A stretch of DNA of 64,000 nucleotides, from assembly GCF_030067705.1 (NCBI RefSeq), contig NZ_JASJEX010000001.1:372001-436000 (forward strand), written 5' to 3'. Below the pieces are notes generated by a model that saw only the letters and a list, made by a program, of their open reading frames with translations, searched no databases and was not told where the DNA came from. A program made the translations under genes and the position numbers. This stretch comes from Kribbibacterium absianum (GTDB lineage Bacteria; Actinomycetota; Coriobacteriia; Coriobacteriales; Atopobiaceae). This document shows, one piece after another, positions 1 to 64,000 of this stretch; position 1 is the first letter of the stretch, and each line of letters begins with the position of its first letter.

Positions 1-624
1 GAGGGCGAGCCGGCGGCCTTTGCCGGTGGCATACGGGCGATCCTCTCGGGCGCGCCTCTGGACGACGACGGCGCCGACCCGCTGGGGCTCTTCCGCGCGC
101 TCGACGAGGCCGGGCTCCGCACCTTGTTCGTGAGCGGGCAGAACGCGGACGCCGAGCCGTTCGCAGAGGCGCTCGATGCGGCCGGTCTCGCCGGGTGCGA
201 GCAGGTGCCGGGCGACGCGCTGTCCGTCTCGGCGCGCGTGGCGTTGGCGGCCGCCCGGCGTGACGCCGACATCGTGGTCGCGGTGCTCGACGACGTCGAG
301 CAGGCTCGCGCGTTCGGCTCGCCGGCACGCGTGGCGGAGGCCTGCGAGCGCGTGGACGACGCGGTGTCCCGCATGACGCCTGCCTTCATGGCGACGGGTG
401 GCTTCGCGCTCGTGACGGCCACGCACGGGGGAGGGGAGGCCGCCGACCCGGTGTCCGCCACGGACGCCCCGGTGTGGCTCTTCGTCGCGCATCCGGACGC
501 CCGCACCTCGGACGTGGAGGAGGGGAGCCTCGTGGACGTCGCGCCGACGTTTCTGGGGCTGCTCGGTGTCCCTGCGCCTCGCTCGATGATGGGCACTCCG
601 TTGGCGCAGGTGCCCGGGCACTGA
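1..624 (+). CDS. gpmI: Phosphoglycerate mutase (cofactor-independent)-like protein, 3' part
   Basis: The frame is open from the first base, so the gene starts outside the window and 207 codons are visible. The end resembles the C-terminus of cofactor-independent phosphoglycerate mutase, which interconverts 3- and 2-phosphoglycerate: an HG motif, then a DVAPTFLGLLGVPAP stretch like the family's final DIAPTLLxLLG. Position just upstream of secG also fits, because glycolytic genes often precede secG in actinobacteria. The metal site looks broken: the family's DHGN reads THGG here (Thr at fragment codon 141), and the DMVGHTG motif is not recognisable. It may be a degenerate enzyme or another alkaline-phosphatase-superfamily member. 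The family call is moderate; activity is doubtful. Confidence 0.6.
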   Translation, partial: EGEPAAFAGGIRAILSGAPLDDDGADPLGLFRALDEAGLRTLFVSGQNADAEPFAEALDAAGLAGCEQVPGDALSVSARVALAAARRDADIVVAVLDDVEQARAFGSPARVAEACERVDDAVSRMTPAFMATGGFALVTATHGGGEAADPVSATDAPVWLFVAHPDARTSDVEEGSLVDVAPTFLGLLGVPAPRSMMGTPLAQVPGH

Positions 625-710
625 ACCTCCCACCATATGTGGTATGGTCTCTCATCGACTGTGAATCCTCAGCGGGCGTTCGTGCGCCCGGAGCCAAAGG
701 AGCGTGCCCT

Positions 711-962
711 GTGGGTGCCCTGAACATCGTCCTGGTCGTCATCTGGGCCGTCTCGGCCGTTGCCAGCATCCTTCTGATCCTCATGCACTCGGGCAAGGGC
801 ACCGGCGTGAGCGACATGATCGCGAGCTCCATGTACAACTCCAACGCCGGCTCCGGCGTGTGGGAGAAGAACCTGGACCGCCTGACGGTGATCAGCACCT
901 GCGTCTTCATCGTGACGCTCTTCGTTTTCATGCTGACGTTCCCCCAGGGCACCCTGGCGTAG
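711..962 (+). CDS. secG: Preprotein translocase subunit SecG
   Basis: An 83-residue protein with two hydrophobic segments (about residues 3-21 and 55-74) joined by a loop containing LMHSGKGTGVSDM, typical of SecG. SecG is the small accessory membrane subunit of the SecYEG channel and assists SecA-driven export. The GTG at 711 is chosen because an AAAGGAG lies about 6 bases upstream; an upstream extension to 474 would overlap the previous gene and has no SecG similarity. It lies 86 bases after the mutase-like gene and is followed by a strong terminator, so it probably ends that operon. Confidence 0.88.
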   Translation: MGALNIVLVVIWAVSAVASILLILMHSGKGTGVSDMIASSMYNSNAGSGVWEKNLDRLTVISTCVFIVTLFVFMLTFPQGTLA

Positions 963-994
963 GGTTCGGGGCACCGAACGATCGCACGACCGGA

Positions 995-1021
995 CGGCCT
1001 CGCGGTGGCGGGGCCGTTTTT
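995..1021 (+). terminator. Intrinsic terminator after secG
   Basis: A 9-bp GC-rich stem (one G-T pair) with a GGTG loop at 995-1016 is followed by five T residues. It lies 32 bases past the secG stop. Confidence 0.85.
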
Positions 1022-1717
1022 CGTGCGTCGAGAAGGCGCGGCCGCCGTTAAGCGGGGCTGCATCTTCGCGGTTTTATGCATCCATTGTGACCACAACCGG
1101 TGGTGTCCCGCGCTTCAGGCGAATCAAGCCGGTGCGTTTGGGCACCACCTCTGCGACCAGAGGAATCGACATGGCAGGCGCTCCGTTTCGTGGCCATTTG
1201 GCCTTCCTGCGCCGTGATGGTGCGCGGCCGACCATTCGCGGTGATGCCAACGAGACCGTCCGCGACGTCCGGTGCGCCTGGCTCTGCAGTCGGTTCCTTG
1301 CGGATACGGTGTCGAGGAGCATCAATGATGTACGGGGTTGCAGTGTTGAACCCATAGGAGCAGTGAACTGGGGCCTCGGGGGCGGCGCGCCTCGGCACTG
1401 AAACAAACCTGCGGTCTGCCTAGGTCGGAGGTGTCCGTCCGGTTGCCCTAGCCCGGCCTCCTCGGTCGCTCGCTACACGAGGTGATTCGCCCGAGGGCGC
1501 CGATCTCCACGAGCCGGGTGCTATGATTACCCCTACGTGCTGTTCGCCGTCGGCCCTCCTGGGGCCCGGTGGGCGGCCAGGTTGGCCAGCGAGGTGCCCC
1601 GGGGCCGGTGGTTGGGCTTCGGCCGAATCGTCGCATGGCCCCAGCGGCTCCAGACAAGGGACTCGTCCGCATCCGTGGCGGGCGGGCTTCGAGCGCGTCA
1701 CGGAACAAGGAGCGTTC
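1022..1717. other. Gene-free stretch and probable opp leader
   Basis: Nearly 700 bases separate the secG terminator from the first permease gene. No open frame here has a convincing ribosome site or recognisable product. A TATGAT at 1522-1527 could be the -10 of the opp promoter, but no good -35 is visible at the right distance. If used, it gives a leader of about 185 bases rich in self-complementary GC tracts. I could not match it to RNase P RNA, SRP RNA, tmRNA or a known riboswitch. Confidence 0.4.
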
Positions 1718-2710
1718 ATGGCACGATTCCTCACGTACGTCGCCAAGAGGGTCATCAACTACGCGGTGATGATCTTCGTGGCGACCTCCCTCACGTTCTT
1801 CTTGGCGTCGGCGTTCATGAGCCCACGCTCCAATTACGAGTCGCGCACCCCGCGGCCGCCGCAGGAGTCCATCGAGCAGTCGCTGACCGCCAACAACCTC
1901 AACGACAAGACCCCGATCATGGAGCGCTACACCACCTGGCTCAAGGGGATCGTCACAGAGTTCGACTGGGGCAACTCGCCCACGGGCACCTCCGTGAACA
2001 GCGAGATCTCGCAGCGCATCGGCGCGTCGGTGAAGCTGATGCTCCTCTCAACGGTGCTGTCCATCGTGATCGGCGTCGGTCTCGGCGTCTATACGGCCCA
2101 GAGACAGTACCAATGGCAGGACCGCCTGTGGGGCGGCGTCGCGGCGCTCTTCCTGACGGTCCCGACGGTCGTGCTCGCGATCCTCATTGTGTTTTTCGCC
2201 ATCGAGATCAACTCGGCGAGCGGCATGCGCATCTTCTACGTCACGGGCCTGTCGTCCTACACGGGGGACAACGTGCTTCTGGCGTTCCTGGACTTCCTGC
2301 AGCACATCCTGCTGCCCACCATCGTGCTGACCATCATCAGCGCCGTCGGCTACCACGTGAATCAGCGAACGTACCTGCTCGATGAGATGCACGCGGACTA
2401 TGTGCGCACCGCCCGCGCCAAGGGCCTCACCAAGAAGCAGGCCATCCGCAAGCACGCCCTGCGCGCCTCGCTGATCCCGACCTCGGTGAACGTGGCCTTC
2501 TCCATCGCCGGCATCTTCACGGGCGCGGTCATGACCGAGAAGATCTTCGCGATCCACGGGCTCGGCGAGTACTTCATCAACTGCATCAACAACAACGACA
2601 TCTACGGCTCGGTGGCGGTCGCGGCCTTCTCGGGCGTCTGCACGTTGGTCGGCGCGCTGCTGGCGGACCTCTTCGCCGCTGCGCTCGACCCGCGCATCAA
2701 GATGAGCTGA
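1718..2710 (+). CDS. oppB: Oligopeptide ABC transporter permease, OppB type (system 1)
   Basis: A 330-residue inner-membrane permease with an N-terminal membrane anchor, five further hydrophobic spans and the EAA-type coupling loop that contacts the ATPase (DYVRTARAKGLTKKQAIRKH). It ends with ALDPRIKMS, like the DPR tail of OppB/DppB proteins. The ATG at 1718 follows AAGGAG at 1707-1712; an in-frame start at 1523 would add about 65 residues unlike the family. It begins a four-gene importer: permease, permease, fused ATPase, binding lipoprotein. The substrate is probably peptides, but nickel or other dipeptide-family solutes cannot be excluded. Confidence 0.9.
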   Translation: MARFLTYVAKRVINYAVMIFVATSLTFFLASAFMSPRSNYESRTPRPPQESIEQSLTANNLNDKTPIMERYTTWLKGIVTEFDWGNSPTGTSVNSEISQRIGASVKLMLLSTVLSIVIGVGLGVYTAQRQYQWQDRLWGGVAALFLTVPTVVLAILIVFFAIEINSASGMRIFYVTGLSSYTGDNVLLAFLDFLQHILLPTIVLTIISAVGYHVNQRTYLLDEMHADYVRTARAKGLTKKQAIRKHALRASLIPTSVNVAFSIAGIFTGAVMTEKIFAIHGLGEYFINCINNNDIYGSVAVAAFSGVCTLVGALLADLFAAALDPRIKMS

Positions 2711-2721
2711 GGGGGCCTGCG

Positions 2722-3909
2722 ATGACTGACAAGAGCCAGAACCCGGATCTCCAAGACCCCGGGAAACTCACCCAGGAGACCGTCGACCACGCGCAGCGGC
2801 TGCACGAGGCCGAGACGGGCGCCGACGCCAACTGGGACACGATGGCCCGGGACGACGCCTCGCGCGACGAGAGCATCGAGCCCGCGACCGTGATTGACGG
2901 CACTCCGGTGGGCGAGGGGCCGGCCGGGCGCCGTCCCACCAACGCCGAGCTTGAGCTTGAGTCCCAGCGCCTCGAGCACACGGAGGTCAAGCGCATCTCC
3001 TACGCCGGCCTCATCGCGCGCCGGTTCTTCCGCCAGAAGAGCGCCGTCGCTGGGCTCACCATCTTGGCCGTGCTGGCGCTCCTTGCCATCTTCGGGCCGA
3101 TGATCAGCCCGTACGACTACACGGACCCGGACTTCGCGGCCCTCTCCGTGGCGCCGAGCGCCGAGCACTGGTTCGGCACCGACTCCGGCGGCCTCGACCT
3201 CTTCGCCTGTGTGGTCCACGGCCTCGGCCGCTCGTTGGTGATCGGCATCTCCTATGCCCTCATCACCACGGTGCTCGCCGCCATCATCGGCACGGCCATC
3301 GCCTATGCGCGCGGCATCTGGGAGAAGATCGGCATGTGGTGCCTCGACATGCTGCTCGTGATCCCGTCCTTCCTTCTTGTGGCCATGATCGTGCGCGCCA
3401 CGAGCGGCGGCACCGGGTGGCTCATGCTGATCTTTGGGCTCTCGGCCTTCGGCTGGATCGGGTACGCCCGTACGTTGCGCACGATGGCCCTGTCGCTCCG
3501 CGAGCGGGACTACGTCAAGGCGGCCAAGTACATGGGCGTTTCGCCGTTCACGATCATCGTGCGGCACCTGATCCCCAACCTCGGGTCCATCCTCATCATC
3601 GACACGGTGCTCGGCGTCATCAGCGGCATCAACTCCGAGACGGCCTACAGCTTCCTCGGCCTCGGCATCAAGGTGCCGGACACCTCGCTCGGCTACATCC
3701 TGAGCCAGGGCTCGAGCGCCATGCTCACCGCGCCGTGGGTGGTGCTCATCCCGTCCATCGTCCTGATCGTCCTGTGCGTCTCCATGCAGCTCATCGGCGA
3801 CGGCCTCCGCGACGCCTTCGACCCCTACTCACGTGCCGCCGGCAACGTGGAGGAGGAGGCCGAGGACGCCACCCCCGGTCCCGAGAAGCTCGCCGAGCAC
3901 GATATCTAG
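2722..3909 (+). CDS. oppC: Oligopeptide ABC transporter permease, OppC type (system 1)
   Basis: A 395-residue partner permease, 11 bases after the first. The first hundred or so residues are charged and soluble, longer than usual for OppC, then membrane spans begin at KSAVAGLTILAVLALLAIFG. The OppC hallmark GTDSGGLDLF precedes the transmembrane core, and an EAA loop (DYVKAAKYMGVSPFTIIVRH) lies near residues 255-275. It ends with GDGLRDAFDPYS plus a 25-residue acidic tail. The order and spacing indicate one transcript with its neighbours. The long N-terminal cytoplasmic extension also occurs in OppC of system 2, so it may be a lineage trait. Confidence 0.9.
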   Translation: MTDKSQNPDLQDPGKLTQETVDHAQRLHEAETGADANWDTMARDDASRDESIEPATVIDGTPVGEGPAGRRPTNAELELESQRLEHTEVKRISYAGLIARRFFRQKSAVAGLTILAVLALLAIFGPMISPYDYTDPDFAALSVAPSAEHWFGTDSGGLDLFACVVHGLGRSLVIGISYALITTVLAAIIGTAIAYARGIWEKIGMWCLDMLLVIPSFLLVAMIVRATSGGTGWLMLIFGLSAFGWIGYARTLRTMALSLRERDYVKAAKYMGVSPFTIIVRHLIPNLGSILIIDTVLGVISGINSETAYSFLGLGIKVPDTSLGYILSQGSSAMLTAPWVVLIPSIVLIVLCVSMQLIGDGLRDAFDPYSRAAGNVEEEAEDATPGPEKLAEHDI

Positions 3910-3918
3910 GAGCGTTGC

Positions 3919-5949
3919 ATGTCTTCGAACACCCAGAACACTGAGGCCGCGCTCACGGTGCCTGTGGACGATGTCCTGCGCTACGAGCTGCTCGAGTCGA
4001 ACGGCCCCAAGAACGCGCCCACCGGCGACCCGGTGATGTCGGTGCGCGACCTCAACGTCTCGTTCAACACCGAGGCGGGCACCGTGCATGCGGTGCGCGG
4101 CGTGAACTTCGACCTGTGGGGCGGCCGCACCCTCGGTATCGTCGGCGAGTCGGGCTCCGGCAAGTCCGTCACCGCGCTGTCCCTGATCGGGCTGCTCGAC
4201 GACAACGCCCACGTGAAAGGCTCCATCAAGCTCCGGGGCACAGAGCTGATCGGCCTCACCGACGAGGAGATGAGCCAGTACCGCGGCGCGAACATCTCGA
4301 TGATCTTCCAGGACCCGCTCTCGGCGCTGACCCCGATGTTCTCGATCGGCGACCAGTTGGCGGAGGCCCTCAAGATCCACGACCCCGAGATGTCCAAGGC
4401 CGACGTCCGCGCCCGGTGCATCGAGCTCCTCGAGCTGGTCGGCATCCCGGAGGCCGAGGACCGTCTCGACTCCTACCCCCACGAGTTCTCCGGCGGCATG
4501 CGCCAGCGCGTGGTCATCGCCATCGCGATCGCGAACAACCCCGACATCATCATCGCCGACGAGCCCACGACCGCTCTGGACGTGACCATCCAGGCGCAGA
4601 TCCTCGACCTCCTCAAGGTGGCCCAGAAGGAGACCGGCGCCGCCGTCGTGCTCATCACCCACGACCTCGGCGTCGTGGCCGGCATCGCCGACGACATCAT
4701 GGTCATGTACGCCGGCCGCGCGGTGGAGCGCGCGAGCGTCGACACCCTGTTCGCGCGCCCGGGCCAGCCCTACACGATGGGCCTCTTCGCCGCGGTGCCC
4801 AAGCCGCACATGCCGAGCAACACGCGCCTCGTGCCCATCAAGGGCAACCCGCCCTCGCTGGCCGCCATTCCGCCGGGATGCCCCTTCTCGCCCCGCTGCC
4901 CGATCGCGGGTCCCGAGTGCTTCAAGACCGAGCCGCACCTGGAGGCGCTCGACCCGGCGGAGGGGCACCTCGTCTCCTGCCTCAAGATGCAGCAGATCCG
5001 CGACCAGCACCTCACCTACAAAGAGGTGTATCCGGACCTCGAGCCGCTGACGCCCAAGTGGGCCGAGGTGCCGCGCGACGAGCGCCCGGTGGTGCTCGAG
5101 CTCAAGGACGTCACGAAGGTCTTCGAGGTGCAGTCCAAGGGCCTCATCCGGCGCACCAAGGGCATCGTCACCGCGATGGACAAGGTGTCGTTCCAGATCC
5201 ACGAGGGCGAGACGCTGGCCCTGGTGGGGGAGTCCGGCTCCGGCAAGTCCACGACGCTCATGGAGATCATGGACCTGGCGGTGCCCAAGGAGGGCACCAT
5301 CACCGTGCTCGGCAAGGACACCAGGGATCTCAAGAGCGCGCGAGAGCGCCGCGAGCTGCGGCGCGACCTCCAGGTGATCTTCCAGGACCCGATGAGCTCG
5401 CTCGACCCCCGCATGCCCATCTACGACGTGCTCGCCGAGCCCCTCAGGGCGCAGCACTGGGACAAGAACAAGATCAACCGCCGCATCGGCGAGCTCATGG
5501 GCCTCGTGGGCATCAACCCGGACTATGTGGACCGCTTCCCGTCGCAGTTCTCGGGCGGCCAGCGCCAGCGCATCGCCATCGCGCGCTCGCTCGCGACGAA
5601 CCCCAAGCTGCTGCTGCTCGACGAGCCCATCGCGTCCCTCGACGTCTCCATCCAGGCGGGCATCATCAACCTGCTGGAGGACCTGCAGACCCAGCTCAAG
5701 ATCTCGTACCTCTTCGTGGCCCACGACCTGGCCGTGATCCGGCACATCTCCGACACGGTGGCGGTGATGCACCTGGGCAAGATCGTGGAGTACGGCGAGA
5801 CCGAGGAGGTCTTCAACAACCCGCAGGACCCCTACACCAAGGCGCTCCTCTCGGCCATCCCGATCCCGGACCCGCCCGTGGAGCGGACGCGCCTGCGCCT
5901 CGTGTACAAGGACGGCGAGCTGGTGCCGGCGAACGAGGTGCACGTCTAG
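3919..5949 (+). CDS. Fused dual ATPase of oligopeptide ABC transporter (OppD-OppF)
   Basis: A 676-residue protein with two complete ABC cassettes in one chain. The first has Walker A GESGSGKS (about 76-83), signature FSGGMRQR (about 190) and [18 protein letters not shown] oligopeptide C-terminal domain follows near residue 320, as in OppD. The second has GESGSGKS near 437, [13 protein letters not shown] near 544 and [12 protein letters not shown]. It would supply both ATPase sites for the permease pair just upstream. The usual CxxRCP tail of OppF is absent from the second half, which ends [18 protein letters not shown]. System 2 encodes the same functions as two genes. Confidence 0.92.
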
Positions 5950-6147
5950 GGCAATCGTATCGACAGGAACGGATACACAAGGCTTTTGCTTGGTACGTGA
6001 ACGTGCTTGGCAAAGGCCTTGATGTTTCGAAGTCTTTACTTGGTCGGGTGCCCTGTTTTACGCTGTGTAAGGTTGGGCACACCGACCAGAACGGCCGACC
6101 GGGCTCCGTCCGGCGGCCGCACGGCACTGAGCAGACGGGAGAGACAC

Positions 6148-7953
6148 ATGGCACCAAACAGCTTCACGCGTCGCACGTTCTTTGAGGCCGCCGGCGGTAC
6201 GGCCGCTGCGGTGGCGGGCCTCGGCCTCGTTGGCTGTGGCGGCTCCGACGGCTCCGACGGCAACGGCGGTGGCACCGGCGGCTCCAGCGACACCGGCACC
6301 GAGCCGCCCGAGGGCAGCCCCTGCACGACGGCGCTCGAGGAGCTGCCCCTGCCGGCGAAGGGCCAGGTCTACAACAACCCGCAGGACTACGACAACGTCA
6401 AGGACGGCGGCGACTTCGTGCTGCCCGCCGGCGAGATCGGCCCGGCCTGGAACTACTTCTCCGTGGACGGCAACACTTTCACGATGAACAACTTCTGGGG
6501 CCTCTACATGCCGGTGAACATGGTGCTGTCCGACGCCACCGCGTCCAAGTTCTCCGCGAACCCGGACTACATCGACTCCTACGAGTCGACCGAGGACTCC
6601 GGCAAGCAGGTCATCACCGTCAAGATCAACGAGAAGGCCACGTTCAACGACGGCACGGCCATCGACTGGACCGGGTACGAGACCGTGTGGAAGCTCATGA
6701 ACGGCCAGGACCCGGACTACCAGCCCGCGGCCACCGACGGCTACGACCAGATCGAGTCCGTCGCGCAGGGCGACGACGCCAAGACCTGCGTCATCACGAT
6801 GTCCCACCCCATCTATCCCTACGAGCCCATCATCAGCGCGGTCGCGCACCCCAAGATGCTCGACAAGACGCTCTACCAGACCGGCTGGGACAACAACCCC
6901 AACTCCGACCTCGGCGCCGGCCCCTTCAAGGTGGAGTCCTGCTCCACGTCGTCCGTGAAGTTCGTCCGCAACGACGCCTGGTGGGGCAAGCCGGCCAAGC
7001 TCGACTCCATCACCTACAAGCAGATGGACTCCCAGGCCCTCTTCAACGCCTTCAAGAACGGCGAGGTGGACACCACCGGCGAGGCCGCGTCCGGCTCGGC
7101 CGAGATGCTCTCCAACTTCTCCGGCATGCAGGACGCCTACATCCGCCGCGCCGACTCGCTCGCTGTCGCCAACATCGAGATCAACACCACCAAGGCCCCG
7201 CTCGATGACATCGACCTCCGCAAGGCCTTCGTCCAGTGCATCGACCAGGACACCATCCGCAAGGTCATCTTCCAGGGCGTGCACTGGGAGGAGGAGTACG
7301 TGGGCTCGCTGCTCGTGCCGGTCTGGGCCGACGGCTACGAGAACAACATGCCGGAGGACGTCTGGAAGGACCTCTCCACGGCCGAGGACCACGCCAAGGC
7401 CGCCAAGAAGACCCTCGAGGACGCCGGCTGGACGCTCAACGGCGACTACTACGAGAAGGACGGCAAGCCCGCGAAGTTCTCCTTCACCTCGTTCGGCGAC
7501 TCGACCATGGTGAAGAATCGCTCGCAGGCGATCCAGAAGATGGCGAAGGACGCCGGCATCCAGGTGGACATCGACGCCCAGCCCAGCTCCGAGTTCTCCA
7601 ACGTGCTGACCAGCGGCTCCTGGGACACCACGCTCTTCGGCTGGTCTTCGAGCACCTCGTGGATCTGGAACGGCCCGCAGATCTACGGCAGCGACTCTGC
7701 GTCGAACTTCACCCACGCCGGCTCCGCCGAGCTCGACGCGAAGCTCGCCAAGGTCATTACGATCTCCGACCGCACCGAGCAGCTCAAGGAGTTCAACGCC
7801 GCCGAGAAGGAGGCCCTCCAGTCCTACGCCTTCATCCCGGTGTTCGCCGGCCCCGACTGTGTGGTGTGCGACAAGGGCACCGCGAACATCGGCCCGGCGC
7901 TGTTCCTGAGCGTTCCGGCCGAGACCATGGGCTGGCAGAAGGACGCCGAGTAG
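6148..7953 (+). CDS. oppA: Peptide-binding lipoprotein of ABC transporter (system 1)
   Basis: A 601-residue extracellular solute-binding protein, family 5 by overall pattern. The leader has twin arginines (R8, R9 in TRRTFF) and a lipobox LVGC with Cys30, followed by a Gly/Ser/Asp-rich linker. It is therefore predicted to be exported, possibly by Tat, and lipid-anchored. The ATG at 6148 follows GGGAGAG; an in-frame start at 6007 would bury the signal sequence. Nearly 200 bases separate it from the ATPase gene, so it may also have its own promoter. It captures substrate for the permeases encoded upstream. Confidence 0.88.
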   Translation: MAPNSFTRRTFFEAAGGTAAAVAGLGLVGCGGSDGSDGNGGGTGGSSDTGTEPPEGSPCTTALEELPLPAKGQVYNNPQDYDNVKDGGDFVLPAGEIGPAWNYFSVDGNTFTMNNFWGLYMPVNMVLSDATASKFSANPDYIDSYESTEDSGKQVITVKINEKATFNDGTAIDWTGYETVWKLMNGQDPDYQPAATDGYDQIESVAQGDDAKTCVITMSHPIYPYEPIISAVAHPKMLDKTLYQTGWDNNPNSDLGAGPFKVESCSTSSVKFVRNDAWWGKPAKLDSITYKQMDSQALFNAFKNGEVDTTGEAASGSAEMLSNFSGMQDAYIRRADSLAVANIEINTTKAPLDDIDLRKAFVQCIDQDTIRKVIFQGVHWEEEYVGSLLVPVWADGYENNMPEDVWKDLSTAEDHAKAAKKTLEDAGWTLNGDYYEKDGKPAKFSFTSFGDSTMVKNRSQAIQKMAKDAGIQVDIDAQPSSEFSNVLTSGSWDTTLFGWSSSTSWIWNGPQIYGSDSASNFTHAGSAELDAKLAKVITISDRTEQLKEFNAAEKEALQSYAFIPVFAGPDCVVCDKGTANIGPALFLSVPAETMGWQKDAE

Positions 7954-8053
7954 CGACCGTTCCGGGGGGCCGCACCTTCGGGCGCGGGCCCCGTCGGCCG
8001 TGAGCAGCCCGCCTTCCGCTGTCTCTTGAATACAAACTGAGGGACTCACTGTG

Positions 8054-8094
8054 CCCCAGCTTTCCGCATCACTCCGGGAAGCTGGGGTTTTGTT
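8054..8094 (+). terminator. Intrinsic terminator after binding-protein gene of system 1
   Basis: Arms CCCCAGCTT and AAGCTGGGG form a stem of up to 13 bp including inner pairs, followed by TTTTGTTT. It separates the two importer gene sets. Confidence 0.9.
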
Positions 8095-8134
8095 TCGTCG
8101 CGAGAAAAAGGGAGGCCGATTCCTTTCAATCTTC

Positions 8135-8163
8135 TTGCAATTGTCGTGCATATCGTGAATACT
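8135..8163 (+). promoter_or_regulatory. Probable promoter of oppA, system 2
   Basis: TTGCAA and AATACT lie 17 bases apart in a locally AT-rich region 130 bases upstream of the binding-protein gene. Confidence 0.55.
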
Positions 8164-8182
8164 GTGGCCTCGTTACCGCAGA

Positions 8183-8199
8183 TTCAAGGACGTTTCAGT
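8183..8199 (+). promoter_or_regulatory. Conserved 17-base motif upstream of oppA, system 2
   Basis: TTCAAGGACGTTTCAGT matches 16 of 17 bases at 10131-10147, upstream of oppB of the same system. Both lie in the leader or promoter region, so a shared regulator or processing site is possible. Confidence 0.4.
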
Positions 8200-8291
8200 T
8201 ATGAGCGAAAACAATCTTGACCTGCAGGGGCATCACGGGAGGCCGCGCTAGAGGGGCGTCGCACCCGGCTCCAGAGACAGAAGGAGAGAGC

Positions 8292-9965
8292 ATGAGCGAC
8301 CAGATCAAGATCGGACGCCGCACCTTCCTCAAGGGCAGCGCCGCAGCGTCCGCACTTCTGACGCTTGCCGCGTGCAAGAAGGAGGACGGCTCCGCTGCTG
8401 GCGGCGACGCCACCGCGCAGGCCGCGTCCGGCGGCGCCACGGTGAACTACTACATCAACAACCCGGTCTCCATCGACCCGTTCAACGTCCAGGAGGACCA
8501 GGGCACGCAGGTCTGCTACCAGCTGTTCGACTCCCTCACGGACTACGACTACAACGCCGGCGAGGTCGTCTGCAAGGCCTGCACCTCCTATGACGCCAAC
8601 GACGACGCCACCCAGTTCACGTTCCACCTGGTGGAGGGCGCCAAGTTCCACAACGGTGACCCGGTGAACGCCGAGGCCTTCGTCCGCGGCTGGACCCGTC
8701 TCGTGGACCCCAAGACCACCGACGCGCCGTCCGACGTCTCCTACCACATCTCGATGGTGAAGGGCTACGACGAGCTCGTCGCCGGCACCACCACCGAGTT
8801 CGCCGGCCTGTCCGCTCCCGATGAGAACACCTTCGTCGTCGAGCTCAAAGAGCCGTACGCGGACTTCCCCTACGTCGCCACGCACCCGGCCCTCGCCCCC
8901 GTGCCGCAGGCCGCGCTCGACGACTACCAGACCTACTTCCTGAGCCCCATCGGCAACGGCGCCTTCAAGATGGACGGCAAGTGGGAGGACGGCCAGTACA
9001 TCAACCTCGTCCGCAACGACGACTACTACGGCGACAAGCCCTCCATCGCCGGCATCAACTTCAACATCCAGAAGGACGTCGAGACCGCCTACCGCGAGTT
9101 CCAGGCCGGCAACCTCGACTTCTGCGACATCCCGACCGCGCAGATCGACGAGGCCAAGTCCACGTACGGCGAGTCCGAGGACGGCTACACCGTCACCCCG
9201 GGCGCCCAGGCCCTGTTCGGCGAGGAGCCGTCCCTCTACTACCTCACGGTGAACAACACCGACGAGACGATGAAGGACATCAACCTCCGTCGCGCCATCT
9301 CCCTGGCCATCAACCGCCAGTCCATCTGCGACAACATCTTCATGGGCGTCCGCGCCCCGGCGGACAACATGATCCCGCCGGGAATCGCCGGCTACGAGGA
9401 GGGCGTCTGGGAGTACGCGCACTACGACAAGGACGCCGCCGTCAAGCTGCTCGACGAGCACTACCCGGCGGACGCCAACGGCCGCCGCGGCGTGTCCATC
9501 ACGCTGTCCTTCAACTCCGACGGCTCCCACAAGGAGATCATGGAGCACGTGCAGGCCGACCTCGACGCCGTGGGCCTCGACGTGACCCTCGACTCCTCCG
9601 AGTGGGCCGCCTACCTGGACCAGCTCCAGAACCTCGAGTACCAGATCGGTCGTCTCGGCTGGATCGCCGACTACCCGATCATGGACAACTTCCTGTACCC
9701 GATGTTCTACACGGGCAACGGCGACAACCGCTCCGGCTTCTCTGACCCTGAGGTCGACGAGGCCCTCTTGGCCGCCCGTCAGACCGTTGACGACGACGAG
9801 CGCATCGCCAACCTGCAGGCCGTGAACAAGCAGATCTCCGAGGCCTTCCCGGTTATCCCGCTTTTGTTCTACAAGCACAACTTCGTGGGCGGCGAGCGCA
9901 TCCAGGAGGCCTACATGGACCCGGCCAAGAAGTGCCACTTCGAGTCCATGACCGTCACGGAGTAG
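8292..9965 (+). CDS. oppA: Peptide-binding lipoprotein of ABC transporter (system 2)
   Basis: A 557-residue family-5 solute-binding protein resembling OppA of E. coli. The leader IGRRTFLKG matches the Tat consensus (R9, R10), and LTLAAC gives a lipobox with Cys28. Mature-region motifs typical of OppA include FHNGDPVNAEAFVRGWTRL and INLRRAISLAINR. The ATG at 8292 sits 5-10 bases after AAGGAGAG. It heads system 2 but is cut off from the permease genes by a strong terminator, so it is probably made from its own transcript, and in excess over the permeases. Confidence 0.92.
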   Translation: MSDQIKIGRRTFLKGSAAASALLTLAACKKEDGSAAGGDATAQAASGGATVNYYINNPVSIDPFNVQEDQGTQVCYQLFDSLTDYDYNAGEVVCKACTSYDANDDATQFTFHLVEGAKFHNGDPVNAEAFVRGWTRLVDPKTTDAPSDVSYHISMVKGYDELVAGTTTEFAGLSAPDENTFVVELKEPYADFPYVATHPALAPVPQAALDDYQTYFLSPIGNGAFKMDGKWEDGQYINLVRNDDYYGDKPSIAGINFNIQKDVETAYREFQAGNLDFCDIPTAQIDEAKSTYGESEDGYTVTPGAQALFGEEPSLYYLTVNNTDETMKDINLRRAISLAINRQSICDNIFMGVRAPADNMIPPGIAGYEEGVWEYAHYDKDAAVKLLDEHYPADANGRRGVSITLSFNSDGSHKEIMEHVQADLDAVGLDVTLDSSEWAAYLDQLQNLEYQIGRLGWIADYPIMDNFLYPMFYTGNGDNRSGFSDPEVDEALLAARQTVDDDERIANLQAVNKQISEAFPVIPLLFYKHNFVGGERIQEAYMDPAKKCHFESMTVTE

Positions 9966-10028
9966 GACGACTGCCCCTGGTGGTCACGTTCACACAAGGC
10001 TGCGACTGAGAGCGAGCAACAACGCCTG

Positions 10029-10061
10029 AAGGCGCCGAGTATAAGTGCTCGGCGCCTTTTT
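10029..10061 (+). terminator. Intrinsic terminator after oppA, system 2
   Basis: Perfect arms GGCGCCGAG and CTCGGCGCC around an 8-base loop are followed by five T residues; flanking AA/TT extend the stem. Confidence 0.93.
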
Positions 10062-10130
10062 ATGCACTTACGTATGGTCTGCGAGACGAAACCGCTGGTG
10101 CTGAGCTGCTTTGTTTCTAGGTCTTTCAGC

Positions 10131-10147
10131 TTCAATGACGTTTCAGT
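10131..10147 (+). promoter_or_regulatory. Second copy of the 17-base opp upstream motif
   Basis: TTCAATGACGTTTCAGT differs by one base from the copy at 8183-8199. A good -10 hexamer, TATACT (10195-10200), lies downstream, though its best -35 candidate (TTGAGT) is 20 bases away. Confidence 0.4.
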
Positions 10148-10285
10148 AGCGTCACGTGATGCATCGATTTGAGTATGGCGCAGTCCCCTGCGCGTATACT
10201 GCGGCGATATGCCCCCGCCATCAGGGGACTGTGGGGCGCTCCGTGCCCTCTTCGTGTCGGAAACGAACCAAGGGAGTTGGCGTCT

Positions 10286-11341
10286 ATGGGCAAGTACATA
10301 GTCAAGCGCCTCCTGCAGTTCATCCCGGTGTTCTTTGGTGTGACGCTCATCCTGTTCGCGGTTCAGAACATCGTCCCCGGCGACCCGATCAAGCTGATCG
10401 CCGGCGACAAGGCGCTCCAACCAGAGACCGAGCTGCAACTGCGCATCGCGTACCACCTGGTCAAGACCGACGGCGACGGCCAGGCGGTCGACGCCGAGGG
10501 CAACGTGACCAAGAACCTGGACGAGACCGTGCCCACCAGCACGATCGAGCAGTACGTGGACTACATCCTGGGCCTGCTGCAGGGCGACCTTGGGCAGTCC
10601 TACACCCGTAAGCTGCCCGTCTCGTCCATCCTGGCGCAGAAGTACCCCTACACGGCCAAGCTGGCGCTCGTGGCCATCGTCGTCGAGGCCATCGTCGGCA
10701 TCGGCGCGGGCATGGTGAGCGCCATCAAGCGGTACTCGTTCTGGGACGTGCTCGTGACGCTCGTCACGTCGATCCTCGTGGCGATGCCCGCCTTCTGGCT
10801 CGGCATGCTGCTCCAGCTGTTCTTCGGCATCTGGCTCAAGAGCTGGACCGGCGGCTCCTTCTTCCTGCCCATCTCCGGCGCCGGCGGGGTCAACTCGCCC
10901 TTCATGGACTGGGTCCACTACATCCTTCCGGCCATCACGCTGGCCTCGGTCTCCACGGCCTACGCGGCGCGCATCATGCGCTCCCAGCTGCTCGAGGTCA
11001 TGAACCAGGACTACATCCGCACGGCCAAGGCCAAGGGGCTCTCGCGCAGCCAGGTGATCGTGCACCACGCGCTCAAGAACGCCCTGATCCCCGTGGTGAC
11101 CTACATCGGTCTCGACTTCGGCGCGATGCTCTCCGGCGCCATCCTCACCGAGACCGTCTTCAACTGGCCGGGCGTGGGCTATGAGATCTATCGCGCCATC
11201 ACGCAGCGCGACTGGCCCATCGTGATCGGCGGCGTCACCGTGATCATCGTGGTGGTCATGGTCATCAACCTGATCGTCGACATGAGCTACGCCTTCCTGG
11301 ATCCGCGCATTCGCTATGGCGCGCCCAAGGAACAGGGTTAA
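10286..11341 (+). CDS. oppB: Oligopeptide ABC transporter permease, OppB type (system 2)
   Basis: A 351-residue permease beginning MGKYIVKRLLQFIPVFFGVT, a standard OppB start. The conserved IVPGDP follows the first span. The coupling loop (DYIRTAKAKGLSRSQVIVHH) lies near residues 250-270, and NWPGVGYEIYRAI and the closing SYAFLDPRIRYG are diagnostic. The ATG at 10286 is selected over an in-frame codon at 10169 because translation from there lacks homology and precedes the AAGGGAG site. It starts a tightly packed oppBCDF operon with gaps of 4-9 bases. Confidence 0.94.
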   Translation: MGKYIVKRLLQFIPVFFGVTLILFAVQNIVPGDPIKLIAGDKALQPETELQLRIAYHLVKTDGDGQAVDAEGNVTKNLDETVPTSTIEQYVDYILGLLQGDLGQSYTRKLPVSSILAQKYPYTAKLALVAIVVEAIVGIGAGMVSAIKRYSFWDVLVTLVTSILVAMPAFWLGMLLQLFFGIWLKSWTGGSFFLPISGAGGVNSPFMDWVHYILPAITLASVSTAYAARIMRSQLLEVMNQDYIRTAKAKGLSRSQVIVHHALKNALIPVVTYIGLDFGAMLSGAILTETVFNWPGVGYEIYRAITQRDWPIVIGGVTVIIVVVMVINLIVDMSYAFLDPRIRYGAPKEQG

Positions 11342-11350
11342 GGGGGCGCC

Positions 11351-12445
11351 ATGGAAAAGAAACAGCGCGAAGAGGACCTGGACCGCGAGGTGCGCCAGGG
11401 TCTCAAGAAGATGGAAGACCGCGCCTACGACGTGCACGAGGAGCGGGAGCAGGCCGCAGGCGACGTCGAGGCACCGTACCAGCCGTCCGAGGGCAGCCAC
11501 CCGTCCGAGGCGGAGCACCACCGCGACTTCCGCGGCTCCTACAACGCCGTCGTGGACGAGGTGGACAAGGACAACGCCACCCGCACGCTCTGGAGCGACG
11601 CCTGGGGGCGCCTGAGGAAGAACCGGCTCGCGATCGTCGCCTGCGTCTGGATCCTCGTGATCGCGGTCATCGCGGTCACCGCGGACCTCTGGGTGCAGCA
11701 ATGGCTCGGCTCGCCGACGGCCATCGACTCGACGCAGATGTCGGCGCTCTCGCGCCTGCCGCCGTCCCCCGAGCACCCGTTCGGCACCGACACCCTCGGC
11801 CGCGACGTGCTCTGCCGCGTCATCTACGGCTCGCGCATCTCGCTGACGGTCGGCCTGCTCGCGACCGCGATCTCGACGGTGCTCGGCCTCATCATGGGCG
11901 CCCTCGCCGCCTACTACGGCGGCATCTGGGACACGATCATCATGCGGCTCGCCGACATCTTCCTGGCGTTCCCGTACACGCTCTTCGTGATCGTGCTGCT
12001 CGCCGTGCTCGGCAACGGCATCCAGAACGTGTTCATCGCGATCGGCATCCTCGGCTGGCCGTCCATCGCGCGCGTGTTCCGCAGCGCGATCCTTTCGGTC
12101 AAAGAGAACGATTACGTGGACGCGGCCCGCTCCATGGGCGCGAGCGACGCGCGCATCATCGCCCGCCACATCTTCCCCAACTCCGTGGCCTCGATCGTCG
12201 TGTACGCGACGATGAACATCGGCGGCGCGATCCTCACCGAGTCCGCGCTCAGCTACCTCGGCATGGGCGTCACGCCGCCCAACCCCTCCTGGGGCTCCAT
12301 GATCCAGGACGGCCAGACCTACCTGGCCACCGAGCCGTGGCTCATGCTGATGCCCGGCCTCGCCATTCTGACCACCGTGCTTGCCTTCACGCTGCTGGGC
12401 GACGGCCTGCGTGACGCGCTCGACGTCAAGATGAAGGATGCGTAA
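11351..12445 (+). CDS. oppC: Oligopeptide ABC transporter permease, OppC type (system 2)
   Basis: A 364-residue permease with about 90 charged N-terminal residues before the first membrane span. The OppC signature FGTDTLGRDVLCRVIYGSRI (about 140-160) and the coupling loop DYVDAARSMGASDARIIARH (about 255-275) are intact. It ends GDGLRDALDVKMKDA, as in canonical OppC. It pairs with OppB encoded 9 bases upstream to form the membrane channel, and its last codons nearly touch oppD, implying translational coupling. Confidence 0.94.
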   Translation: MEKKQREEDLDREVRQGLKKMEDRAYDVHEEREQAAGDVEAPYQPSEGSHPSEAEHHRDFRGSYNAVVDEVDKDNATRTLWSDAWGRLRKNRLAIVACVWILVIAVIAVTADLWVQQWLGSPTAIDSTQMSALSRLPPSPEHPFGTDTLGRDVLCRVIYGSRISLTVGLLATAISTVLGLIMGALAAYYGGIWDTIIMRLADIFLAFPYTLFVIVLLAVLGNGIQNVFIAIGILGWPSIARVFRSAILSVKENDYVDAARSMGASDARIIARHIFPNSVASIVVYATMNIGGAILTESALSYLGMGVTPPNPSWGSMIQDGQTYLATEPWLMLMPGLAILTTVLAFTLLGDGLRDALDVKMKDA

Positions 12446-12449
12446 CGCT

Positions 12450-13601
12450 ATGGCGAAGAAGAACAAGGCCGAGGCGACCGACCTCAAGAACCAACCCATC
12501 CCCGAGGGCGCGCACCTGCTCGAGGTGGACGACCTCAAGATGTACTTCCACACCCAGGACGGCGTGGTGAAGGCCGTCGACGGCGTGACCTACACGCTCG
12601 ACCGGGGCGAGACCCTCGGCGTGGTGGGGGAGTCCGGTTCCGGCAAGTCCGTGACCGCGATGACCATCATGGGGCTCATCGACATGCCGCCGGGGCGTAT
12701 CGAGGGCGGCGATGTGCGCTACCGCGGGCGGTCGCTGCTCGAGATGACCGAGGCAGAGATGCAGGGCATCCGCGGCAACGACATCGCGATGATCTTCCAG
12801 GACCCGATGACGTCCCTCAACCCGGTGTACACCGTCGGGCGCCAGCTGGGGGAGGGGCTTCGAATCCATCGCGGCTACTCCAAGAAGCAGGCGCTCGACC
12901 GTGCGACCGAGCTGCTCTCGATGGTGGGCATCCCCAACGCTGAGCAGCGCGTGAAGGACTACCCGCACCAGTTCTCGGGCGGCATGCGCCAACGCGCGAT
13001 GATCGCGATGGCCCTGGCCTGCGACCCGGACATCCTGATCGCCGACGAGCCCACCACCGCCCTGGACGTCACCATCCAGGCCCAGATCATCGAGCTCATG
13101 CAGGAGATGCAGAAGAAGAACGGCAACGCGATCATCATGATCACCCACGACCTCGGCGTCGTGGCGGACGTCGCCGACAAGATCATGGTGATGTACGCGG
13201 GCAAGCCGGTGGAGTTCGGCACCGCCGACGAGATCTTCTACCATCCGGTCCACCCCTACACCTGGGGCCTCATGCGCTCGATTCCCGAGCAGGTGACGAA
13301 CGAGAAGAAGCCGCTGACCCCGATCAAGGGCAACCCGCCGTCGCTCGTGAACGTCCCCGAGGGCTGCTCGTTCTCGCCGCGCTGCCCCTATGCGACCGAG
13401 CTCTGCCGCGCCGAGAAGCCGCCCGTGTACACGGAGCCCTCGGGTCACTATGCGCGGTGCTTCTACTGCAACGACCCGGAGTTCGTGGCCAAGAACGCGC
13501 CCACGACCACGCGCGACGTCGCCGACGGCGAGCCGCAGGCGGCCACGGGAGCCGCGCCGCAGCATGCCGCCGGTGCGGCCGACCCCAAGAAGGAGGCCTA
13601 G
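12450..13601 (+). CDS. oppD: Oligopeptide ABC transporter ATPase OppD
   Basis: A 383-residue ATPase with Walker A GESGSGKS, signature [16 protein letters not shown], Walker [13 protein letters not shown] and the [14 protein letters not shown] Cys-containing C-terminal region typical of OppD. The start could be ATG 12438, overlapping the oppC end, or ATG 12450; the latter is preferred because AAGGA lies about 11 bases upstream and the N-terminus MAKKNKAEA looks natural. A 45-residue Ala/Pro-rich tail follows the Cys domain. It forms the ATPase heterodimer with OppF encoded next. Confidence 0.93.
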
Positions 13602-13605
13602 GCCC

Positions 13606-14625
13606 ATGGCAGACAAGCAACCGCTGCTCCAGGTGGAGCACCTCTGCAAGGAGTTCCCGGTGGACTCCGGCGTGTTCGCGAGCCGCATGGCCAAGAAGGT
13701 CTCGGCCGTCGACGACGTGAGCTTCTCCATCGACGTCGGCGAGACGTTCGGCCTTGTGGGCGAGTCGGGATGCGGCAAGTCCACGACCGGTCGCTGCATC
13801 ATGCGCCTCACGGCCCCCACGGGCGGCAAGGTGATCTTCAACGGCCAGGACGTGGCCCAGCTCAAGAAGAAGGACCTCAAGCACGCGCGGCACGACATGC
13901 AGTACATCTTCCAGGACCCCTATGCGAGCCTCAACCCGCGCATGACCATCGGCGAGATCGTCTCGGAGCCGCTCGTGATCCACGGCGAGATGGGCTCCAA
14001 CGAGGAGCGCATGGACTACGTGCGCAAGCTGCTCGACATCGTGGGCCTCAACCCCGAGCACATCAACCGCTACCCGCACGAGTTCTCCGGCGGCCAGCGC
14101 CAGCGCGTGGGCATCGCGCGTGCGTTCGCGCTGCACCCCAAACTCATCATCTGCGACGAGCCCGTCTCGGCCCTCGACGTCTCGATCCAGGCCCAGGTGC
14201 TGAACCTTCTGGGCGAGCTGCAGAAGGAGTACGGCACCGCGTACCTCTTCATCGCGCACGACCTGTCCGTGGTCCAGCACATCTCGGACCGGGTGGCCGT
14301 GATGTACCTCGGCAACCTGATGGAGCAGTCCGACTGGCGCACCCTCTATTCCGAGCCGTATCACCCGTACACGCAGGCGCTGCTGTCGGCGGTGCCCATC
14401 CCGAACCCGGACATCCAGAAGAGCCGGGAGCGCATCATCCTTGCTGGCGACCCGCCGAGCCCCATCGACCCGCCCACCGGGTGTCGCTTTCACACCCGTT
14501 GCCCGATCGCGACGGCGGAGTGCTCCCAGAAGAAGCCGCCAATGGAAGAGGTGGCCCCCGGTCACTTCTGCGCCTGCTGGCACGCGGAGCCGTTCCCGAT
14601 CAAGGGCACCTCGATCAAGCTCTAG
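13606..14625 (+). CDS. oppF: Oligopeptide ABC transporter ATPase OppF
   Basis: A 339-residue ATPase with Walker [10 protein letters not shown], signature [16 protein letters not shown], Walker [12 protein letters not shown], and a [14 protein letters not shown] tail. The ATG at 13606 is 4 bases after the oppD stop with AGGAGG just upstream, inside the oppD end. It completes the importer. A strong terminator 22 bases later ends the operon. Compared with the fused protein of system 1, this has the conventional OppF C-terminus. Confidence 0.94.
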
Positions 14626-14646
14626 GTGCGTGAAGCGTCCGTCCGA

Positions 14647-14676
14647 CGCCCGTCCGGTCCGCCGGGCGGGCGTTTT
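14647..14676 (+). terminator. Intrinsic terminator after oppF
   Basis: An 11-bp stem with one T-G pair and a 4-base loop (14647-14672) is followed by TTTTCTCT. Confidence 0.9.
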
Positions 14677-14779
14677 CTCTCTGTGAGTTCTTCAAGGCAA
14701 ACTTGCGGGACGACCGGCTTTCATGGCCGCCCCTATGGGTACTCACCGAGCGAGACACCAACCAACATAAGGGGAGACC

Positions 14780-15178
14780 GTGGCACAGACGTTGGACCAG
14801 GGCGCGATCGGGCGCTCGTACACTGTCCTGTCGTTCGAAGGGTTGCCGGAGGCCACCGCCCGACGGCTGGAGTCCATCGGCATGACGCCGGGCGTGGTCA
14901 TCGACGTGCTCAACAACAAGAGCCATGGCACCGTGATCGTGCGCTTGCGCGAGACGCGCTGGGCAATGGGGCGCACGCTCAGCTCCGGCATCCAGGTGGA
15001 GCCGGCGGAGCCTAAGCCGCTCCCTCCCGAGCGCAACCGGTTCGTCCCGGTGGCGGCCTCGTCGGCCGTGGGCGCCCCGGGCGTGTGGCCCGGCTCCCAC
15101 ACCCGCACGGCCGGTGCGGGACAAAGGCCCTCCGGGACGGCCGAGGACCCGGACGCCAGCCAGGGAGAGGGTCGCTAG
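14780..15178 (+). CDS. feoA: Ferrous iron transport protein A
   Basis: A 132-residue protein whose first 75 residues form the FeoA SH3-like domain: EATARRLESIGMTPGVVIDV and MGRTLSSGIQVEP are characteristic. FeoA is a cytosolic helper of the FeoB iron transporter. GTG 14780 is used, with AAGGGGAG about 5 bases upstream. The 55 residues after the domain are Pro/Gly/Ala-rich and absent from typical FeoA, so they are probably disordered. It is one base away from feoB, giving a two-gene operon. I saw no clear iron-regulator box upstream. Confidence 0.88.
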   Translation: MAQTLDQGAIGRSYTVLSFEGLPEATARRLESIGMTPGVVIDVLNNKSHGTVIVRLRETRWAMGRTLSSGIQVEPAEPKPLPPERNRFVPVAASSAVGAPGVWPGSHTRTAGAGQRPSGTAEDPDASQGEGR

Positions 15179-15179
15179 G

Positions 15180-17279
15180 ATGAATGACTTCGAGCGCCAT
15201 TTCACCTACGAGTCCATCCCCGAGAAGCCTGGCGAGGAGCTCGGACACCCTGGGATGACCATCGCCTTTGTAGGCAACCCGAACTGCGGCAAGACCACGC
15301 TCTTCAACGCTTACACGGGCGCGAACCTCAAGACCGCCAACTGGCCGGGCGTCACCGTCGAGGGCAAGGAGGGCCACACCACCTTCGAGGGCTTCGAGGT
15401 GCGCCTCGTGGACCTGCCGGGCACCTACTCGCTCACGAGCTACACGATGGAGGAGGAGGTCGCGCGCTCGTACGTGCTCTCGGGCGATGCCGACGTGATC
15501 GTCGACGTCGTGGACGCGAGCTCGCTCGAGCGGTCGCTCTACCTCACGCTGCAGCTCCTGGCGCTCGGGAAGCCGGTCGTCGTCGCGCTCAACATGATGG
15601 ACGTCGTGCGCAAGCGCGGCATGGAGATCGACATCCACCGTCTAGCCGAGACGCTCGGTTGCCCGGTGATCCCCGTGTCCGCCCGCAAGCGCGAGGGCCT
15701 GCAGCCGCTGCTCCATGCGGCCTACCACCACAAGGGCGTGCGCCACGACCCGATCCAGCACGAGCACGCCGTGGACGACGGCATGCCCGAGAAGCACGAG
15801 AAGTACGTGATGGTCTACTCGCCGGACCTCGAGCAGAAGATCGACGCGGTCCGCGCGGAGTTCAAGAAGGCGTACCCGGACGTCCGGAACGCCCGCTGGT
15901 ATGCGACCAAGCTCCTCGAGGGGGACGTCTCGGTGAGGCGCGACTACCCCCTCGAGCTGCCGGTGCTCGAACACAGCTGCGAGGGCCAGTTCATCCGCGA
16001 GCGCTACGACTTCATCTCGGAGATCGTCGCGGAGTGCGTGTTCAACCGGAGCGCCCGCGCGGAGACCACCGACAAGGCCGACCGCGTCCTCACCAACAAG
16101 TACTGGTCCATCCCGGTGTTCCTCTTGATCATGGGCGGGGTGTTCGCCCTGACCTTCGTGCTCGGCGACGCTGTCAAGGGCGTCTTCGAGGAGTGGCTCG
16201 ACGCCTTCAACGGCTGGGTGGCCGATGGCCTCGACAAGATCGGTGCGAGCCCCATGGTCGTGAGCCTGGTGTGCGACGGCGCGATCAGCGGGGTGGGCAC
16301 GGTGCTGACGTTCCTGCCCAACATCGCGATCCTCTTCACGGCCCTCGCGTTCCTCGAGGACTCCGGCTACATGAGCCGCGTGGCCTACGTGATGGACGGA
16401 ATCATGGGGCGCCTCGGGCTCTCCGGTCGCGCGTTCATCCCGATGATCCTCGGGTTCGGCTGCACGGTGCCGGCCATCATGAGCTCCCGCACGCTGGAGC
16501 GCATGGAGGACCGCCGCAAGGTCATGCTCGTGACGCCGTTCATGAGCTGCTCCGCGCGCCTGCCGATTTACGTGCTGTTCGCGGGTCTGTTCTTCGACCA
16601 GTGGGCGGGCGTCGTGGCCTTTTCGATGTACGTGCTTGGCATCCTGGTGGCGCTGCTCGTGCTGCTCGTGGTCCGCGGGCGCGACAAGGACCCGGACGCG
16701 GGCGGCATGCTGCTGATCGAGCTGCCGGAGTACAAGATGCCCGATGCCCACACGGTGTGGATCTACGTGTGGGAGAAGGTCAAGGACTACGTGACCCGCG
16801 CCGGCACGGTGATCTTCGCCGCGTCGGTGATCATGTGGCTCCTCCTCAACTTCGGTACCGCAGGGTACGTGGACGGCGACGTGGCCCAGTCCTTCGGCGC
16901 GTGGCTCGGCCGGCTGCTCGTGCCGGTGCTGGCGCCCATCGGCTCCGGCGACTGGCGCCTGGCCGTCGCCCTCCTTGCGGGCATCTCCGCCAAGGAGGTC
17001 GTCGTCTCGTCCGTGTCGGTGCTCTTCGGCATCGGTGGCGCGTCCGTGGGCACCGCGGCGCTGCACGAGGCGCTCCTGGCCATCGGCTTTGGCCCCGCCA
17101 ACGCACTCGCGTTCATGGCGTTCTGCCTCCTCTACGTCCCGTGCATCGCCACCATCGCCACCATCGCCACGGAGAGCAAGTCGCGCAGGTACGCCCTCGG
17201 TGCGGTGGTGTTCCAGCTGGTCGTGGCCTGGGTCGTGGCCTTCGCGGTCTATCGTGTCGCGCTGCTCTTCCTCGCGTAG
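15180..17279 (+). CDS. feoB: Ferrous iron transporter FeoB
   Basis: A 699-residue membrane GTPase. The N-terminal G domain shows G1 GNPNCGKTT (32-40), the G2/G3 region with DLPGTYSLT, and G4 NMMD. The C-terminal half carries the two Gate motifs of FeoB, including the cysteine in GFGCTVPAIMSSRTL and MSCSARLPIYVLFA, with about eight membrane spans. It imports Fe2+ across the inner membrane. The ATG at 15180 follows the feoA stop by one base. No separate feoC is seen. Confidence 0.95.
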   Translation: MNDFERHFTYESIPEKPGEELGHPGMTIAFVGNPNCGKTTLFNAYTGANLKTANWPGVTVEGKEGHTTFEGFEVRLVDLPGTYSLTSYTMEEEVARSYVLSGDADVIVDVVDASSLERSLYLTLQLLALGKPVVVALNMMDVVRKRGMEIDIHRLAETLGCPVIPVSARKREGLQPLLHAAYHHKGVRHDPIQHEHAVDDGMPEKHEKYVMVYSPDLEQKIDAVRAEFKKAYPDVRNARWYATKLLEGDVSVRRDYPLELPVLEHSCEGQFIRERYDFISEIVAECVFNRSARAETTDKADRVLTNKYWSIPVFLLIMGGVFALTFVLGDAVKGVFEEWLDAFNGWVADGLDKIGASPMVVSLVCDGAISGVGTVLTFLPNIAILFTALAFLEDSGYMSRVAYVMDGIMGRLGLSGRAFIPMILGFGCTVPAIMSSRTLERMEDRRKVMLVTPFMSCSARLPIYVLFAGLFFDQWAGVVAFSMYVLGILVALLVLLVVRGRDKDPDAGGMLLIELPEYKMPDAHTVWIYVWEKVKDYVTRAGTVIFAASVIMWLLLNFGTAGYVDGDVAQSFGAWLGRLLVPVLAPIGSGDWRLAVALLAGISAKEVVVSSVSVLFGIGGASVGTAALHEALLAIGFGPANALAFMAFCLLYVPCIATIATIATESKSRRYALGAVVFQLVVAWVVAFAVYRVALLFLA

Positions 17280-17344
17280 GACGACGGAAGAGGGCGTCCG
17301 CGCGCGCCTCCGGCGCGGCGCCACAAACAATTCCAAAAAGTCGG

Positions 17345-17372
17345 TTGCGCGGGGGTGGCACTGTGGTATTGT
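17345..17372 (+). promoter_or_regulatory. Probable promoter of tRNA-Leu
   Basis: TTGCGC and TATTGT lie 16 bases apart, 15 bases before the tRNA. Other tRNA genes here show the same TTGC-type -35 box. Confidence 0.55.
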
Positions 17373-17387
17373 TTTCCCCGCACCAAT

Positions 17388-17478
17388 GTCGGAGTGGCGG
17401 AATTGGCAGACGCGCTAGCTTGAGGTGCTAGTGCCTGACTCAAAGGGCGTGCGGGTTCAAGTCCCGCCTCCGACACCA
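17388..17478 (+). tRNA. tRNA-Leu (GAG)
   Basis: A class II tRNA of 91 bases with acceptor arms GTCGGAG and CTCCGAC, a long variable arm, T-loop GTTCAAGTC and an encoded CCA. The anticodon loop TTGAGGT gives GAG. Confidence 0.95.
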
Positions 17479-17487
17479 TGATCTCTC

Positions 17488-17510
17488 AAAGACCCTTCGG
17501 GGTCTTTTTT
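17488..17510 (+). terminator. Intrinsic terminator after tRNA-Leu
   Basis: AAAGACCC and GGGTCTTT pair around a TTCG loop, then a run of T residues. Confidence 0.9.
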
Positions 17511-17680
17511 CTTAGCTTTTGCTAAGGGTGTTACCATATCGATGCTCATCGTGGATACATGAGCGCCCCTTACATTCCCCTCGTTTCTCTCAGGGCTACC
17601 ATAGTCGCCAGGCTATGCGCTGGGGGAGCGCAGGGGGCTCGGTGAGCCCTCCTCGGCCGAGACCTCCAAAGGAGGCACCG

Positions 17681-19999
17681 TTGATCCTGGGCAACACCAT
17701 CACGGCCGGCTCGGGGCAGGAGTGCATCGGCGCGTTCACGAGCCTGGGCGGCGTGTTCAACATCCTGTCGCTCGTCACGGACGCCGTCGCCGGTTACGAC
17801 ATGGACGGCAACATCATCCTCGCCAACGAGAACTTCGCGGACCTATGCGGCCTCAGCCGCCAGCAGCTCATGGGCATCGACGTGCGCTCCTTGCTCCTGC
17901 CGCCCTCCGGCGTCCCGTCGCGTCGGTGCGGGTGGCCGTTCCCGATGGACGGGGAGCCCGTCACGCTCTCCTGTCGCCGACCGGCCTCCGGAACGCTCCT
18001 GCCGGTCGTGGTGCGCGCCAAGCCGCTGGGGGAGAGCGACTGCTTTGTCCTCACCGCCCGGGCCGCAGAGTCGGTGCAGGTTCCGGTGACGTACGTCCCC
18101 GAACGGTCGGAGGTGGCGAACATCCGCGACCTCGCGGCCACGCGCCGCTGTGTGACGACCGCCCCGCTCAACCTGGTGGGGAACGCCGACGCGCGCCTCG
18201 CGGCGGACGAGCTGGCCGCGAGCGCCTTTGCCAACGGTGAGTCCTCCCGGCTGCTCCATGAGCTGGTGAGCGCTGCGGGCACCGGCGACCCCTCCGGCGT
18301 CCACGACCTGTTGACGGCCGAGCTGCGCTCCGTCGTCGACGCCGACGCCGCTGCCCTCTATCTTGCCGAGGAGGGCGGCTTCGTCCTCAAGAGCTTCTCA
18401 GGCGGCGTCCCGCACGGCGCCGTCCCCACGTTCATCGACCGTGAGGGGAGCGTCGCCGAGCTCCCGTTGGAGCAGACCCGCACGGTCGCGTTCGACCGCG
18501 CCAAGGCACCGGGCGACGACGACCCCGACTTTGTCTCCGTGGTCGACAAAGCCACCGGGACCGCCCTGCGCTACGGCGTCCGGCAGGTTCCCCCGCTCGC
18601 CTCGTTCTTTGTGGTGCCCGTGATATTCGGCACGATGGTGGTCGCCTTCTCGGTGGTGGGCTGGATCGCCCCGCACGCGCTGCACGGTCACGACGCCAAG
18701 GTGCTCGACATCCTTTCCTACCATCATGCGACGGAGCTCATGACCGCCGCCGCTTCGGCCCAGTCGCGGTCGTCCGAGCAGATCCAGAACGTCTCGAGCG
18801 AGCTGCTCGTCTCCATCGAGGAGAAGGGCCCCCGTGTGCGCGCGGAGGACTACCTGAGCGCCTTCGAGACCCTTGCCGGTGCCGTGGGGTGCGAGGTCAT
18901 CACGCTCTATTTCAACCAGGGGCGCCGCGTGTTCGAGGCCGAGGTTCCTGGCCAGGGCATCGTCGACTTCCCGTTCACGCGCAGGCAGATGGAGGAGGGG
19001 GAGATGGACGACGGCGTCACCCTCGTCTCGCCGGCCAAGGGCGGCGAGCTCGAGGCCTGGCTGAGCGCCCTCGAGACCCCGCGCACCGGCTTCCTCATGG
19101 TGGTGGACCGTCTCGCCGGCAGGCCGCGGAACTTCCTCGTGGTCCGGGACGCCGCTCTCGGTCCTGTGGACTCGCTCGAGGCCACGTTGTACAAGCGCTT
19201 CGTCCAAGACGTGTACCGGCTCGAGTGCCGGGAGACACAGCAGGCCCAGGAGACCTTCATCTCCCGCACCCTCCAGACCGGCATCGGCAACAACCTGCAG
19301 CGGGTCGACGGGCTCACCGCGAAGGCCATCTACAACTCGGCCACGGAGACCGCGTACGTGGGCGGCGACTTCTACGACCTCATCCAGCTGCCCGAGCATC
19401 GCGCCTGCATCATCCTCGGCGACGTCGCCGGCAAGGGCGTGCAGGCTGCCTCCGTCTCGGCGGCCGTGCGCACGTCCCTCGGTGCCTACGCTTGGGAGGG
19501 CCTGATGCCGGCGCACGCGGTGCGCTCGCTCAACGACTTCTTCCTCGGGTTCTCGAGCCTCGAGACCTTTGCAACGGTGTTCATGGGCGTCATCGACCTG
19601 TCCACGGGCCTTCTGACCTATTGTTCCGCCGGGCATCCGCCCGCGCTGCTCCTGCACCCCCAAGATGGCGACATCGAGCTGCTGAGCGAGCAGAGCGGCG
19701 TCGTGGGGGCCTTCCGGGAGATGGTCTACCGGGACGGCCGCGTGCGCCTGCGCCCCGGCGACGAGGTGCTGCTCTATACCGACGGGGCCACCGAGGCCCG
19801 CAAGCCGGACGGCACGTTCTTCTGCGAGATCGGCCTCCGCGACACGGTGGTGCGCAACATCGACGCGCCGGTCGAGGAGCTGCCGGAGCGCATCCTCAGC
19901 ACGCTCTTCGATTTCACCGAGAGCCATCTTGACGACGACGTGGCCCTGATGACCGTCCGTTACGACGGCCTGCGCCGTCCCGAGGGGGAGGTGGCCTAG
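17681..19999 (+). CDS. PAS-GAF-PP2C (SpoIIE-type) serine phosphatase
   Basis: A 772-residue signalling protein. A PAS-like region spans about residues 25-90 (VTDAVAGYDMDGNIILANEN). One or two GAF-like segments fill about 200-520, and a SpoIIE/RsbU-type PP2C domain ends the protein, with GGDFYDL, GDVAGKGVQAA, CSAGHPPALL and LYTDGATEAR. Such phosphatases dephosphorylate STAS-domain antagonists in partner-switching pathways. The TTG at 17681 is chosen because a strong AAAGGAGG lies 5 bases upstream; an in-frame start at 17519 lacks one. Its plausible substrate, a STAS-HATPase protein, is encoded 1.4 kb downstream. No membrane span is seen, so sensing is probably cytosolic. Confidence 0.85.
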   Translation: MILGNTITAGSGQECIGAFTSLGGVFNILSLVTDAVAGYDMDGNIILANENFADLCGLSRQQLMGIDVRSLLLPPSGVPSRRCGWPFPMDGEPVTLSCRRPASGTLLPVVVRAKPLGESDCFVLTARAAESVQVPVTYVPERSEVANIRDLAATRRCVTTAPLNLVGNADARLAADELAASAFANGESSRLLHELVSAAGTGDPSGVHDLLTAELRSVVDADAAALYLAEEGGFVLKSFSGGVPHGAVPTFIDREGSVAELPLEQTRTVAFDRAKAPGDDDPDFVSVVDKATGTALRYGVRQVPPLASFFVVPVIFGTMVVAFSVVGWIAPHALHGHDAKVLDILSYHHATELMTAAASAQSRSSEQIQNVSSELLVSIEEKGPRVRAEDYLSAFETLAGAVGCEVITLYFNQGRRVFEAEVPGQGIVDFPFTRRQMEEGEMDDGVTLVSPAKGGELEAWLSALETPRTGFLMVVDRLAGRPRNFLVVRDAALGPVDSLEATLYKRFVQDVYRLECRETQQAQETFISRTLQTGIGNNLQRVDGLTAKAIYNSATETAYVGGDFYDLIQLPEHRACIILGDVAGKGVQAASVSAAVRTSLGAYAWEGLMPAHAVRSLNDFFLGFSSLETFATVFMGVIDLSTGLLTYCSAGHPPALLLHPQDGDIELLSEQSGVVGAFREMVYRDGRVRLRPGDEVLLYTDGATEARKPDGTFFCEIGLRDTVVRNIDAPVEELPERILSTLFDFTESHLDDDVALMTVRYDGLRRPEGEVA

Positions 20000-20000
20000 C

Positions 20001-20936
20001 GTGGGGTTCCAGGAGTCCGAGAGCCGCTTCCGCTCCATCAACCGCGTGCTGTGGGCGATCATGGGGCTCAACCTGGCGGTGGCGGCCGCCAAGTTCTTCT
20101 ACGGCCTCGCCACCGGGTCGCTCTCCATGCGCACTGACGGCATCGCGAGCGCCTTTGACGCCGTTTCGAACATCGTGGGCATCGCGGGCGTCACGCTCGC
20201 GGCGCGCCCGGCCGACAAGGACCATCCCTACGGCCATGCGAAGTTCGAGACCTATGCGAGCGTCGCCATCGGCGCGATGCTCGTCTTCGCGGCCGTCAAC
20301 GTGTTCTCGGAAGGGTTCCACGCGCTCCTCACCGGCGAGCACCACGTGGTGGTCGATGCCGGCAGCTACGCGGTCATGCTCGGCACCTTGGCCATCAACA
20401 TCGGGGTGAGCCTGTACGAGCGGCGAGCCGGCAAGCGCCTCAAGAGCGAGGTGCTCGTCGCCGACGCGCGCCACACGCAGTCGGACGCCTACGTGTCCGT
20501 GTCGGTCGTGGTCGGACTCGTGTTCGTGCAGCTGGGCTTTCCGGTGGCGGACGCCGTCGCGTCGATCGTGGTGGGCGTGGCCATCGTCTTCAGTGCCATC
20601 GAGGTGCTCAAGGCCGCGAACGCGACGCTTTCGGACGAGGCGCGCATTCCGGCCGGGGAACTTCGCGACGTGGCCGAGCGGGTGCCCGGCGTCGCCTCGG
20701 TCCACTCGGTGCGCACACGCGGCACGGAGGGAGAGGTCTTCGTCGACCTCCATGTGCTCGTGGACCCGCAGATGACGGTCCTTGAGGCCCATGGGGTCTC
20801 CGGAGAGGTGGAGCAGGCGGTCCAGGCCGCGCACCCGGAGGTGGTCGAGGTCATGGTGCATATCGAGCCTGACACCGACTGGGAACGGTTCGAGGGCGAG
20901 AGCGCCGATGCCGCCCTTAACGGCACCGGCCGGTGA
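20001..20936 (+). CDS. Cation diffusion facilitator transporter
   Basis: A 311-residue CDF-family metal exporter: about five to six membrane spans, then a cytosolic C-terminal domain (SVHSVRTRGTEGEVFVDLHV). CDF proteins exchange Zn2+, Mn2+ or Fe2+ for protons. In the second transport motif H158 and D162 (HTQSD) are intact, but in the first, DGIASAFD, the residue four before D53 is Ala49 where a His or Asp ligand is expected. GTG 20001 begins one base after the phosphatase stop, so the two are co-transcribed, although no functional link is obvious. Metal specificity cannot be read from the sequence. Confidence 0.85.
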   Translation: MGFQESESRFRSINRVLWAIMGLNLAVAAAKFFYGLATGSLSMRTDGIASAFDAVSNIVGIAGVTLAARPADKDHPYGHAKFETYASVAIGAMLVFAAVNVFSEGFHALLTGEHHVVVDAGSYAVMLGTLAINIGVSLYERRAGKRLKSEVLVADARHTQSDAYVSVSVVVGLVFVQLGFPVADAVASIVVGVAIVFSAIEVLKAANATLSDEARIPAGELRDVAERVPGVASVHSVRTRGTEGEVFVDLHVLVDPQMTVLEAHGVSGEVEQAVQAAHPEVVEVMVHIEPDTDWERFEGESADAALNGTGR

Positions 20937-21379
20937 CCCTTCCCCCTTTTTCCAAAGGACATACCTTTTGGTTTGTAGCGTGTTTGTGGTGATTGAGAAC
21001 AGGCTTAAGGTCTCGTCATTGCACAACTGGTTGCCGTAATTGCGCCTATGCTCGATATATGTAGGGATATCGATATGTGGTGTCTCGATGGCGAGCTGCG
21101 AGACGCCGGCCACGAGTCCTTTCATATTCCTTTGGCAGGACATTCTGTGAGCAGGGAGTATCTAAGAACATGAATGGTTTCCTGTGGCCTCGCCACTGAG
21201 CGCCCAGAGGGGCGCGGCGCCGAGGCGTCGCGCATCGTTGCTTTTCAGCTGCCGTTTGGGTACAGCACGTTATGGTCGCACTGAACAACAAGAGCTGTGG
21301 GATCGGCTCCTAGGGAGTCGCTCGGGGTAAGAGCCGAGCGGCGCAAAGGCCGGGTCGAAGTCTGAGAGGAGGGGCGCCG
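20937..21379. other. Intergenic region with weak hairpin
   Basis: A gene-free 443-base stretch, more AT-rich at 20980-21180 than its surroundings. A 7-bp hairpin (20952-20971) followed by TTT just after the CDF gene could be a weak terminator. No ORF with a plausible ribosome site and no RNA gene was recognised in the rest. Confidence 0.35.
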
Positions 21380-22156
21380 GTGCTGATCGTGTCCGATTGC
21401 ATGCTCGTGCCCGTCCGGTCCGACCTCGACCTCACGACGGCGCCCGTTCTTCGCCAGCACCTCGACCGCATCGTTGAGGGCGGCTGCAAGCGGGTGATCC
21501 TCGACATGGACGGGGTGGAGTACGTGGACTCCACTGGCATGGCGATGATCCTCGCGGAGTCGCGCGCGATGCGGAACCGCGGGGGTTTGCTTTCTCTGGC
21601 GAACGTGTCCGAGAACACGATGCGCGCCCTCTCGATTGGGTGCCTCACCTCCTTCATCCCCTGCACCCAGAAGCCGGAGGCGGTCGGTGCCGTGGCGCCG
21701 CTCAAGCCGGGCGTCACGCCGAAGCGACGTCTCACCATCAAGATTGACGCCGGCAACCTCGAGGCCTCCCGCGCGCGGCTGCGCGAGCTGCTCGTCATGT
21801 TGCCGCTCACGGACGAAGAGGTCTTCGACATGACCCTCGCCGCCGGCGAGGCCATGGGCAATTGCGTGCTCCACACGCCCGAGGCCTGCGGGTTCCTCAC
21901 GTTCGCCGTGTTCGACGACCGCCTGGTGATCGAGGCCGTGGACAACGGCCCGGGTTTCTCCATCGCGAGCGACGAGGAGCCGGTCCCGACGCTGGAGCAC
22001 GGCCGCGGCATCAAGATCATGCGCCTGCTCTGCGACAAGGTGGACATCTTCCGCAAGCCCACCGGCAACGGGACGGTGGCCCGGATGACCAAGCTCTTCT
22101 CGAGCCGCGGGTTCGGCCCCGTCGAGGAGGAGTCCTGGGAGGCCAAGATCGCGTAG
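21380..22156 (+). CDS. Fused STAS antagonist and HATPase anti-sigma-type protein
   Basis: A 258-residue protein joining two partner-switch modules normally on separate chains. Residues 1-105 form a STAS domain with DSTG at 50-53; Ser51 matches the phosphorylated serine of RsbV/SpoIIAA. Residues 125-245 form a GHKL ATPase like RsbW: N-box GEAMGNCVLH, G1 DNGPGF and G2 HGRGIKIM are present. In known systems the kinase phosphorylates the antagonist and a PP2C enzyme reverses it. A PAS/GAF/PP2C gene lies just upstream. No sigma-factor gene is adjacent, so the final target is unknown. GTG 21380 has GAGGAGGGG 7 bases before it. Confidence 0.85.
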   Translation: MLIVSDCMLVPVRSDLDLTTAPVLRQHLDRIVEGGCKRVILDMDGVEYVDSTGMAMILAESRAMRNRGGLLSLANVSENTMRALSIGCLTSFIPCTQKPEAVGAVAPLKPGVTPKRRLTIKIDAGNLEASRARLRELLVMLPLTDEEVFDMTLAAGEAMGNCVLHTPEACGFLTFAVFDDRLVIEAVDNGPGFSIASDEEPVPTLEHGRGIKIMRLLCDKVDIFRKPTGNGTVARMTKLFSSRGFGPVEEESWEAKIA

Positions 22157-22186
22157 CCTGAGCCCCGCAGAGTTTGTAAACCCCGC

Positions 22187-22215
22187 TTGCGCCGCTCGGG
22201 TGAGTGCGGTACAGT
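22187..22215 (+). promoter_or_regulatory. Probable promoter of tRNA-Gly
   Basis: TTGCGC and TACAGT are exactly 17 bases apart, ending 11 bases before the tRNA. Confidence 0.6.
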
Positions 22216-22226
22216 AGCTCCCGCAA

Positions 22227-22302
<76 letters not shown>

Positions 22303-22313
22303 GTGTGAACTTC

Positions 22314-22336
22314 GGCCGGACCATCTCCGGCCTTTT
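22314..22336 (+). terminator. Intrinsic terminator between tRNA-Gly and tRNA-Cys
   Basis: GGCCGGA and TCCGGCC arms, a 5-base loop, then TTTT. It may only partly stop transcription, because tRNA-Cys starts 5 bases later with no visible promoter of its own. Confidence 0.75.
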
Positions 22337-22341
22337 ACATT

Positions 22342-22415
22342 GGCGACGTGGCCAAGTGGTAAGGCAGGGGCCTGCAAAGCCCTTACCCCCAGTTCGAATC
22401 TGGGCGTCGCCTCCA
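22342..22415 (+). tRNA. tRNA-Cys (GCA)
   Basis: 74 bases with acceptor arms GGCGACG/CGTCGCC, T-loop GTTCGAATC and CCA. The anticodon loop CTGCAAA gives GCA. Confidence 0.95.
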
Positions 22416-22425
22416 TGGAACGACT

Positions 22426-22455
22426 GACCCCCGGTGCGCTGGGGGTCTTTTGTTT
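22426..22455 (+). terminator. Intrinsic terminator after tRNA-Cys
   Basis: GACCCCC and GGGGGTC pair around an 8-base loop and are followed by TTTTGTTTT. Confidence 0.88.
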
Positions 22456-22609
22456 TGGGCGGCGGCAGGGCCGGCGGGGACGAGCATGTCGCGGTTCGTT
22501 GACATCGTGCCTCTGCGCGGGAAGGCCGAAGACGGTGGAACACGGCGCGGCGGTGCCCGTCGCTGCGCTACCATCTTTGATCGCTGTCCGTCTCGGCGAG
22601 GGAGGCCCC

Positions 22610-23665
22610 ATGCGCGTCAACCAAGCGATCCTGCACACCTACGACGCCAAGTCCTGCGTCAAGGTCTTCTCAGAGGCGCCGATGGACCTGTCCCAGGACC
22701 ACATCAAGCGCTACGTGGGCTCGCAGGCGCGCCGTGCGCTGAGCAACCTCGACGCGCGGCGCGGGGCGTTCGTGCCCGAGAGCGCGTTCGCCCGGGACGT
22801 CGCGTCGTTCTTCCGCGGCCAGGTGGGTTTCGTGCCGTTCACGGCGTCCGTGGCCGAGTTCCTGATCGCCCAGATGACGCAGATGGAGCACACGGACTCG
22901 TTCGACATGCTGTTCCTCGATTTCGAGGGTGCCAAGGAGAAGCCTGTGAACGACCTCACCGACGAGGAGGTCGAGGTGATGTACGAGGCCCAGGCGCCCC
23001 GGTACCTGGCCCTTGTCATCTTGGAGAGCAAGCAGGCGTACATGCACGAGGTGGGGAAGGACGAGCTGGGCCACACCCGTGCGTCGATCGCCCAGCATTA
23101 CGCGATCATGCCGAACCCCGGCCAGAAGGTGGCGTCGTTCGCGGTGGTGTCCGCCGCAGGCGACGTGCGCTTCTGCGACGAGCCGCGCGAGATCGCCGGC
23201 CACAGCGTCGAGCTGCTCCCCGAGAAGCTCCTGCAGTGCACGGACGAACCGTCGAGCAAGGAAGTGGTGACGGAGGTCTGCGGCCTGGTGAACGCGGTGG
23301 CCGAGGAGTTCGGTGCCAACGCGGCGGAGGCCGTCGCCCGGGCGAAGGCCTACGTGTCCGAGACGGCCGAGGCGGACGAGGCGCTCGCGCCCGAGCTGCT
23401 GGCGCGGGAGGTGTTCGAGACCGACACGCTGCGGGAGCGCTTCGTGGCCGAGGCGGCCGACGAGGGGCTGCCGGACCGCGTGACGGTGGAGCCCGAGGTG
23501 GCGCGGCGTGTGGCTGCCAAGCACCGCATCCGCACCGACACGGGCGTGGACATCACGTTCCCGGCCGAGTACGGCAAGAACCCGGACTTCCTCGAGTTCG
23601 AGAGCGCGCCGGACGGCAGCATCTCGATCAAGATCAAACAGGTGAACGAGATCCAGAACCGCTGA
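22610..23665 (+). CDS. Nucleoid-associated protein, YejK/NdpA (37-kDa) family
   Basis: A 351-residue soluble protein resembling the YejK/NdpA family, which associates with the bacterial nucleoid; its exact role is unsettled. Supporting features are the overall length, the N-terminal pattern ILHTYDAKSCVKVFSEAPMD, ILESKQAYMHEV in the middle, and the closing TDTGVDITFPAEYGKNPDFL. ATG 22610 follows GGGAGG by 4 bases; the longer frame from 22187 runs back through tRNA genes. It stands alone between the tRNA block and a strong convergent terminator. The family call is by pattern recognition only. Confidence 0.75.
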   Translation: MRVNQAILHTYDAKSCVKVFSEAPMDLSQDHIKRYVGSQARRALSNLDARRGAFVPESAFARDVASFFRGQVGFVPFTASVAEFLIAQMTQMEHTDSFDMLFLDFEGAKEKPVNDLTDEEVEVMYEAQAPRYLALVILESKQAYMHEVGKDELGHTRASIAQHYAIMPNPGQKVASFAVVSAAGDVRFCDEPREIAGHSVELLPEKLLQCTDEPSSKEVVTEVCGLVNAVAEEFGANAAEAVARAKAYVSETAEADEALAPELLAREVFETDTLRERFVAEAADEGLPDRVTVEPEVARRVAAKHRIRTDTGVDITFPAEYGKNPDFLEFESAPDGSISIKIKQVNEIQNR

Positions 23666-23700
23666 GTCCCGGTGACGCACACAGGGCACGCAAAGAGAAA

Positions 23701-23731
23701 CGGCCGGGAGGGTTCGCCTCCCGGCCGTCTT
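23701..23731. terminator. Bidirectional terminator
   Basis: A perfect 11-bp stem (23701-23711 with 23717-23727) lies between convergent genes. A T-rich tract follows it on the plus strand (TCTTGT) and on the minus strand (TTTCTCTTT). Confidence 0.85.
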
Positions 23732-23756
23732 GTGTGCAGTGGAACGTGGTGTGCGC

Positions 23757-25142
23757 CTACGCGTTGGCGGCGGCCACAGCCGCCATCGCGACCGAGCCGA
23801 TGTAGTTGATCGGCTGGCAGAACTGCGGCTGGAAGAGCAGGTCCACGCCGGCCAGCTGGTCGATGGTGAAGCCGGCGGCGATGGCGATGGAGACGGCGTT
23901 CGCGGCCTGGCCCACGTCCGGCTGCGTGCACATGAACTGGGCGCCGAGCACGCGACGGGTGCCCTTCTCCCAGACGAGGGTGCAGGTGACCGGCGCGGTC
24001 GTCAGCAGGAACGCCGGGCGGTAGTCCTCGACGATCGTGACGGCCTGCGCGTCCACGCCCATCTGCTCGGCGTTCTGCAGCGTGAGGCCGGTGCCGGCGA
24101 TGGAGAGGTCGTAGAGCTGCACGGCGCTGGTGCCCTGGGTGCCGAGGTACGCCTGCGTGGGCTCGAGCATGTTGGCGCCCACGACGAGGCCCTGGCGCAC
24201 GGCGTTGGTGGCGAGCGGGTTGTAGAAGTCCGTGTGCGTGGGGTTGTAGATCACGGAGCAGGAGTCGCCGGCGGCGAAGACGTCCTGGCTCGGCTCGGAC
24301 TCCCCGGCGAGCGTGGCGCGCTGGTACTGGTCCACGCGGATGGCGCCGTTGGGCAGGGCCTCGAACTGGCCGGCCCACAGCTCGGTGCGCGGCGAGAAGC
24401 CGATGGCGAGGATCGCGTACTCGGTCTCGTGCTCCGCCTGGTCGGTCTTCACGACGACGCCGCCGTCGGTGAGGTGGAAGGACTCCACATTCTCGCCGAG
24501 GGCCAGCTTCACGCCGTGCTCGCAGTAGGCCTGCTCCACGGCGGCGGCCACGTCGGCGTCCATCGTGCGGGCGAGGACGTGCTCGGTCATGTCGACGAGC
24601 GTCACGGCGACGCCCGCCTCGGAGAGCTGCTCGGCCAGCTCGGCGCCGATGTAGCCGGCGCCGATCACGGTCACGGACTTGGCGCCGGTGCAGAGCTCCT
24701 TGATCTGCTTGGCGTGGTCCCAGTTCTTGCAGAGGAGGACGCGCTCGGCCTCCATGGCCTGCTCGAGGCCAGCGAACGGCGGCACGACGGGCTTGGAGCC
24801 GGTGGTCACGACGAGCTTGTCGAACGCGAGCTCGTGCTCGACGCCCTCGGGCTCGTCGAGGCCGCGGTACTTCAGGGTCTTGCCCTTGGCGTCCAGCGAG
24901 GTGACGTCGGTGCACATGTGCATTGTGGCGCCGAGCTCGGCCAGGGCGGCGGGAGAGCTGTAGAACATCTTGTTGGGGTCGCTCACGTGGTCGCCGACCC
25001 AAAGCGCGATGCCGCAGGAGAGGAACGACAGCGTGTCGTTGCGCTCGAAGACGTGCACCTCCCAGTCGGGATGGGCGGTAAGGATGGACTGCGTGGCGAA
25101 GGTGCCGGCATGCGTGCAGCCGACAACGGCGACCTTGGTCAT
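23757..25142 (-). CDS. nox: NADH oxidase (FAD, single redox cysteine)
   Basis: A 461-residue flavoprotein of the NADH oxidase / CoA-disulfide reductase group. It has an N-terminal FAD site (VVGCTHAGTFA), the redox cysteine C43 in FLSCGIALWVG, an NADH-binding VIGAGYIGAELAEQL and a second FAD motif DVFAAGDSC. The FLSCGIAL context fits water-forming Nox, which reduces O2 with NADH and protects anaerobes from oxygen. The ATG at 25142 is chosen over an in-frame upstream codon because it has GAAAGG nearby and starts with the beta strand. It is monocistronic, ending at the bidirectional terminator. Confidence 0.9.
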   Translation of the reverse strand: MTKVAVVGCTHAGTFATQSILTAHPDWEVHVFERNDTLSFLSCGIALWVGDHVSDPNKMFYSSPAALAELGATMHMCTDVTSLDAKGKTLKYRGLDEPEGVEHELAFDKLVVTTGSKPVVPPFAGLEQAMEAERVLLCKNWDHAKQIKELCTGAKSVTVIGAGYIGAELAEQLSEAGVAVTLVDMTEHVLARTMDADVAAAVEQAYCEHGVKLALGENVESFHLTDGGVVVKTDQAEHETEYAILAIGFSPRTELWAGQFEALPNGAIRVDQYQRATLAGESEPSQDVFAAGDSCSVIYNPTHTDFYNPLATNAVRQGLVVGANMLEPTQAYLGTQGTSAVQLYDLSIAGTGLTLQNAEQMGVDAQAVTIVEDYRPAFLLTTAPVTCTLVWEKGTRRVLGAQFMCTQPDVGQAANAVSIAIAAGFTIDQLAGVDLLFQPQFCQPINYIGSVAMAAVAAANA

Positions 25143-25281
25143 AAGGCGCTGCCTTTCTCGAAACTTGTGCAGATGCGTCAAAGAATAGGCGAGGGGTTTG
25201 GAGAAAACGGTGACGGCAGGACCCCCTCCAGAGGGCCGAGAGGCTGAAGAGGACCTGGGAAAAGAAAAACGAAAATTCCCG

Positions 25282-25309
25282 TTGCACGGCGGCGAGGCTT
25301 TGCTATAGT
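25282..25309 (+). promoter_or_regulatory. Probable promoter of tRNA-Ala
   Basis: TTGCAC and TATAGT lie 16 bases apart, with TGC directly before the -10 as in extended -10 promoters. Confidence 0.65.
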
Positions 25310-25328
25310 AATCCCCGCACCAACCCAC

Positions 25329-25404
25329 GGGGATATAGCTCAGCTGGGAGAGCGCATGACTGGCAGTCATGAGGTCAGGGGTTCGATCCCCCTTATCTCC
25401 ACCA
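25329..25404 (+). tRNA. tRNA-Ala (GGC)
   Basis: 76 bases with acceptor GGGGATA/TATCTCC, D-arm GCTCAGCTGGGAGAGC, T-loop GTTCGATCC and CCA. The anticodon loop CTGGCAG gives GGC. Confidence 0.95.
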
Positions 25405-25413
25405 GAAATGACG

Positions 25414-25442
25414 GGGCGGCGGCGTTGAGCCGTCGCCCTTTT
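25414..25442 (+). terminator. Intrinsic terminator after tRNA-Ala
   Basis: A 10-bp GC-rich stem with one G-T pair and a 5-base loop is followed by TTTT. Confidence 0.8.
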
Positions 25443-25450
25443 CTGTACCA

Positions 25451-25526
25451 GGGCCTATAGCATAACGGTCAATGCAGGGGACTCATAATCCCTTGACTGC
25501 AGGTTCGAATCCTGCTGGGCCCACCA
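25451..25526 (+). tRNA. tRNA with CAU anticodon (elongator Met or Ile2)
   Basis: 76 bases with acceptor GGGCCTA/TGGGCCC, T-loop GTTCGAATC and CCA. The loop CTCATAA gives CAU. It lacks initiator features. Elongator Met and lysidine-modified Ile2 cannot be separated without a covariance model. The D arm is unusual (GCATAACGGTCAATGC instead of GCTCA..GAGC). Confidence 0.88.
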
Positions 25527-25798
25527 GACACCATCTGCCCGAACACTGCTGACCTGCGGGTTCGCAGCGTCCGGGCCTTCTTTTGCGCCTCTGTCGGGCC
25601 ATGGGAAGAACGCCTCCACCGTTCCTTCATGTGCATAGCCGCCGGCGGGGGACGGTTGTCCCCCGCCTTCTTCATCCTCCGGCGTCTCCGTACTTCTAGT
25701 GGGGCGCGTCCCCGCTTTGTTCACAGCTGCGGCGGTCGCGGTATGGTGAGTAGCGTTTGCCGAAGGTCAAAGGGCGAGGCTCGGCGAGAGGGGGCGGC

Positions 25799-27406
25799 GT
25801 GAGCGACAAGGAGCGGGGCCGGAGCGACGATGCCGCCGAGAAGGAGCCTGCCGCGCCGCTGACCGAGCGCGAACTCGAGGCGGCAGAGCAGCCCTTCGAG
25901 TCCTTTGTCGGCTTCTACGACGAGCTGGACGAAGAGGGCAAGAAGGCCGCCGAGAAGGGGAGCGCGGCCGCAGCTCCGGACCATCGGGCCCCCGCGCGCC
26001 CCCAGCGCTCTCACCTTAAGATCGGCATCGCGGGCGCCGCGCACGTCGCGCCCAAGAAGAGGTCGGCGAAGCAAACGGCCACGTCCGAGAAGGACGCGGA
26101 GCCCCAGCCTCGGCCCCAGTCTGCATCCTCGAAGGCCGCCGCGCCCAAGGCGCGCCCTGCGTCCGTCGCCGAGGAGGACGAGGGCGACAAGGCGAAGGCG
26201 CGCAAGGGCGCGGTCTTCATGGCCGTCATCCTCGGCGTCTATTTCGCGTGGATCCTCATCACCGGTCAGATGGGCGACTTCGTCGGCGCGCTCGCGAACG
26301 CGTCCGTGCCCTGGCTCGTCGGCGCGCTCGCCTGCATGGCCTTCAACACCCTGTGCGGCACGCTGGCGTTCGTGTTCGCCGTCTATATCGACCCATCGAG
26401 CCCGGTGGGGGTTCGCGACTGCCTGTCGGTGGAGGCGAGCGGCGTGCTCTTCGGCAACCTGACGCCGATGAGCTCGGGCACGGTGCCGGCGCAGATCTAC
26501 CGCCTGACCCGCGCCGGCTTGGAGGTGGGCGAGGCGACGGCGCTCCAGCTCACCCGTTTCGTGATGTACCAGGCGGGGGAGGTCGTCGTCGCGGCGGTGC
26601 TCCTGCTCCTCAAGTTCCAGTTCTTCGTGGACACCTACGGCAACATCGTGTTCCTCAACCTCGTGGTGTTCGCGATCCAGACCGCGCAGGCCTCCGGCCT
26701 GCTCATCGTGTGCCTCTTGCCGCGCTTCGTGATTCGTGTGGGCAACTGGGGGATCAAGTTCGCCTGGCGCCACAACTGGATCGGGGACGCCACCTACGAC
26801 AAGTACTACCAAATGGTGAACGAGCAGGTCATGCAGTTCTCGGATGCGTTCCGTGCCTCGTTCGAGCACAAGTGGTCGCTGGCCCTCACGTGGCTCGCGA
26901 CGCTGGGGCAGATGGTGGGGTTCTACTCGGTGCCGTGGTTCGTGCTCAACGCCCTCGGCATGCAGGCCGACTTCCTCACGTGCCTGGCCGCGGCGTCCAT
27001 GGTGCAGATGATCGGCAACTCGGTGCCGCTGCCCGGTGGCACGGGCGGCAACGAGGCCGGCTTCGCGTTCTTCTTCGGCCCCATTTTCGGCGCGATGGCC
27101 ACGCCCGGGTTCGTCATCTGGCGTCTCGCCTCCTTCTTCATCCCCACGCTCGTGGCGCTGCCGCTGTCGGCGCTGCGATCCAATCACCACCGCTCCATCT
27201 ACCAGCGCTGGAACACGTTCGTCCATCGCAGGGGCATGCATGCGACGGTCTCGGTGGGGCGGCCGGCGCAGAAGGGCCAGCGTCTCAAGCGGGGCGCCGG
27301 CGTGTCGCTGCTCGTGGGCGACCGGCGCGATTCCATGGAGGGGCGAACCGTGCGACGCGGTCGCAAGAAGGAGACGGTGTTCAAGTCGCGACGGAAGGAT
27401 CGGTGA
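25799..27406 (+). CDS. LPG-synthase-TM-like integral membrane protein (first of pair)
   Basis: A 535-residue protein. About 140 N-terminal residues are charged and Ala/Lys-rich, predicted disordered and cytosolic, and are followed by about eight membrane spans. The core resembles the flippase-like transmembrane domain of lysylphosphatidylglycerol synthases (UPF0104/AglD group): GVLFGNLTPMSSGTVPAQIYRLTR and NSVPLPGGTGGNEAGF are typical. No aminoacyl-transferase domain is present, so lipid movement is likelier than lipid lysylation. GTG 25799 is preferred to TTG 25757 because GAGAGGGGG precedes it. Confidence 0.72.
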   Translation: MSDKERGRSDDAAEKEPAAPLTERELEAAEQPFESFVGFYDELDEEGKKAAEKGSAAAAPDHRAPARPQRSHLKIGIAGAAHVAPKKRSAKQTATSEKDAEPQPRPQSASSKAAAPKARPASVAEEDEGDKAKARKGAVFMAVILGVYFAWILITGQMGDFVGALANASVPWLVGALACMAFNTLCGTLAFVFAVYIDPSSPVGVRDCLSVEASGVLFGNLTPMSSGTVPAQIYRLTRAGLEVGEATALQLTRFVMYQAGEVVVAAVLLLLKFQFFVDTYGNIVFLNLVVFAIQTAQASGLLIVCLLPRFVIRVGNWGIKFAWRHNWIGDATYDKYYQMVNEQVMQFSDAFRASFEHKWSLALTWLATLGQMVGFYSVPWFVLNALGMQADFLTCLAAASMVQMIGNSVPLPGGTGGNEAGFAFFFGPIFGAMATPGFVIWRLASFFIPTLVALPLSALRSNHHRSIYQRWNTFVHRRGMHATVSVGRPAQKGQRLKRGAGVSLLVGDRRDSMEGRTVRRGRKKETVFKSRRKDR

Positions 27407-27476
27407 CGCATCGTCGCCGACGGGCTTCGGGTAGGTACCGGCGGAAGCGCACCCGCTCAAAGGAGCCTCTTCGGAT

Positions 27477-28643
27477 ATGACCGACGAGCCCACAAAGGCA
27501 CACGAGCCCCAGGTGACCGACGACGTCGGTGCCGCCAACGTCGGCGCGGACAAGCCGGGCCCCGTCCAGGTTCCCGCCATGGACAACGAGAAGAAGAACA
27601 AGCGCGATGCCGTGATCGGCGCCGTGTTCATGGCCGTCGTGCTGGTGGGGTTCGGGGTCTACGTGGTCGCGACCGGGCAGTCCGAGCAGCTCTGGCACGC
27701 GCTGCAGGGCGTTCAGACCGGCTGGGTCGTCGCGGCCTGCGCGATGATGGCGCTGTATCTCGGGTTCGGCACGTTGGCGTTCGCGATCGCGGCGGCATTG
27801 GACCCGAAGACGCCGCTCGGTGTCATGGACCTCTGCGCGGTCGAGGCGAGCGGCACCTTTTTCGGCAACTTGACCCCGATGATGATGGGCTCGGTGCCGG
27901 CGCAGATCGTCGTGCTCGTCAAGGAGGGGCTCGGCGCTGGCGAGGCCACCGCGCTTCAGCTGACGCGCTTCCTCATGTACCAGGTCGCCGAGGTAGCGCT
28001 CTGCGGAGGGCTGCTCGCCGTGAGCTGGGGCTACTTCACCGAGCACTACGGCTCAGTCGTGTGGCTCAACTTCGTGCTCTTTGCGATCAAGTTCGCGCAG
28101 TTCGCGGTGACGCTGTGCGTGTGCCTTTTCCCGCACTGGGTCAGGAGGCTTGCGAACCGCCTGCTGGACTGGGTGGAGCAGAAGGGCTTCAAGCGGCTCG
28201 CGCCCCATGTGCCGGAGTGGCGCGTTGCGGTGGACTCGCAGGTGGAACAGTTCGCGAGCGCGTTCCGTGGCGCCGTGAGGCACAAGCGGGCCATGGCGGC
28301 GATGTTCCTCGCGAGCGCCGCGCAGCTGTCCATCCTGTACGGGAGCCCGTGGTTCATCTTGATGGCGTTCGGGAGACCCACGCCGTTCCTCATCGCGATC
28401 ACGGCGGGCGCGCTCGTGCAGTTCGTGAGCAACTCGATCCCGTTGCCCGGCGGCACGGGTGGCATCGAGGCCGCCTTCGCGGTGTTCTTCGGGCCGTTGT
28501 TCGGAACGGCGGCGACCGCAGCGTACCTCGTGTGGCGCCTCGTGACGTTCTACGGCTACACCGTGCTGTGCGGCGTCGCGACGACGTTCCGCACCAAGAA
28601 GGGCGGGAAGTCCGTCAACAAGCGGCTGGGCAGACTGGCCTGA
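27477..28643 (+). CDS. LPG-synthase-TM-like integral membrane protein (second of pair)
   Basis: A 388-residue paralogue of the previous protein with a shorter charged N-terminus (about 45 residues). The same landmarks recur: GTFFGNLTPMMMGSVPAQIV, TALQLTRFLMYQVAEVA and NSIPLPGGTGGIEAAFAVFF. The ATG at 27477 has AAAGGAG 11 bases upstream. The two genes are 70 bases apart and were probably produced by tandem duplication. They likely act in lipid or lipid-linked carrier movement across the membrane, but no partner enzyme gene lies beside them to name the substrate. Confidence 0.72.
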   Translation: MTDEPTKAHEPQVTDDVGAANVGADKPGPVQVPAMDNEKKNKRDAVIGAVFMAVVLVGFGVYVVATGQSEQLWHALQGVQTGWVVAACAMMALYLGFGTLAFAIAAALDPKTPLGVMDLCAVEASGTFFGNLTPMMMGSVPAQIVVLVKEGLGAGEATALQLTRFLMYQVAEVALCGGLLAVSWGYFTEHYGSVVWLNFVLFAIKFAQFAVTLCVCLFPHWVRRLANRLLDWVEQKGFKRLAPHVPEWRVAVDSQVEQFASAFRGAVRHKRAMAAMFLASAAQLSILYGSPWFILMAFGRPTPFLIAITAGALVQFVSNSIPLPGGTGGIEAAFAVFFGPLFGTAATAAYLVWRLVTFYGYTVLCGVATTFRTKKGGKSVNKRLGRLA

Positions 28644-28700
28644 GCCCGAGCTCGCACGAGGCCCGACGCAGAGAGCGCACTCTGTTGTGGGTTAGCGCGC

Positions 28701-30272
28701 TCAAGCGCAGGGCTGCTCGCAGGCGAGGCACACGCTCGGGGTGACGGCGAGGCCGCCGAGCGCGGTCTCGCGGAGCGCCGCCGGCATCGAGTGCCCCACG
28801 GCGGCAAGGGCCGTCACGGCGTCGTCGAACGTGGCCACGCTCTTGACGCCCGACAAGGCCAACTGTGCCGCTGTGAAGGCCGCCGCGACGCCCGCGGCGT
28901 TGCGGTCCTGGCACGGGAACTCGACAAGGCCGCCGGCCGGGTCGCACACGAGGCCGAGCATGTTCGCGATGGCGATGGCCGCCGCGTCGAGGCACGTCTC
29001 GGGGGAACCGTAGAGCATCTGGCACAGGCCAGCCGCGGCCATGGCGGCAGCGGCTCCGACTTCGGCCTGGCAGCCCCCCTCGGCGCCAGAGACGGTCGCG
29101 TTGCCCGAGATGACGGCTCCGACTGCCGCTGCGCACCACAACGCGCCTGAGAGCCGCGACCGGGCGCCCATTGCCTCCGCGCAAGCGATGAGGGCGCCCG
29201 GCACGACGCCCGAGGAGCCCGCCGTGGGCGCCGCGACGATCACGCCCATGGAGCTGGAGAGCTCGAGCGTCGCCATCGCATAAGCCGTGGCTCGGGAGAG
29301 CGCGGGGCCGAGAAGCGCGCCCTGAAGCGCCGCGCTCTTGTCGGAAACGGCGCGCGCCTGGCCATGCAGGAGGCCGCCCAGCGAGCGGCGGGGCTGCTCG
29401 ATGGTGGCCCGGACCTCGTGGTCCATGGCGGCGAGCACGCGCCCCATCGCGTCGTCGACAGCCTGCTCGGACCCCTCGAGCGACGTCTCGCGGGCGCGCA
29501 TCGCGCTGCCGATGGAGCGGTTCTCGGACTGGCAGAGGGCGAGCAGCTCGGCCCCGTTGCGGAAATCGCAGGCAGGCGCCTCGGTGCCCAGGTGTGGCCC
29601 TGCGCCCGGGATTGCAATGGCGGTGGCGAAGCTCACGCCGGGGGTGGAGCGCACATAGGCGAGGAGCGGCTCGGGAAGGGCGTCGTCCACCTCCACCACG
29701 GTGTAGGCGTCGCCCCCGCGCGCGTTGCGGAACGTGCGGATGGTCGCGATGTTGATGTGCTGGGCTGAGAGGGCCCCGGTGAGCGCTGCGAGCATGCCGG
29801 GCTTGTCGTCGTGACGCACGAAGAGCGTGGGGTACTCGCCGGCCACGTCCACGGGCACGCCGTCGATCGCCGAGAGCCGCATGCGGCCTCCGCCGACCGA
29901 CTCGCCGCGAACGGTGAGCCGCCCACCGTCGGAGAAGGCCATCGCGATGTCGACCGTGTTGGGGTGCTGCCCGACGCCGTCGGGGTTGATTGAGAAGTCG
30001 AACGCGAGGCCGGCTTCCCGGGCGAGGGCGAACGAGTCGCGGATCCGCTCGTCGTCCGTGGCCAGGCCGAGCATGCCGGCGACGAGCGCCTTGTCGGTGC
30101 CGTGGCCGCGGTACGTGCGCGCGAACGAGTTGTAGAGCGTGAACGTCACGCTCGTCACCGGTGCCGGGGCAAGCTCGCGCGACGCGAGCGCGATACGCAG
30201 GGCGCCCGCCGTGTGGGAGCTGGACGGGCCCACCATGACGGGACCGAGGACCTCGAACGCGCTGGGCAACAT
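28701..30272 (-). CDS. sdaA: L-serine dehydratase, single-chain iron-sulfur type
   Basis: A 523-residue enzyme converting L-serine to pyruvate and ammonia. The N-terminal beta part begins SAFEVLGPVMVGPSSSHTAG and includes an ACT-like domain (about 150-220: PTLFVRHDDKPGMLAALTG). The alpha part carries MGVIVAAPTAGSSGVVPGAL, EGGCQAEVG and VCDPAGGLVEFPCQDRNA, whose cysteines would hold the [4Fe-4S] cluster. Both halves are fused, as in E. coli SdaA. The start is ATG 30272 with AAAGGA 9 bases upstream. It faces the LPG-synthase-like genes convergently with no clear terminator between them. Confidence 0.93.
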   Translation of the reverse strand: MLPSAFEVLGPVMVGPSSSHTAGALRIALASRELAPAPVTSVTFTLYNSFARTYRGHGTDKALVAGMLGLATDDERIRDSFALAREAGLAFDFSINPDGVGQHPNTVDIAMAFSDGGRLTVRGESVGGGRMRLSAIDGVPVDVAGEYPTLFVRHDDKPGMLAALTGALSAQHINIATIRTFRNARGGDAYTVVEVDDALPEPLLAYVRSTPGVSFATAIAIPGAGPHLGTEAPACDFRNGAELLALCQSENRSIGSAMRARETSLEGSEQAVDDAMGRVLAAMDHEVRATIEQPRRSLGGLLHGQARAVSDKSAALQGALLGPALSRATAYAMATLELSSSMGVIVAAPTAGSSGVVPGALIACAEAMGARSRLSGALWCAAAVGAVISGNATVSGAEGGCQAEVGAAAAMAAAGLCQMLYGSPETCLDAAAIAIANMLGLVCDPAGGLVEFPCQDRNAAGVAAAFTAAQLALSGVKSVATFDDAVTALAAVGHSMPAALRETALGGLAVTPSVCLACEQPCA

Positions 30273-30356
30273 GGGTGGGTCCTTTCTTGACGAAGGGCGG
30301 CGCGTGCGCCCCGTATCGCGGGCGAGCTGCCCCGGATCGCACTTCTCGTGCGAGTG

Positions 30357-30395
30357 CGCCGATAGTGGGTAAACCAGTGCGGCTTTTGCCCCGAA
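30357..30395. repeat. 39-bp direct repeat, copy 1
   Basis: 33 of 39 bases match 30439-30477. The constant parts are CGCCGATA, GGGTAAACCA and TTTTGCCCCGAA. It lies 85 bases upstream of the sdaA start. Confidence 0.7.
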
Positions 30396-30438
30396 CGTGC
30401 TCTGAGCCGACGCCAAGCAGGCTCGATGGCCGGATTGA

Positions 30439-30477
30439 CGCCGATAAGGGGTAAACCATCGAGCCTTTTGCCCCGAA
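30439..30477. repeat. 39-bp direct repeat, copy 2
   Basis: The second copy, in the same orientation and 82 bases from the first. Its end overlaps an inverted repeat at 30469-30512. Confidence 0.7.
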
Positions 30478-30512
30478 TCGGCCGGCTCGCGCGGGCGGGT
30501 CGATTCGGGGCA
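30469..30512. repeat. 12-bp perfect inverted repeat after gltX
   Basis: TGCCCCGAATCG (30469-30480) and its complement (30501-30512) are separated by 20 bases. No T tract follows on either strand, so it is not a standard terminator although it lies just past gltX. Confidence 0.6.
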
Positions 30513-30534
30513 GCCGGGCCCAGGGCGTCACTGG

Positions 30535-32031
30535 CTAGGCGCGCGCGTCGGCGACCTTCTCGAGCGCGTTGTCGATCCGGGCCAAGGCGTAGGCACGGCC
30601 GAGCAGCTCGATGGACACTCCGAGCGGCGGTGACACGAGCGAGCCCGTCTCGGCGGCGCGGACCGCGCCGTAGAACTTGCGCTTGTTGGCCCCGGTCTCC
30701 TCCTGCACCCGTGTCAGTGCGTCATCGATGGAGCTGGCGTCGAAGTGCTCGAGGTCGTTGAGCGCGGCCCGGGCGGCACAGAGCCACTGACTGGCATCGT
30801 CCTCCTTGAGCAGAGCCTTCTTCATGGCCTTCTCGTCGATCTGAGGCGCCGGGCCCTCGTAGAGGAAGCGCGCCAGCCCCACCACATCCGGGGCAAGCGT
30901 CGTGCGCGGCTTCAGCACGCTCGCCAGCGTGCAGAACCACTCCGGACGCGCCTCGAAGCAGCCGCGGTCCTCGAGCCCGGCAGCCAGGAGCTGTGGCGCG
31001 AGGACGCGCTCGGCGAACTCCTCGTCGGTCATTGCCTGGAGGTACTGCTGGTTCACCCAGTCGAGCTTCTTGGGGTCGAAGGTGCTCGGATTCTTGGACA
31101 CGTGGTCCAGCGAGAACTCCCGGGCGAGCACCTCGCGCGGCACGATGGTCGTCTCGCCGTCGAGGGCCCAGCCGAGAAGCGCGAGGTAGTTCACGAACGC
31201 CTCGCTGTCATAGCCGGCGTCCCGGTACTCCTCGACGGACGTCGCGCCGTGGCGCTTGGAGAGCTTCTTGCCGTCCGGCCCCAAGATCATCGAGATGTGC
31301 GCGAACTCCGGCACCGGGTAGCCGAGCGCCTCGTACACGATGACCTGGCGAGGGGTGTTGGAGAGGTGGTCGTCGCCGCGGATGACGTGGGTGATGCCCA
31401 TGAGGGCGTCGTCCACGACGGTCGTGAAGTTGTAGGTCGGTGTGCCGTCCGAGCGCACGATCACGAAGTCGTCGAGCTCTTTGGCGTTGAACGTGACCTC
31501 GCCGTGCACGGCGTCCTCGACCACGACGTCGCCGCGGTCGCGCGGGACCTTGATGCGGATCACATAGGGCTCGCCAGCATCGATGCGCCGCTGCGCCTCA
31601 GCGGGGTCGAGGTCGCGGCACCGACCCTGGTAGCCCTGGAACGAGTCCTTGCGCGCCTTCGCCGCCTCGCGGTCCGCCTCCAGCTGCTCCGGGGTGCAGA
31701 AGCAGGCATAGGCCTTGCCCTCGTCCATCAGCTTCTGCGCCGCCTCGCGGTAGATGGCGATGCGCTCCGTCTGCTTGTAGGGGCCGCAGGGGCCGCCGAC
31801 GCCGGGGCCCTCGTCCCAGTCGAGGCCGAGCCAGCGCATGGCGCGCAGGATGATCTGCTCGTTCTCGTCGGTGGAGCGGGTGGGGTCGGTGTCGTCGATA
31901 CGGAGGATGAAGGCGCCGCCATTGGCGCGGGCGAAGGCCCAGTTGTAGATCGCGGTGCGCGCGCCGCCCACATGGAGCTTACCGGTGGGGGAGGGAGCGA
32001 AGCGGACGCGGACGGGTGTGGAGGTGCTCAA
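30535..32031 (-). CDS. gltX: Glutamyl-tRNA synthetase
   Basis: A 498-residue class I synthetase that charges tRNA-Glu. The HIGH-type motif is FAPSPTGKLHVGG near the N-terminus, and the KMSKS-type motif is KKLSKRHG. The TTG at 32031 is chosen because AAAGGAG lies about 5 bases upstream and the protein then starts LSTSTPVRVRFAPSPTG; the longer frame to 32124 adds 31 residues without family match. Length and domain order fit bacterial GluRS. Whether it is discriminating cannot be told here. Confidence 0.94.
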   Translation of the reverse strand: MSTSTPVRVRFAPSPTGKLHVGGARTAIYNWAFARANGGAFILRIDDTDPTRSTDENEQIILRAMRWLGLDWDEGPGVGGPCGPYKQTERIAIYREAAQKLMDEGKAYACFCTPEQLEADREAAKARKDSFQGYQGRCRDLDPAEAQRRIDAGEPYVIRIKVPRDRGDVVVEDAVHGEVTFNAKELDDFVIVRSDGTPTYNFTTVVDDALMGITHVIRGDDHLSNTPRQVIVYEALGYPVPEFAHISMILGPDGKKLSKRHGATSVEEYRDAGYDSEAFVNYLALLGWALDGETTIVPREVLAREFSLDHVSKNPSTFDPKKLDWVNQQYLQAMTDEEFAERVLAPQLLAAGLEDRGCFEARPEWFCTLASVLKPRTTLAPDVVGLARFLYEGPAPQIDEKAMKKALLKEDDASQWLCAARAALNDLEHFDASSIDDALTRVQEETGANKRKFYGAVRAAETGSLVSPPLGVSIELLGRAYALARIDNALEKVADARA

Positions 32032-32204
32032 AGCTGCTCCTTTGGTCTGGATCAGTGCGTGCCTATGGTACGACGCGCGGGCGACGGCTGCGGAAAAGGG
32101 CGGAGAAGAAGCAGACCGACCCATGAGAGGGCGAGTGTGCGCCGGCGCTTCCTTCTGTGGCGTCGGGGTGTTCGCGGCCAGTCAGAATGGCAATCCAAGC
32201 GGAA

Positions 32205-32305
32205 CTGAGAGTTGCGATATGAGCACGACCGGGTCGCGGAACTGCGATTCTCAGGCGTGAGGTTGCAGTTCCGGACCCGGGGAGGCTCAGAGTTGCAATG
32301 TGAGC
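32205..32305. repeat. Compound repeat element between gltX and yhgE
   Basis: A 101-base element: a 20-bp sequence at 32205-32224 recurs at 32286-32305 with three changes and flanks a large imperfect hairpin (32229-32245 with 32265-32280, one bulged base; the inner TCTCA/TGAG arms also pair). The motif TTGCRAT recurs. No coding content is seen. Confidence 0.55.
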
Positions 32306-32330
32306 CAGAGCTGCAGGTTGGCCGGCCGCG

Positions 32331-34595
32331 TCACATCACCCGGGTGGACTCCAGCTGCCGCTCCACCCACTCGTTGAGCCGGACCACCGGCTTGCGCAGG
32401 AGCAAACCGAGCAGAAGGGCCGGCAGGATGAACGCCGCCAGCTGCAGCGCGCAGTACAGGTACTGGTGGCCGTAGACCCCGGCTACCGCGCCGCGCAGGC
32501 AATTGGTCGAGGGCACGAACGGCAGAAACGGCGCGACCCTCTGGAAGGCCTCGGGGAGCATCTGCACCGGGAACGAGCCGCCGGACCCCGCCACCTGGAT
32601 CACGAGCAGGAACACCGCGATGGCCTTGCCCACGTCGCCAAACGAGACCGCCAACGCGTAGGTGATGTTGGTGAACACGAGCGAGGCGAGCCAACAGCCG
32701 CAGAACATGAGCAACGGGTCCACGCATTGGATCTGCAGGAAGAACAGGTCGCCGGCGCAGAGGAGCGTCGCCTGCAGGAACGCGAGCACGAGCATCACGC
32801 CGAGGCGCCCGAAGTAGGCCTGCCAAGGCTTGGCGCCGCCCACGGCCTCAAGCTCCCGCTCGCTCGGTTGAGGCTTGATGAGGACCACGAGGATCGTCGC
32901 GCCAACCCAGAGCGCCAGCGTGCTGTAGAACGGCGCCATGGCCGAGCCGTTGTTGGCCACGGGATAGACCGCGTGCCGTTCCAGCTCCACCGGGGCCGAG
33001 AGGAACGACGCGAGCTCCTCCGGCTCGCTCGACAGGATTCTCCGAACCTCCTCCATGTCGTTGGACGCGAGCGTCGCGTCGAGCCGGTCGCGGAGGCCCG
33101 TGAGCTGCGCGGCCGCGCGGTCCGTGGCGCCGATGGCGTCGGCGAGGGCCTTCTCGATGGTGCCGAGGTCGCCCGAGGCGCTGGACGAGAGCCCCGTGAG
33201 GGTGGTCACGGTGCTGTCGAGGCCGTCCGCGATGCCGGTCGCCTTGGCCGCAGCATCGCTGAGGGCGGACGCCACCGCGTCGAGGCCGTCCGCGACCGAC
33301 GAGTCAAACCCGCCGGCGGCGGAGGAGACCTTGTCTTTTGCGGTCGCCACGGAGCTCTCAAGGGCGGCCTTCGATTCCTGCGCGTTCGAGACGCCCGTGC
33401 GGAGGTCGTTCGCGGTGCTTGTGAGGTCGCCCTGCAGCTGTCCGAGCGCCTGCGATGCCTGCGACAGCTCGCTGATGACGCGGTCCAGCGCGGACAAGGC
33501 CGAATCCACCTTCGCCAGGGCCTGGGCCAGGGCGGCGGAGCCGAGGCCCGTGGACGGCGAGCCGCTCGCGAGGGCGTCGCGCGCCTTCTGGAGGGCCGCG
33601 CGTTGGGTTTGGAAGCCTGCGAGCAGCGAGTCCACGCTCTCCTTGCGCTCGCCGGTGAGCGTCGCGGCCTCGTCCAACTTCGCCGCCGCGTCCGTCGCGG
33701 TGTCCGTGCCTTTCGCGAACGCCTCGCCCACGCGGTCGGAGACATCGTCGAGCGAGCCGCTGAGCGACGACAGCGCGCCCTGCACGGCGGATGTCGCGGA
33801 CCCGAGCGCTCCCTGAGCGTCGTTCACGGAGCCGGCCGCCAGCGACAGCGGCTCCTTGAGGGCGCGAACCGAATCGCCCGAGCCGTGCAGCAGGTCGTCC
33901 GCCTGGTTCAGAAGACTGTCGGCTGACGTCACGAGCGCCTGGTACGCCTCGAGCGACGCCTTCGCGCGGCCGAGGCCCTCGATGGACTCGTTCACGGTGC
34001 CGACGGCCTTGGTGGCCACGTCGGCCATCGTGTCGCTGTCCAGGTAGTTCCCGAGCGAGGACAGCGTGCTCGCGCCGATGGAGGACACGGTCTCGGCGAA
34101 GGTCGTGTCGATCTGCTCGCGGACGGCCGAGCTGGCCTTGTCCGTCACGACGTTCGCGATCGCGTTCTCCTTCTGGTTGTCCCAGTAGATGAGCTTGGCC
34201 TTGGTGGCGTCGGGCTCCAGCATGCTCAAGAGGTCGCGCGAGAAGTCCTGGGGGATGACGATCGCCGCGTAGTAGTCGCCGGCCTTGAGGCCCTCCATCG
34301 CGTCGTCCTCGCTCGTGATCACCCAGCCGATGGAGTCGTTGGCGCGGAGCGCCGTGGTCACGCGCTCCCCGACGTTGATCGAGACGGGCACGAGGTCGCT
34401 CGTGTAGCCCTCGTCGCAGTTCGCCACGGCCACCTTGAGGTTGCCGGTGTTGGCGTAGGGGTCCCAGCTGCCCGCGATGTTGAACCAGGCGTAGAGGGAC
34501 GGCACGGCGATGAGGCCGATGCAGACGACGAGCGCGATGACGTTGCTCGTCGCGTGCTTGATGTCCGTGACGAAGATCCGCCAGACCTTACGCAT
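32331..34595 (-). CDS. YhgE/Pip family membrane protein (downstream copy)
   Basis: A 754-residue protein with one N-terminal span (VIALVVCIGLIAVPSLYAWF), a large external region of about 500 residues rich in Ala/Ser heptad-like helices, and about five C-terminal spans. The ending resembles ABC-2-type permeases. This is the plan of phage-infection protein Pip/YhgE and related type VII-associated proteins. The conserved YAWFNIAGSWDPYANTGNLKVAV near residues 31-55 is diagnostic. Its ATG overlaps the upstream paralogue by 8 bases, so it is translationally coupled. The role, export or envelope maintenance, is unknown. Confidence 0.82.
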   Translation of the reverse strand: MRKVWRIFVTDIKHATSNVIALVVCIGLIAVPSLYAWFNIAGSWDPYANTGNLKVAVANCDEGYTSDLVPVSINVGERVTTALRANDSIGWVITSEDDAMEGLKAGDYYAAIVIPQDFSRDLLSMLEPDATKAKLIYWDNQKENAIANVVTDKASSAVREQIDTTFAETVSSIGASTLSSLGNYLDSDTMADVATKAVGTVNESIEGLGRAKASLEAYQALVTSADSLLNQADDLLHGSGDSVRALKEPLSLAAGSVNDAQGALGSATSAVQGALSSLSGSLDDVSDRVGEAFAKGTDTATDAAAKLDEAATLTGERKESVDSLLAGFQTQRAALQKARDALASGSPSTGLGSAALAQALAKVDSALSALDRVISELSQASQALGQLQGDLTSTANDLRTGVSNAQESKAALESSVATAKDKVSSAAGGFDSSVADGLDAVASALSDAAAKATGIADGLDSTVTTLTGLSSSASGDLGTIEKALADAIGATDRAAAQLTGLRDRLDATLASNDMEEVRRILSSEPEELASFLSAPVELERHAVYPVANNGSAMAPFYSTLALWVGATILVVLIKPQPSERELEAVGGAKPWQAYFGRLGVMLVLAFLQATLLCAGDLFFLQIQCVDPLLMFCGCWLASLVFTNITYALAVSFGDVGKAIAVFLLVIQVAGSGGSFPVQMLPEAFQRVAPFLPFVPSTNCLRGAVAGVYGHQYLYCALQLAAFILPALLLGLLLRKPVVRLNEWVERQLESTRVM

Positions 34596-37326
34596 GGTCG
34601 TCCTCCGTTCGCTGGTCGCCCGGGGCGGCTATGGGCCTGGTGACATCGGCAGGCGTATCGGACGAGGACTGCGGTGCGTCATCCTCGGGGCCGGGCCTCT
34701 GGAGGGTTTCCAGGCGCTGCAGTCGGGTGTTGAGGCCGCGCATCTCCGAGGCCGGGGCGAAGGCGCCGAACTCCGCGCGCAGGCGCTCGCCCACCATGGA
34801 CAGCAGCTGCTGGTGAGGCCGGTCCGTGAGGTTCACCTTCTCGGACACACGGGAGTGGAAGTACTCCACCACCAGCAGGAACACGCACAAGAGCACCACC
34901 GACACCACCCAGGCGACGAGCACCGGCAGCTTGGCGTCGGTGGGGACCACGAAGAGCGGTATCAGCAGGAGGCCGAAGCAACAGAGGAGCGCGACGAGCC
35001 CCACACGGATGAGCGTCGGGTAGAGCAGCTCGAACCGTTCGGCGCGCTCCACGAACACGCGGCGGTACTCGTCGGAGTCCAGCGCGGCCTTGATCAGCGT
35101 GGTGAGGCGGAAGTTGCCCTCGGGGACCGGGTCGCGCTCGCAGGCCATGAGGTCGGTCTCGCGGAGGCGCCGGTCGAAGAGCCCGTTGATGTTGAGCAGG
35201 TAGCGCCTGAGCACGACGCCGATGAGCAGCGACGGCAGCACGAAGAGCAGCAGCATGCCGAGGTCGAAGGCGTAGTGGCCGTCGTAGAAGCCGGCGATGG
35301 CCTCGCGCATCGCGTTGTTGCCGTAGGTGAACGGCAGCCACGGGTGCAGCGCCTGGAAGAACGCCGGCTGCATCTGGATGGGGTAGAGGCCGCTCGACCC
35401 CGGGATCTCGAGGATCACGATGATCACGGCGAGCGCCTTGCCGATGTGCTTGAACGCCACGGCCAGGGCGTAGATCATGTTCACGTAGACGAAGGACTCG
35501 ACCAGCCCCGCGAACACGAACGCGGCCGGACTGACGCACTGGATGCCGAGGCAGAGGTCGCCCACGCAGGTGACAAGGGCCTGCAGCATGCCCACGAGGT
35601 TGAGCAGCATCCAGCGCCCGAAGTAGCCCTGCCAGGGCTTGATGGGGCCTGTGCCCTCCTCGTCCACCTCGAGCTTGTAGATGGACACGAGCACGAAGCC
35701 GCCGACGAACAGCGCCAGGTTGGTGTAGAAGGGCGTGACGCCGGAGCCGTAGTTCTCGACAGGGAAGACCGAGCGCTCCTCGATGTCGACGGGGGAGCCC
35801 ACGATGCTCGCGACGTCCTGGTCGTTGAGGTCGATGATCGAGGACAGCGCCTCGAGGTTGGCGGCCGACGTGATGGCCGACAGGTCGCTCGACAGCCCCC
35901 GGAGCAGGGACGCGAGGCCCTGGGCGCTGTCCTTGGTGAGGGCGAGGGCCTCCTCCGCTTGGGAGAGGATGCCCTTGAGTTGGGCGAGGTTTGTGTCGAG
36001 CGCCGTGACGAGGCCGGAGAGCGACCCGAGGTCGCCGTCGAGCAGCGCGCCCGCAGAGGAGAGGCCGTCGAGCGAGGAGTCAACCTGGGGCAGGGTGTCT
36101 GACCCGACGGAGGACTGGAGCGACGCAAGCGCACTCGCGGCGGCCTGGACCGATTGGTCGGCACCGGCGGCGTCCGACGAGACCTGGCCCGCGGCGTCTT
36201 TCACGGCGTCCGACACCGCTTGGAGCCGGTCGATCAACGCCTGCTGCTTGTCCAGGTGCGCCTGAAGGCTCGCGGCCTGCTCGGTGAGCTTGTCCTTGAC
36301 GTCCGAGCCGACCACCGTCCCGTCCGGCAGCCCGTCGATCGCGCCGTCCAGCTGGCCCTTCGCCGACTGGAGCGTGTCCTGTGCGGTCTGCAGCTTGGCA
36401 AGGGCGCCGTCCACGTGCCCCTGGAGCCGCACGAGGTCCCCCGACAGGGTCGAGAGGTCGGAGGCCGTGGTGGAGGCGACCCCTGTGAGGGTGCCGCTCG
36501 CCGCGGAGAGGTCCTGCGACAGGGTCGAGATGCCGGCCGTGGCCTTGGCGCGGGCAGTGGCAAGATCGCCGAGCGCGGCCTCCAACGCCCCCTTGCCCGC
36601 GTCCGCCGTGGTCGCGAGCCCGTCGAGCGCGGCCCGTCCCTGGTCGATCGCCGCCGACGCCGCCGTGCAGGTGCCCCGGGCGTGGTCGATGGACTCCGGG
36701 AGGAGGGCCACCGCGTTCGCGGCCTGGGCCACCTGCGAGGAGAGGGACCCCGAGGCCTCCTCGGCACCGGTCCTCACGTCGCCGGCAACGGTCTGTGCCT
36801 TCTCGAGCACCACGGCCGAGACCGTGGAGACGAACTCCTCGTCGATCTGGGACTCCACCGTGTCCGCGCCGGTGTCGGTGACCTTGGGGGCGACCGCGTT
36901 GAGCTTCTCGTTCACGTAGTACTCAAGCTGGGGGCGCACGAGGTGCCCGCTGAGCACGCTGGTCAGGTCCTTTGAGAAGTCCTCAGGGATCACGATGGCC
37001 GCGTAGTACTCGCCGGACTCGACGCCCTGGAGCGCCTGCCCCTTGTCCACGAAGCGCCAGCCCAGCTGGTCGTTGTCGTGGAGCTTGTCGAGCACGAGGT
37101 CGCCGACGTTCACCTCGCCCATGCCCTCGATCCGGGTGCCCGCGTCCTCGCTCGCCACCGCGACAGCGATGCCGGAGGTGTTGTTATAGGGGTCCCAGTT
37201 GGCAGCTATGTTGAACCACGCATAGAGCGCCGGGATGAGCGCCACGCCCAGGGTGACGATGACGCCCACGGGGTTCTTGAGGATGCGGACCAGGTCGCGC
37301 TTGAAGATGGCAAAGACCGTGCGCAC
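34588..37326 (-). CDS. YhgE/Pip family membrane protein (upstream copy)
   Basis: A 912-residue paralogue. It has the same plan, with YAWFNIAANWDPYNNTSGIAVA near the N-terminus, a long helical external domain (about 180-500) and C-terminal spans. After the spans it carries another membrane pair and an acidic C-terminal tail of about 60 residues not found in its neighbour. GTG 37326 has GAAAGG upstream. The pair is divergent from metK and shares the intergenic region that holds a 28-bp perfect palindrome, a candidate operator. Confidence 0.82.
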   Translation of the reverse strand: MRTVFAIFKRDLVRILKNPVGVIVTLGVALIPALYAWFNIAANWDPYNNTSGIAVAVASEDAGTRIEGMGEVNVGDLVLDKLHDNDQLGWRFVDKGQALQGVESGEYYAAIVIPEDFSKDLTSVLSGHLVRPQLEYYVNEKLNAVAPKVTDTGADTVESQIDEEFVSTVSAVVLEKAQTVAGDVRTGAEEASGSLSSQVAQAANAVALLPESIDHARGTCTAASAAIDQGRAALDGLATTADAGKGALEAALGDLATARAKATAGISTLSQDLSAASGTLTGVASTTASDLSTLSGDLVRLQGHVDGALAKLQTAQDTLQSAKGQLDGAIDGLPDGTVVGSDVKDKLTEQAASLQAHLDKQQALIDRLQAVSDAVKDAAGQVSSDAAGADQSVQAAASALASLQSSVGSDTLPQVDSSLDGLSSAGALLDGDLGSLSGLVTALDTNLAQLKGILSQAEEALALTKDSAQGLASLLRGLSSDLSAITSAANLEALSSIIDLNDQDVASIVGSPVDIEERSVFPVENYGSGVTPFYTNLALFVGGFVLVSIYKLEVDEEGTGPIKPWQGYFGRWMLLNLVGMLQALVTCVGDLCLGIQCVSPAAFVFAGLVESFVYVNMIYALAVAFKHIGKALAVIIVILEIPGSSGLYPIQMQPAFFQALHPWLPFTYGNNAMREAIAGFYDGHYAFDLGMLLLFVLPSLLIGVVLRRYLLNINGLFDRRLRETDLMACERDPVPEGNFRLTTLIKAALDSDEYRRVFVERAERFELLYPTLIRVGLVALLCCFGLLLIPLFVVPTDAKLPVLVAWVVSVVLLCVFLLVVEYFHSRVSEKVNLTDRPHQQLLSMVGERLRAEFGAFAPASEMRGLNTRLQRLETLQRPGPEDDAPQSSSDTPADVTRPIAAPGDQRTEDDHA

Positions 37327-37422
37327 AGGCTTGCCTTTCTCGTTGTCCGGGGTCTCAGTATAAGAAGGGGAGTCTCAGAAGAGGCCTTCCCTTTTGCGCG
37401 GGGTCCCTTTCAGGGCGCCGGC

Positions 37423-37450
37423 AGAGAGGTTCACAATTGTGAACCTCTCT
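37423..37450. promoter_or_regulatory. 28-bp perfect palindrome between yhgE pair and metK
   Basis: Fourteen bases pair perfectly with the next fourteen, centred between 37436 and 37437 (core TTCACAATTGTGAA). It lies 97 bases upstream of the yhgE start. There is no T tract, so it is more likely an operator (TetR-like size) than a terminator. Confidence 0.6.
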
Positions 37451-37477
37451 TGTCATAGGGCGCAACACTTTCGGGGA

Positions 37478-37507
37478 TTGACATGCCGCACCGGGAGTCC
37501 CTTTACA
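37478..37507 (+). promoter_or_regulatory. Probable metK promoter
   Basis: A perfect TTGACA at 37478-37483 and TTTACA at 37502-37507, 18 bases apart, place the transcript start about 25 bases before the riboswitch. Confidence 0.55.
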
Positions 37508-37538
37508 AGCCGGGAAGGGAGCCGTACGCTCTCACGAG

Positions 37539-37666
37539 CCGTCAAGAGGCGCACCGAGAGGTGCGCGTAGAGCTGAGGGACCGAGCCCGACGAAGCTCCG
37601 GCAACCGCCCGCAAAAGCGCGGGCACGGTGCCAATTCTCGGCGGGGCGTCCAGCCCCGGAAGACGG
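37539..37666 (+). promoter_or_regulatory. SAM-I (S-box) riboswitch
   Basis: P1 is formed by CCGTC (37539-37543) and GACGG (37662-37666), with AAGAG after the 5' strand. Core landmarks are all present: GAGGGACC, GCCCGACGAAGC, CGGCAACC, a P3 hairpin with an AAAA loop, GGTGCCAATTC, and P4 CGGGGC/GCCCCG. It senses S-adenosylmethionine and would shut off metK, the enzyme that makes it. An extra 7-bp hairpin with a GAGA loop (37549-37566) is inserted between the AAGAG joint and P2. GGGGGA after P1 (37665-37670) can pair with TCCCCT in the terminator, giving the alternative antiterminator. Confidence 0.9.
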
Positions 37667-37684
37667 GGGAATGCGGCGAGGCAC

Positions 37685-37714
37685 GGTCCCCTGACACAGT
37701 GAGGGGGCCTTTTT
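37685..37714 (+). terminator. Riboswitch-controlled terminator of metK
   Basis: GGTCCCCT and AGGGGGCC pair (8 bp, one T-G pair) around a 9-base loop and are followed by five T residues. It sits between the aptamer and the metK start. Confidence 0.88.
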
Positions 37715-37758
37715 GTGAGGTCCCGAGGCGAGGCGGGGGATCCCGCAGAAGGAGCGAC

Positions 37759-39018
37759 ATGGCCGAGGTTAGCTATTTCACCAGCGAGAGCGTGACCGAG
37801 GGGCACCCCGACAAGGTGTGTGACCAGGTGAGCGACGCGGTGCTCGACGCGATTCTCGAGAAGGAGGCCCTGCTGCAGTCCCAGGGCTACGTGAGCCCGA
37901 GCGGCATGCCGGCGAACGTGGACGAGGTCCGCTGCGCCTGCGAGACGTTCGCCACCACGGGCACGGTCCTTGTGGCCGGCGAGATCCGCACCCAGGCCTA
38001 TGTGGACGTGCAGGGCATCGTGCGGGACGCGATCCGCGCCATCGGGTACGACGACCCGGCCTACGGTTTTGACGCCGACACCTGCGGCGTCATCAACATG
38101 ATCCACGACCAGAGCCCCGACATCGCGATGGGCGTTGACGAGAGCTACGCGGCCCAGCGCGGCGAGACCGACGACCCGGACGACCGGATCGGCGCCGGCG
38201 ACCAGGGCATGATGTTCGGCTACGCCTGCGACGAGACGAGCGCCCTCATGCCGATGCCCATCTACCTCGCCCAGCGCCTCGCCCAGCGCCTCGCCGAGGT
38301 GCGCAAGAACGGGACCGTGCCGTACCTCCGCCCGGACGGCAAGACGCAGGTCACCGTGCGCTACGAGGACGGCGCGCCGACTGCCGTCACCGCGGTGGTC
38401 ATCTCCACCCAGCACGACCCGGACGTGGAGTCCATGGACGTCATCAAACAGGACATGGTCGAGCACGTGATCGGGCCGGTGATGGCGGAGGAGGGCGTCG
38501 ACTGGGCGGACGCCGACATCTATGTGAACCCGACCGGCCGTTTCGTGATCGGCGGCCCGATGGGCGACACTGGGCTCACGGGGCGCAAGATCATCGTCGA
38601 CACCTACGGCGGCATGGGCCGTCACGGCGGCGGCGCCTTCTCCGGCAAGGACGCCACGAAGGTGGACCGCTCGGCCGCGTACGCCGCGCGGTGGGTGGCC
38701 AAGAACGTCGTCGCGGCCGGCCTCGCCAAGAAGTGCGAGGTGGAGCTGGCCTACGCCATCGGCGTGGCGCACCCGCTCTCCGTGCTCGTCGACACCCACG
38801 GGACCGGCGTGGTGCCGGACGCCGTGATCGAGGAGGCCGTGAAGCAGGTGTTCGACCTGCGTCCCGGCGCGATCATCCGCGAGCTGGACCTGCGCCGGCC
38901 GATCTTCAAGAAGACTGCGGCGTACGGGCACTTCGGCCGCAACGACCCGGACTTCACCTGGGAGGCCACCAACAAGGCCGACGAGCTGAAGGCGGCGGTC
39001 GCGGCCATCGAGGGGTAG
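37759..39018 (+). CDS. metK: S-adenosylmethionine synthetase
   Basis: A 419-residue enzyme that makes SAM from methionine and ATP. The motifs [24 protein letters not shown] and [18 protein letters not shown] are intact. The ATG at 37759 has AAGGAG 6 bases upstream; the longer in-frame reading would run through the riboswitch. Expression is expected to fall when SAM is high. A short duplication, [11 protein letters not shown], is visible near residues 174-184. Confidence 0.97.
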
Positions 39019-39036
39019 CCGCTCACATCTCGTGAG

Positions 39037-39062
39037 CCGACCCGGCGCCTCTGCCGGGTCGG
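39037..39062 (+). terminator. Hairpin after metK without T tract
   Basis: A 10-bp stem (39037-39046 with 39053-39062) with a 6-base loop, 18 bases past metK. It lacks a following T run, so termination is uncertain. Confidence 0.45.
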
Positions 39063-39102
39063 TGGCCTACCATGGGGGCTCCGTTCCGTCACCGGAGGTC
39101 CC

Positions 39103-41397
39103 GTGGCTCGCTTCGCATCGCTCGTGCTCGACATCCCCACCCGCGCGCTCACCGCGCCCTACGACTACGCGGTGCCCGAGGAGTTGGAGGGCGACGTCGC
39201 CGTGGGATGCACGGTGCTCGTCAACTTCTCGGGGCGCCCGGCCGTGGGGTACGTCGTCGCGGTGTCGGATGACGCGCCCGAGGGCGTGGACCCGGAGAAG
39301 GTCAAGCCGCTGGAGCAGGTGCTGGCGCCGTCGGCGTTCTGCTCCGCGCAGGCTCGGCTGGGGCTCTGGATGGCCCGCGAGTACGCGGCACCCCTCAACG
39401 CGTGCTTCCGTCTGTTGCTCCCCGCGGGCCAGACGGTGAAGGTCACCAAAGGCGACAATGGCTGGTCGCTCGACGGCTCCGTGCCGGACGCCCCCGAGGA
39501 CCGGTGGGTCGCGCTCACCGAGAAGGGCCGCGACTTCGTGCCCCGCGCGAACGCCCTGCGCCAGCGCGAGGTGCTCGAGGGCCTGGCCGAGGGGCCGCAG
39601 CGGCTCGCCGACCTCGCGGCGGTCTCGCCCGGGGCCCGCGGCGCGGTCACGGCGCTCGAGAAGAAGGGCGTCGTGACCGTCTCGTCCAGCCTCAAGACCG
39701 GAGCCGTGGACGAGACGAGCCTCTCGAGCGCCCGCGCGCCCCGGCCTCGCGTCCTCACGCAAGGCCAGCGCGACGCCCTTTCCGCCATCGCTCGGGCGCG
39801 CGAGGCGGCCGACGGGTCGGTGGTGCTCGTCGACGGCGTGACGGGGTCCGGCAAGACCGAGGTCTACCTCCAGGCCATCGAGGAGACGCTGGCCCAGGGA
39901 AGGACGGCCATCGTGCTCGTGCCGGAGATCTCGCTCACCGCCCAAACGGTGGGCCGGTTCCGCGGCCGTTTCGGCGACGAGGTCTCCATCCTCCACTCGC
40001 GCCTCTCCACCGGGGAGCGGCGCCAACAATGGGAGCTCGCGCGCACCGGGCACTCCCGCGTCGTGGTGGGCGCGCGCTCGGCCCTGTTCGCCCCGCTCGA
40101 CAATGTGGGCCTCATCGTCGTGGACGAGGAGCACGAGCAGTCCTACAAGCAGGACCAGGCGCCGCGCTACCATGCGCGCGAGACCGCGGCCGAGCTCGCG
40201 AGGCTGCACGGCGCGGCGCTCGTGCTCGGCTCGGCGACGCCGTCCATGGAGTCCCTCGAACGGTGCCGCGAGGGGTCCTGGCGCGGTGTGCCGTGGGTGC
40301 GCGCGTCGATGCCGGAGCGACCCGGGTCGGCGGTGCTCCCGGCCGTCTCGGTGGTCGACATGCGCGAGCAGTTCCGCGACAGGAACGGCTCGCCGCTCTC
40401 GGCACCGTTGAGAAAGGCGCTGCTCGAGACCCACGCCGCCGGCGAGAAGTCGGTGCTTCTGCTCAACCGCCGCGGGTTCGCCTCGTTCCTCATGTGCCGC
40501 GACTGCGGCTGCGTGCCGACGTGCCCCCATTGCTCGACGTCGCTCACCTACCACGAGCGCACCCGGGAGCTGGCCTGCCACACCTGCGGCAGCCGCTGGC
40601 CGGCGAGGGCCTACCCGGACCCCGGCACCGTGTGCCCGAGCTGCGGCAGCCGCTACCTCGGGGCCTACGGCATCGGCACGCAGCGGGTGGAGGACGAGCT
40701 GCGCGCCCTGTTGCCCGGCGCGCCGATCGTTCGCATGGACGCCGACACCACCAAGGCGAAGGGCGCGCACCAGAAGCTGCTCGAGGAGTTCGACGCGAGC
40801 CCCGGTGCGGTCCTTGTCGGCACCCAGATGATCGCGAAGGGCCTCGACTTCCCGGACGTCACGCTGGTGGGCGTCGTGAACGCGGACACGTCGCTCAAAC
40901 TGCCCGACTTCCGCGCCGCCGAGCGCACCTACGGGCTCTTGGAGCAGGTGGCAGGCCGCGCCGGGCGCGGTGAGAAGCCGGGGCGCGTGCTGATCCAGAC
41001 CTACTGGCCGACGCACCCGGCCATCACGTCGGTGGCGCAGCACAACCGGGCAGCGTTCGTGAGATACGAGATGGCCATGCGCCGCGAGGCCGACTACCCG
41101 CCGTTCACGCGGCTCGGCAACGTGACCGTGTCGAGCACCAACGAGGGGCTCGCGGAGCGCGTCGTGACGCAGGTGGCCGACGAGCTTCGGGCGGCCACCG
41201 CGGGGCGCCCCGGCTGGCGCGTGCTCGGCCCGACGGACTGTCTCAAGGCCAAGGCCAAGGACCGCTACCGCCGGCACGTGCTGGTGAAGGCGCCCCTGTC
41301 GGCCGACCTCGGCGCGGTGCTCGCCGAGGCCTGCCGGGAGGTCGACTCGCGCGGCACCTCCGTGGCGATCGACGTGGACGCGTGCGACCTCATGTGA
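39103..41397 (+). CDS. priA: Primosomal protein N' (PriA helicase)
   Basis: A 764-residue replication-restart helicase. Walker A is GVTGSGKTEVYLQ (about 246-258), and Walker B is VVDEEHEQSYKQD. The zinc region has the paired cysteines CRDCGCVPTCPHC and CHTCG..CPSCG. The late helicase motif QVAGRAGRGEKPG is present. The N-terminal DNA-binding part starts FASLVLDIPTRALTAPYDY. GTG 39103 has GGAGGT 3-4 bases upstream. It loads the replisome at stalled forks. Confidence 0.95.
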   Translation: MARFASLVLDIPTRALTAPYDYAVPEELEGDVAVGCTVLVNFSGRPAVGYVVAVSDDAPEGVDPEKVKPLEQVLAPSAFCSAQARLGLWMAREYAAPLNACFRLLLPAGQTVKVTKGDNGWSLDGSVPDAPEDRWVALTEKGRDFVPRANALRQREVLEGLAEGPQRLADLAAVSPGARGAVTALEKKGVVTVSSSLKTGAVDETSLSSARAPRPRVLTQGQRDALSAIARAREAADGSVVLVDGVTGSGKTEVYLQAIEETLAQGRTAIVLVPEISLTAQTVGRFRGRFGDEVSILHSRLSTGERRQQWELARTGHSRVVVGARSALFAPLDNVGLIVVDEEHEQSYKQDQAPRYHARETAAELARLHGAALVLGSATPSMESLERCREGSWRGVPWVRASMPERPGSAVLPAVSVVDMREQFRDRNGSPLSAPLRKALLETHAAGEKSVLLLNRRGFASFLMCRDCGCVPTCPHCSTSLTYHERTRELACHTCGSRWPARAYPDPGTVCPSCGSRYLGAYGIGTQRVEDELRALLPGAPIVRMDADTTKAKGAHQKLLEEFDASPGAVLVGTQMIAKGLDFPDVTLVGVVNADTSLKLPDFRAAERTYGLLEQVAGRAGRGEKPGRVLIQTYWPTHPAITSVAQHNRAAFVRYEMAMRREADYPPFTRLGNVTVSSTNEGLAERVVTQVADELRAATAGRPGWRVLGPTDCLKAKAKDRYRRHVLVKAPLSADLGAVLAEACREVDSRGTSVAIDVDACDLM

Positions 41398-41398
41398 A

Positions 41399-41437
41399 GG
41401 GCACCGCGCGGTTTGGCTGAAAGACCGTACGGTGCCC
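41399..41437. terminator. Hairpin between convergent priA and epimerase-like genes
   Basis: GGGCACCG (41399-41406) and CGGTGCCC (41430-41437) are perfect complements across a 23-base loop. No T tract follows, so the role is uncertain. Confidence 0.4.
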
Positions 41438-41451
41438 CACAGAGAGCTGTT

Positions 41452-42342
41452 CTAGAACGGGCGCATCGTGAACGCCGCCTGCCACGTCTCGCCGGGCGCC
41501 AGGAGGGTCATGCCGCGCTTCTCGGCGAGAACGTCGCCCTCGTCGGAGCCGGTCGCGCAGCCGGTCCACGGCTCCACGGCCACGAACGGCGCGTCCGGCT
41601 GCGCCGACCACACGCCGCAGTACTCGAACCCCGGGAAGTCCAGCGCGACGCCGTGACCGCTCACACGGCTCCGCAACATCGCGCCGTTCCCCGGCACGTC
41701 CTTCAGCACCACGGTGTCCGCGCAGAACAGCTCGCGCCGGATCGGCAGCGTGTCGCTCTCGCGCAGCACCGGGCAGGGCTCGTCCCAGTGCAGCAGCTTG
41801 TCTGCCCCCAGGCTCGGGCTGTCCCAGCTCCAGGGGAACGAGAAGACCAGCTCATAGTCCTCGAACGTCTCGCCGGCCACGAGCGGCACGTTGAACGCCG
41901 GGTGACCGCCCACGACGAACGGCAGCTCGTCCTTGTCGGTGTTCGACACCTCGAAGCGCTGCTCCACGGCGCCGCCCTCGAGCACCGTGTAGGTCATCGA
42001 CAGGCGGAAGTCGTACGGGTATGCCGCGCGGGTCTCGTCATTGGCCTCGAGAACCATCGTCACAAAGTCCGAGCCGGTCGCGGCCACCGAGAACCGCTGG
42101 CCGCGGGCCACCCCGTGCTGGGCCATGTCGGCCGCGCCGTGGGGCGTCTCGCTGTGACAGCCCCGGAGCGACCCCACGATCGGGAACAGGACCGGCGACC
42201 TCCTCGGCCACCAGCGCTCGTCGCCCTGCCAGAGGTACTGGATGCCGTCGCGCTCGAGGCTCATCAACTGCGCACCCATTGGATCCACAGCGGCGCTCGT
42301 GCCGTCGCGCTCGATGACGACCCATTCGTTCGTAGTGCCCAT
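41452..42342 (-). CDS. Aldose 1-epimerase / hexose-6-phosphate epimerase-like protein
   Basis: A 296-residue protein of the galactose-mutarotase superfamily. It opens with DPMGAQLMSLERDGIQYLWQ and RSPVLFPIVGSLRG, then VGGHPAFNVPL with a probable catalytic histidine. Near the end FVAVEPWTGCATGSDEG holds a probable catalytic glutamate. Such enzymes interconvert sugar anomers; this subgroup's substrate is not fixed by sequence. The ATG at 42342 begins where similarity starts. The ribosome site is weak (GCGGGGG). Confidence 0.8.
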   Translation of the reverse strand: MGTTNEWVVIERDGTSAAVDPMGAQLMSLERDGIQYLWQGDERWWPRRSPVLFPIVGSLRGCHSETPHGAADMAQHGVARGQRFSVAATGSDFVTMVLEANDETRAAYPYDFRLSMTYTVLEGGAVEQRFEVSNTDKDELPFVVGGHPAFNVPLVAGETFEDYELVFSFPWSWDSPSLGADKLLHWDEPCPVLRESDTLPIRRELFCADTVVLKDVPGNGAMLRSRVSGHGVALDFPGFEYCGVWSAQPDAPFVAVEPWTGCATGSDEGDVLAEKRGMTLLAPGETWQAAFTMRPF

Positions 42343-42486
42343 GTCTCTACCCCCGCTTCTCTCGTGGTTGCGCCCCTCATGGGCCTTTGGAAGGGTTCCG
42401 GGGGCGTTGGTACCTGAAGGGTACAATCGCTCCGATCTTAAACGAACCCGGGCGCCCCCCGCGCCCGTTCAGGGGAGGAGCCCGGC

Positions 42487-42828
42487 ATGGATACTGCCGT
42501 TCCCGGCACGCTCAAGGTCTCGAATGACGTGATCGCCGACCTGGCCGGCTATGCAGCGATGATGTGCTACGGCGTCGTGGGCATGGCCTACTCGGACGGG
42601 CAGGACGTCATCACGCTCTTTGCCACCAACCAGCTCCGCAAGGGCATCGACGTGGACATGGCCGACGGCACGGTTCAGGTGACCCTCCACGTGGTCGTGG
42701 AGTCGAACGTCAACATGCGCTCGGTCTCCCAGAACCTCGAGAGCAGCGTCCGCTTCATGCTCAAGCAGGTGGCGGACATCGAGAACGTTGACGTGCGCGT
42801 GGTAATCGAGGGCCTCAAGGTCTGCTAG
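42487..42828 (+). CDS. Asp23/Gls24 family protein
   Basis: A 113-residue protein matching the Asp23/Gls24 family: it begins GTLKVSNDVIADLAGYAAMMCYGVVGM, and VTLHVVVESNVNMRSVSQN lies in the middle. These are conserved small cytoplasmic proteins linked to stress and envelope physiology. ATG 42487 has GGGGAGGAG 7 bases upstream. It sits 64 bases before fakA, the arrangement commonly seen in Gram-positive bacteria, suggesting co-expression. Confidence 0.88.
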   Translation: MDTAVPGTLKVSNDVIADLAGYAAMMCYGVVGMAYSDGQDVITLFATNQLRKGIDVDMADGTVQVTLHVVVESNVNMRSVSQNLESSVRFMLKQVADIENVDVRVVIEGLKVC

Positions 42829-42892
42829 CCGCCCGTTTGACCGATTGATTGACCGGGCCGCGTGGCCCCTCGTAGACCGGAGATGTCCTTTT

Positions 42893-44563
42893 ATGATCGT
42901 TACCGTCCTTCGTCATTGCCTCCCCATCGCCGCCCAGGCCGTGGCCGACCGCGCCGACGAGATCAACAAGCTCAACGTGTTCCCGGTGCCCGACGGTGAC
43001 ACCGGCACCAACATGAGCCTCACCCTCCAGACCGTGGTCAAGGAGGTCGAGGCACTGCCCGCCGACGCCGACCTCCAGGCCGTGGCCAAGGCCGTGACCC
43101 ACGGGTCCCTGATGGGCGCCCGCGGCAACTCCGGCGTCATCACGTCGCAGATTCTCCGCGGTGTCGCCGAGGGCCTGGTGGACTACGGCAAGGACGACCC
43201 CATCACGACGGGCCAGCTCTTCAAGGTGCTCCGCCACGCCAAGCACGTGGCCTTCCGCGCCGTGCGCAAGCCGGTGCAGGGCACCATCCTCACCGTGATC
43301 GAGGACCTCTCCTACAAGGCCGAGGCCTGCGCCAAGTCCAAGATGACCCTCGACGAGGCGCTCGAGGCCATCGTCACGCAGGCCTACGAGTCCGTGGCGC
43401 GCACGCCGGACCTGCTGCCGGTGCTCAAGGAGAACGGCGTCGTGGACTCGGGCGCCTTCGGCTTCGCGGTCTTCGTCGAGGCGTTCGTGAACGCCTACCT
43501 TGGGCACGACGGCACCGTGGACTTCAAGACCACGGTCGCGAGCCCGGACGACGCGAAGCAGAAGGCGGCCGCCAAGGTCGCCATCGAGCTCAACGACGAC
43601 TGGGAGGGCTCCGAGTACCGCTACTGCACCGAGTTCCTGTTCAAGGCGCTCGACGCCGACTTCGACGAGGCGGCCAACCTCGAGTACCTCGCGTCGATGG
43701 GCGATTGCGAGCTGCTCGTGGGCTCGAACCCGGACTACAAGATCCATGTGCACACGAACGAGCCCAACAAGGTGCTCGGCCACATGCTCGAGCAGGGCCA
43801 GATCTACGAGGTGTTCATCCACAACATGGACATGGAGGCCCAGGACCGCACCGCCGCGATCGCGGAGGACCAGGCGGCCGGCAAGAGCGAGCCCAAGAAG
43901 GCGCTCGGCTTCGTGGCCGTCGCCGCCGGCTCCGGTCAGGCCGAGATCCTCAGGTCCCTCGGCGTCGACGTCGTGGTGCAGGGCGGCCAGACGATGAACC
44001 CGAGCACGGCCGACATCCTCGCCGCCATCGAGAAGGCGCACGCCCGCCAGGTCATCGTGCTGCCCGACAACAGCAACATCCGCATGGCCGCCGAGGCCGC
44101 CGCGAGCGCGTGCGAGGACTCGGAGGTCGCCGTGGTGCCCACGCGCACCGTGCTCCAGGGCTTCGCGGCGATGTTCGTGGTGGAGACCGACCTGCCGATG
44201 GCCGACAACGTGGCCGCGATGACCGAGGCCATCGCCGGCATCCGCGACGGCGAGGTCACGTCCGCCGTGCGCGACTCCCAGGCCGCCGACGGCTCGCCGA
44301 TCAAGGCCGGCGACGTGATGGGCATCCAGGACGACGCGATCACCGTGGTGGGCTCGGACGTGATGGACGTGTGCGTCGACCTCCTCGTGCGCATGCAGAC
44401 CGAGGAGGAGGCCGACACCTGCACGATCCTCGCCGGCGAGGACATGACGGACGAGGACTTCGAGGCTCTCTGCGAGCGCATCGAGGACCGGCTGCCGGAC
44501 CTCGAGCTGGACCCGCACCGCGGCGAGCAGTCGCTCTACCCGGTGGTGTTCTCGCTGGAATAG
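42893..44563 (+). CDS. fakA: Fatty acid kinase FakA (DAK2 plus C-terminal domain)
   Basis: A 556-residue protein. The N-terminal DAK2/Dhal domain carries NVFPVPDGDTGTNM, whose aspartates bind Mg-ATP, and SLMGARGNSGVITSQIL. The C-terminal half is the YloV-type domain (VVVQGGQTMNPSTADILAAI). FakA phosphorylates fatty acids bound to FakB so they can enter phospholipid synthesis. ATG 42893 is preferred over 42845 because CCGGAGA precedes it. It fits with plsX and acpP located 6 kb downstream. No fakB (DegV) gene lies in the window. Confidence 0.9.
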   Translation: MIVTVLRHCLPIAAQAVADRADEINKLNVFPVPDGDTGTNMSLTLQTVVKEVEALPADADLQAVAKAVTHGSLMGARGNSGVITSQILRGVAEGLVDYGKDDPITTGQLFKVLRHAKHVAFRAVRKPVQGTILTVIEDLSYKAEACAKSKMTLDEALEAIVTQAYESVARTPDLLPVLKENGVVDSGAFGFAVFVEAFVNAYLGHDGTVDFKTTVASPDDAKQKAAAKVAIELNDDWEGSEYRYCTEFLFKALDADFDEAANLEYLASMGDCELLVGSNPDYKIHVHTNEPNKVLGHMLEQGQIYEVFIHNMDMEAQDRTAAIAEDQAAGKSEPKKALGFVAVAAGSGQAEILRSLGVDVVVQGGQTMNPSTADILAAIEKAHARQVIVLPDNSNIRMAAEAAASACEDSEVAVVPTRTVLQGFAAMFVVETDLPMADNVAAMTEAIAGIRDGEVTSAVRDSQAADGSPIKAGDVMGIQDDAITVVGSDVMDVCVDLLVRMQTEEEADTCTILAGEDMTDEDFEALCERIEDRLPDLELDPHRGEQSLYPVVFSLE

Positions 44564-44587
44564 GTGCTGGCATCGAAGTGCCGACAG

Positions 44588-44650
44588 GGGTCGGGCACGG
44601 TCCTCGGGACGCGCGGCAATCGCTGCGCGCCGGACCGTGCCCGACCCTTT
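44588..44650 (+). terminator. Large hairpin terminator after fakA
   Basis: A perfect 16-bp pairing (44588-44603 with 44632-44647) encloses an inner GCGCG hairpin and is followed by TTTC. It is strong structurally, though its T tract is short. Confidence 0.7.
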
Positions 44651-44753
44651 CTGTGCGCGTCCGGGCTGGCTCGCTCCTGTCGCTCCGCTCGCGTCATGAG
44701 AAGGCGGCGGGTAGACTAGAGGCTCGTTGCACCGTCCCGAGAAAGGCGCGCTC

Positions 44754-46904
44754 GTGGCCGAGAACGTCACCGTGTCCATCGCGTCGAGCCGTCTGGCGCA
44801 GACCTGCGCGCTCGGTGGCGATGTGTCGCGGCTGCGCTTCGCAACGGGCGCGCGGCTCGAGGCCCTGCATCGCATGGGCGTTCGCACCGTGCGCGACCTG
44901 CTCCTCACCCTTCCGCGAAGGTACCTGGACTTCACGCGCGTCACCACCGTGGCCGGCGCGAACCTCGGCGAGGAAGCCACCGTCGTGGGCCGCGTCGACC
45001 GCGTGGAGCTCAAACGGCCGCGCCCGAAGATGTCCATCTCGGAGGTGTTCATCCAGGATGACACCGGCGTGATGCGGGCGTCGTTCTTCAAACAGCCGTG
45101 GGTCGCCGAGCAGCTGAAGCCGCAGGACCTCGTGGCGCTCTCCGGCAAGGTGGGGTTCTCGTACGGCTTCAAGGAGATGAGGTCCCCCTTCCACGAGGTC
45201 ATCGCCAAGGCGGGGGAGACGAGCGGCTACGCGCGCCTCCTGCCGGTGCACCCGCTCTCCGAGGGCCTCTCCGCCGCGTGGATGCGCCGCATCGTGAGCT
45301 CTGCCCTCGCGGACATCGCGGACCCGTGCGACTTCCTACCGGCCGGGCTGGCCGCCGCGCACGGTCTCGACCCGCTCGGCCGCGCGCTGCGCTACGCGCA
45401 CTTCCCCCGCACGTTGGCGGGGGCGGAACAGGCTCGGCGACGGTTGGCCTACGACGAGCTGCTGTGCCTGCAGCTCGCGCTCCGGGGGCGCCACGACCTG
45501 GAAGGGGGGTCGCGCACCGGTCGTCCGCACGTGGTCGAAGGCCCGCACCTTGAGGCCCTTCGCGCGTCGCTGCCGTTCTCGCTCACCGAGGAGCAGGCGC
45601 AGGCGGTCGGCGAGATCCTCGCGGACATGAGGGAGCCCCGTCCGATGAACCGCCTGCTCCTTGGTGACGTGGGCACCGGCAAGACCGTCGTGGCCGCGTG
45701 CGCGATGGCCGCGTGCGCCGACACCGGGACCCAGTGCGCGGTGATGGCGCCCACCTCGGTCCTCGCGAACCAGTACGCGGAAAAGGTGGGCCCGCTTCTT
45801 GACGCGGCGGACGTCTCGTGGCGCCTGATCACCGGCAGCACGCCGGCCAAGGAGCGGGCCGCGTTCACCGAGGCCATCCGCGAAGGCGATGTGACCGTGG
45901 TCTTCGGCACGAGCGCGATCCTCTCGGCGGACGTCGAGTTCTGTGACCTCACGCTCGTGGTGGTGGACGAGCAGCACCGCTTCGGCGTGGACCAGCGCTC
46001 GCGGCTCGCGCAAAAGGGGAGCGTGGCCGACGTGCTGTCGATGACCGCGACGCCCATCCCGCGCACGCTCGCGCTCTCGGTGTACGGCGACGTCGAGGTG
46101 AGCCGCATCACCCAGCGCCCCGTGAAGGGCGCCGGCGTGAACACCAAGGTCGTGCCGCCCGAGTCTCTGGACCTGGCGTATGGCGCGATTCGCGAGGAGA
46201 TCGAGGCCGGCCATCAGGCCTATGTGGTGTGCCCGCTCGTGGAGGACAAGGACGACCCGGCGGGGGTCGAGAACCCCTCTGGCGACGAGCGCAAGCTCAA
46301 GAGCGCCGTGGCCGCGCAGCGGGAGCTGTCACGGTCGATCTTTCCGGCGCGCTCGGTCGGCCTGCTCCACGGTCGCATGAGCCCGGCCGAGAAGGACGCG
46401 GTGATGAAGCGGTTCCGAAGCGGCGAGACCGACATCCTCGTTTCCACGACGGTGATCGAGGTGGGCGTGGACGTGCCCAACGCGACGGCGATGCTCGTCT
46501 ACGACGCCGACTGCTTCGGCCTGGCGACGTTGCACCAGCTTCGCGGACGTGTGGGGCGTGGCAGCGTCTCCGGGCGCGTGTTCCTCGAGACGAGCGCCAA
46601 GCGCGGGACGCCGGCGCGCAAACGGCTCACGGCCCTGGAACACACCTCGGACGGCTTCGCGTTGGCCGAGATGGACCTGGAGCTGCGACATGAGGGCGAC
46701 ATTCTTGGGTACCGGCAGAGCGGGCTCGCGACGCTCAGGCTCGTGGACCTGGCAGCGGACGCGGACCTCGTGGAGGCCGCGCACAGCGACGCGCAGGCGC
46801 TGCTCCGGGAGGACCCGGCGTTGGAGCGACCGGAGCATCGCCCGCTCGCCATAGAGGTGCGCGAGCGGCACGCGCTGTATTTCGAGGAAGGTGGCGGGGC
46901 ATGA
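44754..46904 (+). CDS. recG: ATP-dependent DNA helicase RecG
   Basis: A 716-residue branch-migration helicase. An OB-type wedge domain (about 60-150) precedes the helicase core with Walker A GDVGTGKT (about 304), DEQH in VVDEQHRFG (about 404), SMTATPIPRTLA and HQLRGRVGRGS (about 593). It remodels stalled forks and recombination intermediates. GTG 44754 is favoured over TTG 44727 because AAAGG lies about 10 bases upstream. Its last four bases overlap rsmD. Confidence 0.95.
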   Translation: MAENVTVSIASSRLAQTCALGGDVSRLRFATGARLEALHRMGVRTVRDLLLTLPRRYLDFTRVTTVAGANLGEEATVVGRVDRVELKRPRPKMSISEVFIQDDTGVMRASFFKQPWVAEQLKPQDLVALSGKVGFSYGFKEMRSPFHEVIAKAGETSGYARLLPVHPLSEGLSAAWMRRIVSSALADIADPCDFLPAGLAAAHGLDPLGRALRYAHFPRTLAGAEQARRRLAYDELLCLQLALRGRHDLEGGSRTGRPHVVEGPHLEALRASLPFSLTEEQAQAVGEILADMREPRPMNRLLLGDVGTGKTVVAACAMAACADTGTQCAVMAPTSVLANQYAEKVGPLLDAADVSWRLITGSTPAKERAAFTEAIREGDVTVVFGTSAILSADVEFCDLTLVVVDEQHRFGVDQRSRLAQKGSVADVLSMTATPIPRTLALSVYGDVEVSRITQRPVKGAGVNTKVVPPESLDLAYGAIREEIEAGHQAYVVCPLVEDKDDPAGVENPSGDERKLKSAVAAQRELSRSIFPARSVGLLHGRMSPAEKDAVMKRFRSGETDILVSTTVIEVGVDVPNATAMLVYDADCFGLATLHQLRGRVGRGSVSGRVFLETSAKRGTPARKRLTALEHTSDGFALAEMDLELRHEGDILGYRQSGLATLRLVDLAADADLVEAAHSDAQALLREDPALERPEHRPLAIEVRERHALYFEEGGGA

Positions 46905-47479
46905 GGGTCGCCGGAGGAGAGTGGCGCGGGCGCCCGCTCAAGGCGCCGGAGGGCCGGGACACCCGGCCGACCATGGACCGGACCCGCGAGGCCATCGGCT
47001 CGATGGTCGCCTCGGCGTTCGGGCTGGACCTCTCCCGGTGCTCCGTGCTCGACGCGTTCGCGGGGTCCGGTGCCGTGGGCATCGAGCTCTTGTCCCGCGG
47101 CGCCGCCCACGGCACCTTCGTCGAGATGGACAAGCGGGCGCTCGCCGCGCTCAAGGGCAACCTGCAGGCGCTCGGCGCCGATCGAGTAGCCAGCGTGGTC
47201 GTGGGCGCCGCCGAGACCCGGGCACGGCGGCGGTTGCCCGGGGCGCCGTTCGACGTCGTGTACCTCGACCCGCCCTACGCGCTCGACCCGGAGCTGTCCA
47301 TGTCCGTTCTGAGCGCCCTGGACGAGACGTGCCAGCTGGCCGAGGACGTGCTCGTGGTCCACCAGCGCGACGCGGCCGTCGCGCCGCTGGCCGTCGATGG
47401 TTTCGAGCCCTACCGCACCAAAAAGCACGGCGCCAGCTGCATCGACCTGCTGCGCCGTGCGGTTCCCCAGGAGGATTGA
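46901..47479 (+). CDS. rsmD: 16S rRNA (guanine966-N2)-methyltransferase
   Basis: A 192-residue SAM-dependent enzyme starting MRVAGGEWRGRPLKAPEG, the RsmD signature. It contains RPTMDRTREAIGSM, the SAM motif VLDAFAGSGAVGIE and catalytic DPPY (about 122-126). Its ATG overlaps the recG stop (ATGA). The next gene, coaD, begins directly after its stop; recG-rsmD-coaD is a common cluster. Confidence 0.94.
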   Translation: MRVAGGEWRGRPLKAPEGRDTRPTMDRTREAIGSMVASAFGLDLSRCSVLDAFAGSGAVGIELLSRGAAHGTFVEMDKRALAALKGNLQALGADRVASVVVGAAETRARRRLPGAPFDVVYLDPPYALDPELSMSVLSALDETCQLAEDVLVVHQRDAAVAPLAVDGFEPYRTKKHGASCIDLLRRAVPQED

Positions 47480-47977
47480 ATGGAAGGCCCGCTCTCTCAC
47501 GTGGTGGTCCCCGGCACCTATGACCCGGTCACGCGGGGGCACTTGGACGTGATCCGCCGCGCCTGCCGGATCGCGCCGCAGGTCACGGTCGCCGTTGCTG
47601 CGTCCAAGAGCAAGCGCGGCTGCGGCACGTGGTTCTCGTTGGAGGAGCGCGTGCAGATGGTGCGCGAGGCCTGGTCCGAGGAGGGCGGCGAGACGCCCAT
47701 CGAGGTGCGCCCGATGGAGGGGCTGCTCGTCGACTTCTGCCGCGAGGTGGGCGCCCACGCGGTGGTCAAGGGACTCCGTGCGGCGACGGACTTCGAGTAC
47801 GAGCTGGCGCAGGCGTCGCTCAACGCGCGCATGTCGCCGGGACTGGAGTCCATCTACGTGATGTCCGCGCCAGAGTACGGCTACGTGTCGAGTTCGGTCG
47901 TGCGCGAGATCGCCACGCTCGGCGGCGACGTGTCGCTGCTCGTCACGCCGTCCGTGGCGGCCCGTCTCGGCCGGTGA
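47480..47977 (+). CDS. coaD: Phosphopantetheine adenylyltransferase
   Basis: A 165-residue nucleotidyltransferase of CoA synthesis. GTYDPVTRGHLDVI holds the HxGH-like site (TRGH), VKGLRAATDFEYE and YVSSSVVREIA are the other conserved blocks. Length is typical. The ATG at 47480 abuts the rsmD stop with AGGAGG inside rsmD. Confidence 0.95.
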   Translation: MEGPLSHVVVPGTYDPVTRGHLDVIRRACRIAPQVTVAVAASKSKRGCGTWFSLEERVQMVREAWSEEGGETPIEVRPMEGLLVDFCREVGAHAVVKGLRAATDFEYELAQASLNARMSPGLESIYVMSAPEYGYVSSSVVREIATLGGDVSLLVTPSVAARLGR

Positions 47978-48003
47978 GGGCGAGCCTCTCGGTGTTTCCC
48001 TCA

Positions 48004-48159
48004 GTTGCGGAGGAACGTTTCCCCGCACTGCACGCCCTTACGTTGCGGAGAAACGATTCCCCGCAACAGGCGAGGAGCGCAAAACTGCAGGTGGTGGGTC
48101 GATGTGCGTCAGCCGCCCCGTCATTTCCCCGCAATGCGGCCGCTCCTCTTGCGGGGAAA
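48004..48159. repeat. Cluster of palindromic TTGCGGGGAAACG-type elements
   Basis: Three dyads in 156 bases: 48004-48028 and 48042-48067 pair tightly around a 2-4 base centre, and TTTCCCCGCAA (48124-48134) pairs perfectly with TTGCGGGGAAA (48149-48159). All six half-sites share TGCGGRGRAA. The rest of the 371-base gap to 48349 holds no gene that I can support. Confidence 0.65.
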
Positions 48160-48348
48160 CGTCGCCACCACACGGGACGAAGCCCTCATTGTGGCCATAC
48201 CTTGATTCTGGGGGTTCAGGAAGCTCATAGTCGCAGGTTCTGGCGTTGATAGGCCCTATGAATGGTACGATTCCTCCAACTGCGCCCGCGCAGGGGTCCT
48301 GAGGTCCCTTCCCAAGAGGCGCGCGTGTCACCTTGAAAGGAGCCCCCT

Positions 48349-48837
48349 ATGCAGCCGGGTGAGGAGATCGAGAACCTCGTCGCAGAACTTGAGGACCTGA
48401 TCACGAACGCCAAGTCGTCCTTTGGCGGCGGCGGCACCAAGAAGGTCGTGGACGCCGAGGAGGTCTATCAGATCATCGACGACATCCGTGCCGTCTTCCC
48501 GGAGGAGTTCGCCACTGCTCGCCGCATTCTGAAGGAGCAGGACGAGATCCTCGCCCGCGCGGAGCAGCAGGGCGACTCCATCGTCGCCGACGCCCAGCAG
48601 CAGGCCATGATCCTCGCGGGCGACCAGGAAGTGGTCCGCCTGGCCCAGAAGCAGGCCGACGACATCCGCGACGCCGCCCAGCAGTACGAGCGTGACACCC
48701 GCTACAACGCCGAGGAGTACGCCGAGGACGTCCTCGCGCACCTGGAGGACAACCTGAAGTCCATCGTGGGACAGGTGACGCGCTGCCGTCAGACGCTCTC
48801 CGAGAACGCCCAGAACCGCACGAACCAGAGCTGGTAG
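48349..48837 (+). CDS. SepIVA/DivIVA-like coiled-coil protein
   Basis: A 162-residue, mostly alpha-helical, charged protein with a long predicted coiled coil (about 50-150) and no membrane span. It resembles DivIVA-type septation proteins, and its place between coaD and yceD/rpmF matches that of mycobacterial SepIVA. A role in polar growth or division is therefore inferred from context. ATG 48349 has AAGGAG 8 bases upstream. yceD follows after 2 bases. Confidence 0.7.
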   Translation: MQPGEEIENLVAELEDLITNAKSSFGGGGTKKVVDAEEVYQIIDDIRAVFPEEFATARRILKEQDEILARAEQQGDSIVADAQQQAMILAGDQEVVRLAQKQADDIRDAAQQYERDTRYNAEEYAEDVLAHLEDNLKSIVGQVTRCRQTLSENAQNRTNQSW

Positions 48838-48839
48838 CG

Positions 48840-49391
48840 ATGGAACTCGAGCCCATCATCGTCTCCGTTGACGACCATCTCTCGGAGGTCGGCGACCTCT
48901 GGACCGAGGCCGGGCACCTGGACGTGCCCGGCTACGAGCTGGGCGACCACCAGTTCGAGCTGCCGGAGGGCGTCGACTACGACATCGTGCTCACCAACAC
49001 GAGCGACGGCATCCTCGCCACGGGTCTCGTGAAGGCCCACGTCGTGGGCACCTGCGACCGATGCCTCGGCGTGGCCGAGTTCGACATCGCGAGCGAGGTG
49101 GACGAGTACTTCCTCTTCGAGGTGCCGGAGGAGCAGGCCGATGACGAGGACGACGTGGACTTCACGCTCGTCTCGGAGGACGGCACGATAGACCTGGCGG
49201 ACGCCGTCAACTCCGCGGTGATCATGGAGACGCCGTTCGTGGTCCATTGCTCCGAGGACTGCAAGGGCCTCTGCCCCCACTGCGGGGCGAACCTGAACGA
49301 CGGGCCCTGCGGCTGCGAGAACAAGGCCGCCGGCGAGCTGGACCCCACGCACCCGTTCGCCGCGCTGGCCGGCTGGAAGAAGCAGGACTAG
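48840..49391 (+). CDS. YceD family (DUF177) metal-binding protein
   Basis: A 183-residue YceD/DUF177 protein with CDRCLG and the cysteine cluster CSEDCKGLCPHCGANL near the C-terminus, probably a metal site. The family occurs upstream of rpmF across bacteria and is implicated in 23S rRNA or ribosome maturation. An acidic insert (EEQADDEDDVDF, about 99-110) is typical. It is coupled to the coiled-coil gene. Confidence 0.88.
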   Translation: MELEPIIVSVDDHLSEVGDLWTEAGHLDVPGYELGDHQFELPEGVDYDIVLTNTSDGILATGLVKAHVVGTCDRCLGVAEFDIASEVDEYFLFEVPEEQADDEDDVDFTLVSEDGTIDLADAVNSAVIMETPFVVHCSEDCKGLCPHCGANLNDGPCGCENKAAGELDPTHPFAALAGWKKQD

Positions 49392-49462
49392 CGCGCTCGG
49401 TGGGCACATTTTGTGTCGCGGGCAAAAAAGGGGCGCAAGGGCTGGAACAGTCGTGCCGCCGT

Positions 49463-49471
49463 TGCTACAAT
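49463..49471 (+). promoter_or_regulatory. Extended -10 promoter candidate for rpmF
   Basis: TGCTACAAT resembles an extended -10 element, 77 bases before rpmF. The -35 region is poor. Confidence 0.4.
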
Positions 49472-49547
49472 CACTGGTTGTGTGTTTGTGAGTCACAAGA
49501 CCGGGCGCCACGGGTGCCTCAGGTTGGGATTCTGAAAGAGGTTCACC

Positions 49548-49727
49548 ATGGCAGTCCCCAAACAGAAGAAGGGCCGCGGAGCCACCCACAAGCGTCGTTC
49601 CGCCAACAGCAAGCTCGCTATGCCCTCTCGTTGCACGTGCCCGCAGTGCGGCGCGGTCAAGCTTCCGCACCGTGTGTGCCCTAACTGCGGCTTCTATCGC
49701 GACCGCGAAGTGGTCGCGGTCGACTAA
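49548..49727 (+). CDS. rpmF: Ribosomal protein bL32
   Basis: A 59-residue basic protein starting MAVPKQKKGRGATHKRRS, with the zinc-ribbon cysteines CPQCG and CPNCGFY. The start ATG has AAAGAGG upstream. It is one of the shortest genes here and sits between yceD and plsX as in many bacteria. Four cysteines are retained, so this is the zinc-binding form. Confidence 0.96.
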   Translation: MAVPKQKKGRGATHKRRSANSKLAMPSRCTCPQCGAVKLPHRVCPNCGFYRDREVVAVD

Positions 49728-49754
49728 GCGCAGAAGCGCACAAGCGACCTTCGA

Positions 49755-49785
49755 GCCCCGACCGGCCGAGCCGGCGGGGCTTTTT
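49755..49785 (+). terminator. Intrinsic terminator after rpmF
   Basis: A GC-rich stem of 11 bp with one bulged A and a 3-base loop is followed by five T residues, separating rpmF from plsX. Confidence 0.9.
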
Positions 49786-49889
49786 GCTGGCTTGGGGCAG
49801 TGTGTGGGCGCTTCCGCCCAGATTCACGGCTTTGGGTAGGATAGGGAACGAAAAAGCGCAGGTTCCGGGCGGACGCGAAAGGAGCGGCG

Positions 49890-50903
49890 ATGGTCAAGGT
49901 GGTCGTTGACGCCATGGGCGGGGACGAGCCCCCCGAGACGGTCCTGAAGGGCATCGAGCTGGCCCTCGAGGCCGACAAGGAGCTGACCGTGGTGGTGGCC
50001 GGCGGCGCCGACGTCGTCGAGCCGTTCTGCAAGGAGCACGACCGCACGGAGCCCCTCGTCACGACCGAGGTGATCGCGATGGACGAGCACCCGGCCCAGG
50101 CCGTCCGCGCCAAGCGGGACTCCTCGATCGTGCGCGGCTGCAAGGCCGTCGCTGGAGGGGAGGCGGACGCGTTCTTCTCTGCGGGCTCGACCGGCGCCAT
50201 CCTCACGGCCGCGACCCTCTACGTGAAGCGCCTCAAGGGCGTGAGCCGCCCGTGCCTGGCGGCCGTTCTGCCCGGCCTCGACGGCCATCAGACGGTGGTG
50301 GGGGACCTCGGCGCGAACGCCGACTGCCGCCCCGAGATGATCGTGCAGTTCGCCGAGATGTGCGGCGCCCTCGCCAAGGTCGAGGCCGGGTGCTCCCACG
50401 AGCCTTCTGTTGGGCTCCTCTCGAACGGAACCGAGGACACGAAGGGCTCCGAGCAGAGCCAGACGTACTTCCGTGCGTTGACCGAGGCCGCAGAGCAGGG
50501 CGCCGTCGCCTTCGCCGGCAACTGCGAGGGCAAGGACCTCCTCTGCGGCGACTACGACGTGATCGTCGCCGACGGCTTCACCGGCAACGTGGCGCTCAAG
50601 TCGATGGAGGGCACCGCCAAGTACATCGCCGGCCAGCTCAAGGCCGCAGCCAAGCGATCTCCGCTCAACGCGATCGGCGCCCTGCTGATCAAGGGCGAGT
50701 TCGCGAGGATCGCCGAGGACCTCTCGGGCGACAAGCACGGCGGCGCGGTGCTGCTCGGCCTTCGCGCGCCGGTCCTCGTGGGCCACGGCAAGACCAGCCC
50801 GCAGGCGGTGAAGAACGGCACGCTCGCGGCGGTCCGTTGTGTGAACGAGGGGCTCACGAGCCACGTGGCGGCCGCCTGTGCGCCCACTGGCGCCGAGCAG
50901 TAG
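49890..50903 (+). CDS. plsX: Phosphate acyltransferase PlsX
   Basis: A 337-residue enzyme that makes acyl-phosphate from acyl-ACP for phospholipid synthesis. VVVDAMGGDEPP, SAGSTGAILTAA, DLGANADCRPEMI and ADGFTGNVALKSMEG are family hallmarks. ATG 49890 has AAAGGAG 6 bases upstream. acpP, encoding its acyl donor carrier, follows 66 bases later. Substrate supply also links it to FakA at 42.9 kb. Confidence 0.95.
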   Translation: MVKVVVDAMGGDEPPETVLKGIELALEADKELTVVVAGGADVVEPFCKEHDRTEPLVTTEVIAMDEHPAQAVRAKRDSSIVRGCKAVAGGEADAFFSAGSTGAILTAATLYVKRLKGVSRPCLAAVLPGLDGHQTVVGDLGANADCRPEMIVQFAEMCGALAKVEAGCSHEPSVGLLSNGTEDTKGSEQSQTYFRALTEAAEQGAVAFAGNCEGKDLLCGDYDVIVADGFTGNVALKSMEGTAKYIAGQLKAAAKRSPLNAIGALLIKGEFARIAEDLSGDKHGGAVLLGLRAPVLVGHGKTSPQAVKNGTLAAVRCVNEGLTSHVAAACAPTGAEQ

Positions 50904-50969
50904 TGTAGGGACTATCATCGTGGGCTGACGGCCGGGCCGGCCGCCCCCGCACAAGAGACAAGGAACACC

Positions 50970-51206
50970 ATGGACCGCAACGACGTGTACCAGAAGGTCG
51001 TCGAGACCGTGGCCGAGACCATGGACGCGGACGTCAACGAGCTCACCGAGGAGACCACCTTCGACTCCCTGTCCGCCGACTCGCTCGACAAGATCGAGCT
51101 CGTGACCGCCCTCGAGGACGCCTTCGACGCCTCTTTGGACGACGACCAGCTCGTCGACATCCAGACCATCGCGGACGCCATCGACGCGATCATGGCCGCT
51201 GAGTAG
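50970..51206 (+). CDS. acpP: Acyl carrier protein
   Basis: A 78-residue acidic four-helix protein. The phosphopantetheine attachment site is DSLDKIEL; the serine in ADSLDK would carry the prosthetic group made from CoA. ATG 50970 has AAGGA upstream. One base separates it from rnc. Confidence 0.95.
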   Translation: MDRNDVYQKVVETVAETMDADVNELTEETTFDSLSADSLDKIELVTALEDAFDASLDDDQLVDIQTIADAIDAIMAAE

Positions 51207-51207
51207 C

Positions 51208-52038
51208 GTGGGCTCCCGTTCGCGCGAGGTCGCCTCGAAGGCCCGGAAGGCCGAGGAGATCCTCGATCACCAGTTCACCGACCGTCACCTCATCGAGGCG
51301 GCCATCACCCATCCGTCGGCTGCCGAGGGACTGCCCGTCTCGGCCTCCTACGAGCGGCTCGAGTTCCTCGGTGACGCGATCCTCGGTGCCATCGTGGCCC
51401 AGGACCTGTTCCGGAAGTTCCCCGCGAAGGACGAGGGCGAGCTCTCGAGCATCGAGACGGCGCTCGTCGCAGGGGAGACCCTCTCGGACATCGCCCGCGG
51501 CCTCGGCGTGGCCGACTGCATCGTCTTCGGCGAGTCCGAGCTGGGCACCGAGGCCCGCGGGCTGCACTCTGCCCTCGAGAACGTCTACGAGGCGCTCGTG
51601 GGGGCCCTCTACCTGGATGGCGGCTTCGAGCCCGCGCAGGCCTTCGTTCAGCGCACGCTGTCACCGATGATGAACGGCGACATCCCGCTCCGCCCGGTCA
51701 ACGCGAAGTCCGCGCTCCAGGAGCTCGTGCAGCGCGACCTTCACTGCGACGTGGAGTACAAGCTCGTCTCGGAGGAGGGGCCGGAGCATGCGCCCACCTT
51801 CACGAGCGTCGTGCGGGTACAGGGCGTCCGCGTGGGCCGCGGGTCCGGCCGCTCGAAAAAGGCGAGCGAGGCCGCAGCGGCCCAGCACGCGCTCATGCGC
51901 CTGACGGCGGGCACGGGCACGGGTCAGGTGCGCGGCCACGTGCTGGCGCACGATTTCGACGACGAGGGGGCGGCCTTGGACGCCCCGGTGGTGGTGGCGG
52001 TCGAGACGGACCCCGCAAAGGAGCCCCGTGTACCTTAA
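51208..52038 (+). CDS. rnc: Ribonuclease III
   Basis: A 276-residue double-strand RNA endonuclease with signature ERLEFLGDAILG (49-60; acidic E52 and D56) and a C-terminal dsRNA-binding domain (about 165-235, NAKSALQELVQ). Glu128 of the second catalytic block is present, but Asn125 occupies the position that is aspartate (E. coli D114) in most homologues. About 40 extra residues follow the RNA-binding domain. GTG 51208 is one base after acpP, and the last 11 bases overlap smc. Confidence 0.92.
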   Translation: MGSRSREVASKARKAEEILDHQFTDRHLIEAAITHPSAAEGLPVSASYERLEFLGDAILGAIVAQDLFRKFPAKDEGELSSIETALVAGETLSDIARGLGVADCIVFGESELGTEARGLHSALENVYEALVGALYLDGGFEPAQAFVQRTLSPMMNGDIPLRPVNAKSALQELVQRDLHCDVEYKLVSEEGPEHAPTFTSVVRVQGVRVGRGSGRSKKASEAAAAQHALMRLTAGTGTGQVRGHVLAHDFDDEGAALDAPVVVAVETDPAKEPRVP

Positions 52039-55000
52039 ATCCCTCACCTTGAAGGGCTTCAAGTCCTTCGCCGCCCGCACGCACATGGTGTTCGACCCGG
52101 GCCTCTCCGTCGTGGTGGGGCCCAATGGTTCCGGCAAGTCCAACGTGAGCGACGCAATCCTCTGGGTCCTCGGCGAGCAGAGCGCCAAGCAGCTCCGCGG
52201 CCAGGCCATGGAGGACGTGATCTTCTCGGGCTCCTCGGCGCGCGGCCCTGCGGGCCTTGCCGAGGTGACGCTCGTCCTCGACAACTCCGATGGCACGCTG
52301 CCAGTGGACTTCGAGGAGGTGGGCGTCACCCGGCGAATGTACCGCTCCGGCGAGAGCGAGTACCTGATCAACGGCGCGCCGGCCCGCCTGATGGACGTGC
52401 AGGACATCCTGCACGACTCGGGCCTTGGCAAGGAGACCCACTCCATCATCAGCCAGGGCAAGCTGGACGCCGTGCTGCAGGCCAAGCCCGAGCAGCGCCG
52501 CGAGCTCATCGAGGAGGCGGCCGGCATCTCCAAGCACCGCCGCCGAAAGGAGCGCGCGGCCCGCAAGCTGAAGTCGATGGACGAGAACGTGCGCCGCGCG
52601 CGCGACCTCGACCGCGAGATCAAGCGACAGTTGCGCCCGTTGGAGCGCCAGGTGGACAAGGCACAGCGCTACAACGACCTCGAGGCCCGGCGCGGCCTGG
52701 CGGCGACCCAGCTAGCCGTGGACGACCTCCGCCGGCTCCAAGCTGAGTGGGAGGCCGTGAAGGCCGAGCGCACCGAGGCCGAGGCCGCGGTCGAGCTTGC
52801 CGACTACCGTGCCGAGGACCGCGCCGAGAACCTGGAGAAGCTCCAAGCGCTGCTCGAGCAGAAGGGGCTCTTCGTGGGCGACCTCGGCGAGCAGCGCCGG
52901 CGCGTGCAGGACAAGCTCGGGCGCCTGGAGAGCGACATGCGGCTCTTGGAGGAGAAGGGCCGCAACATGGTCTCGAAGCTGTCCGAGACCCGCATGAGCC
53001 TCTCCTCGCTGGAACGTCAGCGGCGCGATGCCGCCCAGGAGCTCGAGGCCTCCGAGACCGAGCTCGAAGCGGTGCGCGCACGGCAGGGGACCTTACGCTC
53101 GTCTCTGGCGGAGCTCGGTCCCGCAGCTGACGAGGCGGCGACTGCGCTGCGCGCCGTGCGCGAACGGTCCGCCGCCGTGTCGGCCGAGGCTCGTGCCGCG
53201 CAGCGGGACCGCGACGACGCGTTTCTTGCCCAGGCCAAGCTTCGGGAGCGCCTGAGCCATGCGGAGGTCGAGGACGACCTGTTCGCGGATCGGATCCGCG
53301 CGCTGCAGGAATCGCAGGCCACGGACGCCGAGGCGCTCACCTCGGCGCGCGCCCGTCTCGCTGACGCCGAGCACGGCGTGGCCGATGCCCGCAAGGCGCT
53401 CGACGCCGCGTCGAAGGCCGTCGAGGAGGCTTCCCGGTCACAGCGCGAGCACCGTCAGCAGGAGGACGCCGCGACGCGCGCGCTCCGGGAGGCGGAGGCG
53501 GAGCTCAAGGCACTGAGGTCGGTGGACGCGTCGGTGGGGCCGAGCGGCGCCCTCGCGAAGGCGTTGCTCAAGCAAGAGGCTGGTCTTGTCCGCGGCACCC
53601 TGGCCGACGCCTTGGTGGCCGACCTCGCCAACGCGCCAGAAGGAGCGGACGCGCTCGTGGAGCGGTTGCTCGGCTCGGAGCTGCAGGCTTTGGTGCCGGC
53701 CGAGGGAGACGGGCGCGCGCTTGTGGACGCGGCCTGGCGGCGCAGGACCGCCGGTGGCGCCGTGACGATCCTCGACGCTCCCGAGGGGGCAGAGGCCTCT
53801 GTCGCGTCTCAAGGGCCGGGTGAGGCGTTGCTGGACCGGCTCCGCTGCGATGACCCGTCGCCGTTGGCGCGGGCGCTCTTTGGCCCTGTGCGGGTGGTGG
53901 GGACGGCCGAGGAGGCGGCCGCAGCGGCGCACGCGGCGCCCGGGTTGACCTTCATCACCGAGGACGGGCTCGCGGTGGCCACAGGCGCCTCGACCACGGT
54001 GGGTGTCGAGGCCGGCTCGGACGAGGGCGTGCTGGAGCGCAAGCGCCGCGTGACGAACCTCGAGCAGCGCGTGCCCCAGATGGAGGAGGCGCTGGAGTCG
54101 GCCCGCGCGGCTTCTCGTGCGGCCAACGACGCCGTGCGTGACGCGCGTGACGCACGCGAGCGGGCGCGGTCGTCGCTGAACCGCCTGAACGCCGAGGTGG
54201 ACGCGGCGCGTCGTGAGGCCGGGCGTTTGGAGGGGGCGGTGTCGCGCGGCGCGTCCGAGGTGGCGGCGCTCGAGAAGAAGCGCGCCCAGGCCGCCCAGCG
54301 CATGGAGGAGGCTCGCCCGCAGCTGGCGGAGCTTCGCGCCAAGGAGGAGAAGGCGGCCAAGCGCTCCCAGGCCCTTGCGGTGGAGGCGGAGGAGCTCGAG
54401 GCCGCTCGCAGCGAGGCGGAGCGGACGGAGTCCCAGGCCCGCCAGGCGGCGTCCGCGTGCAAGCTCGAGCTCGCCACGGTGACGGAGCGCCGGCGGCACC
54501 TGGAGGTGCGCTGCGAGGAGCTGCGCCGTTCCATTGACACCTTCGACAAGCGCGTCCAGTCCGCCGTGGAGTCGACGCGCGCCCTCGAGGTGCTGCGGCT
54601 GCGCGTCGATCCGCTGCACGACCGATACGACGCGCTCCACGAGCGGCTGCTCGAGTGGGCGGCCCGCCTCCGCGACCGCGCGTCGCTCGCCGAGGCGGAC
54701 TCCCAGGACCTCAAGAAGACGATCAACGACGCCCGCGCCGAGGCCACCGAGGCCAAGCAGGCCCTCGACCGGGCCACCTCCAGGCTCAACGAGAGCAACG
54801 TGAAGGCCGGGCGGCTCGAGGAGCGCGTCCGCACCGCCGTGGACGCTGTCCGCGCGTGCGACGCGATGCCCCTGGAAGAGGCCCTCAAGCTCCCGGAGTC
54901 GGAGGACCGCGGCGCCCTTGAGCGCGAGGTGGCCAAGCTCGAGCGCGACATCAAGGCCATCGGCCCGGTGAACCAGGTGGCGATGGAGGAGTACCAGCGG

Positions 55001-55579
55001 CTCAAGGAGCGCGCGGACCACATCGCGGCGTCGCTCGCGGACCTCGAGGGCGCGCGCAAGAGCCTCGACAAGATCCAGAGTGCGATCGACCGGAAGATGC
55101 GCGCGGCCTTCGTGGCCACCTTCGATGCGGTGAACGAGAACTTCCGCGAGGTCTTCCAGATGCTCTTCCCGGGCGGCACGGGTCACTTGGAGATGACGGA
55201 CCCGGATCACCCCGGCGAGACGGGCATCGAGGTCTTCGTGCAGCCCCAGGGCAAGAAGGTCCCGAAGCTCGCGCTCCTCTCGGGAGGCGAGCGCTCGCTC
55301 GTCGCCCTCGCGCTGCTCTTCGCGGTGTACCGCACGCGCACGGTGCCGTTCTATGTGTTCGACGAGGTGGAGGCCGCGCTGGACGACTCCAACCTTGATA
55401 AGCTTCTGGCGGCGATCGAGCGGCTCAAGGAGGAGACCCAGCTCATCGTCATCTCTCACCAGCGTCGTACGATGGAGCAGGCGGACGTCCTGTGGGGCGT
55501 CTCGATGCACGCGGACGGCGTGAGCCAGGTGGTGTCGCAGCGGCTCGACCGCGCGACCGGGAAGGTGGTGGACGTCTAA
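52028..55579 (+). CDS. smc: Chromosome segregation protein SMC
   Basis: A 1183-residue SMC ATPase. The N-terminal Walker A is GPNGSGKSN (31-39). Long coiled-coil arms surround a hinge at about 500-660 (GPSGALAKALLKQEAGLVRG). The C-terminal head has LLSGGERSLVALALLF (about 1083) and Walker B VFDEVEAALDD (about 1106). It condenses and segregates the chromosome with ScpAB, which are not in the window. GTG 52028 has AAAGGAG 4 bases upstream within rnc. Confidence 0.96.
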   Translation: MYLKSLTLKGFKSFAARTHMVFDPGLSVVVGPNGSGKSNVSDAILWVLGEQSAKQLRGQAMEDVIFSGSSARGPAGLAEVTLVLDNSDGTLPVDFEEVGVTRRMYRSGESEYLINGAPARLMDVQDILHDSGLGKETHSIISQGKLDAVLQAKPEQRRELIEEAAGISKHRRRKERAARKLKSMDENVRRARDLDREIKRQLRPLERQVDKAQRYNDLEARRGLAATQLAVDDLRRLQAEWEAVKAERTEAEAAVELADYRAEDRAENLEKLQALLEQKGLFVGDLGEQRRRVQDKLGRLESDMRLLEEKGRNMVSKLSETRMSLSSLERQRRDAAQELEASETELEAVRARQGTLRSSLAELGPAADEAATALRAVRERSAAVSAEARAAQRDRDDAFLAQAKLRERLSHAEVEDDLFADRIRALQESQATDAEALTSARARLADAEHGVADARKALDAASKAVEEASRSQREHRQQEDAATRALREAEAELKALRSVDASVGPSGALAKALLKQEAGLVRGTLADALVADLANAPEGADALVERLLGSELQALVPAEGDGRALVDAAWRRRTAGGAVTILDAPEGAEASVASQGPGEALLDRLRCDDPSPLARALFGPVRVVGTAEEAAAAAHAAPGLTFITEDGLAVATGASTTVGVEAGSDEGVLERKRRVTNLEQRVPQMEEALESARAASRAANDAVRDARDARERARSSLNRLNAEVDAARREAGRLEGAVSRGASEVAALEKKRAQAAQRMEEARPQLAELRAKEEKAAKRSQALAVEAEELEAARSEAERTESQARQAASACKLELATVTERRRHLEVRCEELRRSIDTFDKRVQSAVESTRALEVLRLRVDPLHDRYDALHERLLEWAARLRDRASLAEADSQDLKKTINDARAEATEAKQALDRATSRLNESNVKAGRLEERVRTAVDAVRACDAMPLEEALKLPESEDRGALEREVAKLERDIKAIGPVNQVAMEEYQRLKERADHIAASLADLEGARKSLDKIQSAIDRKMRAAFVATFDAVNENFREVFQMLFPGGTGHLEMTDPDHPGETGIEVFVQPQGKKVPKLALLSGGERSLVALALLFAVYRTRTVPFYVFDEVEAALDDSNLDKLLAAIERLKEETQLIVISHQRRTMEQADVLWGVSMHADGVSQVVSQRLDRATGKVVDV

Positions 55580-56476
55580 ATGGGCTTCAAGGACCGGTTG
55601 AAGAAGGGCCTCAGCCGCTCGCGCGAGGCGCTCAACGAGATCTTCTACTTCGGCGGCGAGGTGGACGAGGACTTCTGGGAGGACCTCGAGGACACTCTCG
55701 TGATGGGCGACCTCGGCGCCGAGGTGGCCATGGCCGTGACGGACGACCTGCGCGAGCAGGCGGCCCGCGAGAACCTGCGCACGGACCGGCAGCTGCGCCG
55801 GGCGCTCTCGGACCGTCTGGCCGCGGAGTTCGCCCCCATCGAGCGCGACCCGTTCGACGACGTCCCGAGCTGTGTGCTCTTCGTGGGCATCAACGGGGCG
55901 GGCAAGACCACGACGGTGGGCAAGCTCGCCAACGCCGCCAAGCAGCAGATGATCCCCACCATCATCGGCGGCGCCGACACGTTTCGCGCGGCCGCCATCG
56001 AGCAGCTGGACGTCTGGGCCGACCGTGCCGGCTGCCAGCTTGTGACCCGCGACCGCGGCGCGGACCCGGCCTCCGTGTGCTACGACGTGCTCGACGTGGC
56101 CGAGCGCCAGCACGAGCAGCTCGTCCTCATCGACACCGCCGGGCGCCTGCACACCAGCCAGGAGCTGATGCGCGAGCTGGCGAAGGTGGTGTCGGTCACG
56201 CGCAAGCGCGCCAACATGCCGGTGAGCGTGGTCCTCGTCGTCGATGCCACCACCGGGCAGAACGGCCTCTCCCAGGCCAAGGAGTTCAACGACGCGCTGG
56301 ACCTCGACGGCCTGATCGTGACCAAGCTCGACGGCACGGCCAAGGGCGGCATCGCGGTCGCCATCAGCCACGACCTGCGGTTGCCGATCCTCCGCATCGG
56401 CGTGGGCGAGACCATCGACGACTTCCAGCGGTTCAGCGCGCACGACTTCTGCGACGCCCTCGTGGGCATCGAGTAG
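55580..56476 (+). CDS. ftsY: Signal recognition particle receptor FtsY
   Basis: A 298-residue SRP receptor GTPase with only a short region before the N domain. The G domain has GINGAGKTTTVGKL (about 102), DTFRAAAIEQL, DTAGRLHTSQELM and TKLDGTAKGG. It delivers ribosome-SRP complexes to SecYEG. The ATG directly follows the smc stop. The short N-terminus, lacking the long acidic A domain of E. coli FtsY, is common in actinobacteria and Gram-positives. Confidence 0.95.
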   Translation: MGFKDRLKKGLSRSREALNEIFYFGGEVDEDFWEDLEDTLVMGDLGAEVAMAVTDDLREQAARENLRTDRQLRRALSDRLAAEFAPIERDPFDDVPSCVLFVGINGAGKTTTVGKLANAAKQQMIPTIIGGADTFRAAAIEQLDVWADRAGCQLVTRDRGADPASVCYDVLDVAERQHEQLVLIDTAGRLHTSQELMRELAKVVSVTRKRANMPVSVVLVVDATTGQNGLSQAKEFNDALDLDGLIVTKLDGTAKGGIAVAISHDLRLPILRIGVGETIDDFQRFSAHDFCDALVGIE

Positions 56477-56500
56477 CCACCAGGCCAGAGAGGACCTTCC

Positions 56501-57934
56501 ATGTTCAACAGCCTGTCCGACCGCCTGCAGGGCACCTTCGACAAGCTCCGCGGCAAGGGTCGCCTCACGGAGGACGACATCAACGTCGCGATGCGCGAGA
56601 TCCGCCTGGCGCTGCTCGAGGCGGACGTCAACTTCAAGGTGGTGAAGCGCTTCGTCGCGAGCTGCAAGGAGCGCTGCATGACGAGCGAGGTGCTCGACTC
56701 GCTGACGCCCTCGCAGAACGTCGTGCGCATCGTGCTCGAGGAGCTCACGGAGCTGCTCGGGGGCACGGAGTCCAAGCTCACGATGGCGCAGAACCGCACG
56801 CCCAACGTGATCATGCTCGTCGGCCTTCAGGGCTCCGGCAAGACCACGGCCTGCGTCAAGCTGGCGTACCTGCTGCGGAAGCAGGGGCGCAACCCGCTGC
56901 TCGCGGCTTGCGACGTGTACCGTCCGGCGGCGGCCGACCAGCTGGAGACGCTCGGCAAGGAGATCGGCGTGCCGGTGTTCCGCGGCGACGGGCAGCACCC
57001 GGTGCAGATCGCGAAGGACTCCGTGCAAGAGGCCGTCGACAAACTGTGCGACGTCGTGATCGTGGACACCGCCGGCCGCCTGCAGATCGACGAGTTCATG
57101 ATGCAGGAGGCCGTGGACATCAAGAGCGCCGTGCGCCCGGACCAGGTGCTCATGGTGGTCGACGCGATGACCGGCCAGGACATCGTGAACGTGGTCACGG
57201 AGTTCGCCGAGCGCACGGACTTCGACGGCGTGATCATGTCCAAGCTGGACGGCGACGCCCGAGGCGGCGGCGCGCTCAGCGTGCGCGAGGTCACCGGCAA
57301 GCCCATCAAGTTCGTGTCCATGGGCGAGAAGCCCAGCTCGCTCGAGGTGTTCCACCCGGACCGCATGGCGCGGCGCATCCTCGGCATGGGCGACATGTAC
57401 GGCATCATCGACGCGGCGCAGGAGATGGCCGACGAGGAGCAGGCGCGCAAGGCCGAGAAGATGCTCATGCAGGGCCTCACGATGGACGACATGCTCGACC
57501 AGCTCCAGTCCATCCGCAAGATGGGCGGCCTCGGCAAGATCATCTCTATGCTGCCGGGCGGCGACAAGCTTCTGGGCGAGACGCCCGAGGCGGCCGACGA
57601 GAAACAGCTCGTGCGCATCGAGGCGATGATCCGGTCCATGACGCAGGAGGAGCGCGACAAGCCGAAGATCATCAACGGCATGCGGCGCCAGCGTATCGCA
57701 AGGGGCTCCGGGCACACGGTGCAGGAGGTGAACGCCCTCATCAAACAGTGGGACGAGATGAACAAGATGATGGGCAAGATGCGCTCGATGATGAACTCCG
57801 GGAACATGAACCCCAAGCAGATGAAGCGCATGATGAACCAGATGGCGGGTGGCCTGCCGGGGCAGGGCGGCCAGCCGCAGATGGCAGGGAACCGAGCGCA
57901 GCGCCGCGCCGCCGCGCGGAAGAAGAACCGGTAG
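56501..57934 (+). CDS. ffh: Signal recognition particle protein Ffh
   Basis: A 477-residue SRP GTPase. NG domains show GLQGSGKTTACVKLA (about 108), CDVYRPAAADQL, DTAGRLQIDEFMM and SKLDGDARGGGALS. The C-terminal M domain is methionine-rich (MNKMMGKMRSMMNSGNMNPK), suited to binding signal peptides. ATG 56501 has AGAGAGGA about 7 bases upstream. It ends the smc-ftsY-ffh group; the 4.5S RNA partner is not in the window. Confidence 0.96.
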   Translation: MFNSLSDRLQGTFDKLRGKGRLTEDDINVAMREIRLALLEADVNFKVVKRFVASCKERCMTSEVLDSLTPSQNVVRIVLEELTELLGGTESKLTMAQNRTPNVIMLVGLQGSGKTTACVKLAYLLRKQGRNPLLAACDVYRPAAADQLETLGKEIGVPVFRGDGQHPVQIAKDSVQEAVDKLCDVVIVDTAGRLQIDEFMMQEAVDIKSAVRPDQVLMVVDAMTGQDIVNVVTEFAERTDFDGVIMSKLDGDARGGGALSVREVTGKPIKFVSMGEKPSSLEVFHPDRMARRILGMGDMYGIIDAAQEMADEEQARKAEKMLMQGLTMDDMLDQLQSIRKMGGLGKIISMLPGGDKLLGETPEAADEKQLVRIEAMIRSMTQEERDKPKIINGMRRQRIARGSGHTVQEVNALIKQWDEMNKMMGKMRSMMNSGNMNPKQMKRMMNQMAGGLPGQGGQPQMAGNRAQRRAAARKKNR

Positions 57935-57959
57935 CGGGGCGCTGGCTCGGAAGGGCGGC

Positions 57960-58559
57960 CGGTCGGTCGGCTTGGCGCCGGGAAACCTCGCATTACGCGC
58001 GCAGGATGCGAGAGAATCGGGCGCCGCGCGCCTGGCCGCCGGGAACCCTCGCATCACGCGCGCACAATGCGTGCCTATCGGGCGTTGAGCGGCTCTCTGC
58101 CGAGAAGCCCCACATTGCGCATGCACGATGCGAGGGAATCGGGCACAAGAGGCAGTGGCGCCGCGAAACCGCGCATCGCGCCCGCAGGATGCGCGTTAAT
58201 CCGGCGCGAGAGGCCGCTGTGCCGGAGAACGTCGCAACGTGCGCGCAGGATGCAGGGGAATCGGGCGCGACGGGGTGGCGCGTCCGGAAATCCCGCATTC
58301 CGCACGCGGGACAGGCGTCTATCTGGCACGACAGGCTACGGCGTCGGAGAATGCCGCATGACGCGCGCAGGATGCGCGGAAGTCGGGCGTTGTGCGCCTG
58401 GGCGCCGCGAAACCTCGCATTACGCGCGTAGGATGCGTCTCTATCGGGCGGTCAGCACCTTTCTGCCGAGAAGACCGGCATTGTGCGCGCAGGATGCCAG
58501 GTAATCTGCCGGGGCGCCCGAATCCGTCGTATTGTGCCTGCAGAATGCATACCTACTGG
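57960..58559. repeat. Tandem array of ten degenerate 61-bp units
   Basis: Nine units of exactly 61 bp start at 57960, 58021, 58082, 58143, 58204, 58265, 58326, 58387 and 58448. A tenth, 51-bp unit ends at 58559. Most end in AATCGG or close variants. Seven of ten have exact GCAT at unit positions 31-34 and nine of ten have ATGC at 47-50, giving a GCAT-N12-ATGC dyad; CGCAGGATGC is exact in five. Units 8 and 9 resemble units 2 and 3, suggesting a block duplication. Because 61 is not a multiple of three, no frame yields a repeating peptide, and it is judged noncoding. The 664-base gap between ffh and the next gene is almost entirely this array. Confidence 0.85.
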
Positions 58560-58598
58560 ACGGACGGCAGCGGTGACCACGCCTGGGAGGGGAGGGCT

Positions 58599-59096
58599 GT
58601 GAGGGTTCTCATTGACGCCGACGCGTGTCCCGTCACACGCGAGACGCTGGAGATTTGCCGCGACCGAGGAGTGCCCGCGGCGCTCTACGGCAACGGCACG
58701 CAGAACCTGGAGCGGCATGTGCGCCCAGGCGACCCTCGCTCGTCGAAGGACGGCAAACGCGGGTTCTGGATCGAGACCGTGACGTGCCAGGGCGGCGCAG
58801 ACAGCGCAGACTTTGCGATCGTGGAAGACCTCGAACCGGGCGACATCGTGGTGACGCAGGACATAGGGCTCGCTGCGATGGTGCTCGGCAGGGAAGCGCG
58901 GGCCATCGGCGTGCGCGGCCGCGTGTACGACAGGGCAACCATCGATATGCAGCTTTTCATCCGTCACGAGGAGAAGAAGGCCCGGCGCAACGGTGAGCGT
59001 ACCGGGGGTCCGAACAAGTTCTCCAGCGATGATCGCCGACGGTTCCGCAGTGGACTAGAGAGACTCATTGCGGAGGGTCGCCGACAAGCACTCTGA
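58599..59096 (+). CDS. YaiI/YqxD family (DUF188) protein
   Basis: A 165-residue protein of the YaiI/DUF188 family, PIN-like by fold prediction in the literature; function unknown. It begins VRVLIDADACPVTRETLEI, then DSADFAIVEDLEPGDIVVTQDIGLAAMVL and GRVYDRATIDMQLFIRH. The acidic residues suggest a metal site. GTG 58599 is chosen because GGGAGGGG precedes it; the frame upstream runs through the repeat array and lacks homology. Confidence 0.88.
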   Translation: MRVLIDADACPVTRETLEICRDRGVPAALYGNGTQNLERHVRPGDPRSSKDGKRGFWIETVTCQGGADSADFAIVEDLEPGDIVVTQDIGLAAMVLGREARAIGVRGRVYDRATIDMQLFIRHEEKKARRNGERTGGPNKFSSDDRRRFRSGLERLIAEGRRQAL

Positions 59097-59150
59097 ACCA
59101 CGGGCGCGTGCCCGACGACCGGCGGAGTTGCGAAGAAGTGAGATTGCCGG

Positions 59151-59178
59151 TTGCATCGCATCGAGCTTCCGCTATAGT
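59151..59178 (+). promoter_or_regulatory. Probable promoter of tRNA-Val
   Basis: TTGCAT and TATAGT lie 16 bases apart, 28 bases before the tRNA. Confidence 0.6.
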
Positions 59179-59206
59179 CTTAATCCGTTGCGCGAGCGAC
59201 ACACAA

Positions 59207-59281
59207 GGGCGTTTAGCTCAGGGGGAGAGCGCTTCCCTGACACGGAAGAGGTCACAAGTTCAAATCTTGTAACGCCCACCA
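59207..59281 (+). tRNA. tRNA-Val (GAC)
   Basis: 75 bases with acceptor GGGCGTT/AACGCCC, D-arm GCTCAGGGGGAGAGC, T-loop GTTCAAATC and CCA. The anticodon loop CTGACAC gives GAC. Its 3' end is duplicated 1.7 kb downstream, beyond hipBA. Confidence 0.95.
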
Positions 59282-59316
59282 GAAATGAGGACGGCCGTCG
59301 GGAAACCGGCGGCCGT
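59255..59316 (+). repeat. 62-bp direct repeat, left copy (attL-like)
   Basis: It covers the tRNA-Val T arm, acceptor 3' strand, CCA and the following hairpin, and matches 60975-61036 without a mismatch. Integration at tRNA 3' ends produces such repeats. Confidence 0.85.
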
Positions 59317-59320
59317 TTTG
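59291..59320 (+). terminator. Intrinsic terminator after tRNA-Val
   Basis: An 11-bp stem with a GAAA loop is followed by TTTTGTTT. The distal copy of this hairpin (61011-61036) is followed by CCTGTTTT instead. Confidence 0.88.
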
Positions 59321-59336
59321 TTTATGAGATAGCACG

Positions 59337-59433
59337 CCTTCCTATTTGGGAAGGTTTTGGTTTCTTCGAGCGAAATCATCCCGTATGGGAAGATTCTTGC
59401 CAAACGGAGCAAGAATCTTCCCATACGGGAAGG
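59337..59433. promoter_or_regulatory. hipBA operator region with three CTTCCC-N4-GGGAAG-type sites
   Basis: Sites: CTTCCTATTTGGGAAG (59338-59353), a CCCGTATGGGAAG site (59380-59392) and CTTCCCATACGGGAAG (59417-59432). The last two form a perfect 22-bp inverted repeat (59379-59400 with 59409-59430). HipB-type repressors bind palindromes of this kind, and the third site overlaps the hipB ribosome site, so autoregulation is expected. Confidence 0.8.
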
Positions 59434-59441
59434 AGCATCCC

Positions 59442-59669
59442 ATGGCCGAGACGCTTGAATCCCTTGCGCAGCTCGGCGCCGCCGTGCGCAGGCGCCGGAA
59501 GGCGCTGGGCTACACCCAGGAAGAGGTGGCCGAGTTCAACCAGGTGAGTCCTCGTTTCGTGGGCGATCTGGAGCGCGGCGTGGCTGGGGGCACGTTCGCG
59601 CGTGTGCTCGACGTGTGCAACAGCATCGGCCTCGACCTGCTCGTGCAGGAGAGGGGAGAGGTTCGGTGA
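59442..59669 (+). CDS. hipB: HipB-type antitoxin and autorepressor
   Basis: A 75-residue protein that is nearly all Xre-type helix-turn-helix: LGAAVRRRRKALGYTQEEVAEFNQVSPRFVGDLERG. Such antitoxins bind HipA and repress their own operon. ATG 59442 follows GGAAGGA at 8 bases; the longer frame from 59346 runs through the operators. It overlaps hipA by four bases (GTGA), as expected for a toxin-antitoxin pair. It lies inside the direct-repeat-flanked insert. Confidence 0.9.
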   Translation: MAETLESLAQLGAAVRRRRKALGYTQEEVAEFNQVSPRFVGDLERGVAGGTFARVLDVCNSIGLDLLVQERGEVR

Positions 59670-60940
59670 GCCTGGAGGTCTGGCGCGAGTTCAAGGGCGA
59701 GTTCGAGAAAGTCGGCGCGTTCTCTGATGGTGAGCCTAGCGCTCGTGCGTTCTCCTACGACGAGGGCTACCTGGAGCGCACTAATGCCGTGCCCTTGGCG
59801 CCTTGGCTGTCTCTGACCTCGCGCCCTTATGGGCCGCACGACTATGCCTCGCTGTTTGACGGGATGGTTCCGGAAGGTCCCATGCGGGGAGAGCTGTGTG
59901 CCCGACATCGCGTTGACCGCTCAGACTATCTGGGGCTCTTGGAGCTGCTCAGCGACGAGTGCATTGGGGCTCTCATGTTTCGCAGTCCGGAGGCTCCGCC
60001 CTCTGAGCCGGGTTACCGACAGCTGACTGCGGAGGACGCGGAGGCGTTCCGCCGCGACGAGACGGCCTTCCTTGTTGGAGCCGTAGAGGCCTCGCGACTG
60101 TCCCTAAGTGGGGCGCAGGGAAAGACGGGTCTGTTCCTCCCGCAAGAAACTGATCCCGCTGAGGCCGCATTGGCCTGCTGGGCGGTTCCTCTCGGCGCGG
60201 CGCCGTCTACGCATGTCGTGAAGGTTGCCGGCTCAGAGCACCCAACCCTTGCTGAGAATGAGTGGCTGTGCCTGGAAGTCGCGCGGCGCTGCGGGTTGAG
60301 CGTCGCCCGTGCGTGCCTACCCACTGCTTTTCCCGGGGCCGTGGCGGTGCAAAGGTTCGACCGGACATGGGCAACCGGGCGCTCGACTCCCCTGCGCCTG
60401 CACCAGTTGGACTTCTGTCAGGCGCTTCGGCTCTCCTCGTATCTCAAATACGAGGAGAGGCCGGACACCTGCTATGCGAGGTACGTGGGCGAGGTCGTTC
60501 GCAAGCAGTCCGCCAATGCTTTGGCGGACACGGTCGAGTTCGCCGGTCGTGCCTTGGTGAACTACCTGCTCGGCAACTGTGACGCGCATCTCAAGAACCA
60601 TGCGTTTCTGTACTCGGAGGACTGGCAGTCGAAGCGTCTCGCACCGGCCTATGACGTCGTGAGTACGACGGTGCTGGGTTACGACCGGCGACTGGCCATG
60701 GACATCGGCGATCATCGGGTGATCGACGAGGTGACGCCGGATGACTTGGGGCTTCTGGCGGGGGACGTCCGGTTGCCGGTGCGGAGGATGAAGGCTGTGG
60801 CAGAGAGCATCGCAAGGGAGGGCCGGCGCGCGCTGGACGAGTTCTCCAGTGGGGAAGGTCCTTTGGCGGAGACGGCTTCAGCCATTCTTGCGGACGCTGG
60901 GCCGCGCATCGCCGTCCTCGAGCGTTTCACAAAGATTTGA
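59666..60940 (+). CDS. hipA: HipA-type serine/threonine kinase toxin
   Basis: A 424-residue HipA kinase. The regulatory serine region reads LSLSGAQGKTGLF, as in E. coli HipA around Ser150. THVVKV, ENEWLCLEVARRCGL, the catalytic loop GNCDAHLKNHAF (Asp near 306) and metal-binding YDVVSTT (Asp near 329) are intact, so the kinase should be active. HipA phosphorylates an aminoacyl-tRNA synthetase in E. coli, causing growth arrest; the target here is unknown. Its last codons lie in an inverted fragment of tRNA-Val, so the C-terminus was apparently shaped by the integration. Confidence 0.92.
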   Translation: MSLEVWREFKGEFEKVGAFSDGEPSARAFSYDEGYLERTNAVPLAPWLSLTSRPYGPHDYASLFDGMVPEGPMRGELCARHRVDRSDYLGLLELLSDECIGALMFRSPEAPPSEPGYRQLTAEDAEAFRRDETAFLVGAVEASRLSLSGAQGKTGLFLPQETDPAEAALACWAVPLGAAPSTHVVKVAGSEHPTLAENEWLCLEVARRCGLSVARACLPTAFPGAVAVQRFDRTWATGRSTPLRLHQLDFCQALRLSSYLKYEERPDTCYARYVGEVVRKQSANALADTVEFAGRALVNYLLGNCDAHLKNHAFLYSEDWQSKRLAPAYDVVSTTVLGYDRRLAMDIGDHRVIDEVTPDDLGLLAGDVRLPVRRMKAVAESIAREGRRALDEFSSGEGPLAETASAILADAGPRIAVLERFTKI

Positions 60941-60971
60941 ACGTGTGACCCCTTCCGTGTCAGGGAAGCGC
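60929..60971 (-). repeat. Inverted fragment of tRNA-Val
   Basis: The reverse complement of tRNA-Val 59229-59270 (anticodon arm, variable region, most of T arm), with one inserted base and two substitutions. It contains the hipA stop codon. With the following direct copy it can fold into a nested hairpin (outer AGATTTGAAC/GTTCAAATCT, inner CTTCC/GGAAG). Confidence 0.8.
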
Positions 60972-60974
60972 CCG

Positions 60975-61036
60975 CAAGTTCAAATCTTGTAACGCCCACC
61001 AGAAATGAGGACGGCCGTCGGGAAACCGGCGGCCGT
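60975..61036 (+). repeat. 62-bp direct repeat, right copy (attR-like)
   Basis: A perfect copy of 59255-59316: tRNA-Val 3' end plus the terminator stem. It lacks the tRNA 5' half, so it is not a functional gene. The distance between copies is 1720 bp and the enclosed DNA carries only hipBA. Confidence 0.85.
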
Positions 61037-61121
61037 CCTGTTTTGCACGGCTGCTGCCAAGTGCGTGGCACCTGGCAGCGCGGCACGACAAAACAGCCGC
61101 TTCCCTCCGGCATATCGCCTT

Positions 61122-61466
61122 CTACAGCGCCAGCCGCAGCTGCTCCGGTTGCGCCACCGAGCAGCGCAGGCGCTCCTGTACGGCGCGCTTGCTCTCACAG
61201 GGGCGGAAGGGGATGCGGATGCCGCGTTTGCGGCGCGCTTTGAACCGCAGGGCGGCCTCGATCAGTTGCGACGCCTCCTCCTTGTCGAGCACGCGGCGCT
61301 CGGCCAGCTTCGCGTAGGACTTGGGGCAGGCGCCCTCGGCCGCCAGGCTCATCACGGTCTCGATCTGCGCGTTGCTGGCCTCGGCCTCGGGCAGGTGCTC
61401 GTGGAAGTGTGCTCGGGCAATGGACTTGGCGTAGCGGTTGCGGCGGGCTTCGAATGCGGTCTCCAT
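61122..61466 (-). CDS. Hypothetical small basic protein
   Basis: A 114-residue, Ala/Arg/Glu-rich, probably helical protein starting METAFEARRNRYAKSIARAH. I do not recognise a family. ATG 61466 has GGGAGGA about 6 bases upstream, which supports it as real. It lies between the right tRNA copy and the amidohydrolase gene, on the opposite strand to hipBA. Upstream it has an 8-bp direct repeat flanking a TATAC-like sequence. Confidence 0.55.
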   Translation of the reverse strand: METAFEARRNRYAKSIARAHFHEHLPEAEASNAQIETVMSLAAEGACPKSYAKLAERRVLDKEEASQLIEAALRFKARRKRGIRIPFRPCESKRAVQERLRCSVAQPEQLRLAL

Positions 61467-61507
61467 GAGCGTCCTCCCATCTGGGTTCCGCGAGGGAACG
61501 TCTGTAT

Positions 61508-61530
61508 GAGGACAGTATAACAGAGGACAG
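61508..61530 (-). promoter_or_regulatory. Direct-repeat candidate promoter/operator
   Basis: GAGGACAG occurs at 61508-61515 and 61523-61530. Between them, read on the minus strand, is TTATAC, so a -10 box may be flanked by binding sites for the small protein gene. Confidence 0.4.
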
Positions 61531-61596
61531 AACACATGTGCGACGCAGGAAAACATGTTCGCCTATTGTGTTGGGTTCGACAAGAACAGATATGTG

Positions 61597-62757
61597 CTAG
61601 CCAAGCCCGAGTGCCCGCCACGCCACTGCTGCGTGCAGAGCCGCTCCCAAGGGGACCGCCTCATCGCTCGGAAGGAAACGCGCGCTGTGCAATGACTCGC
61701 CGCCCCCGACGCCGATGTGATAGAAGGACCCTGCGCCACAGGCGTCAATGAGGGCACCGAAGTCCTCGGTGGTCATCAATGGTTGCTCGATAGCCCTGAC
61801 GTTGTCGCGTCCGAGAAGTGCCACGGCCGCCCTCTCTGCAAGGTGCGTCTCGGGCTCCGTGTTGACCACGCCCCCATAGCTGGGGCGAAGCTCGAGACTA
61901 TAGGTGGTGCCAGTTCTCTCGGCGATGGCGTCCAGCGCCCTCTGAAGGTCGGTGCGGAGCCGCTCGCGGCTATCGCGTCCCAGCGTCCGCATGATGCCGG
62001 TGAACGTCGCCGCATCGGCGATGACGTTGCGAGCGGTGCCCCCGTTCAGAGTTCCGACGGACACCACCGCGGGCTCGGGCGCGAGCCTCTCGGGAAGCCG
62101 TCGCACGGCGAGCGCCATCTCGGCCGCAGCGGCCAGCGCGTCGACACCCTTCTCTGGCTGCGCGGCGTGTGCAGACCTCCCACGCACCGTGACATCGAAC
62201 ATGTCGGAGGCCGCGTAGAACTTGCCGTACCGCACCCCTACGGTCCCGAACGGCAGCGTCGGGTCCACATGCGCCCCAAACACGGCCGTCATGCCGTCGA
62301 GCACTCCTGCGTCCGCCAAGCCCTGGGCGCCCCCGTCCCCTTCCTCGTCGGGTTGGAACAGGAAGCGCACGGCGCCGGAAAGGTCGTTTCGGTGGGCCGC
62401 GAGCAAGGCTGCAGTTCCGAGCAGCGCCGCTGTGTGCACGTCGTGCCCGCAGGCGTGCATGCGTCCTGGCTCGTGGGAGCGGAACGCGCAGCCGGTCTGC
62501 TCGACGATGGGGAGCGCGTCCATGTCCGCACGGATTGCCACTGTGGGTCCGGGATGGGCGCCAGCGAGATCGCCAAGCACTGCAGTGTCGTCGCAGGGGC
62601 GCGCGGTGGCGACGCCGTGCGTGGAGAGGAACCCCTCCACAAGGGAGGCGGTGCGCTCCTCGCGGCGCCCGAGTTCCGGGTGCTCGTGGATGTCGTGGCG
62701 GAGCCGCGCCAGCTTCGGCGCGATCGCGCGGGCCTCGGTGAGAAAGTCGGGCGCCAT
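61597..62757 (-). CDS. M20-family amidohydrolase (hippurate/N-acyl-amino-acid hydrolase type)
   Basis: A 386-residue zinc peptidase-fold amidohydrolase. RHDIHEHPELGRREERT opens the family domain, ADMDALPI and HACGHDVHTAALLG carry metal ligands, and QPDEEGDGGAQGL carries the catalytic glutamate. Such enzymes release amino acids from N-acyl or aminobenzoyl conjugates; the exact substrate is not readable. ATG 62757 has AGGGAGG just upstream, preferred to 62778. It follows the aminotransferase gene by 39 bases, so the two are one operon. Confidence 0.9.
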   Translation of the reverse strand: MAPDFLTEARAIAPKLARLRHDIHEHPELGRREERTASLVEGFLSTHGVATARPCDDTAVLGDLAGAHPGPTVAIRADMDALPIVEQTGCAFRSHEPGRMHACGHDVHTAALLGTAALLAAHRNDLSGAVRFLFQPDEEGDGGAQGLADAGVLDGMTAVFGAHVDPTLPFGTVGVRYGKFYAASDMFDVTVRGRSAHAAQPEKGVDALAAAAEMALAVRRLPERLAPEPAVVSVGTLNGGTARNVIADAATFTGIMRTLGRDSRERLRTDLQRALDAIAERTGTTYSLELRPSYGGVVNTEPETHLAERAAVALLGRDNVRAIEQPLMTTEDFGALIDACGAGSFYHIGVGGGESLHSARFLPSDEAVPLGAALHAAVAWRALGLG

Positions 62758-62796
62758 GGACACCTCCCTATGAGCCAAAACCCGATGGTTGGCGGC

Positions 62797-63939
62797 TCAA
62801 TGTCGGATCGATGAGATGAAGCGCTCCAGACGGTCGAGGCCCTCGCGCAGGTCCTCGTTGCTGTAGCAGTAGGAGAGACGCACGTACCCCTCGGCGCCGA
62901 AGCACGAGCCGGGCGTCAGGGCAAGGCCGCCCTCGCGGATGAGCCGCGTGCAGAACTCTTCCGAGCCCATCGGGAACTCCGCCACGGACGGGAACACGTA
63001 GAACGCGCCCTGGGGCCGCACGACCGGGAGCCCGATGGCTTCGAGTCGCTCCAGCACGTACGCGCGCCGCGCGCGGTAGGTCTCCACCATGGGGCCTGGG
63101 TCGGTGCCAAGCGCCTCGACGCAGGCGCGCTGGAACGGCGCCGGCGTGGACGACACCATGAACTGATGGGCGAGAGCGAGCCTCTGCACCACCTTGCGGT
63201 CGCCCAGCAGGTAGCCCATGCGCCAGCCGGTCATCGCCCAGGGCTTCGAGAAGCTCTGGGCCACGAGCACCTGGCCGCGCAAGTCTTGGAACTCCGCCAG
63301 CGAGTGCGGCCGCCCCCCATAGGTCAGCTCGCGGTACACGTCGTCGCAGACCGAGAAGATGCCGCGGCCGATAATTGCGTCGTGCACGGCCTGGAGCGAC
63401 GGGAGGCCGAGAACCGCGCCCGTGGGGTTGTTCGGGGAGTTGAGCACGATGGCCTTCGTGCGCGGCGTGATGACGGCGGCCAGGGCGTCCGGCTCGATCT
63501 GGAAGGCAGACGCCGTCGTATCGAGGAACACCGGCGTGGCGCGGCACAGCTTCGCCGCTTCCGCGTAGAGCGGGTAGGCGGGCGTGGGGACGACCAACTC
63601 GTCCCCTGGCTCAAGGATTCCAAAGAGGGCGAGGAACAGGGCCTGCGTGGCCCCGACGGTGACGATGACCTCGTCCGGCGCGTAACGAAGCCCATGGTGC
63701 TCGCGCTCGTACGCGCTGATCGCCTCGCGGAGGTCCTCGCGCCCGTTGTTGGCGATGTAGTGCGTCTCGCCGCGCTCGAGCGCTGTCTCCGCTGCGGCGA
63801 CCACCGGTGCGGGCGTGTCGAAGTCCGGCTCGCCGAGCGTGAGCGCCATGCAACCGGGCGTCTCCTTGGCGAGCGCGGAGAAGCGCCGGATCGCGCTGGG
63901 GGTGACTCCGCTCAGGGCCGGGTTCATGCGCTCGATCAT
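62797..63939 (-). CDS. PLP-dependent aminotransferase class I/II
   Basis: A 380-residue AspC-like aminotransferase. LGEPDFDTPAPVVAAA opens the family domain, NSPNNPTGAV is the PLP region, and SFSKPWAMTGWRMGYL holds the Schiff-base lysine. It probably transaminates aromatic or aspartate-type amino acids, and may act with the amidohydrolase on peptide-derived amino acids. ATG 63939 overlaps the stop of an upstream reading frame by one base (TGATG), implying coupling to a gene mostly outside the window. Confidence 0.93.
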   Translation of the reverse strand: MIERMNPALSGVTPSAIRRFSALAKETPGCMALTLGEPDFDTPAPVVAAAETALERGETHYIANNGREDLREAISAYEREHHGLRYAPDEVIVTVGATQALFLALFGILEPGDELVVPTPAYPLYAEAAKLCRATPVFLDTTASAFQIEPDALAAVITPRTKAIVLNSPNNPTGAVLGLPSLQAVHDAIIGRGIFSVCDDVYRELTYGGRPHSLAEFQDLRGQVLVAQSFSKPWAMTGWRMGYLLGDRKVVQRLALAHQFMVSSTPAPFQRACVEALGTDPGPMVETYRARRAYVLERLEAIGLPVVRPQGAFYVFPSVAEFPMGSEEFCTRLIREGGLALTPGSCFGAEGYVRLSYCYSNEDLREGLDRLERFISSIRH

Positions 63940-63998
63940 CAGGCGTCCTCGTCAGAACCCGCTTGTGTACCAAGGATGGAGAACCGATCGTCCACGTC
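63939..63998 (-). CDS. C-terminal end of an upstream gene (partial)
   Basis: An open frame enters from the window edge and ends DVDDRFSILGTQAGSDEDA before a TGA overlapping the aminotransferase ATG. The coupling suggests a real gene; the fragment is too short to name. A regulator of the Lrp/AsnC kind is common at this position but is only a guess. Confidence 0.4.
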   Translation of the reverse strand, partial: DVDDRFSILGTQAGSDEDA

Positions 63999-64000
63999 CA

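Follow-up and report, generated by a model that had tools for sequence, protein, structure and literature searches.

Tandem arrays of a two-fold-symmetric unit at six intergenic sites of Kribbibacterium absianum, candidate docking sites for a DNA-binding protein

Known tandem palindrome arrays include plasmid centromeres and scattered clusters of REPs. In actinobacteria, the mycobacterial interspersed repetitive units (MIRUs) are intergenic tandem repeats of ~50 to 100 bp found at scattered loci. The sopC site of the F plasmid contains twelve 43-bp repeats with ten 16-bp inverted repeats (PMC6238139). REPs are 20 to 40 bp long and usually present in more than 100 copies per genome, many of them as singles or dimers (PMC3733652; PMC2817692). 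Here we compare with these systems an array found downstream of ffh in K. absianum, within a stretch of 64,000 nucleotides (the window).

A degenerate tandem array between ffh and yaiI

A tandem repeat with a period of 61 bp between ffh and a yaiI-like gene was called by TRF and by a second repeat finder. The self-identity of this array (array A) was 0.60, 0.59, 0.58 and 0.57 at lags of 61, 122, 183 and 244, respectively. Dinucleotide shuffles (n = 1000) showed a mean lag-61 identity of 0.28 (SD 0.02), and across lags 20 to 199 their highest identity was 0.378. The degenerate array that an earlier note had described after ffh is therefore real, and its period lies above the shuffled-sequence level with which that note had proposed to compare it. 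The exact 61-bp spacing claimed for ten units holds for nine of them, but not for the tenth (Table 1). Six of the ten units had a GCAT-N12-ATGC dyad exact on both sides, and most of the remaining four came close to it, but the palindrome is larger than described, reaching ~46 bp with outer GCCCGA../..TCGGGC arms. The array was rightly read as noncoding by its period, 61 bp not being a multiple of three. A block duplication, suspected from the resemblance of units 8 and 9 to units 2 and 3, was also confirmed: units 7 to 9 matched units 1 to 3 at 78% over a 167-nt reference, and the highest self-identity of the array, 0.635, occurred at lag 366. Rfam gave no family match in array A, the sole match of the region being a tRNA at 59207, and a scan of the array A region for promoters and terminators found none.

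Table 1. Features of the array A locus (window coordinates), and positions of the six arrays and the five Y1_Tnp genes in the K. absianum genome (contig coordinates). R1, unit profile.
Feature	Position	Strand	Remarks
ffh (SRP54 GTPase)	56501..57934	+	Ends the smc-ftsY-ffh run, upstream of array A; Pfam SRP54, E 1.1e-72; ORF list
Array A, ten palindromic units	57974..58564	.	Nine at exactly 61 bp, tenth at 51 bp
Array A unit 1 (core 57990-58009)	57974..58025	+	R1 46.3 bits, E 2.3e-13
Array A unit 2 (core 58051-58070)	58035..58086	+	R1 42.6 bits on - vs 37.2 on +, minus higher
Array A unit 3	58096..58147	+	R1 34 bits
Array A unit 4	58157..58208	+	R1 40 bits
Array A unit 5	58218..58269	+	R1 42.5 bits
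Array A unit 6	58279..58330	+	R1 32.8 bits; most diverged in the 61-bp series
Array A unit 7	58340..58391	+	R1 37.5 bits; opens the block resembling units 1-3
Array A unit 8	58401..58452	+	R1 37.7 bits
Array A unit 9	58462..58513	+	R1 35.4 bits; core is the exact consensus GCATTGTGCGCGCAGGATGC, pattern match with 0 mismatches
Array A unit 10	58513..58564	+	R1 24 bits; weakest; 51 bp after unit 9
yaiI-like DUF188 gene	58599..59096	+	Downstream of array A; GTG start inferred; Pfam PF02639, E 2.3e-34
Array A	C1:429.97-430.56 kb		Between ffh and yaiI, co-directional genes
Array B	C1:478.09-478.27 kb		Between a LigB-like gene and a TAG-interrupted ORF, divergent
Array C	C1:479.59-480.13 kb		Between the TAG-interrupted ORF and an unclassified gene, convergent
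Array D	C1:485.27-485.67 kb		Between aroC and pheA, co-directional genes
Array E	C4:246.84-247.27 kb		Between co-directional genes
Array F	C4:249.39-249.78 kb		Between co-directional genes
Y1_Tnp gene L214	C3:393.3 kb		
Y1_Tnp gene L215	C1:174.3 kb		
Y1_Tnp gene L216	C5:60.0 kb		
Y1_Tnp gene L217	C1:154.0 kb		
Y1_Tnp gene L218	C4:32.3 kb		

Six arrays in one genome

We searched the genome of K. absianum (2.18 Mb, seven contigs) using array A as the query and found further copies. A sequence-only profile of the unit (R1) revealed six intergenic arrays, A to F, of 3 to 10 units each and ~44 copies in total on two separate contigs, C1 and C4; of 1446 candidates in the initial pass, 150 were scored, and very weak single units could be missed at this depth. 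The same 150 scored candidates included no convincing single unit outside the six arrays, the best outside match having an E value of 0.17. The gene context varied, with four arrays between co-directional genes, one between divergent and one between convergent genes, and the orientation of the arrays relative to neighbouring transcription was not fixed. GC skew in 20 sampled stretches was too weak for placing the arrays relative to the origin or terminus.

Arrays E and F are direct duplicates with 76% identity over 370 bp (L009:1255-1622 and 3802-4163). They flank a CAP/ChW-domain gene; on their outer sides lie a gltD-like gene and a gene for an amino-acid ABC ATPase. The CAP/ChW surface-protein gene, lying between direct repeats, could be lost or duplicated by recombination. 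The ORF between arrays B and C (L042:1479-2342) had no Pfam or NCBIfam match and ends at a TAG beyond which reading seems to continue; it is possibly an interrupted gene. A 252-aa protein adjoining array C (L042:3149-3907) matched no Pfam or NCBIfam family either.

Among 397 Coriobacteriales genomes, in which the genus was represented by K. absianum only, seven others had an R1 match at E ≤ 0.001, each of them isolated, with no tandem array at any of these matches; the order-wide search used stricter filters, with which weak relatives could be lost. The best match outside K. absianum lay inside pyrF (genome G316). Within the family, searches by DNA similarity and by pattern yielded isolated matches only, and the inspected loci look coding and had no tandem array. 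The exact core was found in seven isolated matches among the contigs of 84,980 species and IMG/VR, in unrelated records, the named ones being proteobacteria, and no second unit lay beside any of the seven. Literature searches turned up no description of such a repeat in Coriobacteriia. The suggestion of a chromosomal repeat family special to this lineage thus holds, with six arrays in K. absianum and none in the 396 other Coriobacteriales genomes. The earlier note had also held that an array without periodic signal in related strains would be decayed chance repetition. The signal is indeed absent from the relatives, but array A is not a product of chance, because its unit recurs in five further arrays of the same genome.

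Array D offers a natural experiment, as an array within a conserved run of aromatic amino-acid genes. In the 21 relatives in which both genes could be placed, the gap between aroC and pheA was 7 to 279 bp (median of 39 bp), as opposed to 670 bp in K. absianum, where it contains array D. DNA has therefore been added inside a conserved gene run, and array D is a lineage-specific gain within aroA-aroC-pheA. As to array A, yaiI and ffh were not neighbours in the examined loci of relatives.

Symmetry, conservation and spacing of the unit

The unit consists of a two-fold-symmetric sequence of ~46 bp (GCCCGAtAAgCyCGCATynTGCGCGCAGGATGCG...) and a linker of 5 to 15 bp. Outer boxes (GCCCGAtA/TaTCGGGC) and inner boxes (GCAT/ATGC) surround the centre TGCGCGCA. 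We aligned 42 units from the arrays of K. absianum without gaps over 52 columns, excluding one slot of array F with a short deletion. The units were ~60% alike between arrays and departed from the consensus at 665 of 2184 positions, all by substitution and none by insertion or deletion. Pairing across the dyad was found in 63.6% of cells, compared to 34 to 44% with the partner slid, and column conservation was symmetric about the dyad (rho of 0.79 on information content). Fifteen columns were conserved at 90% or more, whereas 900 uniform-rate simulations along the units' own tree, run at three tree scales, never gave more than 10 such columns. The conservation is far more uneven than uniform-rate neutral drift, although context-dependent mutation rates, themselves symmetric in a palindrome, could account for part of the unevenness. 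The idea that spacing had been selected more than sequence is thus half right: the spacing is constrained, but specific symmetric positions are strongly conserved as well. Among the aligned units, G-to-C and C-to-G differences (209) outnumbered C-to-T plus G-to-A differences (151); this excess is unusual for plain mutational decay, and its source could be inversion of some units or selection on GC.

Similarity between left and right arms was not higher within units than across units (0.567 and 0.566, respectively; p = 0.44), as would follow from separate selection of each half-site. The covariation score over the 42 units was 0.170, identical to that of column shuffles, and 231 of 500 shuffles reached it. 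The absent covariation speaks against hairpins in RNA and against cruciforms. It is compatible with independent selection on each half-site, or with simple decay; a family in decay after a recent spread would likewise lack it.

The 37 intervals between units comprised 61 bp (20 cases), 51 bp (12 cases) and one each of 50, 62, 81, 82 and 93 bp. The classes 50/51, 61/62, 81/82 and 93 bp correspond to one helical phase: at a period of 10.35 bp the phase coherence R is 0.98, and a comparison of the four classes with randomly chosen ones gives p = 0.007. With few independent spacing events and a paralogous 81/82 pair, this helical phase-locking is suggestive rather than conclusive.

Possible functions and known systems

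The best reading, in which we place about even confidence, is that the arrays are multi-site docking arrays for a putative dimeric DNA-binding protein; of the options raised earlier, a multi-site binding platform is the one that the sequence supports best. Array A would be one of six DNA-level docking platforms, and each ~46-bp symmetric unit would be read by a putative dimeric or tetrameric protein made by this lineage. The three to ten sites of an array, held at one helical phase (51 + about 10.5k bp), would place bound dimers on the same face of the helix and allow their cooperative assembly into a local nucleoprotein complex. Such a complex might give the chromosome local structure, or act on the adjacent genes as an insulator or silencer, comparable to the action of SopB on sopC. 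We infer all three, the binding, its cooperativity and the role of the complex, from features of the DNA. The arrays also provide a concrete handle for fishing out the putative protein.

The main rival is a selfish or passive repeat family: a palindromic element would have reached a handful of intergenic sites, multiplied there into tandem copies through slippage or unequal crossing-over, and lost sequence identity since then for want of any function. This is possible, though we lean against it. Confinement to one genome in the order, the DNA that array D adds to a gap short in relatives, the E/F duplicates around the CAP/ChW gene, the block duplication within array A and the presence of five Y1/REP-transposase-like genes in the genome would all be consistent with such a history. 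However, uniform drift does not account for conservation so uneven and so symmetric, the 665 substitutions stand against zero indels with spacing changes that are only phase-preserving, the 150 of 1446 candidates scored held no convincing single copies outside the arrays, and the REP-transposase-like genes are accompanied by other palindromes. A function at the RNA level, in which a transcribed chain of hairpins would act as terminator, attenuator, mRNA stabiliser or regulatory RNA, appears unlikely. The units are palindromic, array A follows ffh, array D lies between aroC and pheA, and array A folds better than its shuffles (z of -6.4 on the plus and -4.1 on the minus strand), as would be expected of any palindrome-rich sequence. 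The 42 units, however, showed no covariation and RNAalifold gave no consensus pair. Furthermore, the minimum-energy fold of array A is not a row of ten hairpins, the array contains no terminator-like site, and the strand of the asymmetric unit agrees with transcription in array A but opposes it in D, E and F. The RNA made of ten hairpins proposed in the earlier note is thus disfavoured by arms without covariation and by an array orientation that is not fixed relative to adjacent genes.

Still less probable, in our view, is a recombination or insertion platform, in which the arrays would serve as repeated homology for gaining, losing or duplicating accessory genes. The direct repeats E and F around the CAP/ChW gene, arrays B and C around the interrupted ORF, and the separation of yaiI from ffh in the relatives' loci examined would agree with it, but homologous recombination would work poorly on units only ~60% alike between arrays, array D lies between genes kept in conserved order, and a Pfam scan of the neighbours found no recombinase. 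A decayed CRISPR array is hardly credible: the period alone fits, since 61 bp could be the sum of a 29-bp repeat and a 32-bp spacer, whereas other arrays run at 51 bp. We rejected this candidate because the whole 46 to 52 bp are common to the units, with linkers of 5 to 15 bp and no unique spacers of ~30 bp.

Sites resembling parS (TGTTTCACGTGAAACA with 1 to 2 mismatches) occur in this genome only at C2:191-195 kb and in none of the arrays. A Pfam scan found no parA or parB beside the arrays, with one neighbour and one interrupted ORF remaining without a family match. On both grounds, we rejected a ParB/parS centromere. The arrays resemble REPs and BIMEs in being extragenic, imperfect palindromes, which are sometimes clustered, and the genome has REP-transposase-like genes: in an NCBIfam scan of two of them, L214 and L218, both resembled REP-associated tyrosine transposases, with scores that did not reach the curated cut-off. 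However, the units here measure ~46 bp and occur in ~44 copies in arrays only, in contrast to the 20 to 40 bp, the usual copy number above 100 and the common singles or dimers of REPs, and the unit consensus has no terminal GTAG or CGTC tag. Four of the five Y1_Tnp loci carry their own flanking palindromes of 30 to 74 nt, unrelated to the array unit, and no array unit was found around any of the five genes; a REP family of these resident genes was rejected on this basis. The arrays share with MIRUs the form of intergenic tandem repeats at scattered loci of an actinobacterium. To our knowledge, two-fold symmetry combined with phase-locked spacing is not a feature of MIRUs.

The closest functional analogue would be the sopC/parS site of the F plasmid, bound by SopB/ParB, which likewise has about ten tandem units of 40 to 60 bp, each with an inverted repeat, and is read by a dimeric protein. 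However, sopC is one plasmid site, as opposed to six chromosomal arrays here, and the units here have diverged. Tentatively, and with more doubt than confidence, the arrays may belong to a previously undescribed chromosome-organising or gene-insulating system of one Coriobacteriales lineage, in which a putative dimeric protein would act on phase-locked palindrome arrays at six sites, distinct from ParB/parS and REP. The combination found here, of six arrays without convincing single copies, units phase-locked in spacing and arms that are symmetric but do not covary, fits neither plasmid centromeres nor REP clusters.
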